The notes under the pieces were generated by a model. The model saw only the letters and a program-made list of their open reading frames with translations, was not told where the DNA came from and made no database searches. The translations under genes were made by a program, and so were the position numbers. From NCBI RefSeq assembly GCF_000744835.1, contig NZ_JQMS01000001.1, positions 2,170,001 to 2,234,000 of the forward strand: DNA of 64,000 bases. The letters run 5' to 3'. Origin of the DNA: Flavobacterium sp. 83 (GTDB lineage: Bacteria > Bacteroidota > Bacteroidia > Flavobacteriales > Flavobacteriaceae). This document shows positions 1 to 64,000 of this stretch, in pieces. How positions within the stretch are numbered: the stretch's first letter is position 1; each line of letters opens with the position of its first letter.

Positions 1-791
1 AATAAGTCATTTACAGCAACAATAACTTCATGTCTAATGGTTTTGTCTTCTGATTGTAGTAAGTTTAAGATGGGCTGAGTCTCTTTTAAATAATTGTAAA
101 AGACCATAAATTTTATACCAAGTTTCACAACGGAAGGATTTTTGGAGTCAATCCAATCTTTTAGATTAGTTGGCATTGGAGGTTTTTTAGAATAAAGAAT
201 GTCCATTATCTTTATTTCACTTTTCATTGATATTGAATTGGGGTATTCACCTAATAATTCTAAGTTATCAGATGCTAAAGAAATGAGTCCAAAATAAGCA
301 TTCAAAACTAATCTTTTGTTTTTGTGATTTAAATAAGGTTTTATATACCTTTCGGCTTTAATATATTCTAATGTTTGAAATTGATATATACCAAGACTTT
401 TTACATACCATTTTCTGTTATTTAGGAACATGAGGCTGTAAATGAATAAATCAAATTCTTCGTAAATCAAATGAATGTTTTTTGTTATTTCTCCTTTTAA
501 GTTTTCATTCAAATTAATAATTTCGTTTAAAATAATTTTTTTACACCATTTTTCTTTGAACGGAATTGTTTTCTTAAATTGATTAATTTCTGATTTGATT
601 TCATCTTCATTTAAATCGGAGAATAAAATTGAAGTTAAAAAAATATCAATTTTTGTTTTGGATGATTTTTTTCTAGCCTTATAGGATTCATATCTTAGTC
701 GATTTGTAATTAAGATAAAGATTAAAATCAAAAAAACAAAAATCAAAAAGAGTAAAATAAAATGTATTAAATTGGGCAGTGTTAAATTCAT
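1..791 (-). CDS. Membrane-anchored helical-repeat protein, C-terminus cut by window edge
   Basis: An open frame runs without a stop from an ATG at 791 to the left edge, 263 codons. Residues about 6-28 form one very hydrophobic segment rich in Leu, Ile and Phe, followed by a basic stretch (KARKKSSK). This fits an N-terminal anchor with a cytoplasmic remainder. The rest is Lys/Glu/Leu-rich and predicted helical, with short repeating helical units ending in a segment (IRHEVIVAVNDL) typical of HEAT repeats. Membrane-anchored HEAT-repeat proteins of this build occur in Bacteroidota, often next to glycosyltransferases, but the neighbour lies outside the window. Function is not known. The reading frame is certain; the HEAT assignment is inference. 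Confidence 0.7.
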   Translation of the reverse strand, partial: MNLTLPNLIHFILLFLIFVFLILIFILITNRLRYESYKARKKSSKTKIDIFLTSILFSDLNEDEIKSEINQFKKTIPFKEKWCKKIILNEIINLNENLKGEITKNIHLIYEEFDLFIYSLMFLNNRKWYVKSLGIYQFQTLEYIKAERYIKPYLNHKNKRLVLNAYFGLISLASDNLELLGEYPNSISMKSEIKIMDILYSKKPPMPTNLKDWIDSKNPSVVKLGIKFMVFYNYLKETQPILNLLQSEDKTIRHEVIVAVNDL

Positions 792-926
792 TCTATAATT
801 AAAGTTATCACATTAACATTTGAAATAGTAATGATGTCAAAAATAGTTAATTTTTACTACATTTTGATGCAAATATAAATTAAATAAGTGATTATTTTGT
901 AAGCTATTATGATGTTAAATAATGAT

Positions 927-1691
927 TTAAAATCCTTCGAAAACGCCTAGTCCAAATAAAGCAAAATCATATTTCACTGGATCAGCTGCATCGAATTCAC
1001 GAAGTTTTGTGTCTAATTCCGCTACAGCTTTTCCGTCGTTTTGTTTCCTTGTAAGCAATCCTAATTTTCGAGCTACATTGCCGGAATGCACATCCAGAGG
1101 GCAGGATAATGAAGCAGGTGAAATACTTTTCCAGATTCCAAAATCGACTCCTTTGTTGTCTTGACGCACCATCCAGCGCAAAAACATGTTGATTCGTTTT
1201 GCTGCAGAATTATTCAAGGGATCTGAAATATGTTTTTCGGTTCTGTACTGATGTGGAATTTCGAAGAATGTCTTTTTGAATTCCGAGATGCTGTTTTGCA
1301 TAGTTTTTAACTCTTGGTTCTTAGCATATACGGATTCTAAGCCATTATGGTTTTGATAAATATTTTTTAAGCTTGTGATAAAACTTGCAAAATCCTGTCC
1401 GTTAAATGTTCTATGAACAAAAGCTTCTAGTCGTTCCAAATCATTTTCGGTATGTGACATAACAAAATCATAAGGAGCATTTCCCATTAAATCCAACATT
1501 TTATGGGAGTTTTTGATAATCATTTTGCGATTTCCCCAAGCGATTGTAGCACTAAGAAAACCTGCAATTTCGATATCTTCTTTTTGCGAGAATAAATGCG
1601 GAATTTGTACTGGGTCACTTTCTATGAATTCGAGTGTGTTGTACTGTATGACTTTTTCGTCAAGAAATGATTTGAGTTCTGAAGAATTCAT
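927..1691 (-). CDS. TIGR02757 (DUF2400) family protein
   Basis: A 254-residue protein matching the TIGR02757/DUF2400 family, which is common in Bacteroidota and spirochaetes and has no established biochemical role. Family hallmarks visible are the early segment ending in FLSATIAWGNRK, the central FLRWMVRQD and the later CPLDVHSGNVARKLGL, with an FDAADPVKYDFALFGLG-like C-terminus. The layout with a HhH-like helical core loosely recalls DNA glycosylases, but that is only a structural impression. The start at 1691 leaves 70 nt to the next gene upstream on the same strand (the LolD-type ATPase), so co-transcription is possible. There is no signal peptide or membrane segment. Confidence 0.85.
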   Translation of the reverse strand: MNSSELKSFLDEKVIQYNTLEFIESDPVQIPHLFSQKEDIEIAGFLSATIAWGNRKMIIKNSHKMLDLMGNAPYDFVMSHTENDLERLEAFVHRTFNGQDFASFITSLKNIYQNHNGLESVYAKNQELKTMQNSISEFKKTFFEIPHQYRTEKHISDPLNNSAAKRINMFLRWMVRQDNKGVDFGIWKSISPASLSCPLDVHSGNVARKLGLLTRKQNDGKAVAELDTKLREFDAADPVKYDFALFGLGVFEGF

Positions 1692-1761
1692 TTTTTGTTT
1701 AAAGTTTAATCCTTAAAGCGGTTCTTAGTCTCCATGAACTTTAAACCTAAAACTTTTGTCT

Positions 1762-2424
1762 TTAATTACTAATTAATCCATCAACCATTACTAATTTTCT
1801 ATCGGCCATATTGGCAAGGTCTTCATTGTGAGTAACAATCACGAAAGTTTGTCCCAATTCATCACGCAATTTGAAAAATAATTGGTGTAGGTTTTCAGCA
1901 GATGCAGTATCGAGATTTCCTGATGGTTCATCAGCAAAAATTATTGCGGGTTTGTTGATTAAGGCCCTTGCGACAGCCACACGTTGTTGTTCACCGCCCG
2001 AAAGTTCATTGGGTTTGTGGTTCATACGATGGGACAGACCAAGGTAGGTTAGGAGTTTTTCGGCTTCTATTTCTGTTTCTACTTTGGATTTATTGGCAAT
2101 AAAAGCGGGAATACAAACATTTTCTAACGCCGTAAATTCAGGTAATAATTGATGAAATTGGAATATGAAACCTAAATTTATATTTCTGAATTTGGACAGA
2201 TTTTTGTCGTTCATAGTCAGAATATCTTCATCATTAATTCGTAATTCGATTCCGCTTTCAATGGTTGGTTTGTCTAAAGTTCCAAGAATCTGTAAAAGAG
2301 TTGTTTTTCCTGCACCCGAAGCACCCACGATAGAGACAATCTCCCCTTTTTGAATGTGTAAATCGACTCCTTTCAACACATGTAGTTGATCGTAATATTT
2401 ATGTAGATTTTTGACTTTTATCAT
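1762..2424 (-). CDS. lolD: ABC transporter ATPase, LolD type
   Basis: Cytoplasmic ATPase subunit of a LolCDE/MacB-type ABC transporter, the class that releases lipoproteins from the inner membrane. From the chosen start ([12 protein letters not shown]) the Walker A motif GASGAGKT is at residues 34-41. The [15 protein letters not shown] signature, a Walker B ending in [10 protein letters not shown] and the switch histidine in VTHNE follow in the normal order. Length, about 220 residues, is usual for LolD. A longer form starting at 2451 would add nine residues without family similarity, so I prefer 2424. No permease gene lies next to it; the partner LolC/E is presumably elsewhere, as is common in flavobacteria. 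MacB-like or FtsE-like roles are less likely. Confidence 0.85.
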
Positions 2425-2619
2425 TTTGAAACTATTTTCACAAAGAAACAAAGATTTTAATGATTATTAAATGGTTCACAATATATTTTCCTTTCACAAA
2501 TTATAAACTTTAGTTAATATGGATTAATCAATTCCTAATATTAGATTAAATTTGGGTTTAGATAATTGGTTGTAATAATCAAAATTTAGATTTTTTGTTA
2601 ACGAATAAAATATAGGTAA

Positions 2620-3162
2620 ATGGAACAAGGAATGGAAGTTGCCACTTTTGCCGGTGGGTGTTTTTGGTGTACTGAAGCAGTTTTTTTAGAATTGAATGGA
2701 GTGAAAGCAGTGGTTTCAGGTTATATAGGCGGACAAACAATTAATCCTACTTACGCAGCCATTTGTAATGGCGATACTGGTCACGCTGAGGCGATTCAAA
2801 TTACTTTTGATCCTAATAAAATAAGTTATGGTGAATTGTTAGAAATATTTTTTGCAACACATGATCCTACTACTTTGAACCGTCAGGGTAACGATATTGG
2901 TACGCAATATCGTAGTGAAATATTTTATAATAATGAAAATCAGAAAGATTTAGCCGAAGCGTATATTCACTTAATGACTAAAGAAAGTACTTTTGGAGAG
3001 CCAATTGTTACCGCAGTTTCATCGGCTACAGTATTCTATGAAGCAGAGGATTACCATAAGAATTATTACAATGAGAATAAATTACAAGGGTATTGCAGTT
3101 ATGTAATTACACCAAAAATCGACAAATTAAAGAAAATATTTAAAGACAAACTCAAGCATTAA
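2620..3162 (+). CDS. msrA: Peptide methionine sulfoxide reductase MsrA
   Basis: Reduces the S-epimer of methionine sulfoxide in oxidised proteins. The catalytic motif GGCFWC sits at the extreme N-terminus, with the nucleophilic Cys at residue 14. The family segments GYIGGQTINPTYAAICNGDTGHAE and QGNDIGTQYRSEIFY follow. A second cysteine in the C-terminal GYCSYVI could act as resolving residue. At 180 residues it is a compact single-domain MsrA without an MsrB fusion and without a signal peptide, so it acts in the cytoplasm. It is transcribed divergently from the LolD-type ATPase. ATG at 2620 is preferred; an in-frame ATG four codons later is an alternative start. Confidence 0.95.
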   Translation: MEQGMEVATFAGGCFWCTEAVFLELNGVKAVVSGYIGGQTINPTYAAICNGDTGHAEAIQITFDPNKISYGELLEIFFATHDPTTLNRQGNDIGTQYRSEIFYNNENQKDLAEAYIHLMTKESTFGEPIVTAVSSATVFYEAEDYHKNYYNENKLQGYCSYVITPKIDKLKKIFKDKLKH

Positions 3163-3212
3163 TTGGCATTAGATTTGTATGTTTTTATAATAAACAATTC
3201 TAAAAAATAATT

Positions 3213-3509
3213 ATGGAAAAAGTACAAGCTATAGAAACTGATAATAAAAGTAGAAATCTTTTTCTGGGTTTATTATTTGACGGAATTGGGATGTTATCGT
3301 TTACCGTTCCTTTCGTTGGAGAATTTTCTGATGTGGTTTGGGCACCAATTGCTGGCTATTTGATAACAACGATGTATAAAGGAAGTGTTGGTAAAGTAGG
3401 TGGAGTGGTTACTTTTTTAGAAGAAATATTACCGTTTTCAGATATAATTCCCACTTTTACCTTGACATGGATTTATAATTATTATATAAAAAACAAAAAC
3501 GCTTCTTAA
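3213..3509 (+). CDS. Small membrane protein, unknown function
   Basis: A 98-residue protein I cannot assign to a function. A short charged N-terminus precedes two or three hydrophobic stretches: about residues 17-37 (LFLGLLFDGIGMLSFTVPF), about 43-55, and about 78-92 (IIPTFTLTWIYNYY). It is therefore probably an inner membrane protein. Similar short proteins are widespread in Flavobacteriaceae. It starts 50 nt after msrA and ends in a weak terminator-like hairpin, so it may share the msrA transcript. Confidence 0.65.
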   Translation: MEKVQAIETDNKSRNLFLGLLFDGIGMLSFTVPFVGEFSDVVWAPIAGYLITTMYKGSVGKVGGVVTFLEEILPFSDIIPTFTLTWIYNYYIKNKNAS

Positions 3510-3526
3510 CGGAGGTGTTTTTTTTA
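3495..3526 (+). terminator. Weak terminator after the small membrane protein gene
   Basis: The arms AACGCTTC and GAGGTGTT pair with two G-U pairs, are extended by A/T runs and are followed by a run of eight T. The stop codon of the upstream gene falls in the loop. The next gene is convergent and begins its 3' end at 3524. Confidence 0.5.
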
Positions 3527-3826
3527 TTCTTTAAAAAGAAATCTTAATCCCATTCGTTTTAGCATCTTCTTTTCGAATGCCCAAAAGAATTTGAATTGTC
3601 CGAAAATAAATCCTATTAAGACTAAAAGTACTTGATATATTGGGAATATTAATAATAATCGGACGGGTGTAAACCAATGACCTAAGTCTGATTTTGTAAT
3701 TCCCAACCAAAAACAAAAAGGTTTTGATAACCAAGCCGATGCAGAACCCGTGATTGCAAAAACAATAAATATAATTGTAAGTTGGAAATTGGTTTCAATT
3801 CCCCAACGTTTTTTTAAATCGCTCAT
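3524..3826 (-). CDS. Small integral membrane protein (DUF6787-like)
   Basis: A 100-residue protein with a short cytoplasmic-looking N-terminus (MSDLKKRWGIETNFQ) and two clear membrane segments, about residues 16-38 and 54-78, then a basic C-terminus (EKKMLKRMGLRFLFKE). The composition and length match a flavobacterial family I recognise as DUF6787, which has at times been mislabelled as prolipoprotein diacylglyceryl transferase. The catalytic residues of Lgt are absent and it is far too short for that enzyme. It lies directly downstream of the DUF6146-like lipoprotein gene on the same strand, 32 nt away, so the two may be one transcript. Function unknown. Confidence 0.7.
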   Translation of the reverse strand: MSDLKKRWGIETNFQLTIIFIVFAITGSASAWLSKPFCFWLGITKSDLGHWFTPVRLLLIFPIYQVLLVLIGFIFGQFKFFWAFEKKMLKRMGLRFLFKE

Positions 3827-3858
3827 CTTTATTTATAATGATTACAAATATAGTGACA

Positions 3859-4293
3859 TTATCTTGGAGGAACTACACCAAATAATTTTTGTTTGTAGGT
3901 ATTTTGAAAATAAATAAAGTAATTATAAATTAGATAATTTACTTCGTATCCATAATTAATATTTGAATCATAACTAATTTGCATTTCGTATAGATTAGGA
4001 TCGTAGAGCTGTGGTTGTAAAACGCGGCTGTTCCATTCGCTTATGTATAATTGATTTTTGCTTTCTAAATAGCTTTGAGAATAATAGTCTCTGGGGTAGG
4101 CTCTTGAATTAAGCCAAGTGCTAAAACCGGGGTCAATTATTACTACTTCGTATTTAAGTTCATCATTGGCAATTCTTACGGTGTCACTTTGCGTCGGGAT
4201 TGTTTTATCAGTTTTAGAAAAAGAAGGTTTAGGAGTTTTACAACTAAAAAGAGAAACCAAAATAATTGCTAATATATAAATACTATTTTTCAT
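3859..4293 (-). CDS. Putative lipoprotein (DUF6146-like)
   Basis: A 144-residue protein with an N-terminal lipoprotein signal: a hydrophobic stretch followed by VSLFSC, the lipidated Cys being residue 18. The mature part carries a conserved-looking segment (ELKYEVVIIDPGFSTWL...RDYYSQSYLESKN) and is rich in Tyr and Asn. It resembles the flavobacterial DUF6146 family. It is probably an outer or inner membrane lipoprotein facing the periplasm. No enzymatic motif is visible. The family name is from memory of similar proteins, the lipobox is seen directly. Confidence 0.7.
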   Translation of the reverse strand: MKNSIYILAIILVSLFSCKTPKPSFSKTDKTIPTQSDTVRIANDELKYEVVIIDPGFSTWLNSRAYPRDYYSQSYLESKNQLYISEWNSRVLQPQLYDPNLYEMQISYDSNINYGYEVNYLIYNYFIYFQNTYKQKLFGVVPPR

Positions 4294-4407
4294 GATAAAA
4301 AATATGAATATTAAAGTTACAAAAATAAAAGGTTAGTTATCAGTGTTTTAATAAAAAAAAATCAACTACTAAGAGTAAATGATTTTATATAAATAGTTCT
4401 ATTTCTA

Positions 4408-4971
4408 TTATTTTCCAAAGAGCTTACCAAGTATGCTTCCTAGTCCGCCACCTTTTTGGGTTACTGCTGACATAGCATCACTTATATCTACTTTACCGTC
4501 TGCATTTTGGTCTAAGCCAAATTGACCACCATATTTTGTAATAGCATCCATAATCCCAGCATTTTGTCCGCTATTACCAGAAATAGCTTCAATAATATCA
4601 GAAATTTGAAAACTGGAATCATTTGGATTTTTGGCTTTATTGACTAACGAACCTAAAATTTGAGGAATTAAGCTTCCCGCTACACTAGAGGCAGTTTCAT
4701 TATTTATACCAAATTTTTCTCCCAGACTTCCAGTAAGTTGCTCTGTTAATTTTTGAACCACAGGATTTGAACTGTCTTGCGCGTTGTTTCCTTGAAATAA
4801 ACCTGCAAGCTGGTCAGCTCCACCTTCTGAAACTATTTTTTGTAATCCGGAAAAAATAGAACTGCTGGCTTCAGTCATTACAGCTTCATTATGCTCGTTT
4901 GGAATAGCGTTATTTTTAACAACGGATTCGACACCAAACTGTTGTGCTAATTGTGTTAATTGTTCAAACAT
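4408..4971 (-). CDS. DUF937 domain protein
   Basis: A 187-residue soluble protein of the DUF937/YidB type. It starts MFEQLTQLAQQFG and contains Gly/Ser/Asn-rich amphipathic helices (GLQKIVSEGGADQLAGLF; VAGSLIPQILGSLV) characteristic of that family. The C-terminus holds an EF-hand-like stretch (DQNADGKVDISDAMSAV) and a glycine-rich tail (GGGLGSILGKLFGK). No signal peptide. The function of the family is unknown. Calcium binding by the DxNxDGxxD-like loop (D-Q-N-A-D-G-K-V-D) is plausible from its residues but untested. It stands alone, separated from serA upstream by a strong terminator. Confidence 0.8.
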   Translation of the reverse strand: MFEQLTQLAQQFGVESVVKNNAIPNEHNEAVMTEASSSIFSGLQKIVSEGGADQLAGLFQGNNAQDSSNPVVQKLTEQLTGSLGEKFGINNETASSVAGSLIPQILGSLVNKAKNPNDSSFQISDIIEAISGNSGQNAGIMDAITKYGGQFGLDQNADGKVDISDAMSAVTQKGGGLGSILGKLFGK

Positions 4972-5004
4972 GTCATTTGATTTAGATTAGAAATCAAATT
5001 TAAT

Positions 5005-5048
5005 AAAAAAAAGGATTCATTAAACACCAGTTAATGAATCCCTTTTTA
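5005..5048. terminator. Strong terminator after serA
   Basis: A perfect 11-bp stem (arms 5013-5023 and 5031-5041, 7-nt loop) is flanked by eight A on the left and five T on the right, so it can act on both strands. It most likely ends the serC-serA transcript on the minus strand. Confidence 0.85.
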
Positions 5049-5066
5049 CTATTTAATACAAAATTA

Positions 5067-6017
5067 CTAGCCTAATATACTGATAATTTGTGAAGCTAAT
5101 TCAGTACCAATTCTATCTTGTGCTTCTCCTGTTGCAGCTCCAATATGAGGAGTCATTGAGATTTTATGATTCATCAAAATAGTCATTTCTGGAGTTGGTT
5201 CGTTTTCAAAAACATCTAATCCAGCAAACAATACTTTTCCGCTGTCTAATGCTTTTACTAATGCAACTTCATCAATAACACCTCCACGAGCACAGTTTAC
5301 AATACCTACTCCGTCTTTCATTATTGCTAATGCTGCCTCATTAATGATGTAGCCATCTTGAGCAGGAACGTGTAATGTTATGAAATCAGCTTCTTTGAAT
5401 AAAGATTCCAATGATTGAGAAACGATAGTTGTTGTGATTGATTGACCGTCAAAAAATTCAACTTTTACATCAACTTGTGGGATAAACATATCAGCAGCAA
5501 TCACTTTCATGCCTAAACCTAATGCCATTTTAGCAGTAGCTTGACCAATACGTCCAATTCCTACAACACCAAGAGTTTTTCCTCTTAATTCGATTCCGTT
5601 TGCATATGCTTTTTTCAAACCTTCAAAGTTTGTATCTCCTTCAAGAGGCATATTTCTGTTAGAATCATGTAAAAAACGTACACCAGAAAATAAATGTGCA
5701 AAAACTAATTCTGCAACTGATTCTGATGAAGAAGCTGGAGTATTGATTACGTGAATTCCTTTGCTTTTAGCATAGTCCACATCAATATTATCCATACCTA
5801 CACCACCACGACCAATAATTTTTAATCCTGGGCAAGCGTCAATAATGTCTTTACGAACTTTGGTAGCACTACGCACCAAAACAACGCTTACATTGTTTTC
5901 ATTTACAAAATTAGCCACTTGTTCTTGCGCTACTTTTGTAGTTATAACTTCAAATCCACCTTTTTCTAAAGCTAGAATTCCACTTTTAGAAATTCCGTCA
6001 TTGGCTAATACTTTCAT
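5067..6017 (-). CDS. serA: D-3-phosphoglycerate dehydrogenase, short form
   Basis: Oxidises 3-phosphoglycerate to 3-phosphohydroxypyruvate with NAD, the first step of serine synthesis, in the cytoplasm. The Rossmann motif VVGIGRIGQA covers residues 151-160. The catalytic set of the D-2-hydroxyacid dehydrogenase family is present: Arg244 in NCARGG, an acidic residue around 271-273 in ENEP, and His291 in PHIGAAT. At 316 residues it is a short form lacking the C-terminal ACT regulatory domain, so allosteric inhibition by serine through an ACT domain is not expected. It lies downstream of serC on the same strand, with a REP-like repeat in the 189-nt gap. Confidence 0.92.
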   Translation of the reverse strand: MKVLANDGISKSGILALEKGGFEVITTKVAQEQVANFVNENNVSVVLVRSATKVRKDIIDACPGLKIIGRGGVGMDNIDVDYAKSKGIHVINTPASSSESVAELVFAHLFSGVRFLHDSNRNMPLEGDTNFEGLKKAYANGIELRGKTLGVVGIGRIGQATAKMALGLGMKVIAADMFIPQVDVKVEFFDGQSITTTIVSQSLESLFKEADFITLHVPAQDGYIINEAALAIMKDGVGIVNCARGGVIDEVALVKALDSGKVLFAGLDVFENEPTPEMTILMNHKISMTPHIGAATGEAQDRIGTELASQIISILG

Positions 6018-6021
6018 TTTT

Positions 6022-6052
6022 TATGTCATTGCGAGGAATGAAGCAATCCTAT
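6022..6052. repeat. Bacteroidota intergenic repeat motif (GTCATTGCGAGG type)
   Basis: The string TGTCATTGCGAGGAATGAAG followed by CAATCC matches a short element that I know as widely dispersed between genes of flavobacteria and other Bacteroidota. One copy is visible here, between serA and serC. Its role is unknown. Confidence 0.5.
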
Positions 6053-6083
6053 CCTCATATTTAATTTATTATTTTATTTTTCT

Positions 6084-6167
6084 GGAGCTATTTCCCGCTT
6101 TCCATTGCAATCTTTTATGTTTTTAAAGAAAAAACATAAAAGGATTTACATTTCAATCGGGGCTAGG
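6084..6167. repeat. REP-like element, family A, copy 1
   Basis: Imperfect inverted repeat (arms 6109-6124 and about 6130-6146) flanked by a left end TTTCCCGCTTTCCATTGCAA and a right end TTTCAATCGGGGCTAGG. The same end sequences occur near 14001, 23441 and 32452. It lies in the serC-serA gap, so it would be transcribed within that operon. Confidence 0.65.
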
Positions 6168-6206
6168 TATCCAGAATTCAATTGGTGTTTTTTGTAAAAC
6201 TGAAAA

Positions 6207-7277
6207 CTAAACTTTAGCTTCCAATGCTGCCATTACATCTACTAATACCTGAACGCTTTCTAACGGAAGCGCATTGTACATAGAAGCTCTGTAACCACCT
6301 ACTGAACGGTGTCCTGGTAAACCAGATATTCCTGCCGCTTTCCACATTGCATCAAATGTTTCTGCATGAGCAGCATCATTCAATAAGAAAGTAGCATTCA
6401 TGTTAGAACGATCTTCAACAGCTGCAGCTCCTTTGAATAATGGGTTTCTGTCAATTTCTCCATAAAGTAATGCTGCTTTAGCATTATTTATTTTTTCAAT
6501 TGCAGCCACACCTCCAAGGTTTTTCAACCATTGCAAAGTTAATAAAGATGCGTAAACAGGGAAAACAGGTGGCGTATTATACATACTTTCTGCTTTGATA
6601 TGTTTAGCGTAATCCAACATGCTTGGGATTATTCTGCCATTTTTACCTAAAATTTCCTCTTTCACAACAACCAAAGTAGTTCCTGCCGGACCCATATTTT
6701 TTTGAGCTCCTGCATAAATCAAATCAAATTTAGAAAAATCTAATTCTCTTGAAAATATATCAGAACTCATATCACATACAATTGGCATATCAAGTGACGG
6801 GAATTCCTTCATTTGTGTACCAAAAATAGTATTGTTACTTGTGCAGTGGAAATAATCAGCATCTGAAGGTACTGTGTATCCTTTTGGAATATGATTGTAA
6901 TTTTCTTCTTTTGATGAAGCGACAATAACAGTATCACCAAAAAGTTTTGCTTCTTTTATAGCTGCTGATGCCCATGTTCCTGAATCAAGATAAGCAGATT
7001 TTCCACCTTCTTTCATCAAGTTATAAGGAGCCATAATAAATTCTAAACTAGCTCCGCCAGCAAGAAATAAAGCTTGATATCCTTTGCCTTCAAGGCCTAA
7101 AAGTTCAATAACAAGAGCTCTTGCTTCATCCATAACGGCAACGAAGTCTTTGCTTCTGTGCGAAATTTCTAAAATGGATAAACCAGAATTGTTGAAATTT
7201 AAAATAGCTTGAGCTGATTTTTCAAAAACTTCTTGTGGTAAAATACAAGGTCCTGCGCTGTAGTTGTGTTTTTTCAT
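6207..7277 (-). CDS. serC: Phosphoserine aminotransferase
   Basis: PLP-dependent transfer of an amino group from glutamate to 3-phosphohydroxypyruvate, the second step of serine synthesis; also used in pyridoxal phosphate synthesis in some bacteria. From MKKHNYSAGPCILP the length is 356 residues, normal for the family. The PLP lysine is Lys193 in YAGAQKNMGPAG. The family segments FLAGGASLEF, HCTSNNTIFG and the C-terminal GHRSVGGYRASMYNALP are all present. An upstream in-frame ATG at 7310 would add 11 residues (MHFNFLDLNYT) that do not fit the family, so 7277 is preferred. It lies between the acyl-CoA reductase gene and serA on the same strand. Confidence 0.95.
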   Translation of the reverse strand: MKKHNYSAGPCILPQEVFEKSAQAILNFNNSGLSILEISHRSKDFVAVMDEARALVIELLGLEGKGYQALFLAGGASLEFIMAPYNLMKEGGKSAYLDSGTWASAAIKEAKLFGDTVIVASSKEENYNHIPKGYTVPSDADYFHCTSNNTIFGTQMKEFPSLDMPIVCDMSSDIFSRELDFSKFDLIYAGAQKNMGPAGTTLVVVKEEILGKNGRIIPSMLDYAKHIKAESMYNTPPVFPVYASLLTLQWLKNLGGVAAIEKINNAKAALLYGEIDRNPLFKGAAAVEDRSNMNATFLLNDAAHAETFDAMWKAAGISGLPGHRSVGGYRASMYNALPLESVQVLVDVMAALEAKV

Positions 7278-7370
7278 GGTGTAGTTTAAGTCCAAAAAAT
7301 TAAAGTGCAAATTTCGGTAATAGGAGTTTAAAAAGCGTTAAATAATTCGAAAAAATTAAACAATTTTAGA

Positions 7371-8429
7371 CTATATTGTTAACAAAAACGAAATAGTATC
7401 CACGTTATCTGCGTAATTCCATAATTTAGGTTTTTGGGTTTGTCCAAAATCAATGCTGTTTTCTATAATGTTATCACTTACAATACACTGAATTTGCTCA
7501 CTTTCAGATTGTAATCGTATTTGTAAATCAGTGATATCATCGTAAAATTCATAAAACACACTAGAAATTGGGGAGGCATGACTTTTATCTTCTTTTATGG
7601 TCAAGAATCCATTATCCAATAATTTAAAATTACTCATCAGGAAAACGGCTTTATTGTAATCATAATTGTTAGCGTATTTTTCGTAATGGATAACGTCTTG
7701 ATACTCAAATATAGCTTCAAAAAAACCATCAAAAATATATCCTTTTGGGACAAAAATTTTAGAAACATTACGACAACCTAAGCCGAAATATCGGAATATA
7801 TCTTCACCTAAAGCGCTTAATTGTTCTTTAGTTTCATTTCCATTCAAAACAGCAATTGAATTCCTACTTTTTCGTATTATGGAAGGTTTGTCTTTAAAGT
7901 AATATTCAAAATAACGGGCTGTATTATTGCTTCCAGTTGCTATTACGGCATCAAAATTTTCTAATTTACCTTCTACAAAAGTGATTTTATTAGCCAGATC
8001 AGAGTCAACGGCTATAATATATTTAGCTAAAAAAGGCAATAAATGTTGGTCATTCGAGGATGTTTTTACTAGTACATTATGTCCTGTTATTAATACCGAC
8101 AAAAAATCATGAAACCCAACCAGCGGTATATTTCCGGCAAGAATTAATGCAATGTTTTTAGGTGTGTTTATTTGAAAATCATAGGTAGAAAGCCATTGAT
8201 TTAAATTTTCTTCTGTTAGTGCTTCAGCCCAAGATTGAATAGAAAAATAAACTTGTTCAGGCGTATACCATCCATTATGAGATTGTGATAATTTTATCAA
8301 CGCGATAAAATCATCAAAAAATACATCGTTATGTAAAACAGTTGAATTCTTAGAAGTATTATTTTCTGAAAATTGACTTAAAAACTTTCCTAATTCGATA
8401 AAACTTCGTTTTTTTTCGTTTTGTAACAT
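7371..8429 (-). CDS. Acyl-CoA reductase (LuxC-like aldehyde dehydrogenase fold)
   Basis: A 352-residue protein of the acyl-CoA reductase/LuxC family, a branch of the aldehyde dehydrogenase superfamily that makes aldehydes from acyl-CoA with NADPH. Seen: NIALILAGNIPLVGFHDFL near residue 92, the VKTSSND segment near 121, ATGSNNTARYFE near 164, and the catalytic-type Cys219 in FRYFGLGCRNVSKIFVP. It heads the serC-serA cluster, an arrangement common in flavobacteria, and is divergent from a ferredoxin gene with which it shares a compact promoter region. Its true substrate is not known; the link to serine synthesis is contextual. Confidence 0.85.
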   Translation of the reverse strand: MLQNEKKRSFIELGKFLSQFSENNTSKNSTVLHNDVFFDDFIALIKLSQSHNGWYTPEQVYFSIQSWAEALTEENLNQWLSTYDFQINTPKNIALILAGNIPLVGFHDFLSVLITGHNVLVKTSSNDQHLLPFLAKYIIAVDSDLANKITFVEGKLENFDAVIATGSNNTARYFEYYFKDKPSIIRKSRNSIAVLNGNETKEQLSALGEDIFRYFGLGCRNVSKIFVPKGYIFDGFFEAIFEYQDVIHYEKYANNYDYNKAVFLMSNFKLLDNGFLTIKEDKSHASPISSVFYEFYDDITDLQIRLQSESEQIQCIVSDNIIENSIDFGQTQKPKLWNYADNVDTISFLLTI

Positions 8430-8436
8430 AAGTAAC

Positions 8437-8467
8437 TTGGATATGAATAGTTTTGATTGTAATTTTG
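8437..8467 (+). promoter_or_regulatory. Promoter for the ferredoxin gene
   Basis: TTG at 8437-8439, a 20-nt spacer, then TAATTTTG at 8460-8467, an exact TAnnTTTG -7 element of the Bacteroidota housekeeping sigma factor. It points to the ferredoxin gene at 8578 with a leader of about 100 nt. Confidence 0.6.
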
Positions 8468-8469
8468 CA

Positions 8470-8501
8470 CAAAAATAAGCATAATAAAGTCGAAAGTCAA
8501 A
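8470..8501 (-). promoter_or_regulatory. Promoter for the acyl-CoA reductase-serC-serA cluster
   Basis: On the minus strand TTTG (8501-8498), a 20-nt spacer and TATTTTTG (8477-8470) match the Bacteroidota promoter consensus exactly. The -7 element lies only 2 bp from that of the opposing ferredoxin promoter, so the two cannot be occupied at once. Confidence 0.65.
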
Positions 8502-8526
8502 AAGTTGTCAAATCAAAAGATTTTGA

Positions 8527-8928
<402 letters not shown>

Positions 8929-8943
8929 TTTGCAAATTCTTAT

Positions 8944-8980
8944 AAAAAAAATCCTGAGTTAGTGTCTCAGGATTTTTTTT
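8944..8980. terminator. Bidirectional terminator between ferredoxin and methyltransferase
   Basis: ATCCTGAG (8951-8958) and CTCAGGAT (8966-8973) form a perfect 8-bp stem with a 7-nt loop, flanked by A7 and T8. The right arm contains the stop codon of the convergent methyltransferase gene. Confidence 0.9.
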
Positions 8981-9710
8981 TGGCAACAATTACATAAGTA
9001 TCATAAGCATATGTTTTTCTGTCGATTGTTTTAATGATTTCAAAATTATTTAAATATAAAAATAATTGTATTTCATTTAAGGTAAATACTCGTAATGTAG
9101 AAAAATCGTCGGCAATTATTTCTTTGTCATTATTTCTTAAGGTGTAATATTGTGCAGTCCACTCTAACATGAAATTATCTGAAAGAGTTGTTTTCCAGTT
9201 GCTGTTTCTATAATACAGTATTCCATCATATTCCGCTTTGTGAATTATAACTTGATTTTCTTTTACAAACGGAATAAACCTATTGGCGTCTATAAAATCA
9301 AAAATAACAATTCCATCTTGATTGAGGTTTTTATGAATAGAATCAAAAGTACTGTTTACATCGTCATTTGTTATTAAATAGCTAGTGGAACGACCTGTAA
9401 TCAGTATTGAATCGACTGGTTTTTCCAATTCGAATTGCCTCATGTCTCCATGAATGAAAGTACAGCTCTTATTTCTTTCTTTGGCAATTGTAATCATGCT
9501 ATGGCTATAATCCATGCCAATATATTCTTGATTGTTTTGCTGAAATCTTTTAGCAAGATTACCGGTGCCACTGCCAAGTTCCATTATGGATGTGCAGTTA
9601 TTTTCTTTAATTAAATGGTTGTAGAATTGGTATTCTTCATCATAATCAATGAAGGTTTGGTACATGGCATCAAAAATTGCGGCCATTTTTCCGTCATAAA
9701 GATTTGTCAT
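8967..9710 (-). CDS. Class I SAM-dependent methyltransferase
   Basis: A 247-residue methyltransferase with the SAM-binding motif I ELGSGTGNLAKRF near residue 45, an acidic residue after motif II (YIGMDYSHSMI) and motif III-like HGDMRQFEL. A beta-rich middle segment (NSNWKTTLSDNFMLEWTAQYYTL) matches the C-terminal cap seen in methyltransferases of small molecules. The substrate cannot be told. It is cytoplasmic, encoded alone, and its last codons overlap the terminator shared with the ferredoxin gene. Confidence 0.85.
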   Translation of the reverse strand: MTNLYDGKMAAIFDAMYQTFIDYDEEYQFYNHLIKENNCTSIMELGSGTGNLAKRFQQNNQEYIGMDYSHSMITIAKERNKSCTFIHGDMRQFELEKPVDSILITGRSTSYLITNDDVNSTFDSIHKNLNQDGIVIFDFIDANRFIPFVKENQVIIHKAEYDGILYYRNSNWKTTLSDNFMLEWTAQYYTLRNNDKEIIADDFSTLRVFTLNEIQLFLYLNNFEIIKTIDRKTYAYDTYVIVAKKKS

Positions 9711-9753
9711 GATAGTTATATAAAGTACTAAATTTATGAAAAATAAACCAAAT

Positions 9754-9786
9754 AAAAAAAGGGCTATCTCTCGACAGCCCTTTTAA
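9754..9786 (-). terminator. Terminator after the TonB-dependent receptor gene
   Basis: GGGCT (9761-9765) and AGCCC (9776-9780) pair, extended by AAAA/TTTT to 9 bp with a 10-nt loop. On the minus strand it is followed by seven T. It lies 17 nt past the receptor stop codon. Confidence 0.8.
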
Positions 9787-9802
9787 ATTATTCAAAATCA
9801 AA

Positions 9803-12451
9803 TTAGAATTTATAGTTCAAAGATAAATTGAACATAGTTCCTAATTGACTAAAGTGTGATCCATCATAAGTAGTATTTGCATAACGACCGTTGAAAGTAA
9901 TCAAATTGAATTGATTTTTAACTTGTGCAGGATCATTTAAAAGTGTTGTTCCAGCAGCATTTTCAGCTACGAATTTCCATTCTGGTAAAATATTTAATAA
10001 ATTATTTACATTCAGAGCTAAAGTCAATTTGTCTGTAGCAGAGAAATTAATTCCTAAATCAGTAACGATTTTTGGAATAAACTCTGTTTTTAAATTAGCA
10101 TTTAAACCATCTTGATTAAATGTAGTTTTTCCAAAATAAGTGTTGTTAAGTGAGAAATCAAATTTTCCTATTTTGTAATTAGCTCCTAAAATCCATTTAG
10201 TGTCGGGTCTAGAAGTAAACATTAATGATTCTAGTGTTTGTCCAAAATTACCGCTTTTTACAGGAGAGATTCTTTCATTTTGAAAAGTAACGTTTCCTGA
10301 TAAATTGAATCCTAATTTTCCTGTTCCTAACATGATGTTACTGTAGTTAGCAACCACATCTAAACCGGATGTTCTTGAGTCAAATGAATTTTCAAACCAG
10401 GCAACTGTACCAAATTGAGTTTCTACTTTATCTCCTAAAACAATTCTGTCCTCAACTTTAATGTTGTAATAATCGATTGTGAAATTAAAGTTTTTACTTG
10501 GTTTTGCTCCAATTCCTACAGTAATATTAGTTGATTTTTCAGCATCTAATGGTTTGATTCCCAATTGACGAGCTTGTGGAGAAACATTGTTTATAATACC
10601 ACTTACTTGAATTCCTTGTCCAGGTACAAATGAGTATTGTGATTTTTGAGTATAAATCTGGTGCAATGTTGGTGCTCTGAATCCTGTTGAAAGAGAACCT
10701 CTTATTGTAATTTTGTCATCAGCAAATTTATATCTTGAACTTAATTTCCAAACTGTAGCTCCTCCAAAATCGCTATAATCCTCGTAACGTACAGTTCCGT
10801 TTACTAAGAAATCTTTAGTAACATCATATGCAACATCAAAATAAGCACCTAAATTATAACGGTTCCATTTTCCTGAATTTTCAGGTCTGTTACCAGCAAA
10901 TGAATCTGCTCCAATTCCATCCCAAGAAGCTTTGTCTCCTTCAGTAACTTCAAAAGTTTCTGTTCTAATCTCTGAACCAAAACCAATACTTACTTTCTCT
11001 GATAATACTTTAGAGATATCTAAGTTACCTACAATATGGTTGAAAGAAGTTCCTCCTGGTTTAAATGCGATTGGGCTGTTTTCTAAGTAAACGTTATTTC
11101 CATCAGCATCTTGAATACCAGATCTGTTGAAAGAGTTCTCAACGGTATAAGTTTGTGTATTTCCACCTACAGTGATACTTGCATCCGTATTCCAATCATT
11201 TTTTGTTGATTTGTATCCTAATGTACCATTGTAATCATTTAAATCTCCAGTAAATGTAGGTACATAACCTAAATAAGAGGTTGGTGTTCCATTTCCAAAG
11301 AAATCTTTTAAGAAAGGATAATCAGATAATGTTCTCCAGTAAGGGGTTCTGTAGTTAGCAAATGAGTTTACTTTTTTGTAAACATAAGCTGCGTTGTAAT
11401 AGATTTGAGAAGTTTCGCTTAATTCGCTTCCACCATTAACTAAGAATTTAGCGGCAGCAGTTTCAGGAGAGCCATTTATGTTTCCTGCATCTGGTTTTTT
11501 TGCAAGAAAAGCTTGAACATCTGAAAGAGAAGCTCCAAAATCTCCTGCATCTCCTGCAGCATCAACTTTGCCTGGTCTGTTAGATAAATTAACTTTTGAG
11601 AAATCTACAGTATAGTTTACAAATCCTTTGTCTCCTACAGTAGAACCGTTGTTTAAACTTACACCTATCATTTCTCCATCACCTTCAGAAGTAATTCCGC
11701 TTCTTACAGTAACAGATCCACCGTTAGTATTCTTTTTTAAGATAATATTCATTACCCCTGCAATCGCATCAGAACCGTATTGTGCAGATGCACCATCACG
11801 AAGGATTTCAACTCTTTCGATTGCGTCTGTAGGTATTGCAGAAATATCTGCTCCTGTTTCACCACGTCCTGGAGACGTTTGTACATATAGTAAAGAACTT
11901 AAGTTTTTACGTTTCCCGTTGATAAGGATTAAAGTTCTGCTTGGTCCCATATTTCTAATTTCATAAGGATCAAGTAATGAAGTTGCATCGTTAACAGGTG
12001 TTTGAACTGTGTTAAACGACGGGATTTTGTATTGTAAGGCTTTGTCAAAAGTTGCTTGCCCTGTTGAAGTCAAATCTTTTGAAGACAACACATCAATGGG
12101 AAGTGCTGTTGTTGTGTTACTTCTGGGAGCAGTTCTTGTTCCTGTAACTACAACTTCTTGAAGATTTTGTCCGCCTTCTTCAGCTAATACTACGTTTATT
12201 GTAGCGCTTGTAGCTGCTTTTTCTACTTTATTGAAACCTACATAGCTAAAAACTAAAGTAGCCCCTTCTTTAACTTTAATTTTGTAAGCTCCGTCGATAT
12301 CAGTTGAGACACCGTTGTTAGTTCCTTTTTCGATAATGTTAACACCTGGTAATGCAGCACCGGCATTGTCTTTTACGACACCAGAGATTTCTTTTTGTGC
12401 AAAAAGAATCGTGACGTTCAGTAGGAATAATAATAATGCAAATTTTTTCAT
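9803..12451 (-). CDS. TonB-dependent outer membrane receptor
   Basis: Outer membrane transporter that imports a ligand using TonB energy. From MKKFALLLFLLN the protein has a signal peptide ending near ILFAQ. Next comes a carboxypeptidase-D-like beta-sandwich (EISGVVKDNAGAALPGVNII...GVSTDIDGAYKIKV), then the TonB box and plug (LQEVVVTGTRTAP; RTLILINGKRKN; AIERVEILRDGASAQYGSDAIAGVMNIIL), and a 22-strand-type barrel ending in the typical aromatic C-terminus (FNLSLNYKF). An upstream ATG at 12514 would put 21 hydrophilic residues before the signal peptide, so it is rejected. About 880 residues, no SusD partner alongside, so it is not a classical glycan-utilisation SusC. The pattern resembles iron or siderophore receptors; the ligand is not known. 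Confidence 0.92.
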   Translation of the reverse strand: MKKFALLLFLLNVTILFAQKEISGVVKDNAGAALPGVNIIEKGTNNGVSTDIDGAYKIKVKEGATLVFSYVGFNKVEKAATSATINVVLAEEGGQNLQEVVVTGTRTAPRSNTTTALPIDVLSSKDLTSTGQATFDKALQYKIPSFNTVQTPVNDATSLLDPYEIRNMGPSRTLILINGKRKNLSSLLYVQTSPGRGETGADISAIPTDAIERVEILRDGASAQYGSDAIAGVMNIILKKNTNGGSVTVRSGITSEGDGEMIGVSLNNGSTVGDKGFVNYTVDFSKVNLSNRPGKVDAAGDAGDFGASLSDVQAFLAKKPDAGNINGSPETAAAKFLVNGGSELSETSQIYYNAAYVYKKVNSFANYRTPYWRTLSDYPFLKDFFGNGTPTSYLGYVPTFTGDLNDYNGTLGYKSTKNDWNTDASITVGGNTQTYTVENSFNRSGIQDADGNNVYLENSPIAFKPGGTSFNHIVGNLDISKVLSEKVSIGFGSEIRTETFEVTEGDKASWDGIGADSFAGNRPENSGKWNRYNLGAYFDVAYDVTKDFLVNGTVRYEDYSDFGGATVWKLSSRYKFADDKITIRGSLSTGFRAPTLHQIYTQKSQYSFVPGQGIQVSGIINNVSPQARQLGIKPLDAEKSTNITVGIGAKPSKNFNFTIDYYNIKVEDRIVLGDKVETQFGTVAWFENSFDSRTSGLDVVANYSNIMLGTGKLGFNLSGNVTFQNERISPVKSGNFGQTLESLMFTSRPDTKWILGANYKIGKFDFSLNNTYFGKTTFNQDGLNANLKTEFIPKIVTDLGINFSATDKLTLALNVNNLLNILPEWKFVAENAAGTTLLNDPAQVKNQFNLITFNGRYANTTYDGSHFSQLGTMFNLSLNYKF

Positions 12452-12840
12452 AAATTGTTGTTTTTGGTTTTTGTTTGGTTTGAAATCGGTTGCAATATAA
12501 TTTTTTTTTAACAAAATATTAGTATGTCGTTCAGAATTTTATAAAATTGTGCTAATTATTTAAAATTTGGTAGTAAAATTATTCATGAAATAATTTATTT
12601 GATTTTAAATATGAAATTCTATTTGTTTAAATGCTTTGGTTGACAATTAATGTTCTGATTATATCACCTTACATTTATTAAAATATTATATTTGCAAACT
12701 TTTAAAGTAAAGACCAGAAAAATGACGGAATTCCGTTATAAGAAAATAAAAAACAGACCTAAATTTTCGTGTTTTATAAGTATATAAAATAGTAAGATTG
12801 ATGATGTCATGTTATAGTAAAAATAAAATATTATCTACAT
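12452..12840. other. Intergenic region between TonB receptor and ychF
   Basis: This 389-bp divergent gap holds no ORF of note. Seen in it: the -7-like element at 12687-12694 on the plus strand, and a perfect 12-bp palindrome, ACGGAATTCCGT at 12725-12736, in what would be the long ychF leader. Nothing else stands out. Confidence 0.6.
12687..12694 (+). promoter_or_regulatory. -7 promoter element upstream of ychF
   Basis: TATATTTG fits TAnnTTTG exactly. No TTTG is present at the right distance upstream, so the promoter is partial. It would give a ychF leader of about 140 nt. Confidence 0.4.
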
Positions 12841-13935
12841 ATGAAAGCAGGAATTGTAGGATTACCTAATGTTGGAAAATCAACATTATTCAATTGTTTA
12901 TCTAATGCAAAAGCACAAAGTGCTAACTTTCCTTTTTGTACTATTGAACCGAATATAGGGGTTGTAAATGTACCAGATCCAAGAATTGAAAAATTGGAAG
13001 AATTGGTAAAACCAGAACGCGTACAAATGGCAACTGTTGATATCGTTGATATTGCAGGATTAGTAAAAGGGGCTAGTAAAGGGGAAGGATTAGGAAATCA
13101 ATTTCTTGGAAATATAAGAGAATGTAATGCCATTATTCATGTTTTACGTTGTTTTGACAATGATAATATTGTTCACGTTGACGGGAATGTAAATCCAATA
13201 CGTGATAAAGAAACGATTGATATCGAATTGCAGTTGAAAGATTTAGAAAACGTTGAAAAACGTTTGGAAAAAGTAAATCGTGCTGCTAAAACAGGAAATA
13301 AAGAAGCACAAACCGAAAAAGCGCTTTTAGACAGAATTAGAGAAACTTTGCTTCAAGCAAAATCTGCCAGAACTGTAACTCCACAAAACAATGATGAAGA
13401 AGTCTTAATGGAAGGTTTTCAATTGATTACTGCAAAACCAGTTTTATATGTTTGTAATGTAGATGAAAATTCAGCAGTTAGCGGAAATAAATATGTAGAT
13501 CAGGTTCGGGAATTAGTTAAAGATGAAGATGCAGAGGTAATTATTCTTTCTGTAGGTGCGGAAGCTGATATTACTGAATTAGAAAGCTATGAAGAGCGTC
13601 AGGTTTTCCTAGAAGATATGGGATTGACTGAGCCTGGAGCTTCGGTATTGATTCGTGCGGCATATAAATTATTGAAACAACAAACGTATTTTACTGCGGG
13701 AGTGAAAGAAGTTCGTGCCTGGACTATAAATATTGGTTCAACCGCTCCACAAGCAGCAGGAGTGATTCATACTGATTTCGAAAAAGGATTTATACGTGCC
13801 GAAGTTATTGCTTATGAAGATTTCGTTCAATACGGATCAGAGGCTAAGTGTAAAGAAGCAGGGAAATTCAAAGTAGAAGGAAAAGAATATATCGTTAAAG
13901 ATGGTGATGTGATGCATTTCCGTTTTAATGTCTAA
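12841..13935 (+). CDS. ychF: Redox-regulated ATPase YchF (Obg family)
   Basis: Translation-associated P-loop protein of the Obg group that hydrolyses ATP in preference to GTP. The P-loop GLPNVGKST covers residues 7-15. The switch region DIVDIAGLVKGASKGEGLGN and the altered specificity motif NVDE (in place of NKxD) are visible. The C-terminal TGS-type domain ends in the family signature (GKEYIVKDGDVMHFRFNV). At 364 residues it is full length. It is monocistronic and closed by a strong terminator. Confidence 0.96.
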   Translation: MKAGIVGLPNVGKSTLFNCLSNAKAQSANFPFCTIEPNIGVVNVPDPRIEKLEELVKPERVQMATVDIVDIAGLVKGASKGEGLGNQFLGNIRECNAIIHVLRCFDNDNIVHVDGNVNPIRDKETIDIELQLKDLENVEKRLEKVNRAAKTGNKEAQTEKALLDRIRETLLQAKSARTVTPQNNDEEVLMEGFQLITAKPVLYVCNVDENSAVSGNKYVDQVRELVKDEDAEVIILSVGAEADITELESYEERQVFLEDMGLTEPGASVLIRAAYKLLKQQTYFTAGVKEVRAWTINIGSTAPQAAGVIHTDFEKGFIRAEVIAYEDFVQYGSEAKCKEAGKFKVEGKEYIVKDGDVMHFRFNV

Positions 13936-13959
13936 GTAAAAGTCTTAATTCAAATTCAT

Positions 13960-13997
13960 AAAGTCGAAAGTTACTATAGCTTTCGACTTTTTTTATG
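13960..13997 (+). terminator. Terminator after ychF
   Basis: A perfect 11-bp stem, AAAGTCGAAAG at 13960-13970 with CTTTCGACTTT at 13980-13990, has a 9-nt loop and is followed by further T. Confidence 0.9.
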
Positions 13998-14000
13998 AAC

Positions 14001-14032
14001 CTAATCCAGTTTTCCGTTTTAATCTGGGGTAA
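14001..14032. repeat. REP-like element, family A, collapsed copy
   Basis: The left end CTAATCCAGTTTTCCG is joined almost directly to the right end AATCTGGGG, without the central hairpin present in the other copies. It is probably a deletion derivative. Confidence 0.45.
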
Positions 14033-14063
14033 ATTCGATTTCGGTAAATCTGAGGTTAATTAT

Positions 14064-14093
14064 TTTGTCACTATTTTATTTTTAGTACTTTTA
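14064..14093 (+). promoter_or_regulatory. Promoter for the FMN reductase gene
   Basis: TTTG at 14064-14067, an 18-nt spacer, and TACTTTTA at 14086-14093, one base off TAnnTTTG. The gene starts 17 nt further on. Confidence 0.5.
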
Positions 14094-14109
14094 GTAAAAA
14101 TAAAGTATC

Positions 14110-14631
14110 ATGAAAATAATCGCTTTTGGCGGTAGCCCCAGCAAAAACTCAATTAATAAAAAATTAGCAACTTACGCAGCAAATCTTTTTGAAAATTCCC
14201 AAGTAGAAGTGTTGGATTTAAATGATTTTCAAATGCCAATATTTACCGTAGATATCGAAAAAGAAATCGGTCAGCACGCACTTGCCAAAGCATTCTTGGC
14301 TAAAATTGCCACTGCTGATATTTTGGTAGTTTCCCTTGCTGAAAATAATGCAAATTATTCAGCAGCTTTCAAAAATGTATTTGATTGGTGTTCCAGGATT
14401 ACTGGAGAAGTTTTTCAGAAGAAACCAATGCTGCTTATGGCTACTTCACCAGGTGGCAGAGGTGGGGCGTCAGTATTAGAAATTGCAAAAAATGCCTTTC
14501 CTCGTTATGGTGCAGTTATAAAAGCAACATTTTCCTTGCCTAGCTTTGATGCTAATTTTGATGTAGAAAAAGGGGAAATTTCAAATCCCGAATTAGATAC
14601 ACAACTTAGGGAGATTATAAAAGGAATTTAA
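14110..14631 (+). CDS. NADPH-dependent FMN reductase-like flavoprotein
   Basis: A 173-residue flavodoxin-fold reductase. Near the N-terminus the phosphate-binding loop GGSPSKNSINKKLA (residues about 8-21) is typical of the NADPH-dependent FMN reductase family. The segments LAENNANYSAAFKNVFDWCSR and LLMATSPGGRGGASVLE contact FMN in relatives. Members reduce FMN, quinones, azo dyes or chromate, so the physiological substrate is open. It is cytoplasmic and encoded alone with its own promoter. Confidence 0.88.
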   Translation: MKIIAFGGSPSKNSINKKLATYAANLFENSQVEVLDLNDFQMPIFTVDIEKEIGQHALAKAFLAKIATADILVVSLAENNANYSAAFKNVFDWCSRITGEVFQKKPMLLMATSPGGRGGASVLEIAKNAFPRYGAVIKATFSLPSFDANFDVEKGEISNPELDTQLREIIKGI

Positions 14632-14801
14632 ATTACAATTTTAAAAATCAATTTCAATATTTAGAAGCCAATCTGAAATCAAAAATCTGCAATCTAAATT
14701 CTAAAATCCGGTGTCAATATCATTCTTAATAACTTTGATGGCTTCCTATTTTAAATTTTATCGAATTACACTACATTAGCACAAAATCCACAAAATTTAC
14801 A

Positions 14802-16664
14802 ATGTCCGATCAAAATCAATATACCGAAGATAATATTCGGTCGCTCGACTGGAAAGAGCATATTCGCATGCGTCCCGGAATGTATATTGGGAAACTAGGC
14901 GATGGTTCCTCTCCAGATGATGGTATTTACATTCTTCTAAAAGAAGTACTCGATAACTGTATCGATGAATTCGTCATGGGGGCTGGTAAGACAATTGAGG
15001 TGACTATTAAAGATAAAACGGTTACTGTAAGGGATTATGGTCGTGGAATTCCATTAGGAAAAGTGATTGATGTAGTTTCCAAAATGAATACCGGGGGAAA
15101 ATATGATTCTTTGGCATTTAAGAAATCCGTTGGTTTAAATGGAGTAGGGACAAAAGCTGTTAATGCTTTGTCAAATTACTTCCGTGTAGAATCCGTTCGA
15201 GACGAAAAACAAAAAGCTGCCGAATTTTCTGCTGGAAATCTAGTTCTTGAAGAAGACATTATAGATACAACCAAACGAAAAGGAACTAAGGTTAGTTTTA
15301 TTCCAGATGAAGCGATTTTTAAAAATTACAAATTCAGATACGAATATGTAATTAAAATGCTTAAAAACTATTGTTACTTAAACAATGGCTTGACCATTTT
15401 ATTCAATGGCGAAAAATATTTTTCTGAAAATGGTCTGAAAGATTTATTGGAAGAAACCATTCATGCCGATGATTTGGAATATCCAATTATTCACCTAAAA
15501 GGGGAGGATATTGAGATTGCTTTAACGCATAGTAAAACACAATATAGTGAAGAATACCATTCTTTCGTGAATGGACAAAATACCACACAAGGAGGAACGC
15601 ATTTAGCAGCGTATCGGGAAGCAATTGTAAAAACCATTAGAGAGTTTTATAATAAAAGTTTCGAAGCTTCAGATGTGCGAAAATCTATTGTAAGTGCGGT
15701 AAGCATCAAGGTTATGGAGCCCGTTTTTGAGTCGCAAACCAAAACTAAATTAGGTTCGACTGATATGGGTTCAGAACCAGGAATGCAATCTGTTCGTACT
15801 TTTGTAAATGATTTTGTGAAAACGAAGTTAGATAATTATTTACACAAAAATACAGCAACTGCGGATGCATTATTGCGTAAAATTCTTCAAGCCGAAAGAG
15901 AGCGAAAAGAATTATCAGGTATTAGGAAATTAGCGACTGATCGTGCCAAAAAAGCAAATCTTCATAATAAAAAATTAAGGGATTGTAGAGCCCATCTTAC
16001 AGATACCAAGAATCCTAAAAGTCTGGAAAGTACCCTTTTTATCACTGAGGGAGATTCGGCTTCCGGATCGATTACCAAATCGCGTGATGTGAACACTCAA
16101 GCAGTTTTTAGTTTGCGTGGAAAGCCACTGAATTCCTATGGAATGAGCAAGAAAATTGTTTATGAAAATGAAGAATTCAATTTGTTACAAGCAGCACTTG
16201 ATATTGAGGATGGTCTAGAAAAATTGCGGTATAACAACATTGTAATTGCAACGGATGCCGATGTCGATGGAATGCACATTAGGTTATTGTTAATTTCTTT
16301 TTTCTTGCAGTTTTTCCCTGAATTAATAAAAGAAGGGCATTTGTATATTTTACAAACTCCACTTTTTAGAATCCGAAACAAGAAAGAAACTATTTACTGC
16401 TATTCTGAAGAAGAGCGAAAAGAGGCAATGGAAAAATTAAAACCAAAACCAGAAATCACTCGATTTAAGGGATTGGGAGAAATCTCTCCGGATGAGTTTA
16501 AAAATTTTATTGGAGAAACCATTCGTCTTGACCCAATTATGATGGATAAAAACACTTCGATTGAGCAATTATTGTCCTTCTATATGGGGAAAAATACACC
16601 AGACAGACAGGAATTTATCATCAAAAATTTGAAGGTAGAATTAGATGTTTTGGAAAAGGAGTAG
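14802..16664 (+). CDS. parE: DNA topoisomerase IV subunit B
   Basis: ATPase subunit of topoisomerase IV, which separates replicated chromosomes. The N-terminal GHKL ATPase shows MRPGMYIG, a DNCIDEF Bergerat motif and [14 protein letters not shown]. The TOPRIM domain has EGDSASG starting at Glu416 and the later [13 protein letters not shown] with the metal-binding aspartates. At 620 residues without a long insert in TOPRIM, it fits ParE of Bacteroidota. The neighbouring parC begins 47 nt downstream, which supports topoisomerase IV over gyrase. Confidence 0.95.
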
Positions 16665-16711
16665 TATAAATATTTAAAGAAATTATTCCAATATTACTAT
16701 AGGATAAATAA

Positions 16712-19441
16712 ATGAAAGACGAAGAAGACGATAACATAATTCCAGCAAACGAAGAAAATAATTCGGAGGATCATTCTATTGATGAAAATCAAGAAGAAAA
16801 TGATTCGGATGAGATTATTAATGTAGATAAAAAATCTTTTGAAGGACAGCATTTTTACGAAAATCAAGAAGATGAAAATGATACTATTACCAAGGTTACA
16901 GGAATGTACAAGGAATGGTTTTTGGATTATGCTTCTTATGTGATTTTGGAGCGTGCCGTTCCTGCTATCGAGGATGGTTTTAAACCGGTGCAACGTCGTA
17001 TCATGCATTCTTTGAAGGAATTAGATGATGGTCGTTATAATAAAGTAGCTAATGTAGTAGGGCACACCATGCAGTATCACCCACACGGAGATCAGAGTAT
17101 TGGTGATGCAATGGTGCAAATAGGACAAAAAGAATTATTGATTGATTGTCAAGGAAACTGGGGAAATATCCTAACGGGAGATGGTGCTGCGGCTTCTCGT
17201 TATATTGAAGCACGTTTGTCTAAATTTGCCTTAGAAGTTTTGTATTCTCCAAAGATTACGGATTGGGGCGTTTCTTACGATGGTCGTCGTGCAGAGCCTA
17301 ATAATCTGCCTGTAAAATTCCCATTATTATTGGCTTCTGGCGCAGAGGGAATCGCTGTGGGGCTTTCGACTAAAGTCTTACCTCATAATTTTAATGAACT
17401 AATTGATTCGTCAATTAAAATTTTAAAAGGAAAACCATTTACCTTATATCCTGATTTCTTGACACAAGGTATTGCTGATGTGTCCAATTATAATGATGGA
17501 TTACGCGGTGGACGTGTTCGTGTACGTGCCAAAATTGCACAGTTAGACAAAAATACCTTAGTAATTTCGCAAATTCCGTTTTCGACTAATACGACGACTT
17601 TGATTGACAGTATTTTGAAAGCGAATGATAAAGGGAAAATCAAAATCAAGAAAATTGAGGATAATACCGCTGCTGAGGTAGAGATATTAATTCACCTTTT
17701 TCCAGGTGTTTCACCAGATAAAACAATTGATGCATTGTTTGCTTTCACGGCTTGTGAAACTTCGGTAGCTCCATTAGGCTGTGTGATTGAGGATAACAAA
17801 CCATTGTTTATTGGTGTTTCGGATATGTTGAGAATTTCAACAAATAGAACCGTTCAGCTCTTAAAAAGCGAACTCGAAATCCAGTTGGGTGAATTGGAGG
17901 AACAATGGCATTTTCTTTCTTTGGAACGTATTTTTATCGAAAATAAAATCTATCGTGACATTGAAGAAATGACGACTCGAGAAACGGTAATTAAAGCCGT
18001 TGATGATGGTTTGAAACCACATACAAAACACTTAAAAAGAGCGGTTACCGAAGAAGATATTCTGCGTTTATTGGATATTCGAATCATGCGCATTTCTAAA
18101 TTTGACAGCAATAAAGCGCAGGACAAAATTGAAGCGCTTGAAGGTGATATTGAACAGGTAAAACACAATTTAGAACATCTGATAGATTTTGCAATTGCCT
18201 ATTTTACTAAGTTAAAAGAGAAATACGGTAAAGGACGGGAACGCCAAACTGAACTACGTATTTTTGATGATATCGAAGCTACCAAAGTAGTTTTGAGAAA
18301 CACAAAATTATACGTCAATAAAGAAGAGGGATTTGTAGGTACAAGCTTGAAAAAAGACGAATACGTTACGGATTGTTCTGATATTGATGACGTAATTGTT
18401 TTTCTGCGAGATGGTAAAATGATGATTACCAAAGTTGATGCTAAAACGTTTGTGGGTAAAGATATTATTCACATTGCAATTTTTGACAAAAGTGATAAGC
18501 GTACGATTTACAATATGATTTACCGTGATGGAAAATCAGGTCCTTCTTATATTAAACGATTCAATGTTTCTGGAGTTACTCGTGATAAAGCCTACGATTT
18601 AACCAATGAAACTGCAGGTTCTCAAGTAGTGTATTTCTCTTGTAATCCAAATGGGGAAGCTGAGGTGATTACCATATTATTACGTCAGGTTGGAAGTGTT
18701 AAAAAATTGAAATTCGATATAGATTTTGCCAGTTTAGCCATAAAAGGTCGTGCTTCTAAAGGGAATTTAGTAACTAAATATCCAATCAAGAAAATTGAAC
18801 TGAAAGAAAAAGGGATTTCGACTTTATTGCCACGAAAAGTTTGGTTTGATGATACTGTCCAAAGACTAAATGTAGATGGTAGAGGTGAGTTGTTGGGCGA
18901 ATTCAGACCAAGCGATAAGATTCTAATTATATCTCAATCTGGGAAATTAAAAGTAATTACGCCTGAATTATCTACGCATTTTGATGGAGATATGGTGGTT
19001 TTGGAAAAATGGATTCCCCAAAAACCAATTTCTGCGATCTACTATGATGGTGAAAAACAACGGTATTATATCAAACGTTTCTTGGTTGAAACCGAAAATA
19101 AAGAGGAAAGTTTTATCACGGAACATGCTAATTCACATCTCGAAATTGTATCTACTGATTATCGTCCTGTAGCGGAATTAGTTTTTACGAAAGTAAAAGG
19201 AGTACAAAAAGAAAATATGACGGTGGATATTGAATCTTTTATCGCTTTAAAAGGATTTAAAGCTTTAGGAAATCAATTAACCGCCGATAAGTTGAAACAA
19301 GTTAATCTATTAGAATCCTTGCCTTATGAAGTTCCTGTGGAAATTATTCCAGAAGAATTAGAAGTAAAAGGGCAAACGTATGCCAGAGGTGCTGATATTC
19401 AATTAGAAGATGATGGCCAAATTACTATGTCTTTAGAATAA
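16712..19441 (+). CDS. parC: DNA topoisomerase IV subunit A
   Basis: DNA-cleaving subunit of topoisomerase IV. The winged-helix/tower part has the active-site tyrosine Tyr164 in AASRYIEARLS, preceded by KPVQRRIMHSL and HPHGDQSIGDAMV, the quinolone-pocket region. A C-terminal beta-pinwheel follows. The protein is 909 residues with an unusually acidic N-terminal extension: the first 60 residues are mostly Asp, Glu and Asn before the conserved core starts near residue 62. It forms an operon with parE and is closed by a strong terminator. Confidence 0.95.
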   Translation: MKDEEDDNIIPANEENNSEDHSIDENQEENDSDEIINVDKKSFEGQHFYENQEDENDTITKVTGMYKEWFLDYASYVILERAVPAIEDGFKPVQRRIMHSLKELDDGRYNKVANVVGHTMQYHPHGDQSIGDAMVQIGQKELLIDCQGNWGNILTGDGAAASRYIEARLSKFALEVLYSPKITDWGVSYDGRRAEPNNLPVKFPLLLASGAEGIAVGLSTKVLPHNFNELIDSSIKILKGKPFTLYPDFLTQGIADVSNYNDGLRGGRVRVRAKIAQLDKNTLVISQIPFSTNTTTLIDSILKANDKGKIKIKKIEDNTAAEVEILIHLFPGVSPDKTIDALFAFTACETSVAPLGCVIEDNKPLFIGVSDMLRISTNRTVQLLKSELEIQLGELEEQWHFLSLERIFIENKIYRDIEEMTTRETVIKAVDDGLKPHTKHLKRAVTEEDILRLLDIRIMRISKFDSNKAQDKIEALEGDIEQVKHNLEHLIDFAIAYFTKLKEKYGKGRERQTELRIFDDIEATKVVLRNTKLYVNKEEGFVGTSLKKDEYVTDCSDIDDVIVFLRDGKMMITKVDAKTFVGKDIIHIAIFDKSDKRTIYNMIYRDGKSGPSYIKRFNVSGVTRDKAYDLTNETAGSQVVYFSCNPNGEAEVITILLRQVGSVKKLKFDIDFASLAIKGRASKGNLVTKYPIKKIELKEKGISTLLPRKVWFDDTVQRLNVDGRGELLGEFRPSDKILIISQSGKLKVITPELSTHFDGDMVVLEKWIPQKPISAIYYDGEKQRYYIKRFLVETENKEESFITEHANSHLEIVSTDYRPVAELVFTKVKGVQKENMTVDIESFIALKGFKALGNQLTADKLKQVNLLESLPYEVPVEIIPEELEVKGQTYARGADIQLEDDGQITMSLE

Positions 19442-19474
19442 AAAAAAAGCTTTCACTGCGGTGAAAGCTTTTTT
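19442..19474. terminator. Bidirectional terminator between parC and exonuclease gene
   Basis: GCTTTCAC (19449-19456) and GTGAAAGC (19461-19468) form a stem with a TGCG tetraloop, extended by A and T runs on both sides. It begins right after the parC stop codon. Confidence 0.92.
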
Positions 19475-19483
19475 ATGAATTCA

Positions 19484-20143
19484 TCATTTGAATAACTGTT
19501 GTAGCGTAAGTTTCTTTTTAGCTCTTAATTTATTTACAATTTTCAAAAAAGCAATAGCTGTAATGTAAGCATCTCCCATTGCTGTATGTCTGTCTTTTTT
19601 TGAAATATCAAATTTGTCTGCAAGCTCATCTAAACTATAACTGTCTTTACGCTCCAATAAATGTGAAACTAACAGCGTTTTTTTATACAGTACCGCCGTG
19701 TCTAAAGTCTTGTTAGTTAATTTTGGTAAACCATTTCTTTCCAATGCATTATTAATCATGGTTATGTCAAAAACAGTATGATGCGCAATTATTATAGAGT
19801 TTCCTAAAAATGCTAAAAACTGTTGTAAAGCCTGCAATTCATTGGGTCTGTCTAGGATAAATTCTTTCAAAATCCCATGAATTTTTGCGGTGGCTTTATC
19901 ATAATGTTCCTGTTGGATAAAAATTTCAAAACTATCATGAATTGGAATTGTATTGTTTTGTAAAACGATTGCACCAATGCAAAGTATCCGATCATTGATA
20001 TAATCAAATCCAGTGGTTTCTGTATCCAATACAACAAAACGCGTATCATCAATAGTGTTTGGTATTTCTTCATCAAACGATATTTCATATTTATTCCAAA
20101 ATTTTAATAAAACAGCTTTACATTTTTCAAAGAAATTCATCAT
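19484..20143 (-). CDS. 3'-5' exonuclease, DnaQ/PolC-epsilon type
   Basis: A 219-residue DEDD exonuclease. The ExoI motif is FVVLDTETTGFD, ExoII is the HHTVFDITMINNAL segment, and the ExoIII region is KKDRHTAMGDAYITAIAF, with the histidine of the DEDDh subtype. Its start overlaps the stop codon of the upstream DUF294/CBS gene by one base, so the two are translated from one message. The pairing of a cNMP/CBS/nucleotidyltransferase-like protein with a DnaQ-like exonuclease recurs in bacteria, but the joint role is not established. ATG at 20143 or 20140 could be used. Confidence 0.88.
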   Translation of the reverse strand: MMNFFEKCKAVLLKFWNKYEISFDEEIPNTIDDTRFVVLDTETTGFDYINDRILCIGAIVLQNNTIPIHDSFEIFIQQEHYDKATAKIHGILKEFILDRPNELQALQQFLAFLGNSIIIAHHTVFDITMINNALERNGLPKLTNKTLDTAVLYKKTLLVSHLLERKDSYSLDELADKFDISKKDRHTAMGDAYITAIAFLKIVNKLRAKKKLTLQQLFK

Positions 20144-22062
20144 TATAATATGTTTGAAGCATTAAATCGGATGGTAATAAGTTCCTGAAGTTCCTTGATA
20201 GTTTTAAAAGTTCTCTTTAGCTTTATTTTTTCTAATTTGGATAGTGCTTCCAAGGCAATAAACTGACCGGAATCATGATGCAAAAGACCTTGTTTTGTCC
20301 TGAATTTCAATAATGCTTTGTACGAATAGGAGCAGGCTAAATACAACTCCCTGTTATGGGGTTCTAATTCTGCTAATTTTTCAAAACGTTCAGGAGTATT
20401 ACTGATTGATTTTACAGAATGAGAGAGAATCAATACTCTTGCCGCATCGGTCAGTGGCATTAAAGCACGTCTTTTTATGTCAAAAAAGTCTTTGTGGGCG
20501 CCGTCCTGTTCGACAAGAAGTTGTCTGAAGAATCCAGTAGGAGAAGGACTTTGCAATGCACCACTTACTAAATGAATATAAAATACAGGATTGGCTTTTA
20601 TGTTTTCAAAAATAAAATCGGACAGGTTATTTACGAGTTCCCTATCTCCATAAGAAAGACTATAATCAAAAAAGATAAAGGATAATAATACTTCATTTTT
20701 TCCTGGATTTGTAATCCAATGGTAAACTAGACTTTCCCATTCACCAAGGCTAAGGCACCATTTTGGATTGGAAGCCATCATTTCGGCAGGGCAATAATCA
20801 TAGCCAATTTCAAAAAGTCCTTTATTGACATGAGTGGCTAATGCTAAAAAATAACTCTTAGTAGCTTCTTTTAATTCTTCTGGTACATCCTCATAGACTA
20901 AGGCATTATCTTGGTCAGTATGTAGCAACTGTTCACTTCTCCCTTGACTTCCTAATGCCAACCATGCAAATTTTACTGGTGGAGGCGTTTTCATTTTTTT
21001 TAGCGCTATTTCTATTACTTGCTTAATACAGACATCATTTAATTCGGTAATTATTTTAGAAGTCAGCGTCATAGGAATATTTTGGTCTAAATATCCTTGT
21101 AACAATTGCATAATACTGGCTCGTATGGGCTTTATTTGTTTGGCTTTTTTAGCTCTTTTTACTGCTTTTATCAACACTGCTGGATTATTGCCCAGTTCTA
21201 CCATAAGATCATGTTTGGATAGGATTCCAATAGCTTTGGAATTTGCAGTACCATCTTTAGTAAGACATAAATGGCTGATGTTGCTTTTCATCATGGCCAT
21301 TTGAGCTTGGGTAATGGTCATTTTCTTGGGATAAGTAATAACAGGAGAGGTCATTATCAGGTCGGCTGTTGTGGTAATAGGAAATTCTCCTGTTACAATT
21401 TTGTTTCTTAAATCCTTATCTGTAATAATACCAATGGGAAATTTATCTTCTATAACAAGAATGGCACCCACATTTTTTTTAGTCATGATTTGAGCAATCT
21501 CTTTTGCTGTAGTTGTAGAATAACAGGTTATAAGTTTTTTTGAATATTTTACAGGCTGAATGTCCAATAGATTTTTATCAAAATCTAAAGTTTCATTTCC
21601 TATAGTTTCACCATATAGTTTTCCGCTATAACTTTTGGAATAAGGAGTGCGCGTATTTGAGGCAAAGCTTTCTATTAAAAAATTACCTACAGCTCTGTTT
21701 TGTAATGCATAAGGTTTAAAAATGCTTATCGGAACGGCATAAAGGATACTTTCTTCATAGGTTCGTGCTTCCATTTGATAGTTTTCATTGGCAATGAGTG
21801 GCCTCAGCCCAAAAATATCTCCCTCATCACACCTATCCAAAATATCATTTTCCTGGCTATTTCGAAGGGTTACAGCTCCTTTATGAACTACATAAAAGCA
21901 ATTGTGAGTTTCTTCATTTTCGGCAAATATTACACTATCCTTTTCTTTATAAACGATGGATATTTGTTCAGAAAGAGTTTCGATATCTTTTTGATGCAAA
22001 AAGTTAAAAGGAGGGAAATTTTTTAAAAAGTCTGCAACTCTATGGGAGATTGTATTTTTCAT
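20143..22062 (-). CDS. cNMP-binding, CBS-pair and DUF294 nucleotidyltransferase-like protein
   Basis: A large cytoplasmic regulatory protein. Order of domains: a cyclic-nucleotide-binding-like beta-barrel (about residues 10-130, KDSVIFAENEETHNCFYVV and GDIFGLRPLI), a CBS pair (about 175-300, TTTAKEIAQIMTKKNVGAIL and DLIMTSPVITYPKKMTI), a DUF294 nucleotidyltransferase-like domain with LGSQGRSEQLLHTDQDNAL (the GS...D-x-D metal-site pattern), and a helical DUF294 C-terminal domain. These proteins are thought to resemble GlnD-type signal enzymes, but their substrates are unknown. The start MKNTISHRVADFLK at 22062 is preferred over 22080. It is co-translated with the downstream exonuclease. Confidence 0.85.
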   Translation of the reverse strand: MKNTISHRVADFLKNFPPFNFLHQKDIETLSEQISIVYKEKDSVIFAENEETHNCFYVVHKGAVTLRNSQENDILDRCDEGDIFGLRPLIANENYQMEARTYEESILYAVPISIFKPYALQNRAVGNFLIESFASNTRTPYSKSYSGKLYGETIGNETLDFDKNLLDIQPVKYSKKLITCYSTTTAKEIAQIMTKKNVGAILVIEDKFPIGIITDKDLRNKIVTGEFPITTTADLIMTSPVITYPKKMTITQAQMAMMKSNISHLCLTKDGTANSKAIGILSKHDLMVELGNNPAVLIKAVKRAKKAKQIKPIRASIMQLLQGYLDQNIPMTLTSKIITELNDVCIKQVIEIALKKMKTPPPVKFAWLALGSQGRSEQLLHTDQDNALVYEDVPEELKEATKSYFLALATHVNKGLFEIGYDYCPAEMMASNPKWCLSLGEWESLVYHWITNPGKNEVLLSFIFFDYSLSYGDRELVNNLSDFIFENIKANPVFYIHLVSGALQSPSPTGFFRQLLVEQDGAHKDFFDIKRRALMPLTDAARVLILSHSVKSISNTPERFEKLAELEPHNRELYLACSYSYKALLKFRTKQGLLHHDSGQFIALEALSKLEKIKLKRTFKTIKELQELITIRFNASNIL

Positions 22063-22175
22063 GACGCTTATTTGTAGCACCGAAGTTAATTTATAAAATA
22101 ATATATAAAAATAAAAAAGATCAAATTTGAATCTTTTCTATGCTACAATTCCAGTACTTGGCATGATTTCAACAT

Positions 22176-22205
22176 AAAAAAAGCCCTCAAAAGAGAGCTT
22201 TTGCA
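22176..22205 (-). terminator. Terminator after terC-like gene
   Basis: AAAAGC-CTC and GAG-GCTTTT pair around an AAAA loop with one C/A mismatch. It lies within 20-50 nt of the stop codon at 22224, and on the minus strand the stem runs into T residues. Confidence 0.65.
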
Positions 22206-22223
22206 TGAATATACAGTTGTAAG

Positions 22224-22994
22224 TTACTTGTTCTTCTTCATTTTCATATTTAATACTTCCACTAATAAAGAGAAAGTTATTGCAAAATACAAATAGCCTT
22301 TTGGCACCGGTGTAACGTGGTTTCCAAAGATTAAAGCATTAGATAAATGCGCACTTTCAGTAAGTAGCATCATTCCAATTAAAATCAAAAAAGATAATCC
22401 CAGAATTTGGATAGACGGGTGTTTGTTGACAAAATTCCCAACAGGAACGGCAAACTGCATCATAATTAAAACTGAAATAACCACCGCAGTAATCATGATA
22501 TAAATAGCACCTTCAACACCATTAGTCATACCAACCGCTGTTAAAATACTATCAAAAGAAAACACTAAATCAATCATTATAATTTGCAAAAGAACATTTT
22601 GGAATGATTTTGTAGCTGCTTTGCTTAGCTCTTTTTCCTCATGTCCTTTTTCATCGACTTTCTCCCTGATTTCATTCGTACTTTTATAAATCAAAAACAA
22701 TCCTCCTAATAAAAGAATAATACTTTGCCCCGTAATTCCAGCCGAAAACCAACTTAAATCAATGTGAAACCAAGGTTCTTTCATTTGAATCAATAAATTA
22801 ATTCCAAATAAAAGTCCAATTCTCATGAACATGGCAAGAAACATTCCTACTTTGGTTGCTCTTTTTCGTTGCTCAACAGGTAGTTTTCCAGTAGCAATCG
22901 ATATGAAAATAATATTGTCTATTCCTAACACAATTTCCAAAAAGGTCAATGTTAATAGGGCAATCCAAGCATCGGGATTTAAAAATACTTCCAT
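22224..22994 (-). CDS. TerC family integral membrane protein
   Basis: A 256-residue polytopic inner membrane protein of the TerC family, with the N-terminal family motif LEIVLGIDNIIFISIATGKLP and the second-half repeat MIDLVFSFDSILTAVGM. The acidic residues within these membrane motifs are the probable metal-binding sites. About seven membrane spans are visible. TerC relatives help load manganese onto exported proteins or give tellurite resistance; no ter operon is present here. It is monocistronic with its own terminator. Confidence 0.9.
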   Translation of the reverse strand: MEVFLNPDAWIALLTLTFLEIVLGIDNIIFISIATGKLPVEQRKRATKVGMFLAMFMRIGLLFGINLLIQMKEPWFHIDLSWFSAGITGQSIILLLGGLFLIYKSTNEIREKVDEKGHEEKELSKAATKSFQNVLLQIIMIDLVFSFDSILTAVGMTNGVEGAIYIMITAVVISVLIMMQFAVPVGNFVNKHPSIQILGLSFLILIGMMLLTESAHLSNALIFGNHVTPVPKGYLYFAITFSLLVEVLNMKMKKNK

Positions 22995-23030
22995 TTTATT
23001 TAATTATGATTTGTAAGTTATAAGTTGAAA

Positions 23031-23408
23031 TTAGTAGTCAGCAATCTTAGTGACAGTTCCTTTTTGTTTGGTGTCAACACCAACCATTCCAAACTCAAAG
23101 GTATAGGAATTTTTTGATGTTGTCAAAATTTTCATGTCAATAGCTTTTTCTTCAGCCATATTTTTAGGATGTAATTTCTGCAAAATATATTCACAATCAT
23201 TCACCCAACGTATTGAAGCTGTATCTGTTTTTCCTTCAAATGTTTCAATTTCCAGACTGTCATTTCGCTCAAAAACCGTTGTTTTTTTTACGCCGTTGAC
23301 TTCGTATTCAAATTTGAATTTTCCAGTTTTAAAATCCTTGCAATTGCGTTCCACATTGTAGCATGACATTAGTAGCAGGAATGGGAGGAGAAGTATTATT
23401 TTTTTCAT
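23031..23408 (-). CDS. Small putative lipoprotein
   Basis: A 125-residue protein with a lipoprotein signal: KKIILLLPFLLLMSC, lipidated Cys at residue 16. The mature part (FKTGKFKFEYEVNGVKKTTVFERNDSLEIE...) is beta-rich with two further cysteines (in RNC and NDC) that might form a disulfide. Similar short flavobacterial proteins carry the misleading database name 'DNA topoisomerase IV'; nothing in it resembles a topoisomerase. Function unknown. Confidence 0.75.
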   Translation of the reverse strand: MKKIILLLPFLLLMSCYNVERNCKDFKTGKFKFEYEVNGVKKTTVFERNDSLEIETFEGKTDTASIRWVNDCEYILQKLHPKNMAEEKAIDMKILTTSKNSYTFEFGMVGVDTKQKGTVTKIADY

Positions 23409-23440
23409 TTCGTTAGCGAGCTTGGTTTTTTTTTTTTAGC

Positions 23441-23590
23441 CTAATCCAGCTGTTCATTGCAACTCCTCGGTTTAAAAGTTTTTTTCTAATGACAAAGAAG
23501 GAGCTTCCGTTGGTCGCTCTTTTTTGTCAAGAAAAAATTACTTTTAGCCCTGCGGGGTTTTCACTTCCATCTGGGGCAATGCGATTTGGT
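23441..23590. repeat. REP-like element, family A, copy with long hairpin
   Basis: Ends CTAATCCAGCTGTTCATTGC and CCATCTGGGGCAATGCG bracket an imperfect hairpin built on GACAAAGAAGGAGC / GCTCTTTTTTGTC. The core at 23500-23523 (GGAGCTTCCGTTGGTCGCTC) differs by one base from that of the 32514-32537 copy. It fills the gap between two minus-strand genes. Confidence 0.8.
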
Positions 23591-23595
23591 GTTAA

Positions 23596-24174
23596 TTATT
23601 TCGATAATCGTTTTAATTCGGCATCTGTAAAATTCTTGATGCTTTTCTCATTTGCAAATTTCTCTGCATTGTAACTATTCGATTTGTTTTTAGGAATCGA
23701 TAAGCTTTTCCAATCACTATTTTTTAATTGTTTGGCATAAAATACGATTTGTCCAACATGATACGGATAATGTGCCAGTTGTCTGTTGATAGCTTCCACA
23801 ACGGTATGACCCTCATTTCTAATGTATATAATTTGTGAAAGTTGTTCTGGTTTCAATCCGTTTAAAGCATCAAATAAACAATTCCAACCTTTATTCCAAG
23901 CCATTAAAAGCGCTTCTTTTGATTCTAAATCATTTTCAAATTCGGTATCACGGTTGCGCCATTCTTTTTCTCCATCGCTAGTCAGGAACTCAGTCCATCG
24001 AGAAAGCATATTTCCCGAAAGATGTTTTGCAATCGTAGCAATACTATTGGTGTCTTCATTTATAGCCTGAAAAAGTTGGTCTGGTTCGAGTTGTTCCATC
24101 GCTTTTTCTCCCAGTATTTTATAATAGAAAAACTGTTTTTTAGCACTTTCAAGATAAGCAACATTTGTTTCCAT
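23596..24174 (-). CDS. DUF1572 (DinB-like) family protein
   Basis: A 192-residue helical protein of the DUF1572 family, related to the DinB/YfiT metal-binding four-helix bundles. Seen: an early His (TIATIAKHLSGNMLSRW), then EAINRQLAHYPYHVGQIVFYAKQL, which provides the HxxxH-like pair near residue 135-140. These three histidines would coordinate a divalent metal. Family members may be thiol transferases or of unknown role. The gene starts 2 nt after the pentapeptide-repeat gene stop and closes the murQ-led run of genes. Confidence 0.82.
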   Translation of the reverse strand: METNVAYLESAKKQFFYYKILGEKAMEQLEPDQLFQAINEDTNSIATIAKHLSGNMLSRWTEFLTSDGEKEWRNRDTEFENDLESKEALLMAWNKGWNCLFDALNGLKPEQLSQIIYIRNEGHTVVEAINRQLAHYPYHVGQIVFYAKQLKNSDWKSLSIPKNKSNSYNAEKFANEKSIKNFTDAELKRLSK

Positions 24175-24176
24175 AA

Positions 24177-24749
24177 TTACACAATTTTAATATCGTATTT
24201 GTCCAGAAGTCCAATGATTCCTTGCGTAGAAAACTTGGCTTTTTTCATGGGATTGTATTCAGGATCAATTTTAAAATTAGTTGCTTTTGAAAAATCAGCC
24301 CCGCCTAGTTGCGTATTGTTAAAAATTGCACCGTCCAAATTACTATTGTCAAAAATGGAACTCGTAAGATTAGTTCCAACAAAACTTATATCTTTTAAGG
24401 AACAAGAATTGAATTTTGTCTTTGGCATTTTCTTATTCGCAAATGATGAATAATCCAAAACGCATTCCTGAAAATTAACATTAAATAGGAAATCGTCGCA
24501 TTCTTCAAACTGAATACCCAGTAATTTGCAGTTTCTAAACTGTATTCCTTTTAAGCTTGTTCCAGATAATTTGGTCATTGCCAGATTACAATCAATAAAC
24601 TCACAATCCATGAAGCTACTATAAGAGAAATCACTATTTGATAAATCACAGTTTTTAAAAATGCAATCTTCAAATTCTCGATTGTTTACTTTCTTATCAG
24701 TGTAAACGATTTTTTCAAATGTTTTTTGAACGTGAATTAGGTTTTCCAT
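24177..24749 (-). CDS. Pentapeptide-repeat protein
   Basis: A 190-residue protein made of consecutive A(D/N)LxF-like pentapeptides, for example CDLSNSDFSYSSFMDCEF, NLDGAIFNNTQLGGADF. These would form a right-handed quadrilateral beta-helix through about residues 25-165. Some pentapeptide proteins mimic DNA and protect gyrase (Qnr type), but most have unknown roles, and no Qnr-specific loops are evident. It overlaps the upstream DUF6095-like gene by one base and abuts the downstream DUF1572 gene, so it is part of that operon. Confidence 0.85.
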   Translation of the reverse strand: MENLIHVQKTFEKIVYTDKKVNNREFEDCIFKNCDLSNSDFSYSSFMDCEFIDCNLAMTKLSGTSLKGIQFRNCKLLGIQFEECDDFLFNVNFQECVLDYSSFANKKMPKTKFNSCSLKDISFVGTNLTSSIFDNSNLDGAIFNNTQLGGADFSKATNFKIDPEYNPMKKAKFSTQGIIGLLDKYDIKIV

Positions 24750-24970
24750 TAGTCGTTAAATAAGCTTTTCATAATTGTTTTTAATCCTAAATACATGAGC
24801 AACATGGAGATAAGGCAAGCAATAATTCCTATTGCTAAAACTAAATAATGCCATACATTTTGCTCATTCATAAACGCATTATAAATCAATGCGGGTCCTA
24901 TAAATAGTAATGGCAAAGCACCTGCTAAATACTTAATTCCTTTGGATAATAGTTCTTTGTTAGTTGCCAT
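24749..24970 (-). CDS. Small membrane protein (DUF6095-like)
   Basis: A 73-residue protein with two membrane helices, about residues 13-30 and 41-65 (LVLAIGIIACLISMLLMYLGL), separated by a short polar turn. It matches a flavobacterial family I recognise as DUF6095. Its stop codon overlaps the ATG of the pentapeptide-repeat gene by one base (TAATG type). Function unknown. Confidence 0.72.
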   Translation of the reverse strand: MATNKELLSKGIKYLAGALPLLFIGPALIYNAFMNEQNVWHYLVLAIGIIACLISMLLMYLGLKTIMKSLFND

Positions 24971-24980
24971 AATTTAATAA

Positions 24981-25283
24981 TTAAAATTCATAATCCACGC
25001 AATACCTCAAATCTCTAATTTCACCAATCCAATCAGCAACAACATTATGTATAGGATGATTTTGGTATGTTTCTAAAGTTTCAAACGAATTAAAGTAGGA
25101 GTGTAATACTGCGTCAAAGTTTGTATATTCACTTTCAATATTTAATCCTACCCGTATTTCAACTATTTCAGGAATGTCTTTTTTTAAACCTTCAAGTCTC
25201 TCTTTTAGAAGAATTGCATTTTCGGCTTTGCTCTTTCCTTGTGCAAAATCCTTTAATTTCCACATTACGATATGGTGAATCAT
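24981..25283 (-). CDS. Dabb (stress-responsive A/B barrel) family protein
   Basis: A 100-residue dimeric alpha/beta barrel protein of the Dabb family. The opening IHHIVMWKLKDFAQG, the central EIRVGLNIESEYTNFDAVLHSYFNSFE and the closing VADWIGEIRDLRYCVDYEF are diagnostic. Members act in stress responses or polyketide cyclisation, mostly undefined. It lies 7 nt after murQ on the same strand and is presumably co-transcribed with it. Confidence 0.85.
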   Translation of the reverse strand: MIHHIVMWKLKDFAQGKSKAENAILLKERLEGLKKDIPEIVEIRVGLNIESEYTNFDAVLHSYFNSFETLETYQNHPIHNVVADWIGEIRDLRYCVDYEF

Positions 25284-25289
25284 CGTTAT

Positions 25290-26102
25290 TTATTTTTTAA
25301 AATTATCAACAGCTTTTCTCACACTTCCGTGTTTTTTTAATAGCGCAGCACCTTCTTCATAGGTTACAGGAATTTCTCCCATAATCATTTTTACACCGCG
25401 ATCTACGAGTTTGCTATTGCTTAGTTGCATGTCGACCATTTTGTTTCCTTTTACTTTCCCTAGTTGGATCATGGTGGCTGTAGTGAGCATGTTGAGTACT
25501 AATTTTTGTGCTGTACCGGCTTTCATACGTGAACTCCCGGTTACAAATTCCGGTCCTACAACTACATCTATAGGGAATTTTGCGGTTTGGGAAAGCGGAC
25601 TTCCTGCATTGCATGAAATACTTCCTGTGGTAATATTATTTTCGTTACAAGTTTGTAATCCTCCAATAACATATGGAGTTGTTCCTGATGCAGCTATTCC
25701 AACAACAACATCATTTTCATTTACATCAAAGGCTTTCAAATCAATCCAGGCTTGTGTTGCGTTGTCTTCGGCATTTTCTACTGCTCTGCGAATGGCAGTG
25801 TCGCCACCGGCAATAATCCCAATTACTAAATCGAAAGGAACACCAAATGTAGGTGGACATTCCGATGCATCAACAATTCCTAATCGTCCTGATGTCCCTG
25901 CGCCAATGTAGAATAATCGTCCGCCCAATTTTATTTTGGCAACGATTTCAGTCACTAAATTTTCTATTTGCGGCAAAGCTTTTTCTACGGCTAGCGGTAC
26001 GGTTTTGTCTTCCTTATTGATATTAGAAAGCAATTCTTGAACGGACATTTTTTCTAAATGTTCGTATTTTGAAGATTGTTCGGTGGTTTTTGTGAAAGTC
26101 AT
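25290..26102 (-). CDS. murQ: N-acetylmuramic acid 6-phosphate etherase
   Basis: Cleaves the lactyl ether of MurNAc-6-phosphate to give GlcNAc-6-phosphate and D-lactate in peptidoglycan recycling. A SIS domain with family motifs is seen: GRLFYIGAGTSGRLGIVDASECPPTFG, the catalytic Glu within AVENAEDNA, GIAASGTTPYVIGGL and the GSSRMKAGTAQKLVLNML signature. At 270 residues it is slightly shorter than the E. coli enzyme (298) but covers the full catalytic core. It heads a minus-strand run of murQ, Dabb, DUF6095-like, pentapeptide and DUF1572 genes. Confidence 0.94.
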   Translation of the reverse strand: MTFTKTTEQSSKYEHLEKMSVQELLSNINKEDKTVPLAVEKALPQIENLVTEIVAKIKLGGRLFYIGAGTSGRLGIVDASECPPTFGVPFDLVIGIIAGGDTAIRRAVENAEDNATQAWIDLKAFDVNENDVVVGIAASGTTPYVIGGLQTCNENNITTGSISCNAGSPLSQTAKFPIDVVVGPEFVTGSSRMKAGTAQKLVLNMLTTATMIQLGKVKGNKMVDMQLSNSKLVDRGVKMIMGEIPVTYEEGAALLKKHGSVRKAVDNFKK

Positions 26103-26117
26103 ATATTTTTTTTTTGA

Positions 26118-26141
26118 AGGGACAATTCGCGAGTTGTCCGT
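26118..26141. repeat. Palindromic element (GGACAATTCGCGAGTTGTCC)
   Basis: A near-perfect palindrome with 6-bp outer arms (26120-26125, 26134-26139) just upstream of murQ. The same type of sequence is familiar as a dispersed intergenic element in flavobacteria, which is knowledge and not visible from this window alone. Confidence 0.45.
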
Positions 26142-26151
26142 ACATTTATTT

Positions 26152-26258
26152 TTCTGCGTGAGGGATAACAGCGGAAATCCTTTTTACTCCTGTAGCTATA
26201 GCGAAGGGAGAAAAAAGATTGCAGCGAATAGCCCGACCCTTGTGGTCACGCCCCAATT
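26152..26258. repeat. REP-like element, family B, copy 1
   Basis: Begins CTGCGTGAGGGATAACAGCG and ends with AGCCCGACCC...GTCACGCCCC; a second copy with matching ends is at 45173-45280. The middle is a poor hairpin. It lies between murQ and the ZIP transporter gene. Confidence 0.65.
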
Positions 26259-26264
26259 ATAAAA

Positions 26265-26933
26265 TTATATAAAATACGCCAAGACAATTCCAAAAATTAT
26301 CATTGAAACTTTGGCGATATTGAACTTGTGTCCTTCGCTGGTTTCAAAAATGATAGTAGATGAAATATGAAATAATATTCCTATTACAATGGCTGTGATT
26401 TCAGTATAATATTCGTTTAAAATAGGCATATAATCAGACAAAAATGTTCCTAACGGAGTCATAATTGCAAAGGTTGCCATGAAGAAAAGTATTGCTTTTT
26501 TATCGAGACTTGCGTTGATAAAAAAAGTAGTCAAAATTATGGCAATTGGCAAATGATGAATGGCAATTCCCACCGCTAAATCATGGTGATGGCTTACAGG
26601 AAATCCTTCCAGAAAGGCGTGAATGCAAAGACTAATAAAAAGCAACCACGGGATTTGGGTCATTATTTCATGTCCGTGAACGTGACCATGTTCAGCACCT
26701 TTGGAGAAAAATTCTAATATGATTTGGAATAAGATTCCCAACATAATGAAAATTCCAATTTTTGGATTACCGCTTTCGTAGACTTCTGGTAATAAGTGCA
26801 TTACCGTTAAAGAAAGTAAAAAAGAGCCGCTAAATGCTAATAATAGTTTTAGGTTGGTTTTGTTTTTTGGTTTTAAAACCAATGCGATGATATATCCTAT
26901 AAGTACGGAAAGTAAAGGTAAAAGATAATTCAT
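26265..26933 (-). CDS. ZIP family metal transporter
   Basis: A 222-residue polytopic inner membrane protein that would import zinc or another divalent metal. The metal site helices carry HAFLEGFPVSHHHDLAVGIAIHHLPIAI, with the conserved HxxxEG and HHxP patterns. About seven hydrophobic segments are present, and a His-rich loop (GAEHGHVHGHE) lies between helices 3 and 4, as in other ZIPs. Metal specificity cannot be told. No regulator is adjacent. Confidence 0.9.
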   Translation of the reverse strand: MNYLLPLLSVLIGYIIALVLKPKNKTNLKLLLAFSGSFLLSLTVMHLLPEVYESGNPKIGIFIMLGILFQIILEFFSKGAEHGHVHGHEIMTQIPWLLFISLCIHAFLEGFPVSHHHDLAVGIAIHHLPIAIILTTFFINASLDKKAILFFMATFAIMTPLGTFLSDYMPILNEYYTEITAIVIGILFHISSTIIFETSEGHKFNIAKVSMIIFGIVLAYFI

Positions 26934-27018
26934 TTTTTTGTTTAACCGTTTATTTGTTAATCTGTATCATTTGTTTTTACGATTAATCACATAAACGATT
27001 AACCGATTAACCCACCAA

Positions 27019-27783
27019 CTATTTAAAAATCATGATTAGTCGTTCACTATCTGTTTTGTGGAATTTTTTCAATTTGTAATCACCAAAAATGTCCAATAGG
27101 TAAATTCCGGCTTCTTCCATTAATTCCTCAAAATCTTTAAGGGTTAAGGCTTTTACTTTTTCGACAAAATGGAATTTTTGACCTTTGTCTTCAAAATCAA
27201 TTTCTTTGTAAATATGACCGTCTTTTAGATAGCGTTTGATATGAAAATCGATTCCTTCAACTGTTTTTGTTTCTTCGGGAACTAATGTTTCGAGCACATT
27301 AGTAACATTCATAAAATCAATCACTGCAAAACCATATTCTGAAAGGCTTTCTTTGATGGCTTTTAATGTGGTTAGATTGTCTTCGTCATTTTCGAAATAA
27401 CCAAAACTGGTAAACAAGTTGAAAACGGCATCATATTTTTCTTCAAAAGCTTCGCGCATATCGTGAACTTTGAAATGCAGTGTTTCATTAGTGTTTTTAG
27501 AAGCTTCATTAATGCTGTTTTCAGATAAATCGGCACCAAGAACATCAAACCCTAATTGGTTCAAATATATAGAATGACGGCCTTTGCCACAAGCTAGATC
27601 CAGTACTTTAGCCTTTTCAGGAAGATTAAGGTAATGGGTAATATTATCCATAAAAACTTGGGCTTCTCTGTAATTTCGTTCTTTGTAAAGAATGTGATAG
27701 TACGGAGTGTCAAACCAAGACGTGTACCAATTTTCAGTTGATTTCAGTTCGTTTTCAGTTGGTGGATTTTGTGCTGCAGACAT
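27019..27783 (-). CDS. Class I SAM-dependent methyltransferase
   Basis: A 254-residue methyltransferase with SAM motif I VLDLACGKGRHSIYLNQLG near residue 60, followed by VLGADLSENSI and the motif HFKVHDMREAFEEKYDAVFNL. The C-terminal half contains a beta extension and DFEELMEEAGIYLLDIFGDY, common in methyltransferases acting on small molecules. Substrate unknown. It is divergent from the THUMP RNA methyltransferase gene. No signal peptide. Confidence 0.87.
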   Translation of the reverse strand: MSAAQNPPTENELKSTENWYTSWFDTPYYHILYKERNYREAQVFMDNITHYLNLPEKAKVLDLACGKGRHSIYLNQLGFDVLGADLSENSINEASKNTNETLHFKVHDMREAFEEKYDAVFNLFTSFGYFENDEDNLTTLKAIKESLSEYGFAVIDFMNVTNVLETLVPEETKTVEGIDFHIKRYLKDGHIYKEIDFEDKGQKFHFVEKVKALTLKDFEELMEEAGIYLLDIFGDYKLKKFHKTDSERLIMIFK

Positions 27784-27801
27784 TTATTCTTTTTCAATTA
27801 A

Positions 27802-27831
27802 TTTGATTGATGCAAATTTAGTGTATTTTTG
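27802..27831 (+). promoter_or_regulatory. Promoter for the THUMP methyltransferase gene
   Basis: TTTG at 27802-27805, an 18-nt spacer and TATTTTTG at 27824-27831, an exact match to the Bacteroidota consensus. The leader would be about 40 nt and include the C/G-tract hairpin. Confidence 0.7.
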
Positions 27832-27851
27832 CCGAATATAACGATAACAAT

Positions 27852-27876
27852 TCCCCCTTTAGGGGGTAAAGGGGGC
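27852..27876. repeat. CCCCCTTTAGGGGG hairpin in the leader
   Basis: CCCCCTTTAGGGGGTAAAGG followed by GGGC can fold as C5/G5 with a short loop, with a second G tract as an alternative partner. It ends 3 nt before the ATG at 27879, so folding could affect ribosome access. Similar strings recur in flavobacterial intergenic regions. Confidence 0.55.
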
Positions 27877-27878
27877 AA

Positions 27879-29054
27879 ATGGAAAATAATTATAAAATGA
27901 TTGCCAAAACCTTTTTTGGTTTTGAAGAAATATTAGCAAAAGAATTGCAAATGCTAGGCGCTCAAAACGTAGAGCAAGGGGTGAGAATGGTTAGCTTTAA
28001 AGGAGATAAAGGGTTTATGTACAAAGCAAATTTAGCTTTACGTACGGCTTTGAAAATCCTGAAACCTATTTATTTTTTCAAGGCAAATAATGAACAAGCT
28101 TTGTATAAAGGTATTTCGAGTATGAATTGGTCTAAATTATTGAATGCCAATCAGACTTTTGTGATTGACACAACGGTACATTCAGAATATTTTAATCACT
28201 CGGAATTTGTTTCTCAAAAATGTAAAGATGCAATCGTTGATCAGTTCAGAGAAAGAACCGGACAACGGCCAAGTATTGATAAAGTACATCCTGATTTAAG
28301 AATCAACATTCATATTGACAAAGACCAAGTTTCAGTCGCACTGGATACTTCCGGAAATGCATTGAACCAACGTGGGTATAGAACCGCTACTAATATAGCT
28401 CCTATAAACGAAGTCTTGGCAGCAGGAATTCTATTGCTTTCAGGTTGGGACGGTCAAACTGATTTCTTGGATCCAATGTGTGGTTCAGGAACATTCTTAG
28501 CCGAGGCGGCGATGATTGCCTGTAATATTCCGGCAAATATTAACCGTAAAGAATTTGCTTTCGAAAAATGGAACGATTGGGACAATGATTTGTTTGATGC
28601 TATTTCAGACAGTTTGTTGAAACGTATTCGAGAATTTCATTATACGATAAAAGGATTTGATAAAGCACCAAGTGCCGTTCAAAAAGCCAAAGACAATATC
28701 AAAAATGCTAATCTTGATGAGTATGTTACTATCGAGGAGCAGAACTTTTTTGATACTGAAAAAACTTCGGAAGGGAAATTACAGATGGTTTTCAATCCGC
28801 CGTATGATGAGCGATTGGATATTCACATGGAAGAATTTTACAAAAGTATTGGTGATACCTTGAAGAAAAATTATCCGGGTACAAATGCGTGGTTTATAAC
28901 AGCTAATCTGGAAGCATTGAAATACGTAGGATTAAAACCTTCGAGAAAAATCAAGCTTTTTAATGCCGGTTTAGAAGCACGATTGGTAAAATACGAAATG
29001 TACGAAGGTAGCAAGAGAACTAAGTTTCAGGCAACAAATGATAGTGTTGAATAA
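27879..29054 (+). CDS. THUMP-domain class I rRNA methyltransferase (RlmL N-terminal type)
   Basis: A 391-residue RNA methyltransferase. An N-terminal THUMP domain (about residues 1-155, ending in INIHIDKDQVSVALDTSG) precedes a Rossmann methyltransferase domain with LDPMCGSGTFLAEAAMIA and the catalytic NPPYDERL motif for exocyclic amino methylation of guanine. It corresponds to the RlmL/YcbY N-terminal half that makes m2G2445 in 23S rRNA in E. coli. The RlmK half is absent. It is cytoplasmic. It has its own strong promoter. Confidence 0.92.
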   Translation: MENNYKMIAKTFFGFEEILAKELQMLGAQNVEQGVRMVSFKGDKGFMYKANLALRTALKILKPIYFFKANNEQALYKGISSMNWSKLLNANQTFVIDTTVHSEYFNHSEFVSQKCKDAIVDQFRERTGQRPSIDKVHPDLRINIHIDKDQVSVALDTSGNALNQRGYRTATNIAPINEVLAAGILLLSGWDGQTDFLDPMCGSGTFLAEAAMIACNIPANINRKEFAFEKWNDWDNDLFDAISDSLLKRIREFHYTIKGFDKAPSAVQKAKDNIKNANLDEYVTIEEQNFFDTEKTSEGKLQMVFNPPYDERLDIHMEEFYKSIGDTLKKNYPGTNAWFITANLEALKYVGLKPSRKIKLFNAGLEARLVKYEMYEGSKRTKFQATNDSVE

Positions 29055-29106
29055 ACAGTTTTTCACTTTCGGCCTTTGACTTTAAAAATTTTAAGACATA
29101 AATAAA

Positions 29107-29343
29107 ATGACCAAATTACAAGTACGTGCATTTCTTTTCCAGCTGGGTTGTTTTGCAATATTATTTACATCATTCCGATTTATAGTAGATCAATATACTA
29201 ATTTAACCGGATATTGGGTTCCATTGACTGCTTTTGCAGTTGGAACGCTTTTGTCGCCTAAATTTCAAGCGGTGAAAACGAAAGACGGAGAAAAATTATT
29301 TATGAAGTGGATTTTCATCAAAGGACTTCGGGTTATTGGATAG
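29107..29343 (+). CDS. Small membrane protein, unknown function
   Basis: A 78-residue protein with two hydrophobic segments (about residues 8-25 and 36-50) and a basic C-terminal tail (KTKDGEKLFMKWIFIKGLRV). It lies 52 nt downstream of the THUMP methyltransferase gene in the same direction and may be co-transcribed. I do not recognise the family beyond its presence in flavobacteria. Confidence 0.65.
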   Translation: MTKLQVRAFLFQLGCFAILFTSFRFIVDQYTNLTGYWVPLTAFAVGTLLSPKFQAVKTKDGEKLFMKWIFIKGLRVIG

Positions 29344-29488
29344 TTGTATAATTATGAGAATTGGGCAATAATGACTCGATTTTTTAAATGAACTGACATT
29401 TCTTAACTGCTCAAGATTATAAACACATAAGAAATGTAAGCTCATTTAAGCTTAAAAAGCCTTATAGATTATGAGTAGTCAAAATAAA

Positions 29489-29532
29489 AAAATATCGCAA
29501 AGAGAACTATTGTCTTCTTTGCGATATTTTTT
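29489..29532. terminator. Strong terminator after the DUF6048-like gene
   Basis: A perfect 13-bp stem, arms 29491-29503 and 29516-29528 around a 12-nt loop, is flanked by A and T runs. It mainly ends the rlmD-DUF6452-DUF6048 transcript on the minus strand. Confidence 0.92.
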
Positions 29533-29548
29533 TTATTCTATTTCGGAA

Positions 29549-30364
29549 TTACTTATTTTCTACTTTTATAGGTACTATTGTAGTGGTCTTTTTTTTGTAA
29601 AAAGGAATAAAATAAGTAACCGTATAATTTAATCCTACTCCAAAAGTACCATTATAAGTTCTGTTAAAGCCCGGAATATATAGGTTGTCAAAATTATCTG
29701 GTTTTTTATTAGAAACTAAAGCGTTCAAACGAAGGCTAAAGCCCACAAACACATTATTAAAAACTTTTGCTTTTACTCCTGCTACGACTTCAATCCAGCT
29801 CGCGGTTAATCCATTGTATTTAGTGCCTGATGTAATTGCTGGTACTTCACCAAAATAAGGGTTGGCATTATAGATTTTATAACTATTCAATTGTTGGCTA
29901 AAACTGCTTAAACCATATCGCATTCCTATCGAAATGATATTTTCCATGTTTAGCCAGTTTTCATAACCGTTGTAATCAAAACCCACTTTTAGATAAGTCC
30001 CTTTTGCTGTGGTATTCAATCGGTCATCTTCGGTTGTTTTATTTTCGTTTCCAACTTCGGCCGCCAAGAAATATTTTTTTGTCAATCGATAATCTCCTAC
30101 TAATTCTATTCCTTTATAGTTTTTATCATAAAGAGCTCGCGTTAGTTTGTATAAATCTATACCAACACGAAAACCATAACGGTCTGTTTTTACGATAGAA
30201 TCGTTTTTTATTTCGGTAGTGTTTTTTTTAACTATAGGTTTTGGAGCTTCAGGAATCACTCCGTCCATTTTTGTTTTTTGAGTTGCATTAGTCTCTTGGG
30301 CTTGAGCCAAGAATATAGACAACATGAGGCAAAAACTAAAAAAATATTTTAATGTGTGTTTCAT
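29549..30364 (-). CDS. Outer membrane beta-barrel-like protein (DUF6048 family)
   Basis: A 271-residue exported protein. A signal peptide (KYFFSFCLMLSIFLAQAQ) is followed by a polar linker and then many amphipathic beta strands with aromatic ends, for example VDLYKLTRALYD, LKVGFDYNGYENWL and FGVGLNYTVTYFIPF. This suggests a small outer membrane barrel. It fits the flavobacterial DUF6048 family. Its start overlaps the end of the DUF6452-like lipoprotein gene by 29 bp, so the pair is translationally linked. Function unknown. Confidence 0.78.
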   Translation of the reverse strand: MKHTLKYFFSFCLMLSIFLAQAQETNATQKTKMDGVIPEAPKPIVKKNTTEIKNDSIVKTDRYGFRVGIDLYKLTRALYDKNYKGIELVGDYRLTKKYFLAAEVGNENKTTEDDRLNTTAKGTYLKVGFDYNGYENWLNMENIISIGMRYGLSSFSQQLNSYKIYNANPYFGEVPAITSGTKYNGLTASWIEVVAGVKAKVFNNVFVGFSLRLNALVSNKKPDNFDNLYIPGFNRTYNGTFGVGLNYTVTYFIPFYKKKTTTIVPIKVENK

Positions 30365-30875
30365 TTTCGTTTTCTATATTACTTTTTTCAACCGAGATGT
30401 ATTTTATCCATTTTTGATCAGCTATTGTAGCGTCAGTATGTGTGTAAGGATTTGTAGTATTTAAAATAAAATTCGTTTTAAAACCACAGGCTCTTGATAC
30501 AAATAGTTCTTTTCGGGTATAATCAAATTTGATATTGTCTTGATTAACGAAAGAAGCATTAGTATTTCCATAATTTAAAGTAAAACTATAGCTGGTAGTA
30601 TCTTCGTTTGTTTTCAATGGAATCGAAATCGTACTTCCGCTGGTCAGGTATTTAGAATCATCTGTAGCAGTGGCATTAAAAACAATTCCATCAGTCATTC
30701 CTGCGCCAACAACTTTCAAATTCGTCACGGTTTTTAAAACGGAAGGATTGTCGTAATCATAAAATGCAATTACAAGTCTGGGTGTTGTAGGAGTATTTGC
30801 ATCGCAAATATCATCTTTCTCACAACTTGAGAAGGATAGCGCTATAGCGAATACAAGTAAAAGTAATTTTTTCAT
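30336..30875 (-). CDS. Putative lipoprotein (DUF6452 family)
   Basis: From MKKLLLLVFAIALSFSSCEK it has a lipoprotein signal with Cys18 as lipidation site. The mature part has two more cysteines (near DDICDAN and SRACGFK) and is beta-rich. A longer reading from 30908 would place 11 residues before the signal, so it is not preferred. Together with the overlapping DUF6048-like barrel gene and rlmD just upstream it forms a three-gene unit that recurs in flavobacteria. Function unknown; an accessory lipoprotein of the barrel is a reasonable guess. Confidence 0.78.
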   Translation of the reverse strand: MKKLLLLVFAIALSFSSCEKDDICDANTPTTPRLVIAFYDYDNPSVLKTVTNLKVVGAGMTDGIVFNATATDDSKYLTSGSTISIPLKTNEDTTSYSFTLNYGNTNASFVNQDNIKFDYTRKELFVSRACGFKTNFILNTTNPYTHTDATIADQKWIKYISVEKSNIENENETHIKIFF

Positions 30876-30957
30876 AAATCTTTTAAATAAAAGCAATGTT
30901 AATGTCAAAAATCAATTTCAATAACAACAACTGCTAACTTCGACTGAACACTAAATG

Positions 30958-32373
30958 CTAATTTCTTCTTTCCAAAAGTACAACATTCTCCACGTGATGC
31001 GTTTGTGGAAACATATCTACGGGACGTACGCGAGTCACTTTGTATTTCTCATCCATCAAAGCCAAATCACGCGCTTGTGTAGCCGAATTACAACTTACAT
31101 AAACTACTTTTTCAGGAGCAATTTTCATGATTTGTTCAATCACATCTTTGTGCATTCCGTCTCTTGGCGGATCAGTAATAATTACATCAGGATGACCGTG
31201 TTGAGCAATGAAATCATCATTGAACACCACTTTCATATCTCCTACAAAGAACTCACAATTGGTTATCTCATTGCGCACCGCATTTGCTTTGGCGTCTTTA
31301 ATCGCATCAGGAACACTTTCTACACCGATAACTTTTTTTGCTTTTTTCGAAACAAACTGAGCAATAGTTCCAGTCCCAGTGTACAAATCATAAACGATTT
31401 CATTTCCAGTAAGACCAGCGAAATCGCGTGTTATTTTATACAATTCATAGGCTTGGTCCGAATTGGTTTGGTAAAAAGATTTGGCATTAATGCTAAATTT
31501 CAAACCTTCCATTTCTTCCAAGATGTAATCTCTTCCTTTGTATAATTTAATATCAGTATCGTATAAAGTATCGTTGGCTTTATTGTTCACCACATATTGC
31601 AGCGAAGTAATTTGCGGAAATTTCTCGTAAAGATGGTCTAGAAGTAATTCTCTGTTGGCTTTATCATTTTCAAAAAACTGAATCAAAACCATAATTTCAC
31701 CAGTCGAAGCCGTACGCAACATCAAAGTTCTCAATAATCCTTCATGCGCTCTCGGATTAAAGAAAGTCAAACCATGCTCATTCGCAAAAGCTCTCACTTC
31801 ATTACGTATCGCATTCGAAGGATCTTCCTGCAAATGACATTTGTTGATGTCCAGGATTTTGTCCCACATTTTCGGAATGTGAAAACCAAGTGCGTTTCTA
31901 TTTCCTAAATCTTCGGTGCTGTCAATTTCTTTTTCGGTCAACCAACGGCTGTTCGAAAACGAAAATTCCATTTTGTTTCTGTAAAAAAACTGTTTTTCTG
32001 AACCAAGAATCGGTTCAAATTCCGGAAGTTCTATTTTTCCGATGCGTTGCAAATGATTTTTCACCTCATTTTGCTTGTAATACAATTGTTGGCTGTACTT
32101 CATATTTTGCCATTTACAACCGCCGCAAACACCAAAATGCTCGCAAATAGGTTCTACACGATGTTCTGAATATTCATGAAAATGAATTGCTTTTCCTTCG
32201 TAATAGGCCTTGCGCTTCTTGAAAGTCTGCACATCAACCACATCACCCGGAACCACATTCGGGATAAAAACTACTTTACCATCCGGAGCCTTTGCTACCG
32301 AAACGCCTTTTGCACCAGCATCAAGGACTTTTATTTGATGAAAGACAACTTTGTCTGTATTTTTCTTTGCCAT
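30958..32373 (-). CDS. rlmD: 23S rRNA (uracil-C5) methyltransferase RlmD
   Basis: Methylates a uracil in 23S rRNA (U1939 in E. coli). An N-terminal TRAM domain (GAKGVSVAKAPDGKVVFIPNVVPGDVV) is followed by the iron-sulfur cysteines in CEHFGVCGGCKWQNM and the SAM-binding YDLYTGTGTIAQFVSKKAK. The catalytic part shows DPPRDGM and the nucleophile in VYVSCNSATQARDL. At 471 residues it is full length. An exact -7 promoter element ends only 4 nt before the ATG, so the mRNA may be leaderless. RumA-like relatives of other uracils are possible. Confidence 0.93.
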   Translation of the reverse strand: MAKKNTDKVVFHQIKVLDAGAKGVSVAKAPDGKVVFIPNVVPGDVVDVQTFKKRKAYYEGKAIHFHEYSEHRVEPICEHFGVCGGCKWQNMKYSQQLYYKQNEVKNHLQRIGKIELPEFEPILGSEKQFFYRNKMEFSFSNSRWLTEKEIDSTEDLGNRNALGFHIPKMWDKILDINKCHLQEDPSNAIRNEVRAFANEHGLTFFNPRAHEGLLRTLMLRTASTGEIMVLIQFFENDKANRELLLDHLYEKFPQITSLQYVVNNKANDTLYDTDIKLYKGRDYILEEMEGLKFSINAKSFYQTNSDQAYELYKITRDFAGLTGNEIVYDLYTGTGTIAQFVSKKAKKVIGVESVPDAIKDAKANAVRNEITNCEFFVGDMKVVFNDDFIAQHGHPDVIITDPPRDGMHKDVIEQIMKIAPEKVVYVSCNSATQARDLALMDEKYKVTRVRPVDMFPQTHHVENVVLLERRN

Positions 32374-32377
32374 AGCG

Positions 32378-32385
32378 CAAAAATA
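32378..32385 (-). promoter_or_regulatory. -7 element abutting the rlmD start codon
   Basis: TATTTTTG on the minus strand is an exact TAnnTTTG, separated from the ATG at 32373 by 4 nt. A TTTG lies 24 nt further upstream, slightly beyond the usual spacing. The start site would fall at or within a base or two of the start codon. Confidence 0.5.
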
Positions 32386-32451
32386 AGCGTTTGAATGGTT
32401 TTATAAATTCAAATTGTGAAATATTTTTACTTTTGGTATTTTTTTTTATTT

Positions 32452-32602
32452 GGGCCCAATCCCGCTTTCCGCTGCAAACCCGCAATTCCTCAAGCAGGAA
32501 CACTATGCCGGTAAAGGAGCTTCCGCTGGTCGCTCTTTACCGGCTAGAGTTCCTAAGCTTTAGGATCAGCGGGTTTTTCGCTATAATCGGGGGCAGGGCA
32601 TT
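32452..32602. repeat. REP-like element, family A, longest copy
   Basis: Ends CCCAATCCCGCTTTCCGCTG and CTATAATCGGGGGCAGGGC. Nested hairpins lie inside: GCGGGTT-type outer arms, GAACTC-like middle arms, and CCGGTAAAG / CTTTACCGG at the centre with the core at 32514-32537 shared with the 23.5-kb copy. It lies between rlmD and a membrane protein gene. Confidence 0.8.
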
Positions 32603-32669
32603 GGTGATAACATTGAAAATGGTGCGTTGTTTTTATTTTCTATTCCATCCGGGAAATCTAATGAAGCAA

Positions 32670-33125
32670 TTAGGAAATAGGATTGTCTTTTTTCTTAATT
32701 AATTCGTAGTTAATTATCGTGGGTAGGTAAAAACATAAATCGGCAGTGATTTTACCCAGTATAATTCCTATAAAATAATTTCCGGTAAGTATTGGCATCC
32801 AATACATACAGAACGGACGGATAAAAAAGAAATCTAAAATAGCGGGATAACCAAATTCTAACACCAAATTTTTAACCAATAAAAGGGTTTCTTTTATAGT
32901 GGTTTTTTGTCCCAGTTCTTGGTTCTTTTTGTTCAGCTTTTTATACGATTGCGCGATTATAATTCCATAAAATGCTAAGTATTCCGCAAACGTAATCAAA
33001 TAGGCTGTAGTCAAACCGCTAAGGATTCTGCTGAATTGAGAGCTAAGCAATGCAGAACTTGTAGCCGCTAATTCTGCATATTTATATCGGTCAAACCATT
33101 CTTTAAAATTCGATTTATTAAACAT
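32670..33125 (-). CDS. Putative membrane protein, unknown function
   Basis: A 151-residue protein with four likely membrane segments: about residues 23-40, 41-60, 85-110 and 113-140. Basic stretches (KKLNKKNQELGQKT; KKKDN) face the cytoplasm under the positive-inside rule. I do not recognise the family, though short multi-span proteins of this kind are usual in the genus. It stands alone between a REP-like element and the divergent histidine kinase gene. Confidence 0.62.
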   Translation of the reverse strand: MFNKSNFKEWFDRYKYAELAATSSALLSSQFSRILSGLTTAYLITFAEYLAFYGIIIAQSYKKLNKKNQELGQKTTIKETLLLVKNLVLEFGYPAILDFFFIRPFCMYWMPILTGNYFIGIILGKITADLCFYLPTIINYELIKKKDNPIS

Positions 33126-33407
33126 TTGAGAGGTTTTATTTTATATTAAAAAAGCACTTTTATTTGTAAGTATTTGTGTTTTTTTGTTTTTCGATGAAGC
33201 TGTAGCCAAATTACAAACTGAAGCTTGCAAAACTAAGAATTTTAATTGATATAGCCATTGGGAAAAGTAATAGTCTAAGCGCAGAGATTCTAAAGGCAAG
33301 TATTTATTTTAATTTAAAATTTTCATTATTAAGATAAAATTAATTGTACGAATTTTATACTGTCATTTTTAACGTATATCTTTACATGAGTAACAAATAC
33401 ATTGTTT

Positions 33408-34457
33408 ATGGAATTGTATCGTATATTATCAAAAGTCGGTTTTCTTAAAAATAGTTATGCCTATAAATTTCTATTTGTTACTTTCATAGGGATTCACATT
33501 CCATTGATTGGATTGTTATTTTTTATTTTATATGCGAAACATTCAGTATCTCCACTTTCGATTGTAGTTTTTACGCTGATCATGACTTTGTTGGCTACTG
33601 GGATTACCTTATGGGTTTTGAAAAAATTAATAAAGCCAATTGAATTGACCTCAAAAGCATTGGATGCATATAGGAATACGAGAGTGATACCCCAATTACC
33701 AACTGAGTTTAAAGATGAGGCAGGTTTGTTAATGGCTAATATACAGGAATCTATTAGAGGGAATGAAAAATATATTAATGATAAACAGGATTTAGTGTAT
33801 TTGCTTTCGCATGATTTGAGAAATTTTGCAGGGAATTCAAAAACGTTAGCGAAATTTATTGTTGAAGAAAATCCAACGAATACTATTAATGAATATGCGG
33901 ATTTGATTGCTCAGTCGATGGATCAACAACTTGTTTTTATAGAAACAGTTATTAAATTGATTAAAGAGGAAGATGAAATTTCAAAAAAAGTAATGAATAC
34001 TAAAATTGTTCAAATTGAACCTATTTTAGGTCGCGTAAAAGAGCAAGTCAAGCAAAAACTGATAAATAAAAAAATAGAATTAATTACCACTATCGAAGTG
34101 GAGCAGGTTCTGTTGAGAATTGATGAAGATTTATTGATTCGGGTTTTAGTTAATTTAATTGATAATTCAATAAAATTCTCCTTTCCGGAAAGTGAAATAA
34201 AGGTTGGCGTTCATTTTAGCGAGGATCAATTGGCTATTGTCGTTTCTGATTCAGGAATAGGTTTCAATCCGAATTATAACGAAGAACTTTTTAAAAAATT
34301 TACCAGTAGAAGCAGATTAGGAACAGCTAATGAACCATCAACTGGTATAGGTCTGTATTTATGTAGAAAAATTGTTGAAAAGTACGATGGAACACTTTCT
34401 GCTAAAAGTGAAGGATTAAACAAAGGAGCTGTATTCTCTATCTTTTTTGATAAATAA
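33408..34457 (+). CDS. Sensor histidine kinase
   Basis: A roughly 349-residue membrane kinase. Two membrane helices (about residues 20-42 and 52-72) are followed by a short HAMP-like linker, a degenerate dimerisation box YLLSHDLRNFAGNSK with the candidate phospho-His135, and an ATPase domain with NLIDNSIKFS (N box), SDSGIGFN (G1) and a GIGLYLCRKIVE G2 box. Almost no periplasmic loop exists between the helices, so it probably senses the membrane or an internal signal. No response regulator is adjacent. The start at 33408 rather than 33402 is a choice between near-equal ATGs. Confidence 0.85.
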   Translation: MELYRILSKVGFLKNSYAYKFLFVTFIGIHIPLIGLLFFILYAKHSVSPLSIVVFTLIMTLLATGITLWVLKKLIKPIELTSKALDAYRNTRVIPQLPTEFKDEAGLLMANIQESIRGNEKYINDKQDLVYLLSHDLRNFAGNSKTLAKFIVEENPTNTINEYADLIAQSMDQQLVFIETVIKLIKEEDEISKKVMNTKIVQIEPILGRVKEQVKQKLINKKIELITTIEVEQVLLRIDEDLLIRVLVNLIDNSIKFSFPESEIKVGVHFSEDQLAIVVSDSGIGFNPNYNEELFKKFTSRSRLGTANEPSTGIGLYLCRKIVEKYDGTLSAKSEGLNKGAVFSIFFDK

Positions 34458-34528
34458 AATAAATTAACCAGAATTTTAAATTTTAGTTAAATAAAACACT
34501 TTTCGAAGCACTTTTTTTTTAAAAGAGC

Positions 34529-34536
34529 TAAATTTG
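34529..34536 (+). promoter_or_regulatory. -7 element upstream of the OsmC-like gene
   Basis: TAAATTTG is an exact TAnnTTTG, 23 nt before the ATG. The upstream element is weak (TTTC at 34501). Confidence 0.45.
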
Positions 34537-34558
34537 AGAAAACATAAAACTTATAATT

Positions 34559-34969
34559 ATGAAAAGAAATGCAACTGCAGTTTGGATTGGTTCATTAAAA
34601 GAAGGAGCCGGGAAACTAACCACACAAAGTACAACATTGAAGGATACTCAATATTCATTCAAATCTCGTTTTGAAGCAGGAGTAGGGACTAATCCAGAAG
34701 AATTGATTGCAGCGGCGCATTCTGGTTGTTTTACGATGCAACTTTCGGCCTATATTACTGAAGGAGGTTTTGAAATTGAAAGCATCGAAACGAAGTGCGA
34801 TATTGAATTGGTAGAAGGAACTATAATAACTTCTCATTTAACTGTAAATGCAAAAGTGAAAGAAATAACAGATGATGTTTTTCAACAGTTAGTTACAAAA
34901 GCTGAGAAAAATTGTCCAGTATCTAAATTATTGAATGCGGCAATTTCTACTACTGCTACTTTAGCATAA
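34559..34969 (+). CDS. OsmC/Ohr family peroxidase
   Basis: A 136-residue homodimeric thiol peroxidase that reduces organic hydroperoxides. The two redox cysteines sit in [15 protein letters not shown] and in [11 protein letters not shown], the canonical OsmC arrangement, and the N-terminal segment ([19 protein letters not shown]) fits the OsmC branch. It is cytoplasmic. It is monocistronic with a clear terminator and an exact -7 element. Confidence 0.92.
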
Positions 34970-34984
34970 AAGGAATTTTTATAT

Positions 34985-35022
34985 AAAAAAAAGCTCGATT
35001 TAATTTTAATCGAGCTTTTTTT
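34985..35022. terminator. Bidirectional terminator between OsmC-like and aldo/keto reductase genes
   Basis: AGCTCGATT (34992-35000) pairs with AATCGAGCT (35008-35016) around a 7-nt loop, flanked by A8 and T7. Confidence 0.92.
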
Positions 35023-35039
35023 GTTTTAATAAAATGGGC

Positions 35040-36026
35040 TTACCAAAGCTGGTGTACTTCAGATTTAATATAACGCTCATAAATTTCATTCATAGCGGCA
35101 GTTTTTTCATAGGTTAATTTTGGCAAATCGTAAACAGATAAATTAGACAATACATGACTTTCGTTTGATGCACCAGGAATGATACAACTTACTTCATCAA
35201 AACTTAAAATCCATTGTAAAGCAATAGGAGCAAGATTTGCTGCATTTGGGAATAAAGCTTTTAATTCTTCGACGGCTTTTAAGCCTAGTTCGTAATTAAT
35301 ACCGGAGAATGTTTCTCCTTTGTCAAAAGCAGCTCCATTCCGATTAAAATTACGGTGATCTTGGCTGTCAAAAGTAGTTTGAGCATTAAATTTCCCTGTC
35401 AGAAGCCCGCTTGCTAGCGGAACTCTGCCTATAATACCAATATCCCGTTTCAATGCTTCTTTGAAAAAGAGTTCGGATGGACGCTGGCGAAAAAGGTTGA
35501 AAATAATCTGTACGGTAGTTACATTTGGGAATTCAATAGCTTTTAGCCCTTCTTCCACTTTTTCAACACTGACACCAAGGTTTAAAATTTTCCCTTGCTC
35601 TTTCAAACGATCAAACATTTCAAAAATTTCCGGACGGTAAAATACTTCGGTGGGTGGGCAATGCAATTGGATTAAATCCAATGTTTCTAAACCGGTTCTT
35701 CTCAAGCTGTCTTCTACAAATTTTTGTAGCACCTTAGGCTGGTATCCTTCATTCACATGGGGATTGATGTGTCGGCCACATTTGGTAGCGACATAGATAC
35801 GTTCAGAACGGGAACGAACCACTCGGCCTACAGCCGTCTCGCTCAATCCATTTTCGTAAACATCTGCAGTATCAATAAAATTTACGCCATTATCAATAGC
35901 CGTATTGATTAACTGATCAGCAGTTTTATCATTAAAAGGAGAACCCCATTTTCCACCTACTTGCCAAGTGCCAAGTGATATTTCAGAGATTTCAAAATCT
36001 GTTTTACCCAGTCTGCGATAGTTCAT
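35040..36026 (-). CDS. Aldo/keto reductase
   Basis: A 328-residue (alpha/beta)8 NADPH-dependent oxidoreductase. The catalytic tetrad is visible: Asp in DTADVYENGLSE, the Tyr in the same motif, Lys in VATKCG and His in IQLHCPP. The C-terminal cofactor segment CIIPGASNESHVLSNL is typical. It is cytoplasmic. The physiological carbonyl substrate is unknown. It is followed on the same strand by no close partner; the SGNH hydrolase gene lies upstream, 32 nt away, so the two may be co-transcribed. Confidence 0.92.
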   Translation of the reverse strand: MNYRRLGKTDFEISEISLGTWQVGGKWGSPFNDKTADQLINTAIDNGVNFIDTADVYENGLSETAVGRVVRSRSERIYVATKCGRHINPHVNEGYQPKVLQKFVEDSLRRTGLETLDLIQLHCPPTEVFYRPEIFEMFDRLKEQGKILNLGVSVEKVEEGLKAIEFPNVTTVQIIFNLFRQRPSELFFKEALKRDIGIIGRVPLASGLLTGKFNAQTTFDSQDHRNFNRNGAAFDKGETFSGINYELGLKAVEELKALFPNAANLAPIALQWILSFDEVSCIIPGASNESHVLSNLSVYDLPKLTYEKTAAMNEIYERYIKSEVHQLW

Positions 36027-36057
36027 TTTTTGTATTTTTTAAAGCGACATTATTTTT

Positions 36058-36741
36058 TTATAAAACGATAGCTATTGCCTTTTCTAGTATAGGAGCCATG
36101 ACTTCATAGCCTGTTTTGTTAGGATGTACGCCGTCATTAGAATACGAAATTGGTAATCCTTTTCTTCCGTCAACCATAGCTGAATGATAATCGACGAATA
36201 TTATGTTATTGGCTACAGCATAATTTTTTATCATTTCATTCAAGGCTATTACTTTTTCAGCCGGATTTTGGTTGGGTTTCCAAAAGAAATCAAAAGCTGG
36301 TAAAACAGAACAAAGAATCACTTTGATATGATTTGCTTTTGCTAATTCGGCCATTGAGAAAATATTATTAGCAATCATATCCAGTGTCGATGGACCTGTA
36401 TTTCCTGCAATATCATTTATTCCTGCTAAAATCACCACTGCTGTTGGTTTTAAGGTAATAACATCGGCTCTAAAGCGTACTAGCATTTGAGGGGTTGTTT
36501 GGCCACTAATTCCCCGATTGATATAGGGTTTTGTAGCAAAGTATTCCCCGTCTATAACAGACCAAAATTCGGTTATGGAATCTCCCATGAATACAATTCT
36601 TTTTTGACCGGCCTCTGCGGGTTTAAGATTTGTATTTTCATTTTGGTATTTATTTAAATTCGGCCAATCTTGTGCTTGCGCTTTTCCTCCCATAAATAGT
36701 ATTGAAAATATAATAAAGTAAAGTGATATTGTGCTTTTCAT
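36058..36741 (-). CDS. Exported SGNH/GDSL-family hydrolase
   Basis: An approximately 227-residue secreted esterase-like enzyme. A signal peptide ends near GGKAQAQD. The four SGNH blocks are present: GDS in RIVFMGDSITEFW, the Gly in NRGISGQTT, the Asn in ILAGINDI, and the D-x-x-H in SNDGVHPNKTGY. It probably deacetylates or de-esterifies a sugar polymer in the periplasm, as related enzymes in Bacteroidota do, but the substrate is not visible. ATG at 36750 would add three residues. Confidence 0.88.
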   Translation of the reverse strand: MKSTISLYFIIFSILFMGGKAQAQDWPNLNKYQNENTNLKPAEAGQKRIVFMGDSITEFWSVIDGEYFATKPYINRGISGQTTPQMLVRFRADVITLKPTAVVILAGINDIAGNTGPSTLDMIANNIFSMAELAKANHIKVILCSVLPAFDFFWKPNQNPAEKVIALNEMIKNYAVANNIIFVDYHSAMVDGRKGLPISYSNDGVHPNKTGYEVMAPILEKAIAIVL

Positions 36742-36892
36742 TGGTAACAAAATTTTATATTGATTTGCTTAAAAATCTAGTAAAAGTAGATTTCAACAAC
36801 ATTGGAAAGTAATAAGACAATATTTAAATGGCTTTTTATTTCTAAAATGGTTAAAAATGAAAAAACATTTTTTTGAACTCTATCTTTAGTTT

Positions 36893-37780
36893 TTAATCAA
36901 ATAAATCCGAAGATAAATAACGATCGCCACGATCACAGATAATAGCAACAATAACTCCTGATTCTAAAGTCTCGGCAATTTTCAAGGCAGCCGCAACGGA
37001 ACCACCGCTGCTCATTCCTGCAAAAACACCTTCTTCAAGGGCTAAACGTTTGGTCATTTCTCGTGCTTCTTGTTCGGAGACTTCAATGATCGTATCTACT
37101 TTTGAGGCATCAAAAATTTTAGGTAAATATTCTTGAGGCCATTTCCTGATACCCGGGATTTGAGAACCATCACTTGGTTGCGCACCTACGATTTGAATTG
37201 TAGGGTTTTTCTCTTTTAGATAAGTAGAAGTTCCTATAATTGTTCCTGTAGTTCCCATTGCTGAAACGAAATGAGTTACTGTTCCCTCAGTGTCATTCCA
37301 TATTTCTGGGCCTGTTGTTTTGTAATGCGCTTTCCAGTTGTCATCATTTGCAAACTGATTCAACATGATATAACCACCTTCTGCAACTTTTTTGTCCGCG
37401 TAATCTCTAGACCCAATGATTCCAGTATCTGCAGGAGTTAAAATTACGGTGGCACCATAAGCACGCATGGTTTGGGTGCGTTCCTTGGTAGAATCTTCAG
37501 GTAGAATTAATTCAATTTCGATGTTAAATAATTGGGCTATCATCGCCAAGGCTATTCCGGTATTTCCACTGGTTGCTTCAATAAGTTTGTCCCCTTTTTT
37601 TATATCGCCTCTTTCCAGTGCGGATTTAATCATGTTGTAGGCCGCTCTGTCTTTTACGCTGCCACCAGGATTGTTTCCTTCGAGTTTTAATAAAAGTTTT
37701 ACGTTTTTATTTTTAACCAAATTTACAGTTTCCACCAAAGGCGTATTTCCAATCAGGTCTAATAATTTTTGTGGCTTCAT
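36893..37780 (-). CDS. cysM: Cysteine synthase (O-acetylserine sulfhydrylase B type)
   Basis: PLP enzyme that makes cysteine from O-acetylserine and sulfide or thiosulfate. The PLP Lys lies in NNPGGSVKDRAAYNMI, the cofactor-binding loop is ATSGNTGIALAM, and GMSSGGSVAAAL binds the phosphate. The length, 295 residues, is on the short side, as in CysM. The gene directly follows the serine acetyltransferase gene with 1 nt between, giving the two-step pathway from serine to cysteine in one operon. Confidence 0.93.
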   Translation of the reverse strand: MKPQKLLDLIGNTPLVETVNLVKNKNVKLLLKLEGNNPGGSVKDRAAYNMIKSALERGDIKKGDKLIEATSGNTGIALAMIAQLFNIEIELILPEDSTKERTQTMRAYGATVILTPADTGIIGSRDYADKKVAEGGYIMLNQFANDDNWKAHYKTTGPEIWNDTEGTVTHFVSAMGTTGTIIGTSTYLKEKNPTIQIVGAQPSDGSQIPGIRKWPQEYLPKIFDASKVDTIIEVSEQEAREMTKRLALEEGVFAGMSSGGSVAAALKIAETLESGVIVAIICDRGDRYLSSDLFD

Positions 37781-37781
37781 G

Positions 37782-38573
37782 CTAATTTATTTCTTTTATT
37801 TTTACTTCTGTAGTTGTAGTATTGAGTACCATCGATTTTGCAGGAATAGATTTAGTAACCCAAGCATTTCCTCCAATGATACTGTTTTTACCAATGACTG
37901 TTTCTCCACCTAGAATTGTTGCATTTGCATAAATACAAACATTTTTCTCCACGGTAGGATGTCTTTTTGAACTTTTCATATCCTTGCTTACGCTTAAGGC
38001 TCCTAATGTGACTCCTTGGTAAATTTTTACATATTTCTCAATTACAGTCGTTTCACCAATTACAATTCCGGTGGCATGATCGATAAAGAAAGGCGATGCT
38101 ATAGTTGCTCCTGCGTGAATGTCAGTTCCAGTAATGCGATGTGCGTATTCGCTCATTAATCTGGAGAAAAGCAATAGGTCTAGCAAATACAGTTCATGGC
38201 TTAGTCTGTATATGGCAATAGCGTAGAATCCGGGATATGCTAAATAGACTTCTTCGATACTATTTGAAGCAGGGTCGTTTTCTAAAATGTAAGCCGCATC
38301 TTGATTTAGTTTTTCAAAAACAATTGGTAAGCTTTCAAGGAATTTATCCCAACTAGAATCGCATAAAGCATGCGGTTTTTTACAAGCAATTGCTGAAATT
38401 TCTTTGAATTGTAATTCAAGTTCAGCTATACTTTCATCTAGAGGAGCATTAGCATCAAATAGCGTGTAGAATAATTTTTCAGTAAAGGCTTCTGTTTTTG
38501 TTTTTATTCCGTAGTTGATGGAAAAATGGCTTTTTAAGGCACTAATGTTTTTGATAATCAGATCTTTTGTCAC
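37782..38573 (-). CDS. cysE: Serine O-acetyltransferase
   Basis: Acetylates serine with acetyl-CoA to give O-acetylserine. A helical N-terminal region is followed by a left-handed beta-helix of hexapeptide repeats from about residue 150 (IHAGATIASPFFIDHATGIVIGETTVI), with the catalytic His and Asp in FIDHATG. The C-terminal VTKSIPAKSMVLNTTTTEV closes the coil. 263 residues, the EpsC/CysE group. It lies immediately upstream of cysM. The C-terminal tail ending in Ile-Asn could dock into the sulfhydrylase, but this is only by analogy. Confidence 0.93.
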   Translation of the reverse strand: MTKDLIIKNISALKSHFSINYGIKTKTEAFTEKLFYTLFDANAPLDESIAELELQFKEISAIACKKPHALCDSSWDKFLESLPIVFEKLNQDAAYILENDPASNSIEEVYLAYPGFYAIAIYRLSHELYLLDLLLFSRLMSEYAHRITGTDIHAGATIASPFFIDHATGIVIGETTVIEKYVKIYQGVTLGALSVSKDMKSSKRHPTVEKNVCIYANATILGGETVIGKNSIIGGNAWVTKSIPAKSMVLNTTTTEVKIKEIN

Positions 38574-38796
38574 GATTATAGGATTGAATTATTAATTTAA
38601 AAGCATAAAAGTAAGGCGTTTTTTAGAAACAGTGGTACTATTAATACAAAGAAATTAGCATATTGAATCAGAAAGTGATGTTTTTCTTGATTGATAACAT
38701 TTTAGGTAGATTCAAGAAAAAATATAACATTCATCGAGAGCCTTATTTACTGCTTTTTTCCTTGAGGAAAACTAAAATTTAAAATACTATTTTGAT

Positions 38797-40176
38797 TTAA
38801 TTTTTTGGAATAGTAAAAATAAAACTGGATCCATAAATCCCGTCAGATTCGATATGAATTTTTCCTGATTTTTCTTCAATTATTTTTTTTACAATCGACA
38901 GCCCGATCCCGGTACTTTCTTTTATATCCCGGGCTAAAATAGTTTGAAAAACACCAAATACTTTTTCATGGTATTTTTGAGATATTCCAGGGCCATTGTC
39001 TTTTATAGTAAATTGATGAAAATCAGATAGGGAAACATAGGTGCATTCTATTTTTCCAATAGGTTTGTCGTTGTGTTTTACCGCATTGCTTATTAAGTTA
39101 CTAAAAACCTTATATATTAATACTTTTTCAGTGCTTATAATAGGGAAATTATTGGTAATACTAGCTTCAAAATCTTTACTGGATACTTCGTTTTCAATTA
39201 TTTTTTCCAGCATTGTATGTAAATCGACTCTTTCTAATTCTATATTTGTTGTTCCAATTCGGGAATATTCCAGAATACCATTGATTAGGCTTTCCATCCT
39301 TAGAATTCTCCCTTGTAATAATTTTAAATTTGTGTTTGACTCTTCGGAAACATTTGTCAAATCTTCAATAATCCATTCTGAAAGACTGTAAATAGCTCTC
39401 AGGGGAGCTTTGAGGTCGTGAGAAACTATGTAAGCAAATTGATCTAATTCATCGTTCTTTTTTTTAAGGACGGACAAAGCGGTTTGTAATTTTTTTTCTT
39501 CTATTTTTCGGTGAATAATGTCGTGATTAAGGATTTTATTCTTATCAATTATTTTAAATAAGAATAGTGATGCTGTTAAAAACAGGAGTATTAATAAACT
39601 GGATTCCATTACTTCAAACAATAAAGAATTATCCCATGATTTTGCGTCAAAATCCATGCCATATACGGCAATGGTTTTTCCAGTAGCTTTGTCTTTTATG
39701 GGGATATAAGCGCTAACCCAAGTTCCCCATCTATCAGTAGAAGGTTCTGTGATAATGTCTTTTCCGTCATTAATGGCTTTGAAAGTAGGTTCGTCAGCTT
39801 CAGTATATTCTTGTCCTGGAGGGGAATAATTTTTAGAATTCTCTGGCTCCGAATCGACCATGAAATATATTTTTCCATTCTGCTTAGTGTATAGGTACGC
39901 AAATCTCGCTTTGTGATTAACACTAATTATTGCTTTCAGACTATTTTTTAGAGCTTGATATTCGGGTTTATTAATATCGGATAAATTTAATTCAAGTTTT
40001 TTTAAAGTTTCACTTGGTAAGGATACTTCAATTGATTTTGCAATTTGTAATACACTTTGAGCTCTATTATCTTTAAAACGTATCCAGGTAAAATAAAGAT
40101 AAATGATACCTAAAATGAAAATTATAAAAAAGACAGTTTTTTGTAGTAGAATTTTTTGTATTTCGTTTTTTTTCAT
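38797..40176 (-). CDS. Sensor histidine kinase with periplasmic sensor domain
   Basis: A roughly 459-residue membrane kinase. Two membrane segments (about residues 12-30 and 193-210) enclose a periplasmic domain of some 160 residues. Its segment RWGTWVSAYIPIKDKATGKTIAVYGMDFDA resembles Cache-type ligand-binding domains. The transmitter has the dimerisation box YIVSHDLKAPLRAIYSL with phospho-His253, and HATPase boxes NLISNAVKH, KDNGPGIS and STGIGLSIVKKII. No partner regulator is nearby. The start at MKKNEIQK (40176) is preferred over 40191. Confidence 0.86.
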   Translation of the reverse strand: MKKNEIQKILLQKTVFFIIFILGIIYLYFTWIRFKDNRAQSVLQIAKSIEVSLPSETLKKLELNLSDINKPEYQALKNSLKAIISVNHKARFAYLYTKQNGKIYFMVDSEPENSKNYSPPGQEYTEADEPTFKAINDGKDIITEPSTDRWGTWVSAYIPIKDKATGKTIAVYGMDFDAKSWDNSLLFEVMESSLLILLFLTASLFLFKIIDKNKILNHDIIHRKIEEKKLQTALSVLKKKNDELDQFAYIVSHDLKAPLRAIYSLSEWIIEDLTNVSEESNTNLKLLQGRILRMESLINGILEYSRIGTTNIELERVDLHTMLEKIIENEVSSKDFEASITNNFPIISTEKVLIYKVFSNLISNAVKHNDKPIGKIECTYVSLSDFHQFTIKDNGPGISQKYHEKVFGVFQTILARDIKESTGIGLSIVKKIIEEKSGKIHIESDGIYGSSFIFTIPKN

Positions 40177-40191
40177 AAAGGCTGAAATCAA

Positions 40192-40692
40192 AGTGATGGT
40201 ACTATGCTTTTATTTTTAATAGATAATGTTAAATGCAATTTAGTGAAGTAAATTAATTCTATTTAGTTATGCTTTCAAAAATAATAATTTTTATGACTTA
40301 GAGAGGATTTAATTTGTTTAATAATAATTGTGTTTTTTAATAATTAATTTTATCGGTCGGGGATAATTGGTTTTTGATTTTAATTTTCGTCAGTTCGATT
40401 TTCGATTTGAAAATTATATCGAGAACTAAAGAGTAGTATTAAAATAGATTGTCGATACACGTTACTTCGAGTGCAAAGCGCATTGAGAAGTTTTGGTTCG
40501 TTTTACCACAGAAAATAAACACTGCCATTGACGTTTTGTTAAAGATGGTTCTCGATACAAATTTTCTAAAAAAGCCAATCGCATTTTTAGAAAATTTACT
40601 TGAACTTACCTTTTGAATAATGGTATCCAACGGGTTTAATTTTCTTTATTTCTAATGTTTAGATTTTAATTCAGAAAAATAAAATCATTTGT
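40192..40692. other. Intergenic region of about 500 bp with inverted repeat
   Basis: No supportable gene. It contains two similar stretches with CGATACA (TTGTCGATACACG near 40450 and GTTCTCGATACAAA near 40550), a TTCGAGTGCAAAGCGCATTG motif, and a perfect 14-bp inverted repeat at 40559-40597. A 63-codon minus-strand frame over this region is made of repeat-like sequence and is not accepted as a gene. Confidence 0.6.
40559..40597. repeat. Perfect 14-bp inverted repeat
   Basis: AAATTTTCTAAAAA (40559-40572) and TTTTTAGAAAATTT (40584-40597) are exact complements with an 11-nt loop. It is preceded by TTCTCGATAC and followed by ACTTGAAC, of a kind I know as dispersed in flavobacteria. No T run follows that would suit a terminator. 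Confidence 0.6.
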
Positions 40693-40971
40693 TTAATAGT
40701 GTTTGTAAAAATAACCAACTATCATAAATATTCCATTTAGGATACCTATGCCAATAATATATCTTTGATAATTATTTCGTTTGTCAAGGTAATTTAAACT
40801 TATAATTCCTAGAAATAATAGCGAAGTAAAAATGGCGGGATACATCTTGAAAGCTGCATCAAAATCACCTTGCAGAAGAAGCAAAAAACCTCTCTGAAAA
40901 CCACAGCCTAAACACTCCACTCCAAAGAGTGTTTTGCTTAAACAAGGGAACATATATTTATCTAAATTCAA
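40693..40971 (-). CDS. DUF2752 membrane protein
   Basis: A 92-residue protein with the DUF2752 hallmark near the N-terminus (FPCLSKTLFGVECLGCGFQRGFLLLLQGD): two conserved cysteines in CLGCG and a following Arg. Two to three membrane helices follow. Members are small inner membrane proteins of unknown function. It is divergent from the Smr-containing gene pair. Confidence 0.85.
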   Translation of the reverse strand: MNLDKYMFPCLSKTLFGVECLGCGFQRGFLLLLQGDFDAAFKMYPAIFTSLLFLGIISLNYLDKRNNYQRYIIGIGILNGIFMIVGYFYKHY

Positions 40972-41045
40972 TGGTTTTTCTTTTTACAATTTTACAAAAA
41001 AATAAGAAACGGTTGAGATAATAAATGGGGCAATTTTAAATTCAT

Positions 41046-41053
41046 TACTTTTG
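41046..41053 (+). promoter_or_regulatory. -7 element upstream of the 60-residue membrane protein gene
   Basis: TACTTTTG is an exact TAnnTTTG 20 nt before the ATG at 41073. No TTTG was found at the right spacing upstream. Confidence 0.45.
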
Positions 41054-41072
41054 GAAACTGATATTTAAAGAG

Positions 41073-41255
41073 ATGAAAAAGTTTTTAATTCCCATAATGG
41101 TTATTGCGATCATTGTAGCTTTATATGAGCAAGTGAATGCAGAGAAAAATGTTTATGTAATGGTTGTTGCAATTGTTGTTTTTATGTTTGGAATGATGCA
41201 ATTGAGCGCTAAGACACCAAGTAAAAATCAAGATAACGAAGACGAAAATGTTTAA
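41073..41255 (+). CDS. Small membrane protein preceding the Smr gene
   Basis: A 60-residue protein with two hydrophobic segments (about residues 3-18 and 28-46) and a polar acidic tail (KTPSKNQDNEDENV). Its 3' end overlaps the start of the Smr-domain gene by 8 bp in a different frame, which argues that both are real and translated together. Function unknown; it might tether its partner at the membrane, which is a guess. Confidence 0.7.
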   Translation: MKKFLIPIMVIAIIVALYEQVNAEKNVYVMVVAIVVFMFGMMQLSAKTPSKNQDNEDENV

Positions 41256-41799
41256 AAAAGGAGATAAGGTTTCTGTGCTTGATGAAGCCATGAACGGAGT
41301 AGTATTATCTGTGAAAGACACACAGGTTACGATAGAAACTGAGGACGGATTTACGATGACATTTTTTGTCAATGAATTACTTAAAATAAACGATTCCAGT
41401 AATTTAATGGATTCTATTAGAAGAATTAATGTAGATGAAATTTCGAAAGAAAAAGAAATTCCTAAACCTAGAAGTTTTGTTAAAGAACGTAAAGATAAAC
41501 ACGAAACTACTGCTCCAGAGTTCGATTTACATATTGAAAAATTAGTCCCTAATAAACGCGGAATGTCTAATTATGATATTCTAACCTTGCAAACAGAAAC
41601 AGCAAAAAGGCACATTGAATTTGCCATTCGAAATCGCATCCCGAAGATTGTTTTTATACATGGTGTTGGTGAGGGAATCTTAAAAGCTGAGCTTGATTTT
41701 TTATTAGGTAGGTATGATAATATCGCTTTTCAAGAAGGTAATTATCAAAAATACGGTCAAGGTGCTACAGAGGTTTATATCAAACAAAGCACAAAATAA
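41248..41799 (+). CDS. Smr-domain protein with N-terminal DUF2027-like domain
   Basis: A 183-residue protein. The N-terminal third (KKGDKVSVLDEAMNGVVLSV) is a small beta-barrel as in DUF2027 proteins. The C-terminal half is a Smr domain: FDLHIEKLVPNKRGMSNYDIL, KIVFIHGVGEGILKAEL and the end GQGATEVYI. The DLH and HGxG motifs of Smr nucleases are present. Smr domains nick DNA or cleave RNA in several systems; the role of this stand-alone form is unknown. It overlaps the upstream small membrane gene and ends at a long terminator. Confidence 0.87.
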   Translation: MFKKGDKVSVLDEAMNGVVLSVKDTQVTIETEDGFTMTFFVNELLKINDSSNLMDSIRRINVDEISKEKEIPKPRSFVKERKDKHETTAPEFDLHIEKLVPNKRGMSNYDILTLQTETAKRHIEFAIRNRIPKIVFIHGVGEGILKAELDFLLGRYDNIAFQEGNYQKYGQGATEVYIKQSTK

Positions 41800-41825
41800 T
41801 ACCCGTTTTAGGTTTTTAAACCACA

Positions 41826-41889
41826 TAAAAAAGCGTCGAATTTAAGTCATTTTCTTCTGAAAATACACTTAAGTTCGACGCTTTTTTTT
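41826..41889. terminator. Long two-part terminator hairpin
   Basis: Arms 41831-41847 and 41864-41882 pair over about 17 bp with one G-U pair; the loop itself holds a short ATTTTC/GAAAAT pairing. A6 and T8 runs flank it. It separates the convergent Smr and lipoprotein genes. Confidence 0.9.
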
Positions 41890-41925
41890 GCCTGAAAAAT
41901 GCTGGTTTTAGACTGTTATTTGTCT

Positions 41926-42885
41926 TTAATTTGTTGTTAAAAGTTCTCCGTAAAGGTAGCTGTCTCCTAATTTAAAATCATTATTTCCTTTCTTCATAGT
42001 AACATTTTTAAGCACGATTGTATGTTTAAAACCAGTTCCAAAAGAGGTTGTAGTGACTTCAATAATTCCACTTACATTTGAAACTCCAGCCACAGCAATC
42101 CATTCTTCACTTATCGCAGGAGTTGTAGGAACTGTACTTGTACAAAAATAACTAGAGGTCAATAAACCTGAAAATAATCGATAGGTAAGCTTGTTTACAG
42201 TAGCGCTTATGAGTCCAGTTCTGGGAGTATTTAAAGGAGTAGCACTATTGACAATTAATGTAGGATCAATGTCTAATGTGAGTGCTTCACTACTGTTATT
42301 ATCATAAATTTGTTTTGATGTTGGGCATTGCTCTAATGTTTTATCAAACCCAAACGGCAATGAAGTTGCTGAAGTGACATAATCTCCAAACGCAAATGTT
42401 TCATACACCTGGGTACCACTACTTTTTGCAAAAGTGATGTTTTTGAAAACAATATTGTGGCTGTAACCTGTGATTTTGGTACTGTTATCAGTTGCATTTG
42501 TAGTTTTTACAGCAGTGGTAAAAATTTGAATTTTACCGGCAATGGCTGTCCATTGGTCCGTTACAATAGGTGTTGCTGGCGGTATAGATTCACAAATGGT
42601 AGGTGATGCAACCGTTCCGTCATAAAAACGATAGACAACTCTATTTGTAGTATTGATATCTAAAAGTACAGGGGTATCAACTAAGCTGGGTTCGTTTACA
42701 AACGAACTTTCAGGAATGTCAAGAAGCAATGATTCTTTTTCTTTAAGTTTATAGATAATATTGTTATTGGTAGTGCATTTTTGTGTTGTGGCAGTTGAGA
42801 AATCAATAGTTTCCAAAGTCAAATTTCCATCATCACAGCTGTTGAACAGCAATGCTAAAACCAATAGGCTTGCAACTCTTTTCAT
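41926..42885 (-). CDS. Lipoprotein with an internal duplication
   Basis: From MKRVASLLVLALLFNSCDD the protein has a lipoprotein signal (Cys17). The mature 300 residues consist of two similar halves: VVYRFYDGTVASPTICESIP...TPIVTDQWTAIAG in the first and LTYRLFSGLLTSSYFCTSTV...TPAISEEWIAVAG in the second. Each is followed by a HNIVFKNITFAK or HTIVLKNVTMKK segment and a phenylalanine-glycine-aspartate-like stretch. The fold is probably all-beta, located on the cell surface or in the periplasm. I do not recognise the family. The alternative start at 42936 lies 17 residues before the signal and is not preferred. Confidence 0.78.
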   Translation of the reverse strand: MKRVASLLVLALLFNSCDDGNLTLETIDFSTATTQKCTTNNNIIYKLKEKESLLLDIPESSFVNEPSLVDTPVLLDINTTNRVVYRFYDGTVASPTICESIPPATPIVTDQWTAIAGKIQIFTTAVKTTNATDNSTKITGYSHNIVFKNITFAKSSGTQVYETFAFGDYVTSATSLPFGFDKTLEQCPTSKQIYDNNSSEALTLDIDPTLIVNSATPLNTPRTGLISATVNKLTYRLFSGLLTSSYFCTSTVPTTPAISEEWIAVAGVSNVSGIIEVTTTSFGTGFKHTIVLKNVTMKKGNNDFKLGDSYLYGELLTTN

Positions 42886-43051
42886 ATTTTTAGTATTTGA
42901 AACAAAAATAGAATTTTTAATTTGTTCCAAATACATTCCTATCCAAAATCATTGAATTTAACAGCATTTTAGGCTTTTAATGATTTAAAAATTGCTTTAA
43001 ATGTTTTCTTGAATTGAAAATAAGCAAGAATTCAAAGCGAATAGAAATCAT

Positions 43052-43059
43052 TATCTTTG
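43052..43059 (+). promoter_or_regulatory. -7 element upstream of the EamA/RarD gene
   Basis: TATCTTTG is an exact TAnnTTTG, 20 nt before the ATG. The -33 element is not clear. Confidence 0.5.
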
Positions 43060-43078
43060 TGGCAATTTAATATGTAAT

Positions 43079-43999
43079 ATGAGACCCAACAAATTCTATT
43101 TAGCTGCTTTTTCTGCCTTTTTTGTATGGGGTTTTTTCAGTTTAGCGTTAAAACCATTGCATGATTATCCGTCTTTGGATATTTTATTTTACCGTGTTTT
43201 TTTTAGTGTGGTTACCATGTTATTGATCAATCTTTCTTTTAGAAAAAAAGTTTTAAAAAAGGATTGGAATCAATTCAAAAGTATGACTGCAAAACAAAAG
43301 AGAAGTGTTATTGTATTGACACTTGGAGGTGGCGTTTTTTTATCCTCAAACTGGTTTGTTTTCATTTATGTAATGAATCATATCAGTGTAAAAGCCGCTT
43401 CGTTAGCCTATTTAATATGTCCCATTTTAACCACAATATTTGCTTTTTTTATCTTGAAAGAAAAGCTGAGTAAATGGCAATGGTTTGCAGTAATGATAAG
43501 TGCTTTCAGTTGTGTTTTATTATCGTTCAATCATTTTGAAGATATTTTCTATAGCCTTATCACAGCAGCAACTTATGCGATGTATTTAGTGAGTCAACGA
43601 AAAAACAGCGAATTGGATAAATTCCTTGTTTTGACTATTCAGTTGGTTTTTACAGCCTTAATTTTGATTCCTTTTTATCCAAACTATAGTGGCGTATTAC
43701 CAACAGAATCACTATTCTATAGCTGTTTAGTATTCATTGTAGTTTGTTTTACGATTATTCCTTTGTTTTTAAATTTATATGCGCTCAAAGGGATTAATTC
43801 GTCGGCGGTAGGAATTATGATTTATATTAATCCAATTATTGGTTTTTTATTGGCCATATTTTATTACCATGAACAGGTAACTAATCTTCAATTGTTTTCT
43901 TATTTTCTTATTTTGGTTTCTATAGTAGTTTTTAATGAAAAGCTGATTTTTTCCAGAAAAGTACATGCCGAACCTACAGAAATAGAGGCTTTAAAATAA
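43079..43999 (+). CDS. rarD: EamA family permease, RarD type
   Basis: A 306-residue inner membrane protein with ten predicted membrane spans in two EamA halves. The opening YLAAFSAFFVWGFFSLALKPL and NWFVFIYVMNHISVKAASLAYLI are characteristic of the RarD (chloramphenicol-sensitive protein) branch of the drug/metabolite transporter family. The substrate is not known. It lies 16 nt upstream of the cysteine desulfurase gene on the same strand and probably shares its transcript. Confidence 0.88.
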   Translation: MRPNKFYLAAFSAFFVWGFFSLALKPLHDYPSLDILFYRVFFSVVTMLLINLSFRKKVLKKDWNQFKSMTAKQKRSVIVLTLGGGVFLSSNWFVFIYVMNHISVKAASLAYLICPILTTIFAFFILKEKLSKWQWFAVMISAFSCVLLSFNHFEDIFYSLITAATYAMYLVSQRKNSELDKFLVLTIQLVFTALILIPFYPNYSGVLPTESLFYSCLVFIVVCFTIIPLFLNLYALKGINSSAVGIMIYINPIIGFLLAIFYYHEQVTNLQLFSYFLILVSIVVFNEKLIFSRKVHAEPTEIEALK

Positions 44000-44015
44000 T
44001 TTATAATTTCAAAAA

Positions 44016-45140
44016 ATGAAAAAAGTATATCTCGATAACGCTTCTACAACGGCAATTCGCTCTGAAGTTATTCAAGAAATGACGAAAATAATGACGGAAG
44101 ATTATGGAAATCCTTCGTCAACACATAGTTTTGGCCGTAATGCCAAAAGTATTTTGGAACTGTCCCGAAAATCAATTGCAAAACAGTTGAATGGTACTGC
44201 GCAAGAAATAATTTTCACTTCCTGTGGTACCGAAGCCAATAATTGGATTCTTCGTTCGGCTGTTAAGGATTTGAAAGTTGAACGAATTATCACCAGTAAA
44301 ATAGAGCATCACGCCGTTTTATATTCGGTTTTAGCTTTGCAAAACGAATACGGGATTCAGGTTGATTATGTGGCTGTTAAACCAAATGGTGCAATTGACA
44401 TTACTAATTTAGTAGAACTGCTTTCTCAGGATAAGAAAACGTTGGTAAGCCTGATGCATGTGAATAACGAAACTGGAACTATCTTGGATTTAGATAAAGT
44501 TGGACTCATTTGCCAAGAACATAATGTCTTGTTTCATTCTGATACGGTACAGTCCGTAGGGAAAACAGTAATTGATTTACAAAAAACACCTGTTAATTTT
44601 ATTGTGGCCAGTGCCCATAAATTTCATGGTCCTAAAGGTGTTGGGTTTGCTTTTATTCGGAAAAACTCGGGTTTGCAACCTTTGTTTTTTGGTGGCGAAC
44701 AGGAAAAAGGATTGCGTGCAGGTACGGAAGCTTTGCACCAAATTGCGGGAATGGCAAAAGCGCTGGAACTTTCTTGCACTAACTTAGAAATGGAAAGAAA
44801 TCATATCACTGAATTGAAAAATTACTTGATTACCCAACTTGAAATTGAATTTCCTACTTTTGCAATCAATGGAAGTGCTGATGGATTTTACAATATATTG
44901 AATGTTTTATTACCTTTTTCTGTGGATAAAACGGCTATGATTTTATTCCATTTAGATATGAAAGGAATTGCAGTTTCACGCGGAAGTGCCTGTCAAAGCG
45001 GAAGTGTAAAACCTTCTCATGTATTAGCAGAAATGCTTTCGAATGAAGATTTGAAAAAACCAAGTTTGCGTATTTCTTTAAGTCATTATAACTCCAAAGC
45101 GGATATTGATTTGCTTATTGAAGCATTGAAAAGTATATAA
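44016..45140 (+). CDS. Cysteine desulfurase (NifS/IscS family)
   Basis: PLP enzyme that releases sulfur from cysteine as a persulfide for iron-sulfur clusters or other thio-compounds. The substrate-binding opening VYLDNASTTAIR, the PLP Lys in VASAHKFHGPKGVGF and the persulfide Cys in SRGSACQSGSVKPSH are all present. 374 residues, the NifS-like class I group. No iscU/iscA genes are adjacent; instead it follows the rarD-type permease gene. IscS or a NifS-like paralogue cannot be told apart here. Confidence 0.92.
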   Translation: MKKVYLDNASTTAIRSEVIQEMTKIMTEDYGNPSSTHSFGRNAKSILELSRKSIAKQLNGTAQEIIFTSCGTEANNWILRSAVKDLKVERIITSKIEHHAVLYSVLALQNEYGIQVDYVAVKPNGAIDITNLVELLSQDKKTLVSLMHVNNETGTILDLDKVGLICQEHNVLFHSDTVQSVGKTVIDLQKTPVNFIVASAHKFHGPKGVGFAFIRKNSGLQPLFFGGEQEKGLRAGTEALHQIAGMAKALELSCTNLEMERNHITELKNYLITQLEIEFPTFAINGSADGFYNILNVLLPFSVDKTAMILFHLDMKGIAVSRGSACQSGSVKPSHVLAEMLSNEDLKKPSLRISLSHYNSKADIDLLIEALKSI

Positions 45141-45172
45141 AAGCATTGCTTTATGTTATGAGGCTCCCTTTT

Positions 45173-45280
45173 TTGCGTGAGTGATGGTAGTGGAGCTCTT
45201 TTTCTAAAGGCTTTTTTGCCTTTAGAAAAAAGCGGGAACGTACAGCACGACCCGGAGTTTTTACGCAGGGGCACGCCCAA
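45173..45280. repeat. REP-like element, family B, copy 2
   Basis: Begins TTGCGTGAGTGATGGTAGTG and ends GTTTTTACGCAGGGGCACGC. The centre is a perfect 13-bp hairpin, TTTTTCTAAAGGC at 45199-45211 and its complement at 45218-45230. It lies at the convergent junction of the cysteine desulfurase and glycosyltransferase genes and could also help terminate transcription. Confidence 0.75.
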
Positions 45281-45298
45281 ATTGGAATTTTAAAGTTG

Positions 45299-47521
45299 TC
45301 AATTCTCGGAATATTTTTCCATGATCAATCTTGCTTTGAAATAGCATAAAGTTGATTCAGCACCTTGATTGATGTTGATGTGTTTGTCCTCTAATCCATC
45401 ATAAGAAGCGCCGTTTTCAGGATTATACATAATTTGTTTCAGATGATTGTTTCCTAAAAACCAGATGAATGCCAGTTTTAATTGGTCTTTGTACTTTTTG
45501 TTTTTGGTCACTTCATAAAATAAATCGAGCGCAATTATTGTTGTTGCTACTTCTATGGGCTGTTCACCATAGAAAATTCGTTCATTTTCTTTTTTGAACC
45601 AACCTCGGTTTGAAATTACTTTTAACTGCCCTTTCATGAAATAATGGGAAAGGAGAAAATCAAAGGTGATTACTGCAATTTTTTTGTACTTAGGGTTTTT
45701 TGTAACCAGATAACTGTACATCATAGCTTCCGGCAAAACATTATTAGCATAAGTCATGTAATCTTCATACCAGCACCAATTTTCGGCTGAATTGATGTTG
45801 TAATGGTGTAAAAGTTCATCAGCAAGTTTTTGGATATGAGGTTTTATTTCATCGTCTTTGTAAAAAGAATAATAGAAATACAGACCCTTTAAGGCGTAAG
45901 CAATTGCCCTTGGGGATTTAATATTGTCAATTCTTTTTAGGGCTTTGTCCCAACATTTGACGGCCTGACAAATCATGTCTAAGGGCAAGGATTCCCTATG
46001 GGAGATTACGGTTCCTAAACTCCATAAAGCTCTTCCGTTAGCATCTTCAAGGTTTACTTCTCCGTTTTGTTTCGTTAATTGATGGTCAAAACTTTTGTAA
46101 TTATCAAACCAGCCATTGCTTTGTTGAATGCCTTCTATAAAGTTTAAGTAAGTATTGGCTAATTTCAAAGTGTTTTTATCTGGAAAAGCTTTGTTGTAGA
46201 GCACCATATTGATTAATGCTCTGGCATTATCGTCTAGCGTATAGCCTGATTCAGGATCTGGTGTACTGAATTTTGAGAATTGAAGAATTCCAAAATCAGT
46301 GGTGAGTTTCTCAATATGATCTATTTTTATTGGAGGAAAATTAAATCTTAAATCTTCTTCTCGGTTCGTCAATAGGTCAAATAATAAACGATATTGAATA
46401 GCGATATTTTCCCATGTTGTGGCATGCGCCAATGTGAATGCAATTTTTCCCATGGCAACGCGCTCTTCTTTGTTTTCGATGAGGTATAAAATTGCTTTTT
46501 CGAATTCTTCAGATTGATCAAATTCATTTAATAAAATTCCGTTACCATTTACAAGAGTCTCAACGGCATGCGGAATAGGGGTAGATATAACAGCGCATCC
46601 GCAGCTCATGGCATAAGCAAAGGTTCCGCTGACAGTTTGATTTGGATCTTTGGAGGAAAATAAATAAATATCGGATAAAGTTAAAAATTCAAGTAATTGA
46701 CACAATTGAAGGTATTCATTTATAAAAATGACATTGTTCTCTAAATGAAGTTCTTGCACAATAGTGTTCAGGCTATCACGGTATTTTTCTCCTTCACGAT
46801 TAATTATTTCTGGATGTGTTTTTCCAATTACTAAATAAATGACTTCAGGATTTTTCTTGACAATTTCTGGTAAAGCCCGTAATACGGTTTCGATGCCTTT
46901 GTTTTCGCTGATTAAACCAAAAGTGGACATTACTATTTTATTGGAGAAATCGTATTTGTCCTTTAATTTGCCTTTTTGTTCCCATAATACGGTATGGTTT
47001 CCATGAGGAATAACCATTGTTTTTATTTTTGGCAATTGATAATCTCTGGTCAAAATTGCTTCCGAATTTTTGGTAAGCACAATAATGCGATCAGATAAAT
47101 CAGCAATAGCATGTACTATTTTTTTTCTTTTTTCATCTGGATTGGGCAGGACAGTATGAAAAACAGTGACAATTGGTTTGTTTAGCGCTAATATGAAAGA
47201 GAGTATATAATCGCCATATTCGCCTCTAAAAAGGCCAAATTCATGCTGAATACAAACGAGTCCAATATCATTTCGTTCATTTATTTTTTCTGCGACGAGT
47301 CTATAATGATCTAATGAATCCACTGGTAAAATATAGGTTACCTCAGAATTGTAGGAGAAGTTTTGGTCGCTGTTTTGCAAAGCGCAAACTTCAACGGGAA
47401 GCGTGTCTCCAAAGACATTTTCTACTGCATTTACAATGTCATTAGAAAAAGTTGCTATTCCGCACTCTCTTGATGGATAGGAACTTACAATTAGCATTTT
47501 TATTCCCTTTTCGAATTTCAT
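45299..47521 (-). CDS. Glycosyltransferase 4 fused to an alpha/alpha-toroid domain
   Basis: A 740-residue two-domain cytoplasmic protein. Residues about 1-390 are a GT-B retaining glycosyltransferase of family 4: SSYPSRECGIATFSNDIV at the start, a central PHGNHTVLW and the C-terminal domain with SENKGIETVLRALPEI and the donor-binding FAYAMSCGCAVISTPIPHAVETLV. Residues about 400-740 are helical repeats (YTLDDNARALINMVLYN, EDANGRALWSLGTVI, WCWYEDYMTYANNVLPEAMM) resembling six-hairpin glycosidases. It ends the MCE-GH130 run, 10 nt after the GH130-type gene. Sugar donor and acceptor are unknown. Confidence 0.88.
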   Translation of the reverse strand: MKFEKGIKMLIVSSYPSRECGIATFSNDIVNAVENVFGDTLPVEVCALQNSDQNFSYNSEVTYILPVDSLDHYRLVAEKINERNDIGLVCIQHEFGLFRGEYGDYILSFILALNKPIVTVFHTVLPNPDEKRKKIVHAIADLSDRIIVLTKNSEAILTRDYQLPKIKTMVIPHGNHTVLWEQKGKLKDKYDFSNKIVMSTFGLISENKGIETVLRALPEIVKKNPEVIYLVIGKTHPEIINREGEKYRDSLNTIVQELHLENNVIFINEYLQLCQLLEFLTLSDIYLFSSKDPNQTVSGTFAYAMSCGCAVISTPIPHAVETLVNGNGILLNEFDQSEEFEKAILYLIENKEERVAMGKIAFTLAHATTWENIAIQYRLLFDLLTNREEDLRFNFPPIKIDHIEKLTTDFGILQFSKFSTPDPESGYTLDDNARALINMVLYNKAFPDKNTLKLANTYLNFIEGIQQSNGWFDNYKSFDHQLTKQNGEVNLEDANGRALWSLGTVISHRESLPLDMICQAVKCWDKALKRIDNIKSPRAIAYALKGLYFYYSFYKDDEIKPHIQKLADELLHHYNINSAENWCWYEDYMTYANNVLPEAMMYSYLVTKNPKYKKIAVITFDFLLSHYFMKGQLKVISNRGWFKKENERIFYGEQPIEVATTIIALDLFYEVTKNKKYKDQLKLAFIWFLGNNHLKQIMYNPENGASYDGLEDKHININQGAESTLCYFKARLIMEKYSEN

Positions 47522-47531
47522 GGCGCTTTTT

Positions 47532-48569
47532 TTAAGGTTGTTGTCTCAGTTCAAGAAGTAATTCATTAATATTCATTTTAGCAACTGCAATATGTTTGTC
47601 AGCGGCACCATAGTATATGTAAAGGTCATCCCCGAATAATGAATGTCCGGTTGGGAAAACAACATCGTTAACTTCGCCTTCTATTTCCCATTGTTTAGTA
47701 GGAGAGAAAAGGGGATAGGGTAATCTGGATATTTCAATTTCAGGTTTTTCTAAATGCAATAAAGCTGCCTTTGCATGATAGATTTTACCAGTTGTAGTTT
47801 CGTGAACCCCATGATAAATTAATAGCCATCCGTATGGGGTTTCTATAGGTGGTACTCCGGCTCCAATGTAACTCGTTTCGTAGGCATCTTTTGGGTCTAA
47901 AAGAATATGATTGGTCAAGTTCTGTAAGTAGTTTTCCCAAAAGAATAGGTTTAATTCCTCCCAGTTGTTGAACTTTACAATTTGAATTCCGGGCCAGATT
48001 CTATGCAGGAGGACAAATTGTCCATTGATTTTTCTTGGAAACAAGACTACATCTTTATCACGAAGTAATCGGGTTTCATCATTTTTTATTCCTATTTGTT
48101 CAAAAAGGTTGTAATACTGGTGGTATTTGGGGTTTAATTTATTGGCATTACACAAATTTACATGACTTTCATATTCTTGATAGTTAACCTGAGGAGTAAT
48201 TATGCCATGTTTTTTAAAATGAATCAAATCTTGTGAAGTCGCCAGTGCTCCCATAGCATTGATACCGTCATAAGCGGTATAGGTTATGTAATAAGTATCT
48301 TCAATTTTTACAATTCTGGTGTCTTCGACTCCTTGTTTTTCATAATCAAAGTCTTGAATAATAATGGGTTTTTCTTTTCGTTCTACTATTTTTAATGGGC
48401 CTTCTGTTCTCGCATATCCTATAGTCGAAAGATTTCCATTTTGTACTGCTCGGTATAAAAAATGAACTGTATTTCCCTCTTGGTACACACCAGGATTTAA
48501 AACGCCTGCGTTTTCAAATACTCTTTCGGTTGGACTTAGTATGATACCAAGTTTTTCTATCGTAACCAT
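47532..48569 (-). CDS. GH130-family protein (glycoside phosphorylase-like)
   Basis: A 345-residue five-bladed beta-propeller enzyme of glycoside hydrolase family 130, which contains mannosyl phosphorylases and related hydrolases. Seen: RVFENAGVLNPGVYQEGN, KQGVEDTRIVKIEDTYYITYTAYDG, GAGVPPIETPYGWLLIYHGV and the closing GAADKHIAVAKM, all family signatures. No signal peptide, so it is cytoplasmic. It is placed between the MCE protein gene and a GT4 fusion, which suggests work on a mannose-type glycan made or recycled by the neighbouring enzyme; that link is inference. Confidence 0.88.
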   Translation of the reverse strand: MVTIEKLGIILSPTERVFENAGVLNPGVYQEGNTVHFLYRAVQNGNLSTIGYARTEGPLKIVERKEKPIIIQDFDYEKQGVEDTRIVKIEDTYYITYTAYDGINAMGALATSQDLIHFKKHGIITPQVNYQEYESHVNLCNANKLNPKYHQYYNLFEQIGIKNDETRLLRDKDVVLFPRKINGQFVLLHRIWPGIQIVKFNNWEELNLFFWENYLQNLTNHILLDPKDAYETSYIGAGVPPIETPYGWLLIYHGVHETTTGKIYHAKAALLHLEKPEIEISRLPYPLFSPTKQWEIEGEVNDVVFPTGHSLFGDDLYIYYGAADKHIAVAKMNINELLLELRQQP

Positions 48570-48613
48570 GCGTTTGTTTTTTGTGATTGTTTATCGGGAA
48601 CGGATTCAGACTC

Positions 48614-49591
48614 TTATTTTTGCTGCTCTTTCAATTTTGCTTTTTCCTGTTTTTTAAAATAGCCCCGAAATAAAAAATTATGTTTTAAAGCTTCCATATT
48701 TTCATTTAACCGGAAACTGGCTTCATTTACGTTTTTCATTGTTGAGTCTATTTTCTGCACTAAATTTGGGTCATTCGAAAGGTAATTAATAGCCCCTTTC
48801 CCTTCCTTAATATTTACAATTGTCGAATTAAGATTGGTTATTACGTTGTCTATTTTAGTGCTGGATTCATCTAGGTTTCGGACAATTGTTTTTATATTAT
48901 TGGCGACAGCCGTATCTTTCAAAACACCTATCACATTGTCTTTATTATCTAAAGAAGCAATTAGTTTATTTAATCTGTTTACGGATTCAGAGGTTCCTTT
49001 TCCTGTGATTTTTAAATAATGCATGGTTTCTTTGAGGTCATTTGCAAGAATGGAATCCCGGATTAATAAACCTACAGTTCCTTTTCCTTGAGTAATATCC
49101 TTTGTGATTTTAAGTAAATCAGCGGTAAGAAGCGCTGCATTTTTATTAGTCAGACCAAGTGTATTAAGCATGTCATCAGTACGAATGCGACTTTTTGATT
49201 GAATCGCATCACCAGGTTTTACAGATGCTTCCATGCCTTTTCCGGGAATAATATTGATAATCATGTTTCCTACTAATCCATCAGAACCTATTGTGGCAAT
49301 TGCATTTTTTCGGATGTGAAAAAAAATAGCTTTGTCAATAAGCATATCAACTTTAATAGTGGAATCATTGATCATTTCAATTCCGCGAACCGTGCCTACA
49401 TTTATCCCGGAATAACGCACGTTGTTGCCTATTTGCAAGCCGTTTACATTATCGAAAATTGTTTCTAAATGATTCGTTTTTCCAAACATTTTTTGCTTAT
49501 CGCCAATGAAATAAACAGCTAGAATGAAAACTAATAATCCGATTATTACAAAAAGTCCAAGACGTATTTTTTGTGATGTCGTTTTTTCCAT
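48614..49591 (-). CDS. mlaD: MlaD-like MCE-domain protein
   Basis: Substrate-binding subunit of an Mla-type lipid transporter. It has a single N-terminal membrane helix (about residues 9-27, LGLFVIIGLLVFILAVYFIG). Next comes an MCE domain (about 38-115, NHLETIFDNVNGLQIGNNVRYSGINVGTVRG), then a long coiled C-terminal region built of repeated helical units with Asn/Ile heptads. The length, 325 residues, exceeds that of E. coli MlaD and is usual in Bacteroidota. It lies just downstream of the ATPase and permease genes, in the same operon. Confidence 0.92.
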   Translation of the reverse strand: MEKTTSQKIRLGLFVIIGLLVFILAVYFIGDKQKMFGKTNHLETIFDNVNGLQIGNNVRYSGINVGTVRGIEMINDSTIKVDMLIDKAIFFHIRKNAIATIGSDGLVGNMIINIIPGKGMEASVKPGDAIQSKSRIRTDDMLNTLGLTNKNAALLTADLLKITKDITQGKGTVGLLIRDSILANDLKETMHYLKITGKGTSESVNRLNKLIASLDNKDNVIGVLKDTAVANNIKTIVRNLDESSTKIDNVITNLNSTIVNIKEGKGAINYLSNDPNLVQKIDSTMKNVNEASFRLNENMEALKHNFLFRGYFKKQEKAKLKEQQK

Positions 49592-49600
49592 TTTTATTTT

Positions 49601-50353
49601 TTATTTAAAGAATGCTTGTACTTTAGGATCTGTTGAGGTTGATAATTCCTCAAAACTCCCTTCGGAATAATTGATACCATCAACCAGTAAAATCATTCTG
49701 TTCGAAATTACTCTGGCACAATCCACATCATGCGTGATAATAATAGATGAAGTATTGTATTTTTTCTGGATAGAGATCATCAGCAATAAAATTTCTTTAG
49801 CAGTTATTGGATCTAATCCAGTTGTGGGCTCATCATATAAAATTATACTAGGTTGTAATATTAAAGTTCTGGCTAAAGCTATCCTGCGTTTCATTCCTCC
49901 TGAAAGTTCTTCGGGCATTAAGTTTATAGTATGTGCCAGCCCTACATTTTCTAATGCTTCCATCACTAATGGAGTTGTATCCTTAATGACCCCGAATTTT
50001 TTAGTGTGACGTCTCAAAGGGAACTCTAGATTTTCTCTGACGGTCATCGAATCATAAAGTGCACTTCCTTGAAAAAGAAACCCAACCTCTGTTCTGAGTT
50101 CATCTAATTCTTCGTGGTTAAGTAAACTGATATCTTTTCCCATAATCATAATGAATCCACTATCAGGTTGTTCTAATCCAATTAAGCATTTTATCATAAC
50201 TGATTTTCCGGAACCTGATTTTCCCATTATAACCAAATTTTCACCTTCATTTAAAACCATATTAAATCCATCCAAAACATGATTGTCACCATAGCTTTTA
50301 CGTAAGTCTTTGATTTCTATAATGGGTTTTTGATTTTGTATTGGTGTATCCAT
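49601..50353 (-). CDS. mlaF: ATPase of Mla-type lipid transporter
   Basis: ABC ATPase that drives phospholipid transport between the membranes. Walker A GKSGSGKS, signature ELSGGMKRRIALARTL, Walker B IILYDEPTTGLDP and the switch His in IITHDVDCARVI are all present, in 250 residues. LSGG followed by MKRR is typical of the MlaF branch. It lies 6 nt after the permease gene and 9 nt before the MCE gene. Confidence 0.94.
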   Translation of the reverse strand: MDTPIQNQKPIIEIKDLRKSYGDNHVLDGFNMVLNEGENLVIMGKSGSGKSVMIKCLIGLEQPDSGFIMIMGKDISLLNHEELDELRTEVGFLFQGSALYDSMTVRENLEFPLRRHTKKFGVIKDTTPLVMEALENVGLAHTINLMPEELSGGMKRRIALARTLILQPSIILYDEPTTGLDPITAKEILLLMISIQKKYNTSSIIITHDVDCARVISNRMILLVDGINYSEGSFEELSTSTDPKVQAFFK

Positions 50354-50359
50354 AATCAG

Positions 50360-51142
50360 TTATAAATCATAAAAAATATTAGTAACAAAAACCGCAATAA
50401 AGTCAATGATAAAAAGCAGCATAGAAGTGAAAACCACCGCAGAGTTTGCCGCCAAACCTACACCGGCAGTTCCTTTTTTACAATTATACCCTTTGAAGCA
50501 ACCCACTAATCCTATGGCAAACCCAAAAAAGAATGTTTTAATGGTTGCCGGAATTAAATCCCCAAATTCCAATGCATTAAAAACTTGGTTGTAATACAAT
50601 AAAAAAGAAACATTTCCTTTTATGTTTTCGACTAAATAGGAACCAAAAATAGCAATGAAATCTCCAAAGAAAACCAAGACAGGAAGCATAAAAGTAGTGG
50701 CTAAAACCCTTGTAACCACTAAATATTTGAAGGGGTTAGTCCCTGAAACCTCCATCGCATCAATTTGTTCAGTAACCCTCATGGAGCCTAACTCAGCACC
50801 AATACCGGAACCGATACGTCCTGCGCAAATCAAAGCCGTAATTATAGGTCCAATTTCTCGTATTATCGAAATACTCACCATTGATGGCATCCAGGAAACG
50901 GCACCAAATTCCTGTAGTGTAGGTCTGGATTGTAAAGTGAATACTAAACCTATTATAAATCCTGTAACCGCGACCAGGAGCAGGGATCGGTTTCCCATGT
51001 AATAACATTGCCTGATAAATTCTTTGAATTCGGAAGGGCGTTTAAACGCTTCTTTAAAAAAACGACCTGCAAAGTAGGATAGTTCACTAATTTCAAGTAA
51101 AATTTTTTTGAATAATTCTGCTATTTTAAAAATACTATCCAT
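50360..51142 (-). CDS. mlaE: MlaE-type lipid transporter permease
   Basis: Inner membrane permease, 260 residues, with five to six membrane helices. The family signature is visible in VTGFIIGLVFTLQSRPTLQEFGA, IREIGPIITALICAGRIGSGIGAELGSMRVTEQIDAMEVSG and GCFKGYNCKKGTAGVGLAANSAVV. It heads the five-gene run of mlaE, mlaF, mlaD, GH130 and GT4. An exact -7 element lies about 40 nt upstream. Confidence 0.93.
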   Translation of the reverse strand: MDSIFKIAELFKKILLEISELSYFAGRFFKEAFKRPSEFKEFIRQCYYMGNRSLLLVAVTGFIIGLVFTLQSRPTLQEFGAVSWMPSMVSISIIREIGPIITALICAGRIGSGIGAELGSMRVTEQIDAMEVSGTNPFKYLVVTRVLATTFMLPVLVFFGDFIAIFGSYLVENIKGNVSFLLYYNQVFNALEFGDLIPATIKTFFFGFAIGLVGCFKGYNCKKGTAGVGLAANSAVVFTSMLLFIIDFIAVFVTNIFYDL

Positions 51143-51502
51143 ACGTAAATGAATTAATTTTTAATACAAAAAAGGCTACTCAAATATACAATTATTTCAT
51201 TGATTATCAGTGGTTTTGTGTACTGTTAATCTGTTTTTTTGATGCGTTTGTCGAGAAAAAAAGGATTATAAAAAAGTACAGTAAAATTAAGCAACTAATG
51301 GGGTAGTTCTTATCTTTTTACAAATGAGAATTTAAGGAAGAGTACTGTATTATTAATTAAAAATGGGCAAGAGCCCGACCATAATTAATTTAAAAAAAAA
51401 CTAGTTTCAGAAACACTTTTAGCTCATAAAAACTATCAAATATTGGTTGTAGTCAGCGAGTTGAAATAATTTTTTAAAACGATGATGGCATTTTGTACAA
51501 AA
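51143..51502. other. Intergenic region between cbpM and mlaE
   Basis: 360 bp without a gene. Besides the mlaE -7 element it holds an inverted repeat at 51352-51389 (ATTAATT/AATTAAT around GGGC/GCCC) containing AGCCCGACC, the same string as in the family B repeats, so it may be a worn repeat copy. An A run follows it, in the wrong place for a terminator of either flanking gene. Confidence 0.5.
51181..51188 (-). promoter_or_regulatory. -7 element upstream of the mlaE operon
   Basis: TATATTTG on the minus strand is an exact TAnnTTTG; the ATG at 51142 lies 38 nt away. A -33 TTTG is not evident. Confidence 0.5.
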
Positions 51503-51796
51503 TCAACTTTCGTATAACCGCAATCGGTTTTTAACAGAAGTCAGTTCGTTTTGTAAGGCTTCTATTTTTTGTAAAAGATTAAATACAACATCAATTCCTT
51601 GCGTATTAACGTCTAATTCCTGATGCATCCGAATCATTTTGTCAATTTCAAAAATGGCATCAGGATGAATGTATTGTTTTTCTTCGATTGTTTTTATTTC
51701 GAGCAATCCCATTTCGCTTAGATTATTAAAAAAAGCAATTTCTACTTTGTAATGGGTGGTTAGTGTAGGTAAGGGGATGAGGTTTTCTATGTTCAT
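51503..51796 (-). CDS. cbpM: Chaperone modulator CbpM-like protein
   Basis: A 97-residue MerR-like helical protein that in E. coli binds the J domain of CbpA and inhibits it. The segments [43 protein letters not shown] and a C-terminal coiled helix fit this family. It overlaps the end of the CbpA-like gene by 4 bp, the standard cbpA-cbpM pairing, which supports the assignment. Confidence 0.88.
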
Positions 51797-52695
51797 GTCT
51801 TTCTTAACTTAGCAAGTTCTGTAAATAATTCTTTTTCTTTTTCGGTAAGGTTTGTGGGAATTTGAATTTGATAGGTAAGGTACAAATCTCCAAATTCTCC
51901 TTCTTTTTTATAAATGGGAAATCCTTTTCCTTTTAGCTTTACTTTGGTTCCGTTTTGAGTCCCGGGTTTTACCGTAAGTTTTACTTTTCCGTCAAATGTG
52001 TCTGCGGTAATGTCTCCACCCAATAGGGCGGTATATAAATTTAAATCAACAGTGGAGTATAAGTTGTGTTTATCCAGCTTAAAATTAGTGTGGTTTTCAA
52101 TAGCGAAAGTGATATATAAATCCCCTTTTGGTCCGCCACCGGATCCTTCTCCTCCAAGACCGCTTATTTTTATCTGTTGTCCATTTTCAACACCGGCAGG
52201 AATTGTAATTCGGATGTTTTTACCATTGATTGTTAAGGTTCGTTTATGGCTAGTGTAAACATCTTTTAGATTCAGATGCAATTCAGTACTAAAATCCTGT
52301 CCTTTAAATTGGGCGCTACGACCACGATTTTCACCTCCTGATGCACGACCGCCAAACATAGATTCAAAGAAATCCGAAAAATCACCACCACCGCTAAATC
52401 CTCCAAAACCTTCTTGTTGTCCGCCTCTTGAATACTGTCCTTGCTGTTTTGCTTGTTCATATTGTTCAGCATGCTGCCAGTTTTCACCGTATTCATCATA
52501 TTTTTTGCGATTTTCCGCGTGGCTCAACACTTCGTTGGCTTCATTGATTTCCTTAAATTTTCTTTCCGCTTCTTTATCGTTTGGATTTAAGTCGGGATGG
52601 TATTTTCGAGCCATTTTGCGATATGCTTTTTTTATATCAGCTTCCGTTGCTTTTTTATCCACTTCAAGGATTTTGTAATAGTCTATAAATGCCAT
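51793..52695 (-). CDS. cbpA: DnaJ-family chaperone CbpA
   Basis: Co-chaperone of DnaK in stress. The J domain is at residues 4-68 with the HPD motif in [13 protein letters not shown] Gly/Phe-rich linker ([24 protein letters not shown]) follows, then the two C-terminal substrate-binding domains ([42 protein letters not shown]). The zinc-finger domain of true DnaJ is absent, so it is CbpA-like. The linked downstream cbpM is its probable modulator. It lies 46 nt after the DUF2061 gene. Confidence 0.93.
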
Positions 52696-52741
52696 CCTGG
52701 ATTGTTTTTATAATTATTATAAAGATCAAGTTGTATTGATT

Positions 52742-52990
52742 TTAACTTTTTAGGCTCGTTTTTCCCCATTTTATTGTATCCCAAATCCTCTCATGGAAAA
52801 AATAAGCAACTGATGTATAAATGTTACTTATAATCATAAAACCGAGTGCTATTTTTATTTGTCTGGTAAATAAATAAATAGAGATAAAATCAAGAATCAA
52901 AATAATCGCTCTGTAACTGACTGTTTTTAGAATTGATCTTCTAATTGTTTCTTCAGCACGCGTTTTGTGGGGAAGAAGTTTTTCTATCAT
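52742..52990 (-). CDS. DUF2061 membrane protein
   Basis: An 82-residue protein with the DUF2061 features: a basic start (ETIRRSILKTVSYRAIILILDF), two membrane helices and the ending FFHERIWDTIKWG. It overlaps the universal stress protein gene by 4 bp, so they are co-translated. Function of the family is unknown. It recurs next to stress genes in several phyla. Confidence 0.88.
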   Translation of the reverse strand: MIEKLLPHKTRAEETIRRSILKTVSYRAIILILDFISIYLFTRQIKIALGFMIISNIYTSVAYFFHERIWDTIKWGKTSLKS

Positions 52991-53412
52991 GACTTAATTG
53001 GTATTATAAATATTGGTATTTCAGAATGACGGATTATTTTTTCAGCGACGCTGCCCATAATTAAATGCGAAAATCCGGTTCTGCCATGTGTACCCAAAAC
53101 AATTACATCAGCATCCCATTCTTTGGCCACTTTCAAAATCACTTCATAAGGTATTCCTTCTTCTACAAAAGTCCAAACCTTATGATCCTTAAACACGGTT
53201 TCAACAAGCATTTGTTGGTTTTTTTTGTAATCATTTATGGCGAAGTCTGCAAACTCTTTAGGAGTTACTGCACCATCCGTAATAAGTGATGTCAAGTCAA
53301 CAACGCTCAACAACGCAATTTCTGCCTTTAGTTGAAGACCAAGTTGAAAACCATTCAAAGCAATTTTTTCTGAAGTGGGATCATTGTCAACTGCGATTAT
53401 TATTTTTTTCAT
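52987..53412 (-). CDS. Universal stress protein
   Basis: A UspA-fold protein of about 141 residues. The ATP-binding motif G-2x-G-9x-G(S/T) is seen in LGTHGRTGFSHLIMGSVAEKII near the C-terminus, so nucleotide binding is likely. The start MKKIIIAVDND at 53412 is preferred over 53421 because it gives the usual N-terminal strand. It heads the run USP, DUF2061, cbpA, cbpM. Confidence 0.9.
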   Translation of the reverse strand: MKKIIIAVDNDPTSEKIALNGFQLGLQLKAEIALLSVVDLTSLITDGAVTPKEFADFAINDYKKNQQMLVETVFKDHKVWTFVEEGIPYEVILKVAKEWDADVIVLGTHGRTGFSHLIMGSVAEKIIRHSEIPIFIIPIKS

Positions 53413-53495
53413 GATCTTCATGTCTCTGGGGTTTACTTTAATTTAAATATCCAGAAGTACTAAAAACAACCTACTAATAGGCTTATTTCTATAAT

Positions 53496-53503
53496 CAAAT
53501 TTA
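53496..53503 (-). promoter_or_regulatory. -7 element upstream of the universal stress protein operon
   Basis: TAAATTTG on the minus strand is an exact TAnnTTTG, about 80 nt before the start codon. No matching -33 element was found, so regulation by another sigma factor or an activator is possible. Confidence 0.4.
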
Positions 53504-53657
53504 GTCAATTTTTTGTTTATAAAATTGAATAATGCCTTTTATTTCAGTTATTTATAATTTTTAAAAAGCTGTAATTTGGAGTTTTTTTATAAGTAGATAA
53601 TAAGCAAAAACGGAATTTAATTTGTTAGATGTTTAATAGCTTTTGATTTCGTTTTTG

Positions 53658-54122
53658 TTAGAATTGGATAGTGCCATATTTATTTATGATAGCCATTTGT
53701 CCGGAATGGTAAGTTGTATGTGATAGAATTCTTCCAAAGGCTTCTGCTTTTGTCTTGGTACCAAATTCTTTTGTAGTTATGGTTGTTTCCCAATCTGTTT
53801 CTGATTGTTTTTCCACAATGGATTGTAAACTTTTAAATGAAAATGCAACATATTCCTTTAATTCATCCAGATTAGTCCATTCACCAGTATCTTTTTGCGC
53901 AATTACAGTTTTGGCAATAACTTTTATTTCGCTGTTGCCAAAGATATTTTTTGCAAAAAGTAATTCTACATCTCCAATATGGCGTATTAAAAAGCCAAGA
54001 CTGTTAGGAGATGGGGCTAATTTCTTTTTCAAATCATTTTCAGTGAAATGTTCCAATTGATTTGTAAATCGAGTTCGGGCTTCATGCCAAAGTTCAATAA
54101 ATAATTGCGTATTTGATTTCAT
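53658..54122 (-). CDS. DinB-like family protein
   Basis: A 154-residue four-helix bundle of the DinB superfamily. Metal-ligand histidines are expected in SLGFLIRHIGDVELLFA and in GRILSHTTYHSGQMAIINKYG, the latter containing the HxxxH-like pair. The function may be thiol transfer or unknown. It lies downstream of the reverse transcriptase terminator, so it is probably a separate unit and not part of the retron. Confidence 0.84.
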   Translation of the reverse strand: MKSNTQLFIELWHEARTRFTNQLEHFTENDLKKKLAPSPNSLGFLIRHIGDVELLFAKNIFGNSEIKVIAKTVIAQKDTGEWTNLDELKEYVAFSFKSLQSIVEKQSETDWETTITTKEFGTKTKAEAFGRILSHTTYHSGQMAIINKYGTIQF

Positions 54123-54213
54123 AGTATTTAAGTGTTTACCATATCTTGATGCATACTGTTTTTAATTGTTTTATAAGCTTATAATCGGATCTATTTCGTT
54201 GTTTTAACAACGT

Positions 54214-54248
54214 GAAAAAGCCCCAAATTTGGAGCTTTATTTTTTTTT
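54214..54248 (-). terminator. Terminator of the retron unit
   Basis: AAAGC-CCAAA and TTTGG-GCTTT pair around a near-palindromic centre with one C/A mismatch. On the minus strand a T run follows, right after the reverse transcriptase stop codon at 54254. It separates the retron from the DinB-like gene. Confidence 0.8.
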
Positions 54249-54253
54249 AATTT

Positions 54254-55315
54254 TTAAATAGGGATCAATGCATCTTCGAGTTCTTTCTGATCTTGCTTCT
54301 TTTTTAAGTCAATCAGTATAGATTTGTAACTTATAAATTCAGTATCTCTTGGATTGATTTGTAAAACAAAATTTATTTTTCCTAACAAGTGTTCCAAATA
54401 ATTCTTTTGATCAATTTCTTTGTATTCACGATGTTCTTGAAAACCAAATTTCTTAATATAATACATCGCCTGTCTTAAATCATTGCGTTTGTAAAATACG
54501 ACTTGCGGTTTTTCATTGACCACAATGCCTGTAACTGTTTGACGTGTATTAGGCATCATGAGTTTTGTTTTGTTTTTATTGATTTTTAAGTTTAATTTTT
54601 CAATAACTTCAGTCACTTTATGAAGCAATTTATTTTCATTAAAATCACCTGAAAAACTCAAATCATCTGCATAACGGGTATATCTTATTTTGTGTTGTTT
54701 GCAATAATCGGAAATAGCTTCATCTGCATCTTTAAAAATTAGATTTGAAAGATAGGGACTAGTTGGGGCTCCTTGCGGCAAACTGCCGTCTTTGGTACAT
54801 AATCTTGAAAGTAGTTTGGATACCATTTTTGAATAACCTAATTCCCGAAATTCCTTTTCAACTTTTTCGATTGTAATGGATGGAAAGAAATGCTCTAAAT
54901 CCAATGTAAAAACTTTAGGTTGGTTTTTATGGAACCTTAAATTTTCCAGGATGCATACATTAGGTTTATACGCTTTTGCAAAAGGACTAATGGCTACCTT
55001 ATAAAGAATGTTCCTGAGAATCCAGATTTGGATTTCTTTCAAACTGGGCAGTGGCTCTGAAATGAGTCGTTTGCTTCCATTTTTTTTTAAGATTTCAAAA
55101 TCACGATAAAAATAGCGTGGAAAAAGGGATACTTTTTTTAGGTATTCCTTTTTATATCCTAACAGAAGGGATAAATGACTTGGATTGTAAATTACGGGAA
55201 CATCGTGTGAAAATAAAACCTCAGCATACTCCAGACAATGTTCTATGTTTTGCTCTATATAGCCCATTTTATGAGCTTCTTCTGTAAAGCTTTCTTTGTA
55301 TTGTGTAAAATCCAT
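54254..55315 (-). CDS. Retron-type reverse transcriptase
   Basis: A 353-residue RNA-directed DNA polymerase of the retron kind. The palm motifs are in order: RLISEPLPSLKEIQ near 84, the X-region-like N125-L-R-F-H129 (retron NAxxH with Leu for Ala), FTLDLEHFFPSI with catalytic Asp139, LPQGAPTSPYLSN at 179-191, YADD at 215-218, and the retron Y-region VTG at 261-263 in QTVTGIVVN. No maturase, endonuclease or protease domain is attached. The start ATG at 55315 overlaps the predicted end of the structured RNA segment upstream, the usual retron layout. Retrons make a branched RNA-DNA hybrid and most act in phage defence with an effector protein; no standard effector is adjacent here. No group II intron or DGR features were found. 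Confidence 0.93.
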   Translation of the reverse strand: MDFTQYKESFTEEAHKMGYIEQNIEHCLEYAEVLFSHDVPVIYNPSHLSLLLGYKKEYLKKVSLFPRYFYRDFEILKKNGSKRLISEPLPSLKEIQIWILRNILYKVAISPFAKAYKPNVCILENLRFHKNQPKVFTLDLEHFFPSITIEKVEKEFRELGYSKMVSKLLSRLCTKDGSLPQGAPTSPYLSNLIFKDADEAISDYCKQHKIRYTRYADDLSFSGDFNENKLLHKVTEVIEKLNLKINKNKTKLMMPNTRQTVTGIVVNEKPQVVFYKRNDLRQAMYYIKKFGFQEHREYKEIDQKNYLEHLLGKINFVLQINPRDTEFISYKSILIDLKKKQDQKELEDALIPI

Positions 55316-55480
55316 AGCGATGAAATCGTTAATGGAGCAGGGACTATTTTGTCCCTGACCCCGATTAAGAATACCGGTTTAAAAGTTCGGAGCTCTGCGG
55401 AGAATCTTTTAAACCTGGTGCTTGAAAGAGCATTCAATTACAGAACAGTGACTCACGGTTCCGTCGCTAGCCTAGACTAA
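55315..55480 (-). ncRNA. Candidate retron msr-msd RNA
   Basis: Structured non-coding segment between a 41-codon ORF and the reverse transcriptase start. Seen on the minus strand: TAGCGA (55469-55464) can pair with TCGCTA (55320-55315), extended inward to 12 of 14 pairs with G-U allowed, joining both ends as a1/a2 do in retrons. GTGAGTCACTGTTCTG near 55456-55441 resembles the GAGTTACTGTCTG region of the Ec86 RNA. A 13-bp stem with one bulged A lies at 55373-55419, and a hairpin with a perfect 7-bp core CAGGGAC/GTCCCTG, extended by TTAAT/ATTAA, at 55329-55368. Which hairpin is msd, and the branching G, cannot be settled; TAGC at 55469-55466 also resembles the Ec86 branch region. Confidence 0.68.
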
Positions 55481-55483
55481 CAA

Positions 55484-55498
55484 ATTTCTTTGAGAAAT
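55484..55498 (-). other. Small hairpin just upstream of the retron RNA
   Basis: ATTTCT-CAA-AGAAAT forms a 6-bp stem directly after the stop codon of the 41-codon ORF, and outer CTAG/CTAG can add four pairs. It could be the 5' end of the retron RNA or a separator between ORF and RNA. Confidence 0.4.
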
Positions 55499-55501
55499 GA
55501 A

Positions 55502-55627
55502 CTAGAAAAACAATTCATCCTGACTTGGAATAAATACTGTTTTACGGTCTAATTTCGGAATTTTACTTTCGAAATCCTTTTGAATCCAATCCTCTTTTTT
55601 TTTTGTTTTTATTCGGTGTGGTTCCAT
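55502..55627 (-). CDS. 41-codon ORF upstream of the retron RNA
   Basis: An open frame from ATG (55627) to TAG (55502) codes for a 41-residue, strongly basic peptide beginning MEPHRIKTKKKEDWIQKDF and ending with FIPSQDELFF. A-rich leader sequence precedes the ATG, as is usual for genes here. It ends about 25 nt before the retron RNA candidate and is on the same strand. I recognise no family. It may be a small retron partner, a leader peptide or chance; conservation next to related reverse transcriptases would decide. Confidence 0.45.
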   Translation of the reverse strand: MEPHRIKTKKKEDWIQKDFESKIPKLDRKTVFIPSQDELFF

Positions 55628-55800
55628 TTTTTTAAATTCTAAATTAACTTTTTAAAATATTTAAAACGTTTATTTTTAGTGAATTAAGTATATAAAGTTA
55701 CGAAAAATATTGAATTAATAGTTGCTGTGAACATTATTTTTTTAACAGTTTCAGTATGGTTATAATTGATTTTAAACTTTTGTAAATTACAATTGACTGA

Positions 55801-56955
55801 TTACGAATAAAAACGTTTATATGGGGTATAGGTGACAGCTATTTCAATTAGCCGGGTGATGATGTATGAAAATAAATTAATCAATCTAGAAAAAAAATGG
55901 GTCTTTATTTTAAGTGATTCAAGGGTTATGCTCTCGCACTCAGTAATAATTTGATTGAGATGGGATTGATACATTTTTGAAAATACCGCTGAATTTATTT
56001 CGACATTCATTTCCACACTTCCATAGGAACTTAAATTGTTTAAGTTAAAGGAGCCTATAGTAGTCCAGTAGCCATCTATAACAGCTGATTTTCCGTGTAA
56101 AACGGATTTGTTCCATTCGTATAATTCTATATTGTAATGCAGCAGTTTGCTGTAAAGAAAACAAGTTGCCCGCCGCGTCATGGGTAGATCCGAAATACCG
56201 GTTAGTATCAATTTAATTTTCACGTTGTTTTTGGATGCTTTATTTAGCGCTTTAATGATCCGAATTCCTGGAAGGAAATAACTTCCCACGATGATTATTT
56301 CTTTTTTGGCATGACGAATGGATTTGATGTATCCATCACAAATTTCGTTTTTTCTCTTTAGCCAGTCATTTTGTATAATCCTCACTATGGCATCTTCTTG
56401 TACATGAAATACCGATTTTATTTTTTGGCTGCTTAAGCGTTTTTTCTTAAAATAAATGTTCCTGCAAAGTGCTTCTAGTGGTTGAGCAATTGTACCATTT
56501 AGTTGTACTGCGTAGTCAAGCCAAGGAGCTTCTGTATGTGTTCCGTGGTATTTATCAGCAATGTTTATACCGCCTATAAGTGCAATTTTTGCATCAGCAA
56601 TGATTACTTTTTGATGCAATCTTCTGCCAAGATAAAACGTATATGCTGAAAATAATGGTGCAAAAAAACGAATCTGTATTCCGCTTCGTCTCAGTTCATC
56701 TATTATTTCAGAAGGGAATGATAAAGATCCCAAACCATCCAAAAGAATGAAAATTTTAACTTTTCGAGAAGCTGCTTCTTTTATTGCTGTAATAATTCTT
56801 TTTCCAGTTGTATCAATTTCAAAAAGATACATTTGGATGTGAAGTTCTATCTGGGAGTTACGGATAATAGTTTCCAATCTTGAAAAATAATCTTCGCCAC
56901 TATATACAAGCTCCAGATTTTTAGGAGCAATGAGGCTAATTTTACTTTTAATCAT
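55801..56955 (-). CDS. Phospholipase D/cardiolipin synthase-like protein
   Basis: A 384-residue protein with two HKD motifs: H114-x-K116-x4-D121 in LHQKVIIADAKIALIGG, and HGKSAVIDGYWTTIGSFN in the second half. It therefore has the two-site fold of cardiolipin synthases and PLD nucleases. The N-terminal membrane helices of classical cardiolipin synthases are missing; a hydrophobic stretch near the C-terminus (LINLFSYIITRLIEIAVTY) may bind membrane. Its start overlaps the end of the site-2 protease gene by 8 bp. It may make lipid or cut nucleic acid; the first is favoured by the RRLHQKV form. Confidence 0.85.
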   Translation of the reverse strand: MIKSKISLIAPKNLELVYSGEDYFSRLETIIRNSQIELHIQMYLFEIDTTGKRIITAIKEAASRKVKIFILLDGLGSLSFPSEIIDELRRSGIQIRFFAPLFSAYTFYLGRRLHQKVIIADAKIALIGGINIADKYHGTHTEAPWLDYAVQLNGTIAQPLEALCRNIYFKKKRLSSQKIKSVFHVQEDAIVRIIQNDWLKRKNEICDGYIKSIRHAKKEIIIVGSYFLPGIRIIKALNKASKNNVKIKLILTGISDLPMTRRATCFLYSKLLHYNIELYEWNKSVLHGKSAVIDGYWTTIGSFNLNNLSSYGSVEMNVEINSAVFSKMYQSHLNQIITECESITLESLKIKTHFFSRLINLFSYIITRLIEIAVTYTPYKRFYS

Positions 56956-58045
56956 GTGATTTTTTTATTTTAACCTCATTAATCAGGATAAATTCCAAAA
57001 TATTCTCAATGTCTACCGTTCCTATAAGTTCATTGTTGTCCATAACGAGCATTAATGTTGATTTATTTTGTTGAATTAACTCAAAAACATTTTCTAAAAG
57101 AGAATTGCTTTCGAGGATAATTAAATTTCGATCCATAACATTATAAATAAATTCGTCATCCCCTTTTTTAGAAAGTGCCATTATAATTTGATCCCGATTC
57201 AGTGTTCCAACAGGAATGTTATTTTCAGTAATTAAAAAATTCTTGTTTTGGCTGTCCAGTAATAATTCTATTGCTTTTTTTATTTTCTCATCTAAATTTA
57301 TTGTCTGATAGTCTTTCATAACCACATCTTGAACTTTAAAGCCTTTCAGAATAAATTTTGATTCGGTATAATCAGCTTCAATTTGTGCGCCTATGATAAC
57401 AAAAATGCCTATAAAAATTAAAAAAGGAGAGGTGAAAAAGCCTAAAATAATAAAAGATAATGCTAAGAATTGACCAATACGAGCGGCGATTCTAGTCGCA
57501 ACATTTCGAGGAAGTTTAAAGGATAATAAAGCCCGTAAAACTCTGCCGCCATCCATAGGGAATGCCGGGATTAAATTGAAAATTGCCAACCAAAAATTGA
57601 CTAAAAAAAAGTTCAAAAAGAAATTATTGGCATTAACGCCATCGGATAGTTCAGCCATTAACTTGCCCGTATCTTCAGGAATCGAAATAAAAAGTGCCGT
57701 AATAAATGCCAGAGCAATATTTACTAATGGTCCTGCAAAAGCAACAATTAATTCTTCTGTTGGTTTTTCAGGGATTCTTTCTAACCGTGCTAAACCCCCA
57801 ATGGGTAAAAGGGTGATGTCCTTTGTTTTTATATTGTAGTTTTTTGCGGCTAATGCATGTCCTAATTCGTGCAATAAAACAGTAATGAAAATGCATAAAA
57901 TAAATACAACTGACCAAATTATTTGTGTGGTATTTTGGCCTGCTCTGTAGTTCATGAAAATGATAAATAGAATAATTAATGAAAATGTCCAGTGAATAAA
58001 TATTCCAATACCAGCTACTTTTCCGAGTTTAAATGATCCTTTCAT
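56948..58045 (-). CDS. Site-2-protease family metallopeptidase with CBS pair
   Basis: A 365-residue intramembrane zinc protease. The active site is H59-E-L-G-H63 in TVLLHELGHALAAKNY within a membrane helix, with the third ligand in AFPMDGGRVLRALLS. About six membrane spans are followed by a C-terminal CBS pair (QDVVMKDYQTINLDEKIKKAIELLLDSQNKNFLI; YNVMDRNLIILESNSLLENVFEL), which could sense adenine nucleotides. This Rip3-like architecture is usual in stress regions. It overlaps the downstream PLD-like gene by 8 bp. Confidence 0.9.
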   Translation of the reverse strand: MKGSFKLGKVAGIGIFIHWTFSLIILFIIFMNYRAGQNTTQIIWSVVFILCIFITVLLHELGHALAAKNYNIKTKDITLLPIGGLARLERIPEKPTEELIVAFAGPLVNIALAFITALFISIPEDTGKLMAELSDGVNANNFFLNFFLVNFWLAIFNLIPAFPMDGGRVLRALLSFKLPRNVATRIAARIGQFLALSFIILGFFTSPFLIFIGIFVIIGAQIEADYTESKFILKGFKVQDVVMKDYQTINLDEKIKKAIELLLDSQNKNFLITENNIPVGTLNRDQIIMALSKKGDDEFIYNVMDRNLIILESNSLLENVFELIQQNKSTLMLVMDNNELIGTVDIENILEFILINEVKIKKSHD

Positions 58046-58143
58046 TTTTTGAATTTTTTAATACAATTAGCCCTAGTACGATTAGAAAAAAACGTGTAAA
58101 TAATAAAAATCAATAGCTTGTATTTGCTATAAACAGTGCTTTT

Positions 58144-59133
58144 TTAGCTTATTTCATTTTCAGAAATACCCTTATATGCCCAAGCATTTAAATTTGCAAC
58201 AGTGGTGTGGGCAATTCCTTCTAATGCTTCAGTTGTTAAAAAACCTTGATGTCCAGTAATCATTACATTGGGATAGGAACGGAGTTTTAGAAATAAGGAA
58301 TCCTTTATAGGAGTATCCGTATGATCTTGAAAAAAGATAGGTTTCTCTTTTTCATAAACGTCCAATCCTGCTGCGCCAATCATTTTGTTTTCAATCGCGT
58401 CCAATAAATCTTCTGTGTTAACAATGCCTCCACGGGCTGTATTTATAAAAATAACTTCTTTTTTCATTTGTAAAAAAGTGGTTTTATTAAACAAATGATT
58501 TGTAGTCCCGTTGAGTAAATAATGAACAGAAATCACATCAGAATTAGCACATAAATCCTCGATTGAAACATAGGAAATTGGGATTGCACTCATCAGTTCT
58601 TTGTTTTCCTGCTTATCAAAAGCTAAAATTTTACATCCAAAACCATGCATGATTCTGGCAAATGCGGCCCCTATTTTTCCAGTACCAACAATGCCTATTG
58701 TTTTTCCGTGCAAATCAAAACCCACTAAATGGTCTAAACGATAATCTCCAATTTGCATTAACGTTTGACCTAAAACCAGTTTTCTGTTTAAAGCCATTAA
58801 TAGCGCAACGGCAAGTTCAGCAATGGCATAAGGTGAATATTCAGGTACGTTTGCCACTTTTATTCCCAGTGATTTTGCTCTTGCTAAATCGACATGGTCA
58901 TAACCTACAGAGCGGAGCGCAATGTATTTGACACCATAGGAATATAGTTTTTCTACTATAGTTTCTGAGGCATCATCCGAGGTGAAAAGGGAAACGGCAT
59001 CAAAGCCTTTGGCAAGATTTACGGTATTTTCATTTAAAGTTTGCTCTGTAAAAACAAATTCGTGATTACCGTGCGCTGCTCTTTCCAAGAAAGGTCTGTC
59101 AAAGCCCAATATACTATAAACTAATACTTTCAT
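58144..59133 (-). CDS. D-2-hydroxyacid dehydrogenase (D-lactate dehydrogenase type)
   Basis: A 329-residue NAD-dependent enzyme, probably interconverting pyruvate and D-lactate. Rossmann motif GIVGTGKIGAAFARI near residue 150, catalytic Arg in INTARGGIVN, Glu in YEKEKP and His in ITGHQGFLTTEAL, the last being the D-lactate dehydrogenase pattern. It overlaps the acyl carrier protein gene by 20 bp and follows it on the strand. In this setting it would dispose of pyruvate or NADH when oxygen is low, which is inference. Confidence 0.9.
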   Translation of the reverse strand: MKVLVYSILGFDRPFLERAAHGNHEFVFTEQTLNENTVNLAKGFDAVSLFTSDDASETIVEKLYSYGVKYIALRSVGYDHVDLARAKSLGIKVANVPEYSPYAIAELAVALLMALNRKLVLGQTLMQIGDYRLDHLVGFDLHGKTIGIVGTGKIGAAFARIMHGFGCKILAFDKQENKELMSAIPISYVSIEDLCANSDVISVHYLLNGTTNHLFNKTTFLQMKKEVIFINTARGGIVNTEDLLDAIENKMIGAAGLDVYEKEKPIFFQDHTDTPIKDSLFLKLRSYPNVMITGHQGFLTTEALEGIAHTTVANLNAWAYKGISENEIS

Positions 59134-59380
59134 TTTTGTTGTTTTTTGCTGTAAGATAGGAGATTAATGATGATAAGGTAGTGATTTTTCCATAATCTTC
59201 TTCCGGAATTTCAATTCCTAATTTTTCATTTAATGCAACAATGAATTGCAATGAATCAAAAGAATCGATATTGAGCGTTTCTCTGATGTTTTCATCGGGT
59301 TTTAATTCCGAAGGTTCTGTATCCGGAGCAATTTTTTTAAGTAATTGAAAAATTATATTTTTAATATTTTCAGGACTCAT
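59114..59380 (-). CDS. Free-standing acyl carrier protein
   Basis: An 88-residue acidic carrier protein. The phosphopantetheine serine is Ser40 in LNIDSFDSLQF, with the usual Asp before it and a conserved helix after it. It is not the fatty-acid ACP by context: its start overlaps the end of the E2 gene by 4 bp and its end overlaps the D-2-hydroxyacid dehydrogenase gene. It may carry an acyl group for an acetyl-CoA-linked reaction of the island. Its partner enzyme is unknown. Confidence 0.88.
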   Translation of the reverse strand: MSPENIKNIIFQLLKKIAPDTEPSELKPDENIRETLNIDSFDSLQFIVALNEKLGIEIPEEDYGKITTLSSLISYLTAKNNKNESISL

Positions 59381-60573
59381 AATAATTCAGGATTTTGCAA
59401 ATGTTTGTTTAAGGTAACTAAAAATCGACTGCCTGTTAATCCATCCGTAGCACGATGATCACCTGCTAATGTTACGTTTACAAAGGAGCCTATGCCTATC
59501 ATACCGTTCTCGGCAAGTGGCTGTTCGAGTACACTTCCAAAAGCAATTATGGCGACTTGTGGCGGATAAATTACACCAAAAACAGAGTCGGCTCCTCCAT
59601 CACCAATATTCGTTAATGTTATAGTGGAGTCGCTCAATTCTGAACTTCGTAATCTCATAGCTCTTGCTCTTGGAATAATATCACTTAAACTATCCATGAT
59701 TTCATCAACATTTTTCTTGTCAACTTGATGAATAGCCGGGACAATTATACCGCCCGTGCGAAGCGAAACCACAAAACCAATATTAATATTTTTCTTTAGT
59801 TGTAAACCATTATCCCAAATAGCATTCAAATCCGGAAATTCAAGTAGCGATTTTGCAGTTGCTTTAATCAATAATACAACGGGCAACAATCTTTTTTTTA
59901 TGACCCGATGCTCGTTTGCTACTTGTAACCAAGCCAATGCATTTGTCAGATTGATTTTTTTCTCCAAATAATAATGGGGGATTTCCCGGTTAGATTTACT
60001 CATCGCCGCGGCTACAGCAGTCCGAATTGCCTCACCAGGTTTGGTAATTTTCTCTTGTGGGAGTGTTTGCGTATTTTCGATTTCAATTTTTTCACGTTCT
60101 TCAATCGCATTATCAACATCTTCTTTGGTTATAGCTCCATCAGAACCGGTTCCTTTTATTTTAGAAAGATCAATTTTGTTGTCTTCAGCAATTCTCTTGG
60201 CTAATGGAGACGCTTTGATAATCGTTTCTACTGTTTTTTCAATTTTAATTGGTTCCAATATCTTTTCCTCTATAGGTTGTAACGCTATTGGTACATCCAG
60301 AGTAATTTTTGGATCTTCTTTGCTTTCCAATTCAACTTCGCTTGAATTTATTAAAGCCATTACAGTACCCACAGGGACTTTAGTTCCTTCTTTAATGAGC
60401 AATTGGTCTATAATTCCCTCGTCAAATACTTCAATCTCAATAAGGCCTTTCTGTGTTTCCACTTCGGCAATAATATCACCTCGCTTTACGGTATCACCTT
60501 GTTTTTTTTTCCATTCTATTAAAGTACCGTCTTCCATATCTGCGCCCAAACTTGGCATTAGAAATTCAATCAT
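59377..60573 (-). CDS. Dihydrolipoamide acyltransferase (E2) of a 2-oxoacid dehydrogenase
   Basis: A 398-residue E2 core protein. One lipoyl domain (Lys42 in [11 protein letters not shown]), a peripheral subunit-binding domain near 130-165 ([21 protein letters not shown]) and the catalytic domain with [13 protein letters not shown] containing the active-site His. It overlaps the E1-beta gene by 8 bp. Together with E1-alpha and E1-beta it makes a pyruvate- or acetoin-type dehydrogenase; the E3 component is not in the window. Confidence 0.92.
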
Positions 60574-61564
60574 GGCGTATCATTTTTTTTACTGTATTAA
60601 CAATATCATTTCTTTGCGGAATTGCCGCTTCTTCAAGATGTGCTGAATAAGGAATAGGAACTTCTATGCCGCACAATCGTTGTACAGGGGCATCCAAGTC
60701 ATAAAAGGCTTTTTCCATAATTCGGGCACTAATTTCAGACGAAATACTTACGGAACGCCATGCATCTTCTACAACAAGCACCCGATGAGTTTTGGCCACT
60801 GAATCAAGGAATGTTTTTTCATCTAATGGCCGTAATGTGCGTAAATCAATCACTTCAGCTTCAATTCCTACAGTTGCTAATTCTGTTGCTGCTTCCAGAC
60901 ATTTATAAACACCAGTTCCATACGTAATGATGGTGATTGCAGTTCCTTCTCTAAGTACTTTTGCCTTATTGATAGCGACTGCTTTAACATTAGTCTGTAT
61001 TTCTTTTTCTAGATTAAGCATAGATGTGTATTCAAATAAAATAACCGGATCCGGACTTTGAAGCGCCAACTGTAACATACCTCGCGCGTCCTCGTGCGTA
61101 CCAATGGATAAAACAATTAATCCCGGTATGTGCGCATAAAATGGTTCCCAACTATGGGAATGTTGCGCGCCCAATTGCCGCCCGATTCCACATCCCATTC
61201 GTATGACAACAGGGTTGTGTAATTGTCCACCAGACATGTGTTGTAAAGTAGCTGCATTGTTAACAATTTGATCCATGGCAAGTAAACTGAAATTAACGGT
61301 CATGACTTCAATAATAGGTTTCATTCCAGCCATTGCGGCTCCAATTCCGGCTCCTACAAATCCAGCTTCGGAAAGCGGTACATCCATAATACGTTCTTTT
61401 CCAAATTCCTCAAGAAGTCCTTTGCTTACTGCAAATGCACCGCCATAACGACCTACATCTTCTCCCATCAGAAAAACGAGATCGTCATTTTGCAATGCTT
61501 CTCGAAGGCCTTGTTTCAGAGCTTCTCGATAGGTTATTTTTATTTTCCTTACACTATTTTCCAT
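60566..61564 (-). CDS. 2-oxoacid dehydrogenase E1 component, beta subunit
   Basis: A 332-residue transketolase-like subunit. Seen: [57 protein letters not shown] and the C-terminal [18 protein letters not shown]. It pairs with the E1-alpha gene upstream, from which it is separated by a zinc-ribbon gene. The acetoin dehydrogenase and pyruvate dehydrogenase forms cannot be told apart from sequence alone. Confidence 0.93.
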
Positions 61565-61576
61565 GGACTAAATGGA

Positions 61577-61843
61577 TTATATTTGTTTACTTTTCCAACG
61601 TTTTAAGGCAGGTAAAATAGTAACCGCTTTTTGGATCATATAATTGGGAAGTTTCATTTTCTCCATTTTATTTTGGACTTTGTCTTTCATTTCGTCCAAG
61701 TTCATTTTTGGATTTTTAAATGCACCGTCCTGATAACAATACCTGCAATAATCATTGTTTTTTGCACCATTCTCTTCTGTCCCTTTTATTTCCTCAGTGC
61801 TAAGTGGCATACCACAACTTTGGCAAAATGCATTGATTTTCAT
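61577..61843 (-). CDS. Small zinc-ribbon protein between E1 subunit genes
   Basis: An 88-residue protein from MKINAFCQSCGMPLSTEE. Four cysteines in CQSCG and CRYCYQ would bind one zinc ion. A helical C-terminal part (NLDEMKDKVQNKMEKM...AVTILPALKRWK) follows. An upstream ATG at 61900 would add 19 residues with two more cysteines (KKCKLCRNN), which fits less well. Similar proteins are annotated as putative zinc-ribbon proteins, of unknown role. Its place between E1-alpha and E1-beta is unusual. Confidence 0.75.
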   Translation of the reverse strand: MKINAFCQSCGMPLSTEEIKGTEENGAKNNDYCRYCYQDGAFKNPKMNLDEMKDKVQNKMEKMKLPNYMIQKAVTILPALKRWKSKQI

Positions 61844-61907
61844 GATGTTATTTTTTAGTTGGTTATTTCTACATAATTTGCATTTTTTTTTTGTATTCAT
61901 TCAAAAT

Positions 61908-62897
61908 TTAGCTTTCGCTGTAAACAAATTTTGTCAATTGGTCCAGATGTTCCCAGGTTCCTGCTTCCGCAAAAGCTACTGCGAGTTTTATTTTCATTTC
62001 TATTTTACTTTCAAACGCTGCAATTTCCGTTTCAGTTATCCAATTTTTTTGCAAAAGATAGTTTTCGAATTGTGGAATCGGGTCTCTTTTTTTCCATTCT
62101 TCAACTTCCTTTTTATCACGATATAACTCGGCATCAAACATGGAATGGGCTCTGAAACGGTACGTATTACAAACTAATAAATAGGGCTTGCTCGAGCTTC
62201 TTACTTTTGCGACAGCTATATTTGCGGCTTCAACTACCGCCATCAAATCCATTCCGTCGACTGCTGCTGATTCAATTCCGTAACTGGCTCCTTTTTTTTC
62301 CAGTTCAGTCATTGCATGTGTGTATTTTAAGGCCGTTCCCATAGCGTAGAGATTGTTTTCACAAACAAATAAAACAGGAACTTTCCATAGTGCTGCTAAA
62401 TTCAATGCTTCGTGAAATTCTCCTTCGGCAGCAGCACCTTCACCAAAAAAACAGCAGGTAATTGTTGCTTTTTTTTGTTTTTTAGAAGCCAGTGCCATTC
62501 CTACTGCTAAAGGAAGATGACTGCAGACAATTGCGTTACCTCCATAAAATTTTTTAGAAGCATCAAACAAGTGCATGGAACCGCCCCGACCTCGGCTACA
62601 GCCTTCTTGTTTGCCATACATTTCAGCCATGATAATATCAGCATCAATGCCTCGTGCTAATGCGTGACCGTGTTCACGATAGGTACTTAATACATTGTCA
62701 TCATCCGTCAATGCTTGGGTTATACCTACGGCTACAGCTTCTTCTCCAATATATAAATGCAGGAATCCTCTAATTTTTGCTTTGGTATATTGTTCAGCAG
62801 CTTTTTCCTCAAAGCGTCTGATGAGCAGCATTTGATACAAAAGCAAAAGTCCTTTTTTTTCATCCATTTGGCTTGGTATTGTTGCTGGCTGTACCAT
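61908..62897 (-). CDS. 2-oxoacid dehydrogenase E1 component, alpha subunit
   Basis: A 329-residue thiamine-diphosphate enzyme subunit. The cofactor motif is FFGEGAAAEGEFHEALNLAALWKVPVLFVCENN, and RGGSMHLFDASKKFYGGNAIVCSHLPLAVGMA precedes it, as in pyruvate and acetoin dehydrogenase E1-alpha. It starts the PDH-type set E1-alpha, zinc ribbon, E1-beta, E2. It is located 88 nt past the PDZ remnant. Confidence 0.93.
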   Translation of the reverse strand: MVQPATIPSQMDEKKGLLLLYQMLLIRRFEEKAAEQYTKAKIRGFLHLYIGEEAVAVGITQALTDDDNVLSTYREHGHALARGIDADIIMAEMYGKQEGCSRGRGGSMHLFDASKKFYGGNAIVCSHLPLAVGMALASKKQKKATITCCFFGEGAAAEGEFHEALNLAALWKVPVLFVCENNLYAMGTALKYTHAMTELEKKGASYGIESAAVDGMDLMAVVEAANIAVAKVRSSSKPYLLVCNTYRFRAHSMFDAELYRDKKEVEEWKKRDPIPQFENYLLQKNWITETEIAAFESKIEMKIKLAVAFAEAGTWEHLDQLTKFVYSES

Positions 62898-63205
62898 AAT
62901 TATTATTTTTTGTTAGTAAATCTTATGTATGATGGTAATGGCTATTCTAAAGATGCATCGTCTGTTTTTTTAATGAATTGTATTTTTACATTCCAAAGGC
63001 ATAGTAGTAGAAAGTAAGGTCGCCGGCATATTTTCTTTCAAGCATTATGGCACCTTGTTGGGATTTTACAGCTTCAATAAAAGACCTAACAGTTGATAGA
63101 GGTCTATTATTTAAGGAAGTAATTAAAAATCCCTCTTTGATGTTTGAATATTGTTTCAGTTTTCCATCATAATATTAAAAAAACAGTTTCCAATTTTTAA
63201 ATTAT
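62898..63205. other. Intergenic region with the PDZ remnant
   Basis: Between the acs-like and E1-alpha genes. Apart from the HtrA-like remnant it holds an A/T-rich 88-bp leader before E1-alpha with no strong promoter or terminator that I could see. Confidence 0.5.
62986..63174 (-). pseudogene. Remnant of an HtrA/DegP-like protease (C-terminal PDZ end)
   Basis: A 62-codon open stretch without a proper start codon, ending with TAA at 62986. The translation (IKEGFLITSLNNRPLSTVRS, then KSQQGAIMLERKYAGDLTFY, then YYAFGM) closely matches the last part of the second PDZ domain of Bacteroidota HtrA-like proteases, including the YYAFG C-terminus. An in-frame stop lies right upstream and the 31-nt gap to the acetyl-CoA synthetase gene leaves no room for the protease body. 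The gene has been deleted down to this tail. Confidence 0.72.
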
Positions 63206-64000
63206 CTAGGATTGTTCCAATGTTGAAATATCTCCTTCCGGTAAACCCAGTTCTCGGGCTTTTAGTAATCGACGTAAAATTTTCCCACTTCGAGTTTTAG
63301 GAATGCTGTCGACAAATTCAATTTCTTTTGGAGCAACTGCCGGACCCATTTCTTTTCGGGCGAAACCCATAATGTCCATTTTAGTTTCTTCATTGGGCAG
63401 TTTCCCGGTTTTCAAGACCACAAATGCTTTTACTAACTCACCAATCGTAGGTTCAGGTTTTCCAATTACTGCCGCTTCGGCCACTGCAGGATGTCGCATT
63501 AAGGTACTTTCAACTTCAAAAGGCCCTACCATATGTCCTGAAGTTTTGATAATATCATCGGCACGACCGATAAACCAGAAATATCCATCAGCATCCTTTT
63601 TCGCTAAGTCCCCGCTGAGATACCAGTCCCCGATAAAGCATTTTTTATAGCGTTCTTCTTCATGCAAATACGCCCTAAATAAGGAAGGAAATCCTTTTTT
63701 TAAAACTAGATGACCTTGGATATTAGGCTCTGTAATTATTTTTAGTTGGTTTTCATGTACTGTTGCAATCGCAATGTCAATTCCGGGCATAGGTTTCCCC
63801 ATCGAGCCTGGTTTTACTTTCATGGAAGGATAATTAGCAATCATGATACCTCCGGTTTCGGTTTGCCACCAATTGTCCAGAATAGGGAAACCAAAATTCT
63901 CCTGACCCCAAATCACGGCTTCGGCATGAAGTGGTTCGCCTACACTTAAAATTAACCGTAGCTTTTCAAGATGATATGCTGTAATAGGTTTAATATCCAT
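63206..64000 (-). CDS. acsA: Acetyl-CoA synthetase, C-terminal part cut by window edge
   Basis: 264 residues of the C-terminal half of an AMP-forming acyl-CoA synthetase. Seen: [16 protein letters not shown] (the core motif A5 region), [39 protein letters not shown] (A7-A8), and [13 protein letters not shown] with the regulatory, acetylatable Lys. The WWQTE form and overall pattern fit acetyl-CoA synthetase. The open frame runs to the right edge, so the N-terminal half lies outside. It is the first gene seen of the minus-strand island. Confidence 0.9.

Follow-up and report, generated by a model that had tools for sequence, protein, structure and literature searches.

Background

Does the stretch at positions 54,214 to 55,627 of the window (the whole 64,000 nucleotides of Flavobacterium sp. 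83 DNA that were analysed) hold a complete retron, as a first-pass annotation had proposed, or something that a retron has become? Retrons are now seen mostly as phage defences resembling toxin-antitoxin systems, and the lineage described here bears on what a retron without an effector may do. The locus clearly derives from a type III-A retron, yet it does not fit the definition of that type, the effector and the winged-helix (WH) protein both being absent. From comparisons of sequence, we think that it is probably a reduced, vertically inherited and effectorless III-A derivative, which maintains the reverse transcriptase (RT), the non-coding RNA (ncRNA) and a putative docking peptide.

The reverse transcriptase

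The gene at 54254-55315 (minus strand) codes for a protein of 353 residues, and the motifs by which it had been recognised are all present where they were said to be (NLRFH at residues 125-129, Asp139, YADD at 215-218 and VTG at 261-263). Its best profile is PADLOC RT_III-A (517 bits), with residues 1-340 matching profile positions 1-340 of 341; RT_III-A models take the first three places in the PADLOC ranking and an Ec107-like retron RT the fourth. In NCBIfam, the retron St85 RT model reaches 231 bits, slightly under its cut-off of 235, and the group II maturase (63 bits), Drt2 (55) and Drt3a (47) score far lower; the closest relative in the PDB is the retron Ec86 RT (141 bits). Judged by profile scores, the enzyme does not group with group II, DGR or Abi/UG RTs, which bears out the earlier view of a retron-type enzyme and supports its assignment to the III-A family. 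No other match to this RT is present in the 3.79-Mb genome (E up to 0.001).

YADD is conserved in all 28 RTs of the reduced form described below, VTG in 26 of them, and pooled over ten hand-picked pairs of related sequences the RT has an omega of 0.115 with a dS of 0.67. Region X reads NL[KR]FH in 28/28; relative to NAxxH, the NLRFH of the window retains N and H and has the A substituted, and the strict motif is also missed by 12 of the 14 other RTs compared. Two of 16 validated retron RTs deviate from NAxxH as well, according to the available part of PMC6868368.

Distribution and origin of the reduced form

The usual order in III-A relatives is PRTase toxin, WH protein, ncRNA and RT. In the reduced form the PRTase is absent and the WH gene is represented by its C-terminal tail only; it is seen with the RT of the window and with 27 more Flavobacterium RTs, all distinct. 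Among named genomes, a scan found 22 relatives of the RT, six of which (L017-L020, L022 and L023) have a PRTase and a WH protein upstream (fused in L022, as far as this can be read; in L020 the two are PRTase_III-A and WH_III-A in PADLOC). The remaining 16, all labelled Flavobacterium or Flavobacteriaceae, have the tail ORF only. When 299 Flavobacterium genomes were sampled, the RT was found in 25, in the reduced form in 24, of which 23 have no stop within the RT match (the other being G237); the 25th genome (G259) has a distant locus with 40% RT identity and with a WH-like gene and a PRTase beside the RT. Wider samples contained the RT in 7 of 395 genomes of the phylum and 6 of 397 of the family, and contributed nine additional loci: one reduced (L050), seven with PRTase-like and WH-like genes (L051-L053, L055-L058) and L054. 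Three plasmid relatives, out of six matching records, have a gene for 285-300 residues and one for about 105 residues ahead of the RT, and one of these upstream genes is annotated as a phosphoribosyltransferase.

How often the reduction took place was approached with a tree of 42 RTs (28 reduced, 14 not) left after identical sequences had been collapsed (12 identical pairs merged). Neither this tree nor the dN/dS estimates include L029 (G237), whose RT has a stop at codon 6, or L023, in which the contig ends within the RT; for L022, L054, L055 and L056, RT sequences lacking the N-terminal residues were used in the tree. On this tree, which has long branches among the non-reduced sequences, the label reduced/other switches once, and one switch suffices in 78% of the bootstrap trees. 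Since support is 80/53 for all 28 reduced RTs and 97/91 for the 27 without L048, a single origin of the reduction is likely, not proven.

Two loci deserve a separate word. The reduced retron that has diverged most (L048/L070, with 62% RT identity) belongs to G043, a genome of 2.0 Mb, where it occupies a different site and adjoins genes that we take to be yaaA-like and rplT-like (ribosomal protein L20-like). In L054 (G550, bases 297-1195), the genes ahead of a III-A-like RT code for a DUF4365 protein, which corresponds to the PADLOC candidate PDC-M02A, and for a protein of 122 residues, in what looks like another effector replacement. As to the hosts of the reduced form, many species of L002-L015 are, we believe, isolates of cold places such as glaciers and Antarctic lakes. 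A count of 83 retron RTs in cold-adapted bacteria has been published, and the main text of that paper, as far as available, does not name Flavobacterium (PMC11124354).

A 41-residue ORF retained from the WH protein

The region upstream of the RT gene had been described as a structured non-coding stretch. The structured RNA is indeed there (see below), but the upper part of the stretch is an overlooked ORF of 41 codons at 55502-55627 (minus strand), which adjoins the 5' side of the ncRNA and ends 186 bases ahead of the RT start. Its product matches positions 67-101 of the 101 of the PADLOC profile WH_III-A (E 3.4e-8) and shares 21 of 43 aligned residues with the C-terminal end (residues 62-104) of a complete WH protein, that of L017. 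Thus, of the accessory protein of III-A retrons, the C-terminal tail alone is found here, as a separate ORF; a search of the window genome with the full WH protein returned this ORF as its only match, and a second tail-bearing protein was not found in that genome. Among 5.8 billion proteins searched there are 16 homologues, 14 of them of exactly 41 residues, and all are named "hypothetical protein" wherever the source gives a name.

Could this be a mere upstream ORF, its product having no role, through which the ncRNA and RT are regulated at the level of translation or transcription? It is short and stands immediately ahead of the ncRNA, as such an element would. Over the same ten hand-picked pairs, however, its omega is 0.167 with a dS of 0.56, near that of the RT (0.67), which argues that it is constrained as a protein and, given the similar dS, disfavours constraint at the RNA level alone. 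(In very close pairs the differences are too few to judge; L006 and L007 differ by no synonymous and three non-synonymous changes.) This amino-acid-level constraint, the homology with the WH tail and the higher mean pairwise identity of the tail (0.45) as compared with the WH domain (0.33) in 11 full WH proteins all speak against a purely regulatory ORF, which we regard as highly improbable.

What the tail looks like can be judged from a structural model of the L017 WH protein, in which residues 1-70 form helices and a two-stranded wing (pLDDT 85-90) and residues 71-104 an unconfident tail (pLDDT 48-55, a value that may also reflect a shallow alignment). As the ORF aligns with residues 62-104, it would correspond essentially to this tail in the model; the 41-residue peptide alone has no confident predicted fold (pTM 0.27). 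A fold search of the PDB with the WH model placed winged-helix regulators among the best matches, the top one being weak (E 0.028), and a search for solved structures of the WH or the PRTase protein gave no relevant match. Not every ORF of the group ends in a free F: in three of the 28 loci (L042, L045 and L047) the ORF extends 7-9 residues past this usual end, into the 5' flank of the ncRNA.

A profile of the tail (17 tail ORFs and 3 full WH proteins, 102 positions) had three matches in 395 genomes of the class, all adjoining a III-A RT; as scoring was confined to the 12 best candidates of each genome, this does not prove that the tail is absent elsewhere. The 122-residue protein of L054 ends in a sequence similar to the tail (hhalign E 0.001, with a probability of only 21%). 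Taken together, these data suggest that the tail may be a connector with a putative binding role, able to sit on different proteins.

The ncRNA and its flanking signals

Between this ORF and the RT gene, the ncRNA region (55316-55501, minus strand like all the elements described in this section) is supported by alignment and covariation. In agreement with the first-pass annotation, the RNA upstream of the RT gene is structured: its fold beats 100/100 dinucleotide shuffles (z -3.61). When 33 sequences (from 28 reduced and 5 full loci) are aligned, pairing holds in 96.2% of the cells, and for 22 of the 39 pairs both sides have changed in a way that keeps the pair; none of 500 shuffles reaches either value, the structure having been derived from the same alignment as the covariation count. 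If the partners are slid by 1-3 columns, pairing falls to 40-53%. Stem-loop 1 (55465-55482) has double-sided changes across relatives in 8/8 pairs, and stem-loop 2 (55442-55462) is paired in 100% of the cells. They are followed by a long covarying hairpin (55378-55413), which we regard as the candidate msd stem, and by a terminal hairpin (55334-55362), immediately ahead of a conserved ATTAACGATTT stretch at the a2 position. Structure and covariation thus point to a structured RNA of the msr-msd kind beside the RT gene; and because pairing and covariation hold over reduced and full loci alike, the ncRNA is conserved across the loss of the toxin. Rfam gave no match over 52500-57500 at E up to 1, and in ten genomes searched for a second copy, only matches of 18-21 bases were found besides the locus itself.

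The outer signals are less distinct. A promoter-like box, TAACTTTA (55693-55700), lies 73 nt ahead of the 41-residue ORF and is of the TAnnTTTG type, presumably the Bacteroidota promoter consensus. A match to TAnnTTT[GA] is present 51-98 nt upstream in 28/28 reduced loci, a loose pattern that AT-rich DNA may also yield by chance. The terminator said to close the RT gene is half confirmed: a hairpin exists 3' of the gene at 54217-54238 (-11.2 kcal/mol, z -3.0) and may be a terminator, but a strict terminator scan finds none there, and the longer T-run is that of the plus-strand side.

Is the a1/a2 duplex still present?

Pairing between a1 and a2 sets up the priming of retron reverse transcription. 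In the four nearest full loci (L018-L020 and L051), this pairing amounts to -8.1 to -11.7 kcal/mol, equalled by 0-7% of shuffles, and in 27 reduced loci (L048 was excluded from the tests with swapped partners) its mean is -3.27 kcal/mol, against -3.40 when the partners are swapped between species. A test on fixed regions (with L042, L045 and L047 treated as if their ORFs stopped at the common position) gave p<0.05 versus shuffles in 0/28 reduced and 6/16 other loci, with medians of -7.4 and -13.1 kcal/mol, respectively; the window has the lowest energy of the reduced loci (-12.2 kcal/mol), with p 0.143 versus shuffles. It must be added that the other 10 of these 16 full or effector-bearing loci also fail to beat shuffles, and that in the full locus L017 no convincing a1/a2 was found.

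Extending the search further upstream or into the RT gene, with regions of up to 120 bases, revealed no pairing in the reduced group that stands out from swapped partners (p 0.93, 0.87, 0.31 and 0.12). The same extended test on five full loci, some of them near-copies of each other, gave p 0.25, 0.13, 0.046 and 0.14, and since it is weak on full loci, the contrast between full and reduced loci rests on the energies and the shuffles. As the sequences are not independent, we read the result as a tendency and not as proof of absence. It may nevertheless signal a loss of canonical reverse transcription, despite the conserved YADD. An extension of a1/a2 is reported to increase the yield of msDNA in the accessible part of PMC11754653.

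A chromosomal island with a pattern of vertical inheritance and occasional loss

The retron is flanked by a cardiolipin-synthase-like PLD gene (clsB, 55801-56955, minus strand) upstream and by what we take to be a dnaJ/cbpA-like gene (51793-52695, minus strand) downstream, both of which are context and lie outside it. The wider neighbourhood of the M50 protease gene (47532-62897) presumably comprises genes for a universal stress protein, DnaJ/CbpA-CbpM, MlaE-ABC-MCE and dehydrogenases of the E1/E2 type.

This arrangement recurs in the reduced loci, with the M50 gene upstream in 27/28 and the CbpA-like gene downstream in 25/28 (the window was counted by its own coordinates, and L063 and L072 are repeats of L006 and L011). 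L070 (the L048 locus, at its other site), L021 (which ends behind the RT) and L068 depart from it. Within the DNA examined around the full loci L017-L020, none of these neighbours is found. Distances between RTs follow those between neighbouring proteins (Mantel r 0.81 with ClsB, 0.80 with M50 and 0.49-0.80 with five further neighbours; 14-27 loci per gene and 0/2000 permutations as high for each), and codon use of the RT is inside the range of the neighbouring genes.

The M50 gene is present in 32/299 Flavobacterium genomes, including 23 of the 24 with a reduced retron, so that the island can also be inspected where the RT is missing. Eight of nine such genomes were examined (G200, with a broken M50 match, was left out). 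In six of these islands clsB is followed directly by cbpA without a trace of a retron, and two contain remnants between the same two genes, namely a decayed, full-length fossil of the reduced retron in L113 (G294) and the 3' end of an RT, read by eye, in L107 (G089). These islands and remnants, together with the one copy that has a stop at RT codon 6 (L029), imply that the unit is dispensable. The pattern is that expected of vertical inheritance with occasional loss. Vertical inheritance has also been reported for some myxobacterial retrons (PMC6868368, in the part available).

One may then wonder whether the unit is just what decay has left of a III-A retron, functionless and about to be lost. 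The six traceless islands, the fossil, the 3' remnant and the stop-bearing copy would all be in line with this, as would the absence of the effector and of the WH domain and the undetectable a1/a2 pairing. We find it distinctly unlikely, however, because a relic should not show an omega of 0.115 for the RT and of 0.167 for the 41-residue ORF over diverged species, YADD in 28/28, covarying hairpins, and 23 of 24 genomes of the genus sample with no stop in the RT match. Selection thus appears to maintain RT, ncRNA and remnant 41-residue subunit as a unit in one Flavobacterium lineage.

The search for a toxin

There is no III-A PRTase effector at the locus. In trans, a PRTase profile run against 25 genomes with a reduced retron stayed at or below 22.4 bits in 24 of them, revealing no cognate toxin, whereas it was positive in 4/4 genomes with a full locus (90-396 bits); only G259 is an independent control here, because the other three genomes contributed sequences to the profile. 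The remaining genome with a reduced retron, G146, has a PRTase-like match of 66 bits in a frame of 432 residues (contig 33, 109780-110493), away from the retron and perhaps part of another defence system. In the 1500 bases ahead of each of the 28 reduced loci, a search for relics of PRTase or WH genes gave only weak tblastn matches (best E 0.001); we consider these to be due to chance, as the recurring PRTase ones fall inside clsB and the WH ones on the opposite strand. A toxin of another kind may still be encoded in these genomes. In any case, neither the III-A PRTase nor a folded WH domain is present and a1/a2 pairing does not rise above chance, so that the reading of the locus as a complete retron is not supported.

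Could a new effector have been recruited, either the neighbouring PLD/ClsB protein or the product of a gene elsewhere? The position of clsB directly upstream in 21/28 reduced loci invites the question, its product also matches, more weakly, DrmC of the DISARM system, and replacement of III-A effectors has been reported (Sda1) and is suggested by L054 (DUF4365). Yet clsB sits at the same place in all eight RT-free islands examined; in L010, L012, L014 and L015 the M50 and clsB genes lie about 7-8 kb off with other DNA between; and clsB was not found in L069, L070 and L074. Its product has as best model the cardiolipin synthase ClsB (244 bits, under the cut-off of 281), and the second tail-bearing protein that a recruited partner might be was not found in the window genome. 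We therefore think that recruitment is very unlikely.

A different proposal is that RT, ncRNA and peptide form an immunity or anti-addiction module, acting as a stand-alone antitoxin against the PRTase of incoming III-A retrons. Full III-A loci are present in the same family, in the phylum and on plasmids, and G259 has a PRTase beside its RT; the available text of PMC12548924 moreover describes a complex of RT, ncRNA and RT-DNA that restrains a retron toxin until the trigger arrives. The folded WH domain, a possible contact of the toxin, is nonetheless gone from the reduced form, and this role would rather predict a mobile element than a syntenic unit, which makes the proposal an unlikely one.

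A toxin-free particle?

The form best supported by these comparisons would be a toxin-free particle of RT, ncRNA and peptide. In full III-A retrons, we infer, the tail docks the accessory protein on the RT-ncRNA(-msDNA) particle; in the Flavobacterium lineage, the toxin would have been lost and the docking peptide would have stayed as an integral, stabilising subunit. Such a particle would be of use to the cell with no suicide involved, most likely as a sensor of nucleic acids, a decoy or a buffer (holding phage proteins or nucleases, for example) and not as a trigger of abortive infection. More tentatively, and as a possibility that we would not yet put at even odds, the lineage may have a resident toxin-free ribonucleoprotein, made of RT, ncRNA and a dedicated 41-residue subunit, which has no abortive-infection effector and possibly an altered priming of DNA synthesis, the latter being conceivable because the canonical a1/a2 duplex is unrecognisable.

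The lineage offers a natural minimal set, in which by comparison the tail stays with RT and ncRNA while the WH domain and the toxin can go, and it suggests that the tail would be a portable connector for effector swaps in III-A retrons. It also hints that a retron can be retained for a purpose other than the usual suicide defence. Should the unit make msDNA, a compact and toxin-free set of RT, ncRNA and peptide would be useful for the production of DNA in cells.

Comparison with known systems

As far as our searches went, two things are new, the persistence of the tail as a peptide and a locus that is fixed and vertically inherited; the literature matches listed do not describe the reduced form, and published classifications or a census of retron RTs may include this RT. 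The closest systems are the full III-A retrons L018-L020 (UBA6183, Cecembia, Roseivirga) and L051 (G475), which have the same RT family (61-62% identity), the same order of accessory gene, ncRNA and RT, closely similar hairpins and the same C-terminal tail. They differ in having their own PRTase, a WH protein of about 105 residues and a strong a1/a2, the first two of which are absent and the third undetectable in the reduced loci. Ec86, whose RT is the closest with a solved structure (141 bits), differs in retron type (II-A, we believe) and in effector.

Retrons without a clear effector were noted earlier in general terms (PMC8867640), and the available part of that paper describes neither a remnant peptide nor a lineage like the reduced Flavobacterium form. 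The myxobacterial Mxa1 (Mx162) resembles our case in its host-like codon use and its vertical inheritance within one bacterial group, and differs in that it belongs to another host group and that a peptide like the 41-residue one is not mentioned in the accessible text (PMC6868368).

The most instructive parallel is Retron-Sda1, as presented in the available part of PMC12548924. It is III-A1-like, its effectors being replaced by HipA/DUF3037, and the C-terminus of DUF3037 resembles the III-A1 DNA-binding protein; its operon defends against phage Bas51, and RT and ncRNA are not needed for this. Sda1 thus has, like the reduced loci, a III-A1-like RT and ncRNA without PRTase and WH protein, with a tail-like piece kept on another protein. 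The difference is that Sda1 has HipA/DUF3037, whereas in the reduced Flavobacterium loci an effector was not found and the tail stands alone. By analogy, the tail of the Sda1 DUF3037 protein would lend independent support to the idea of a movable tail.
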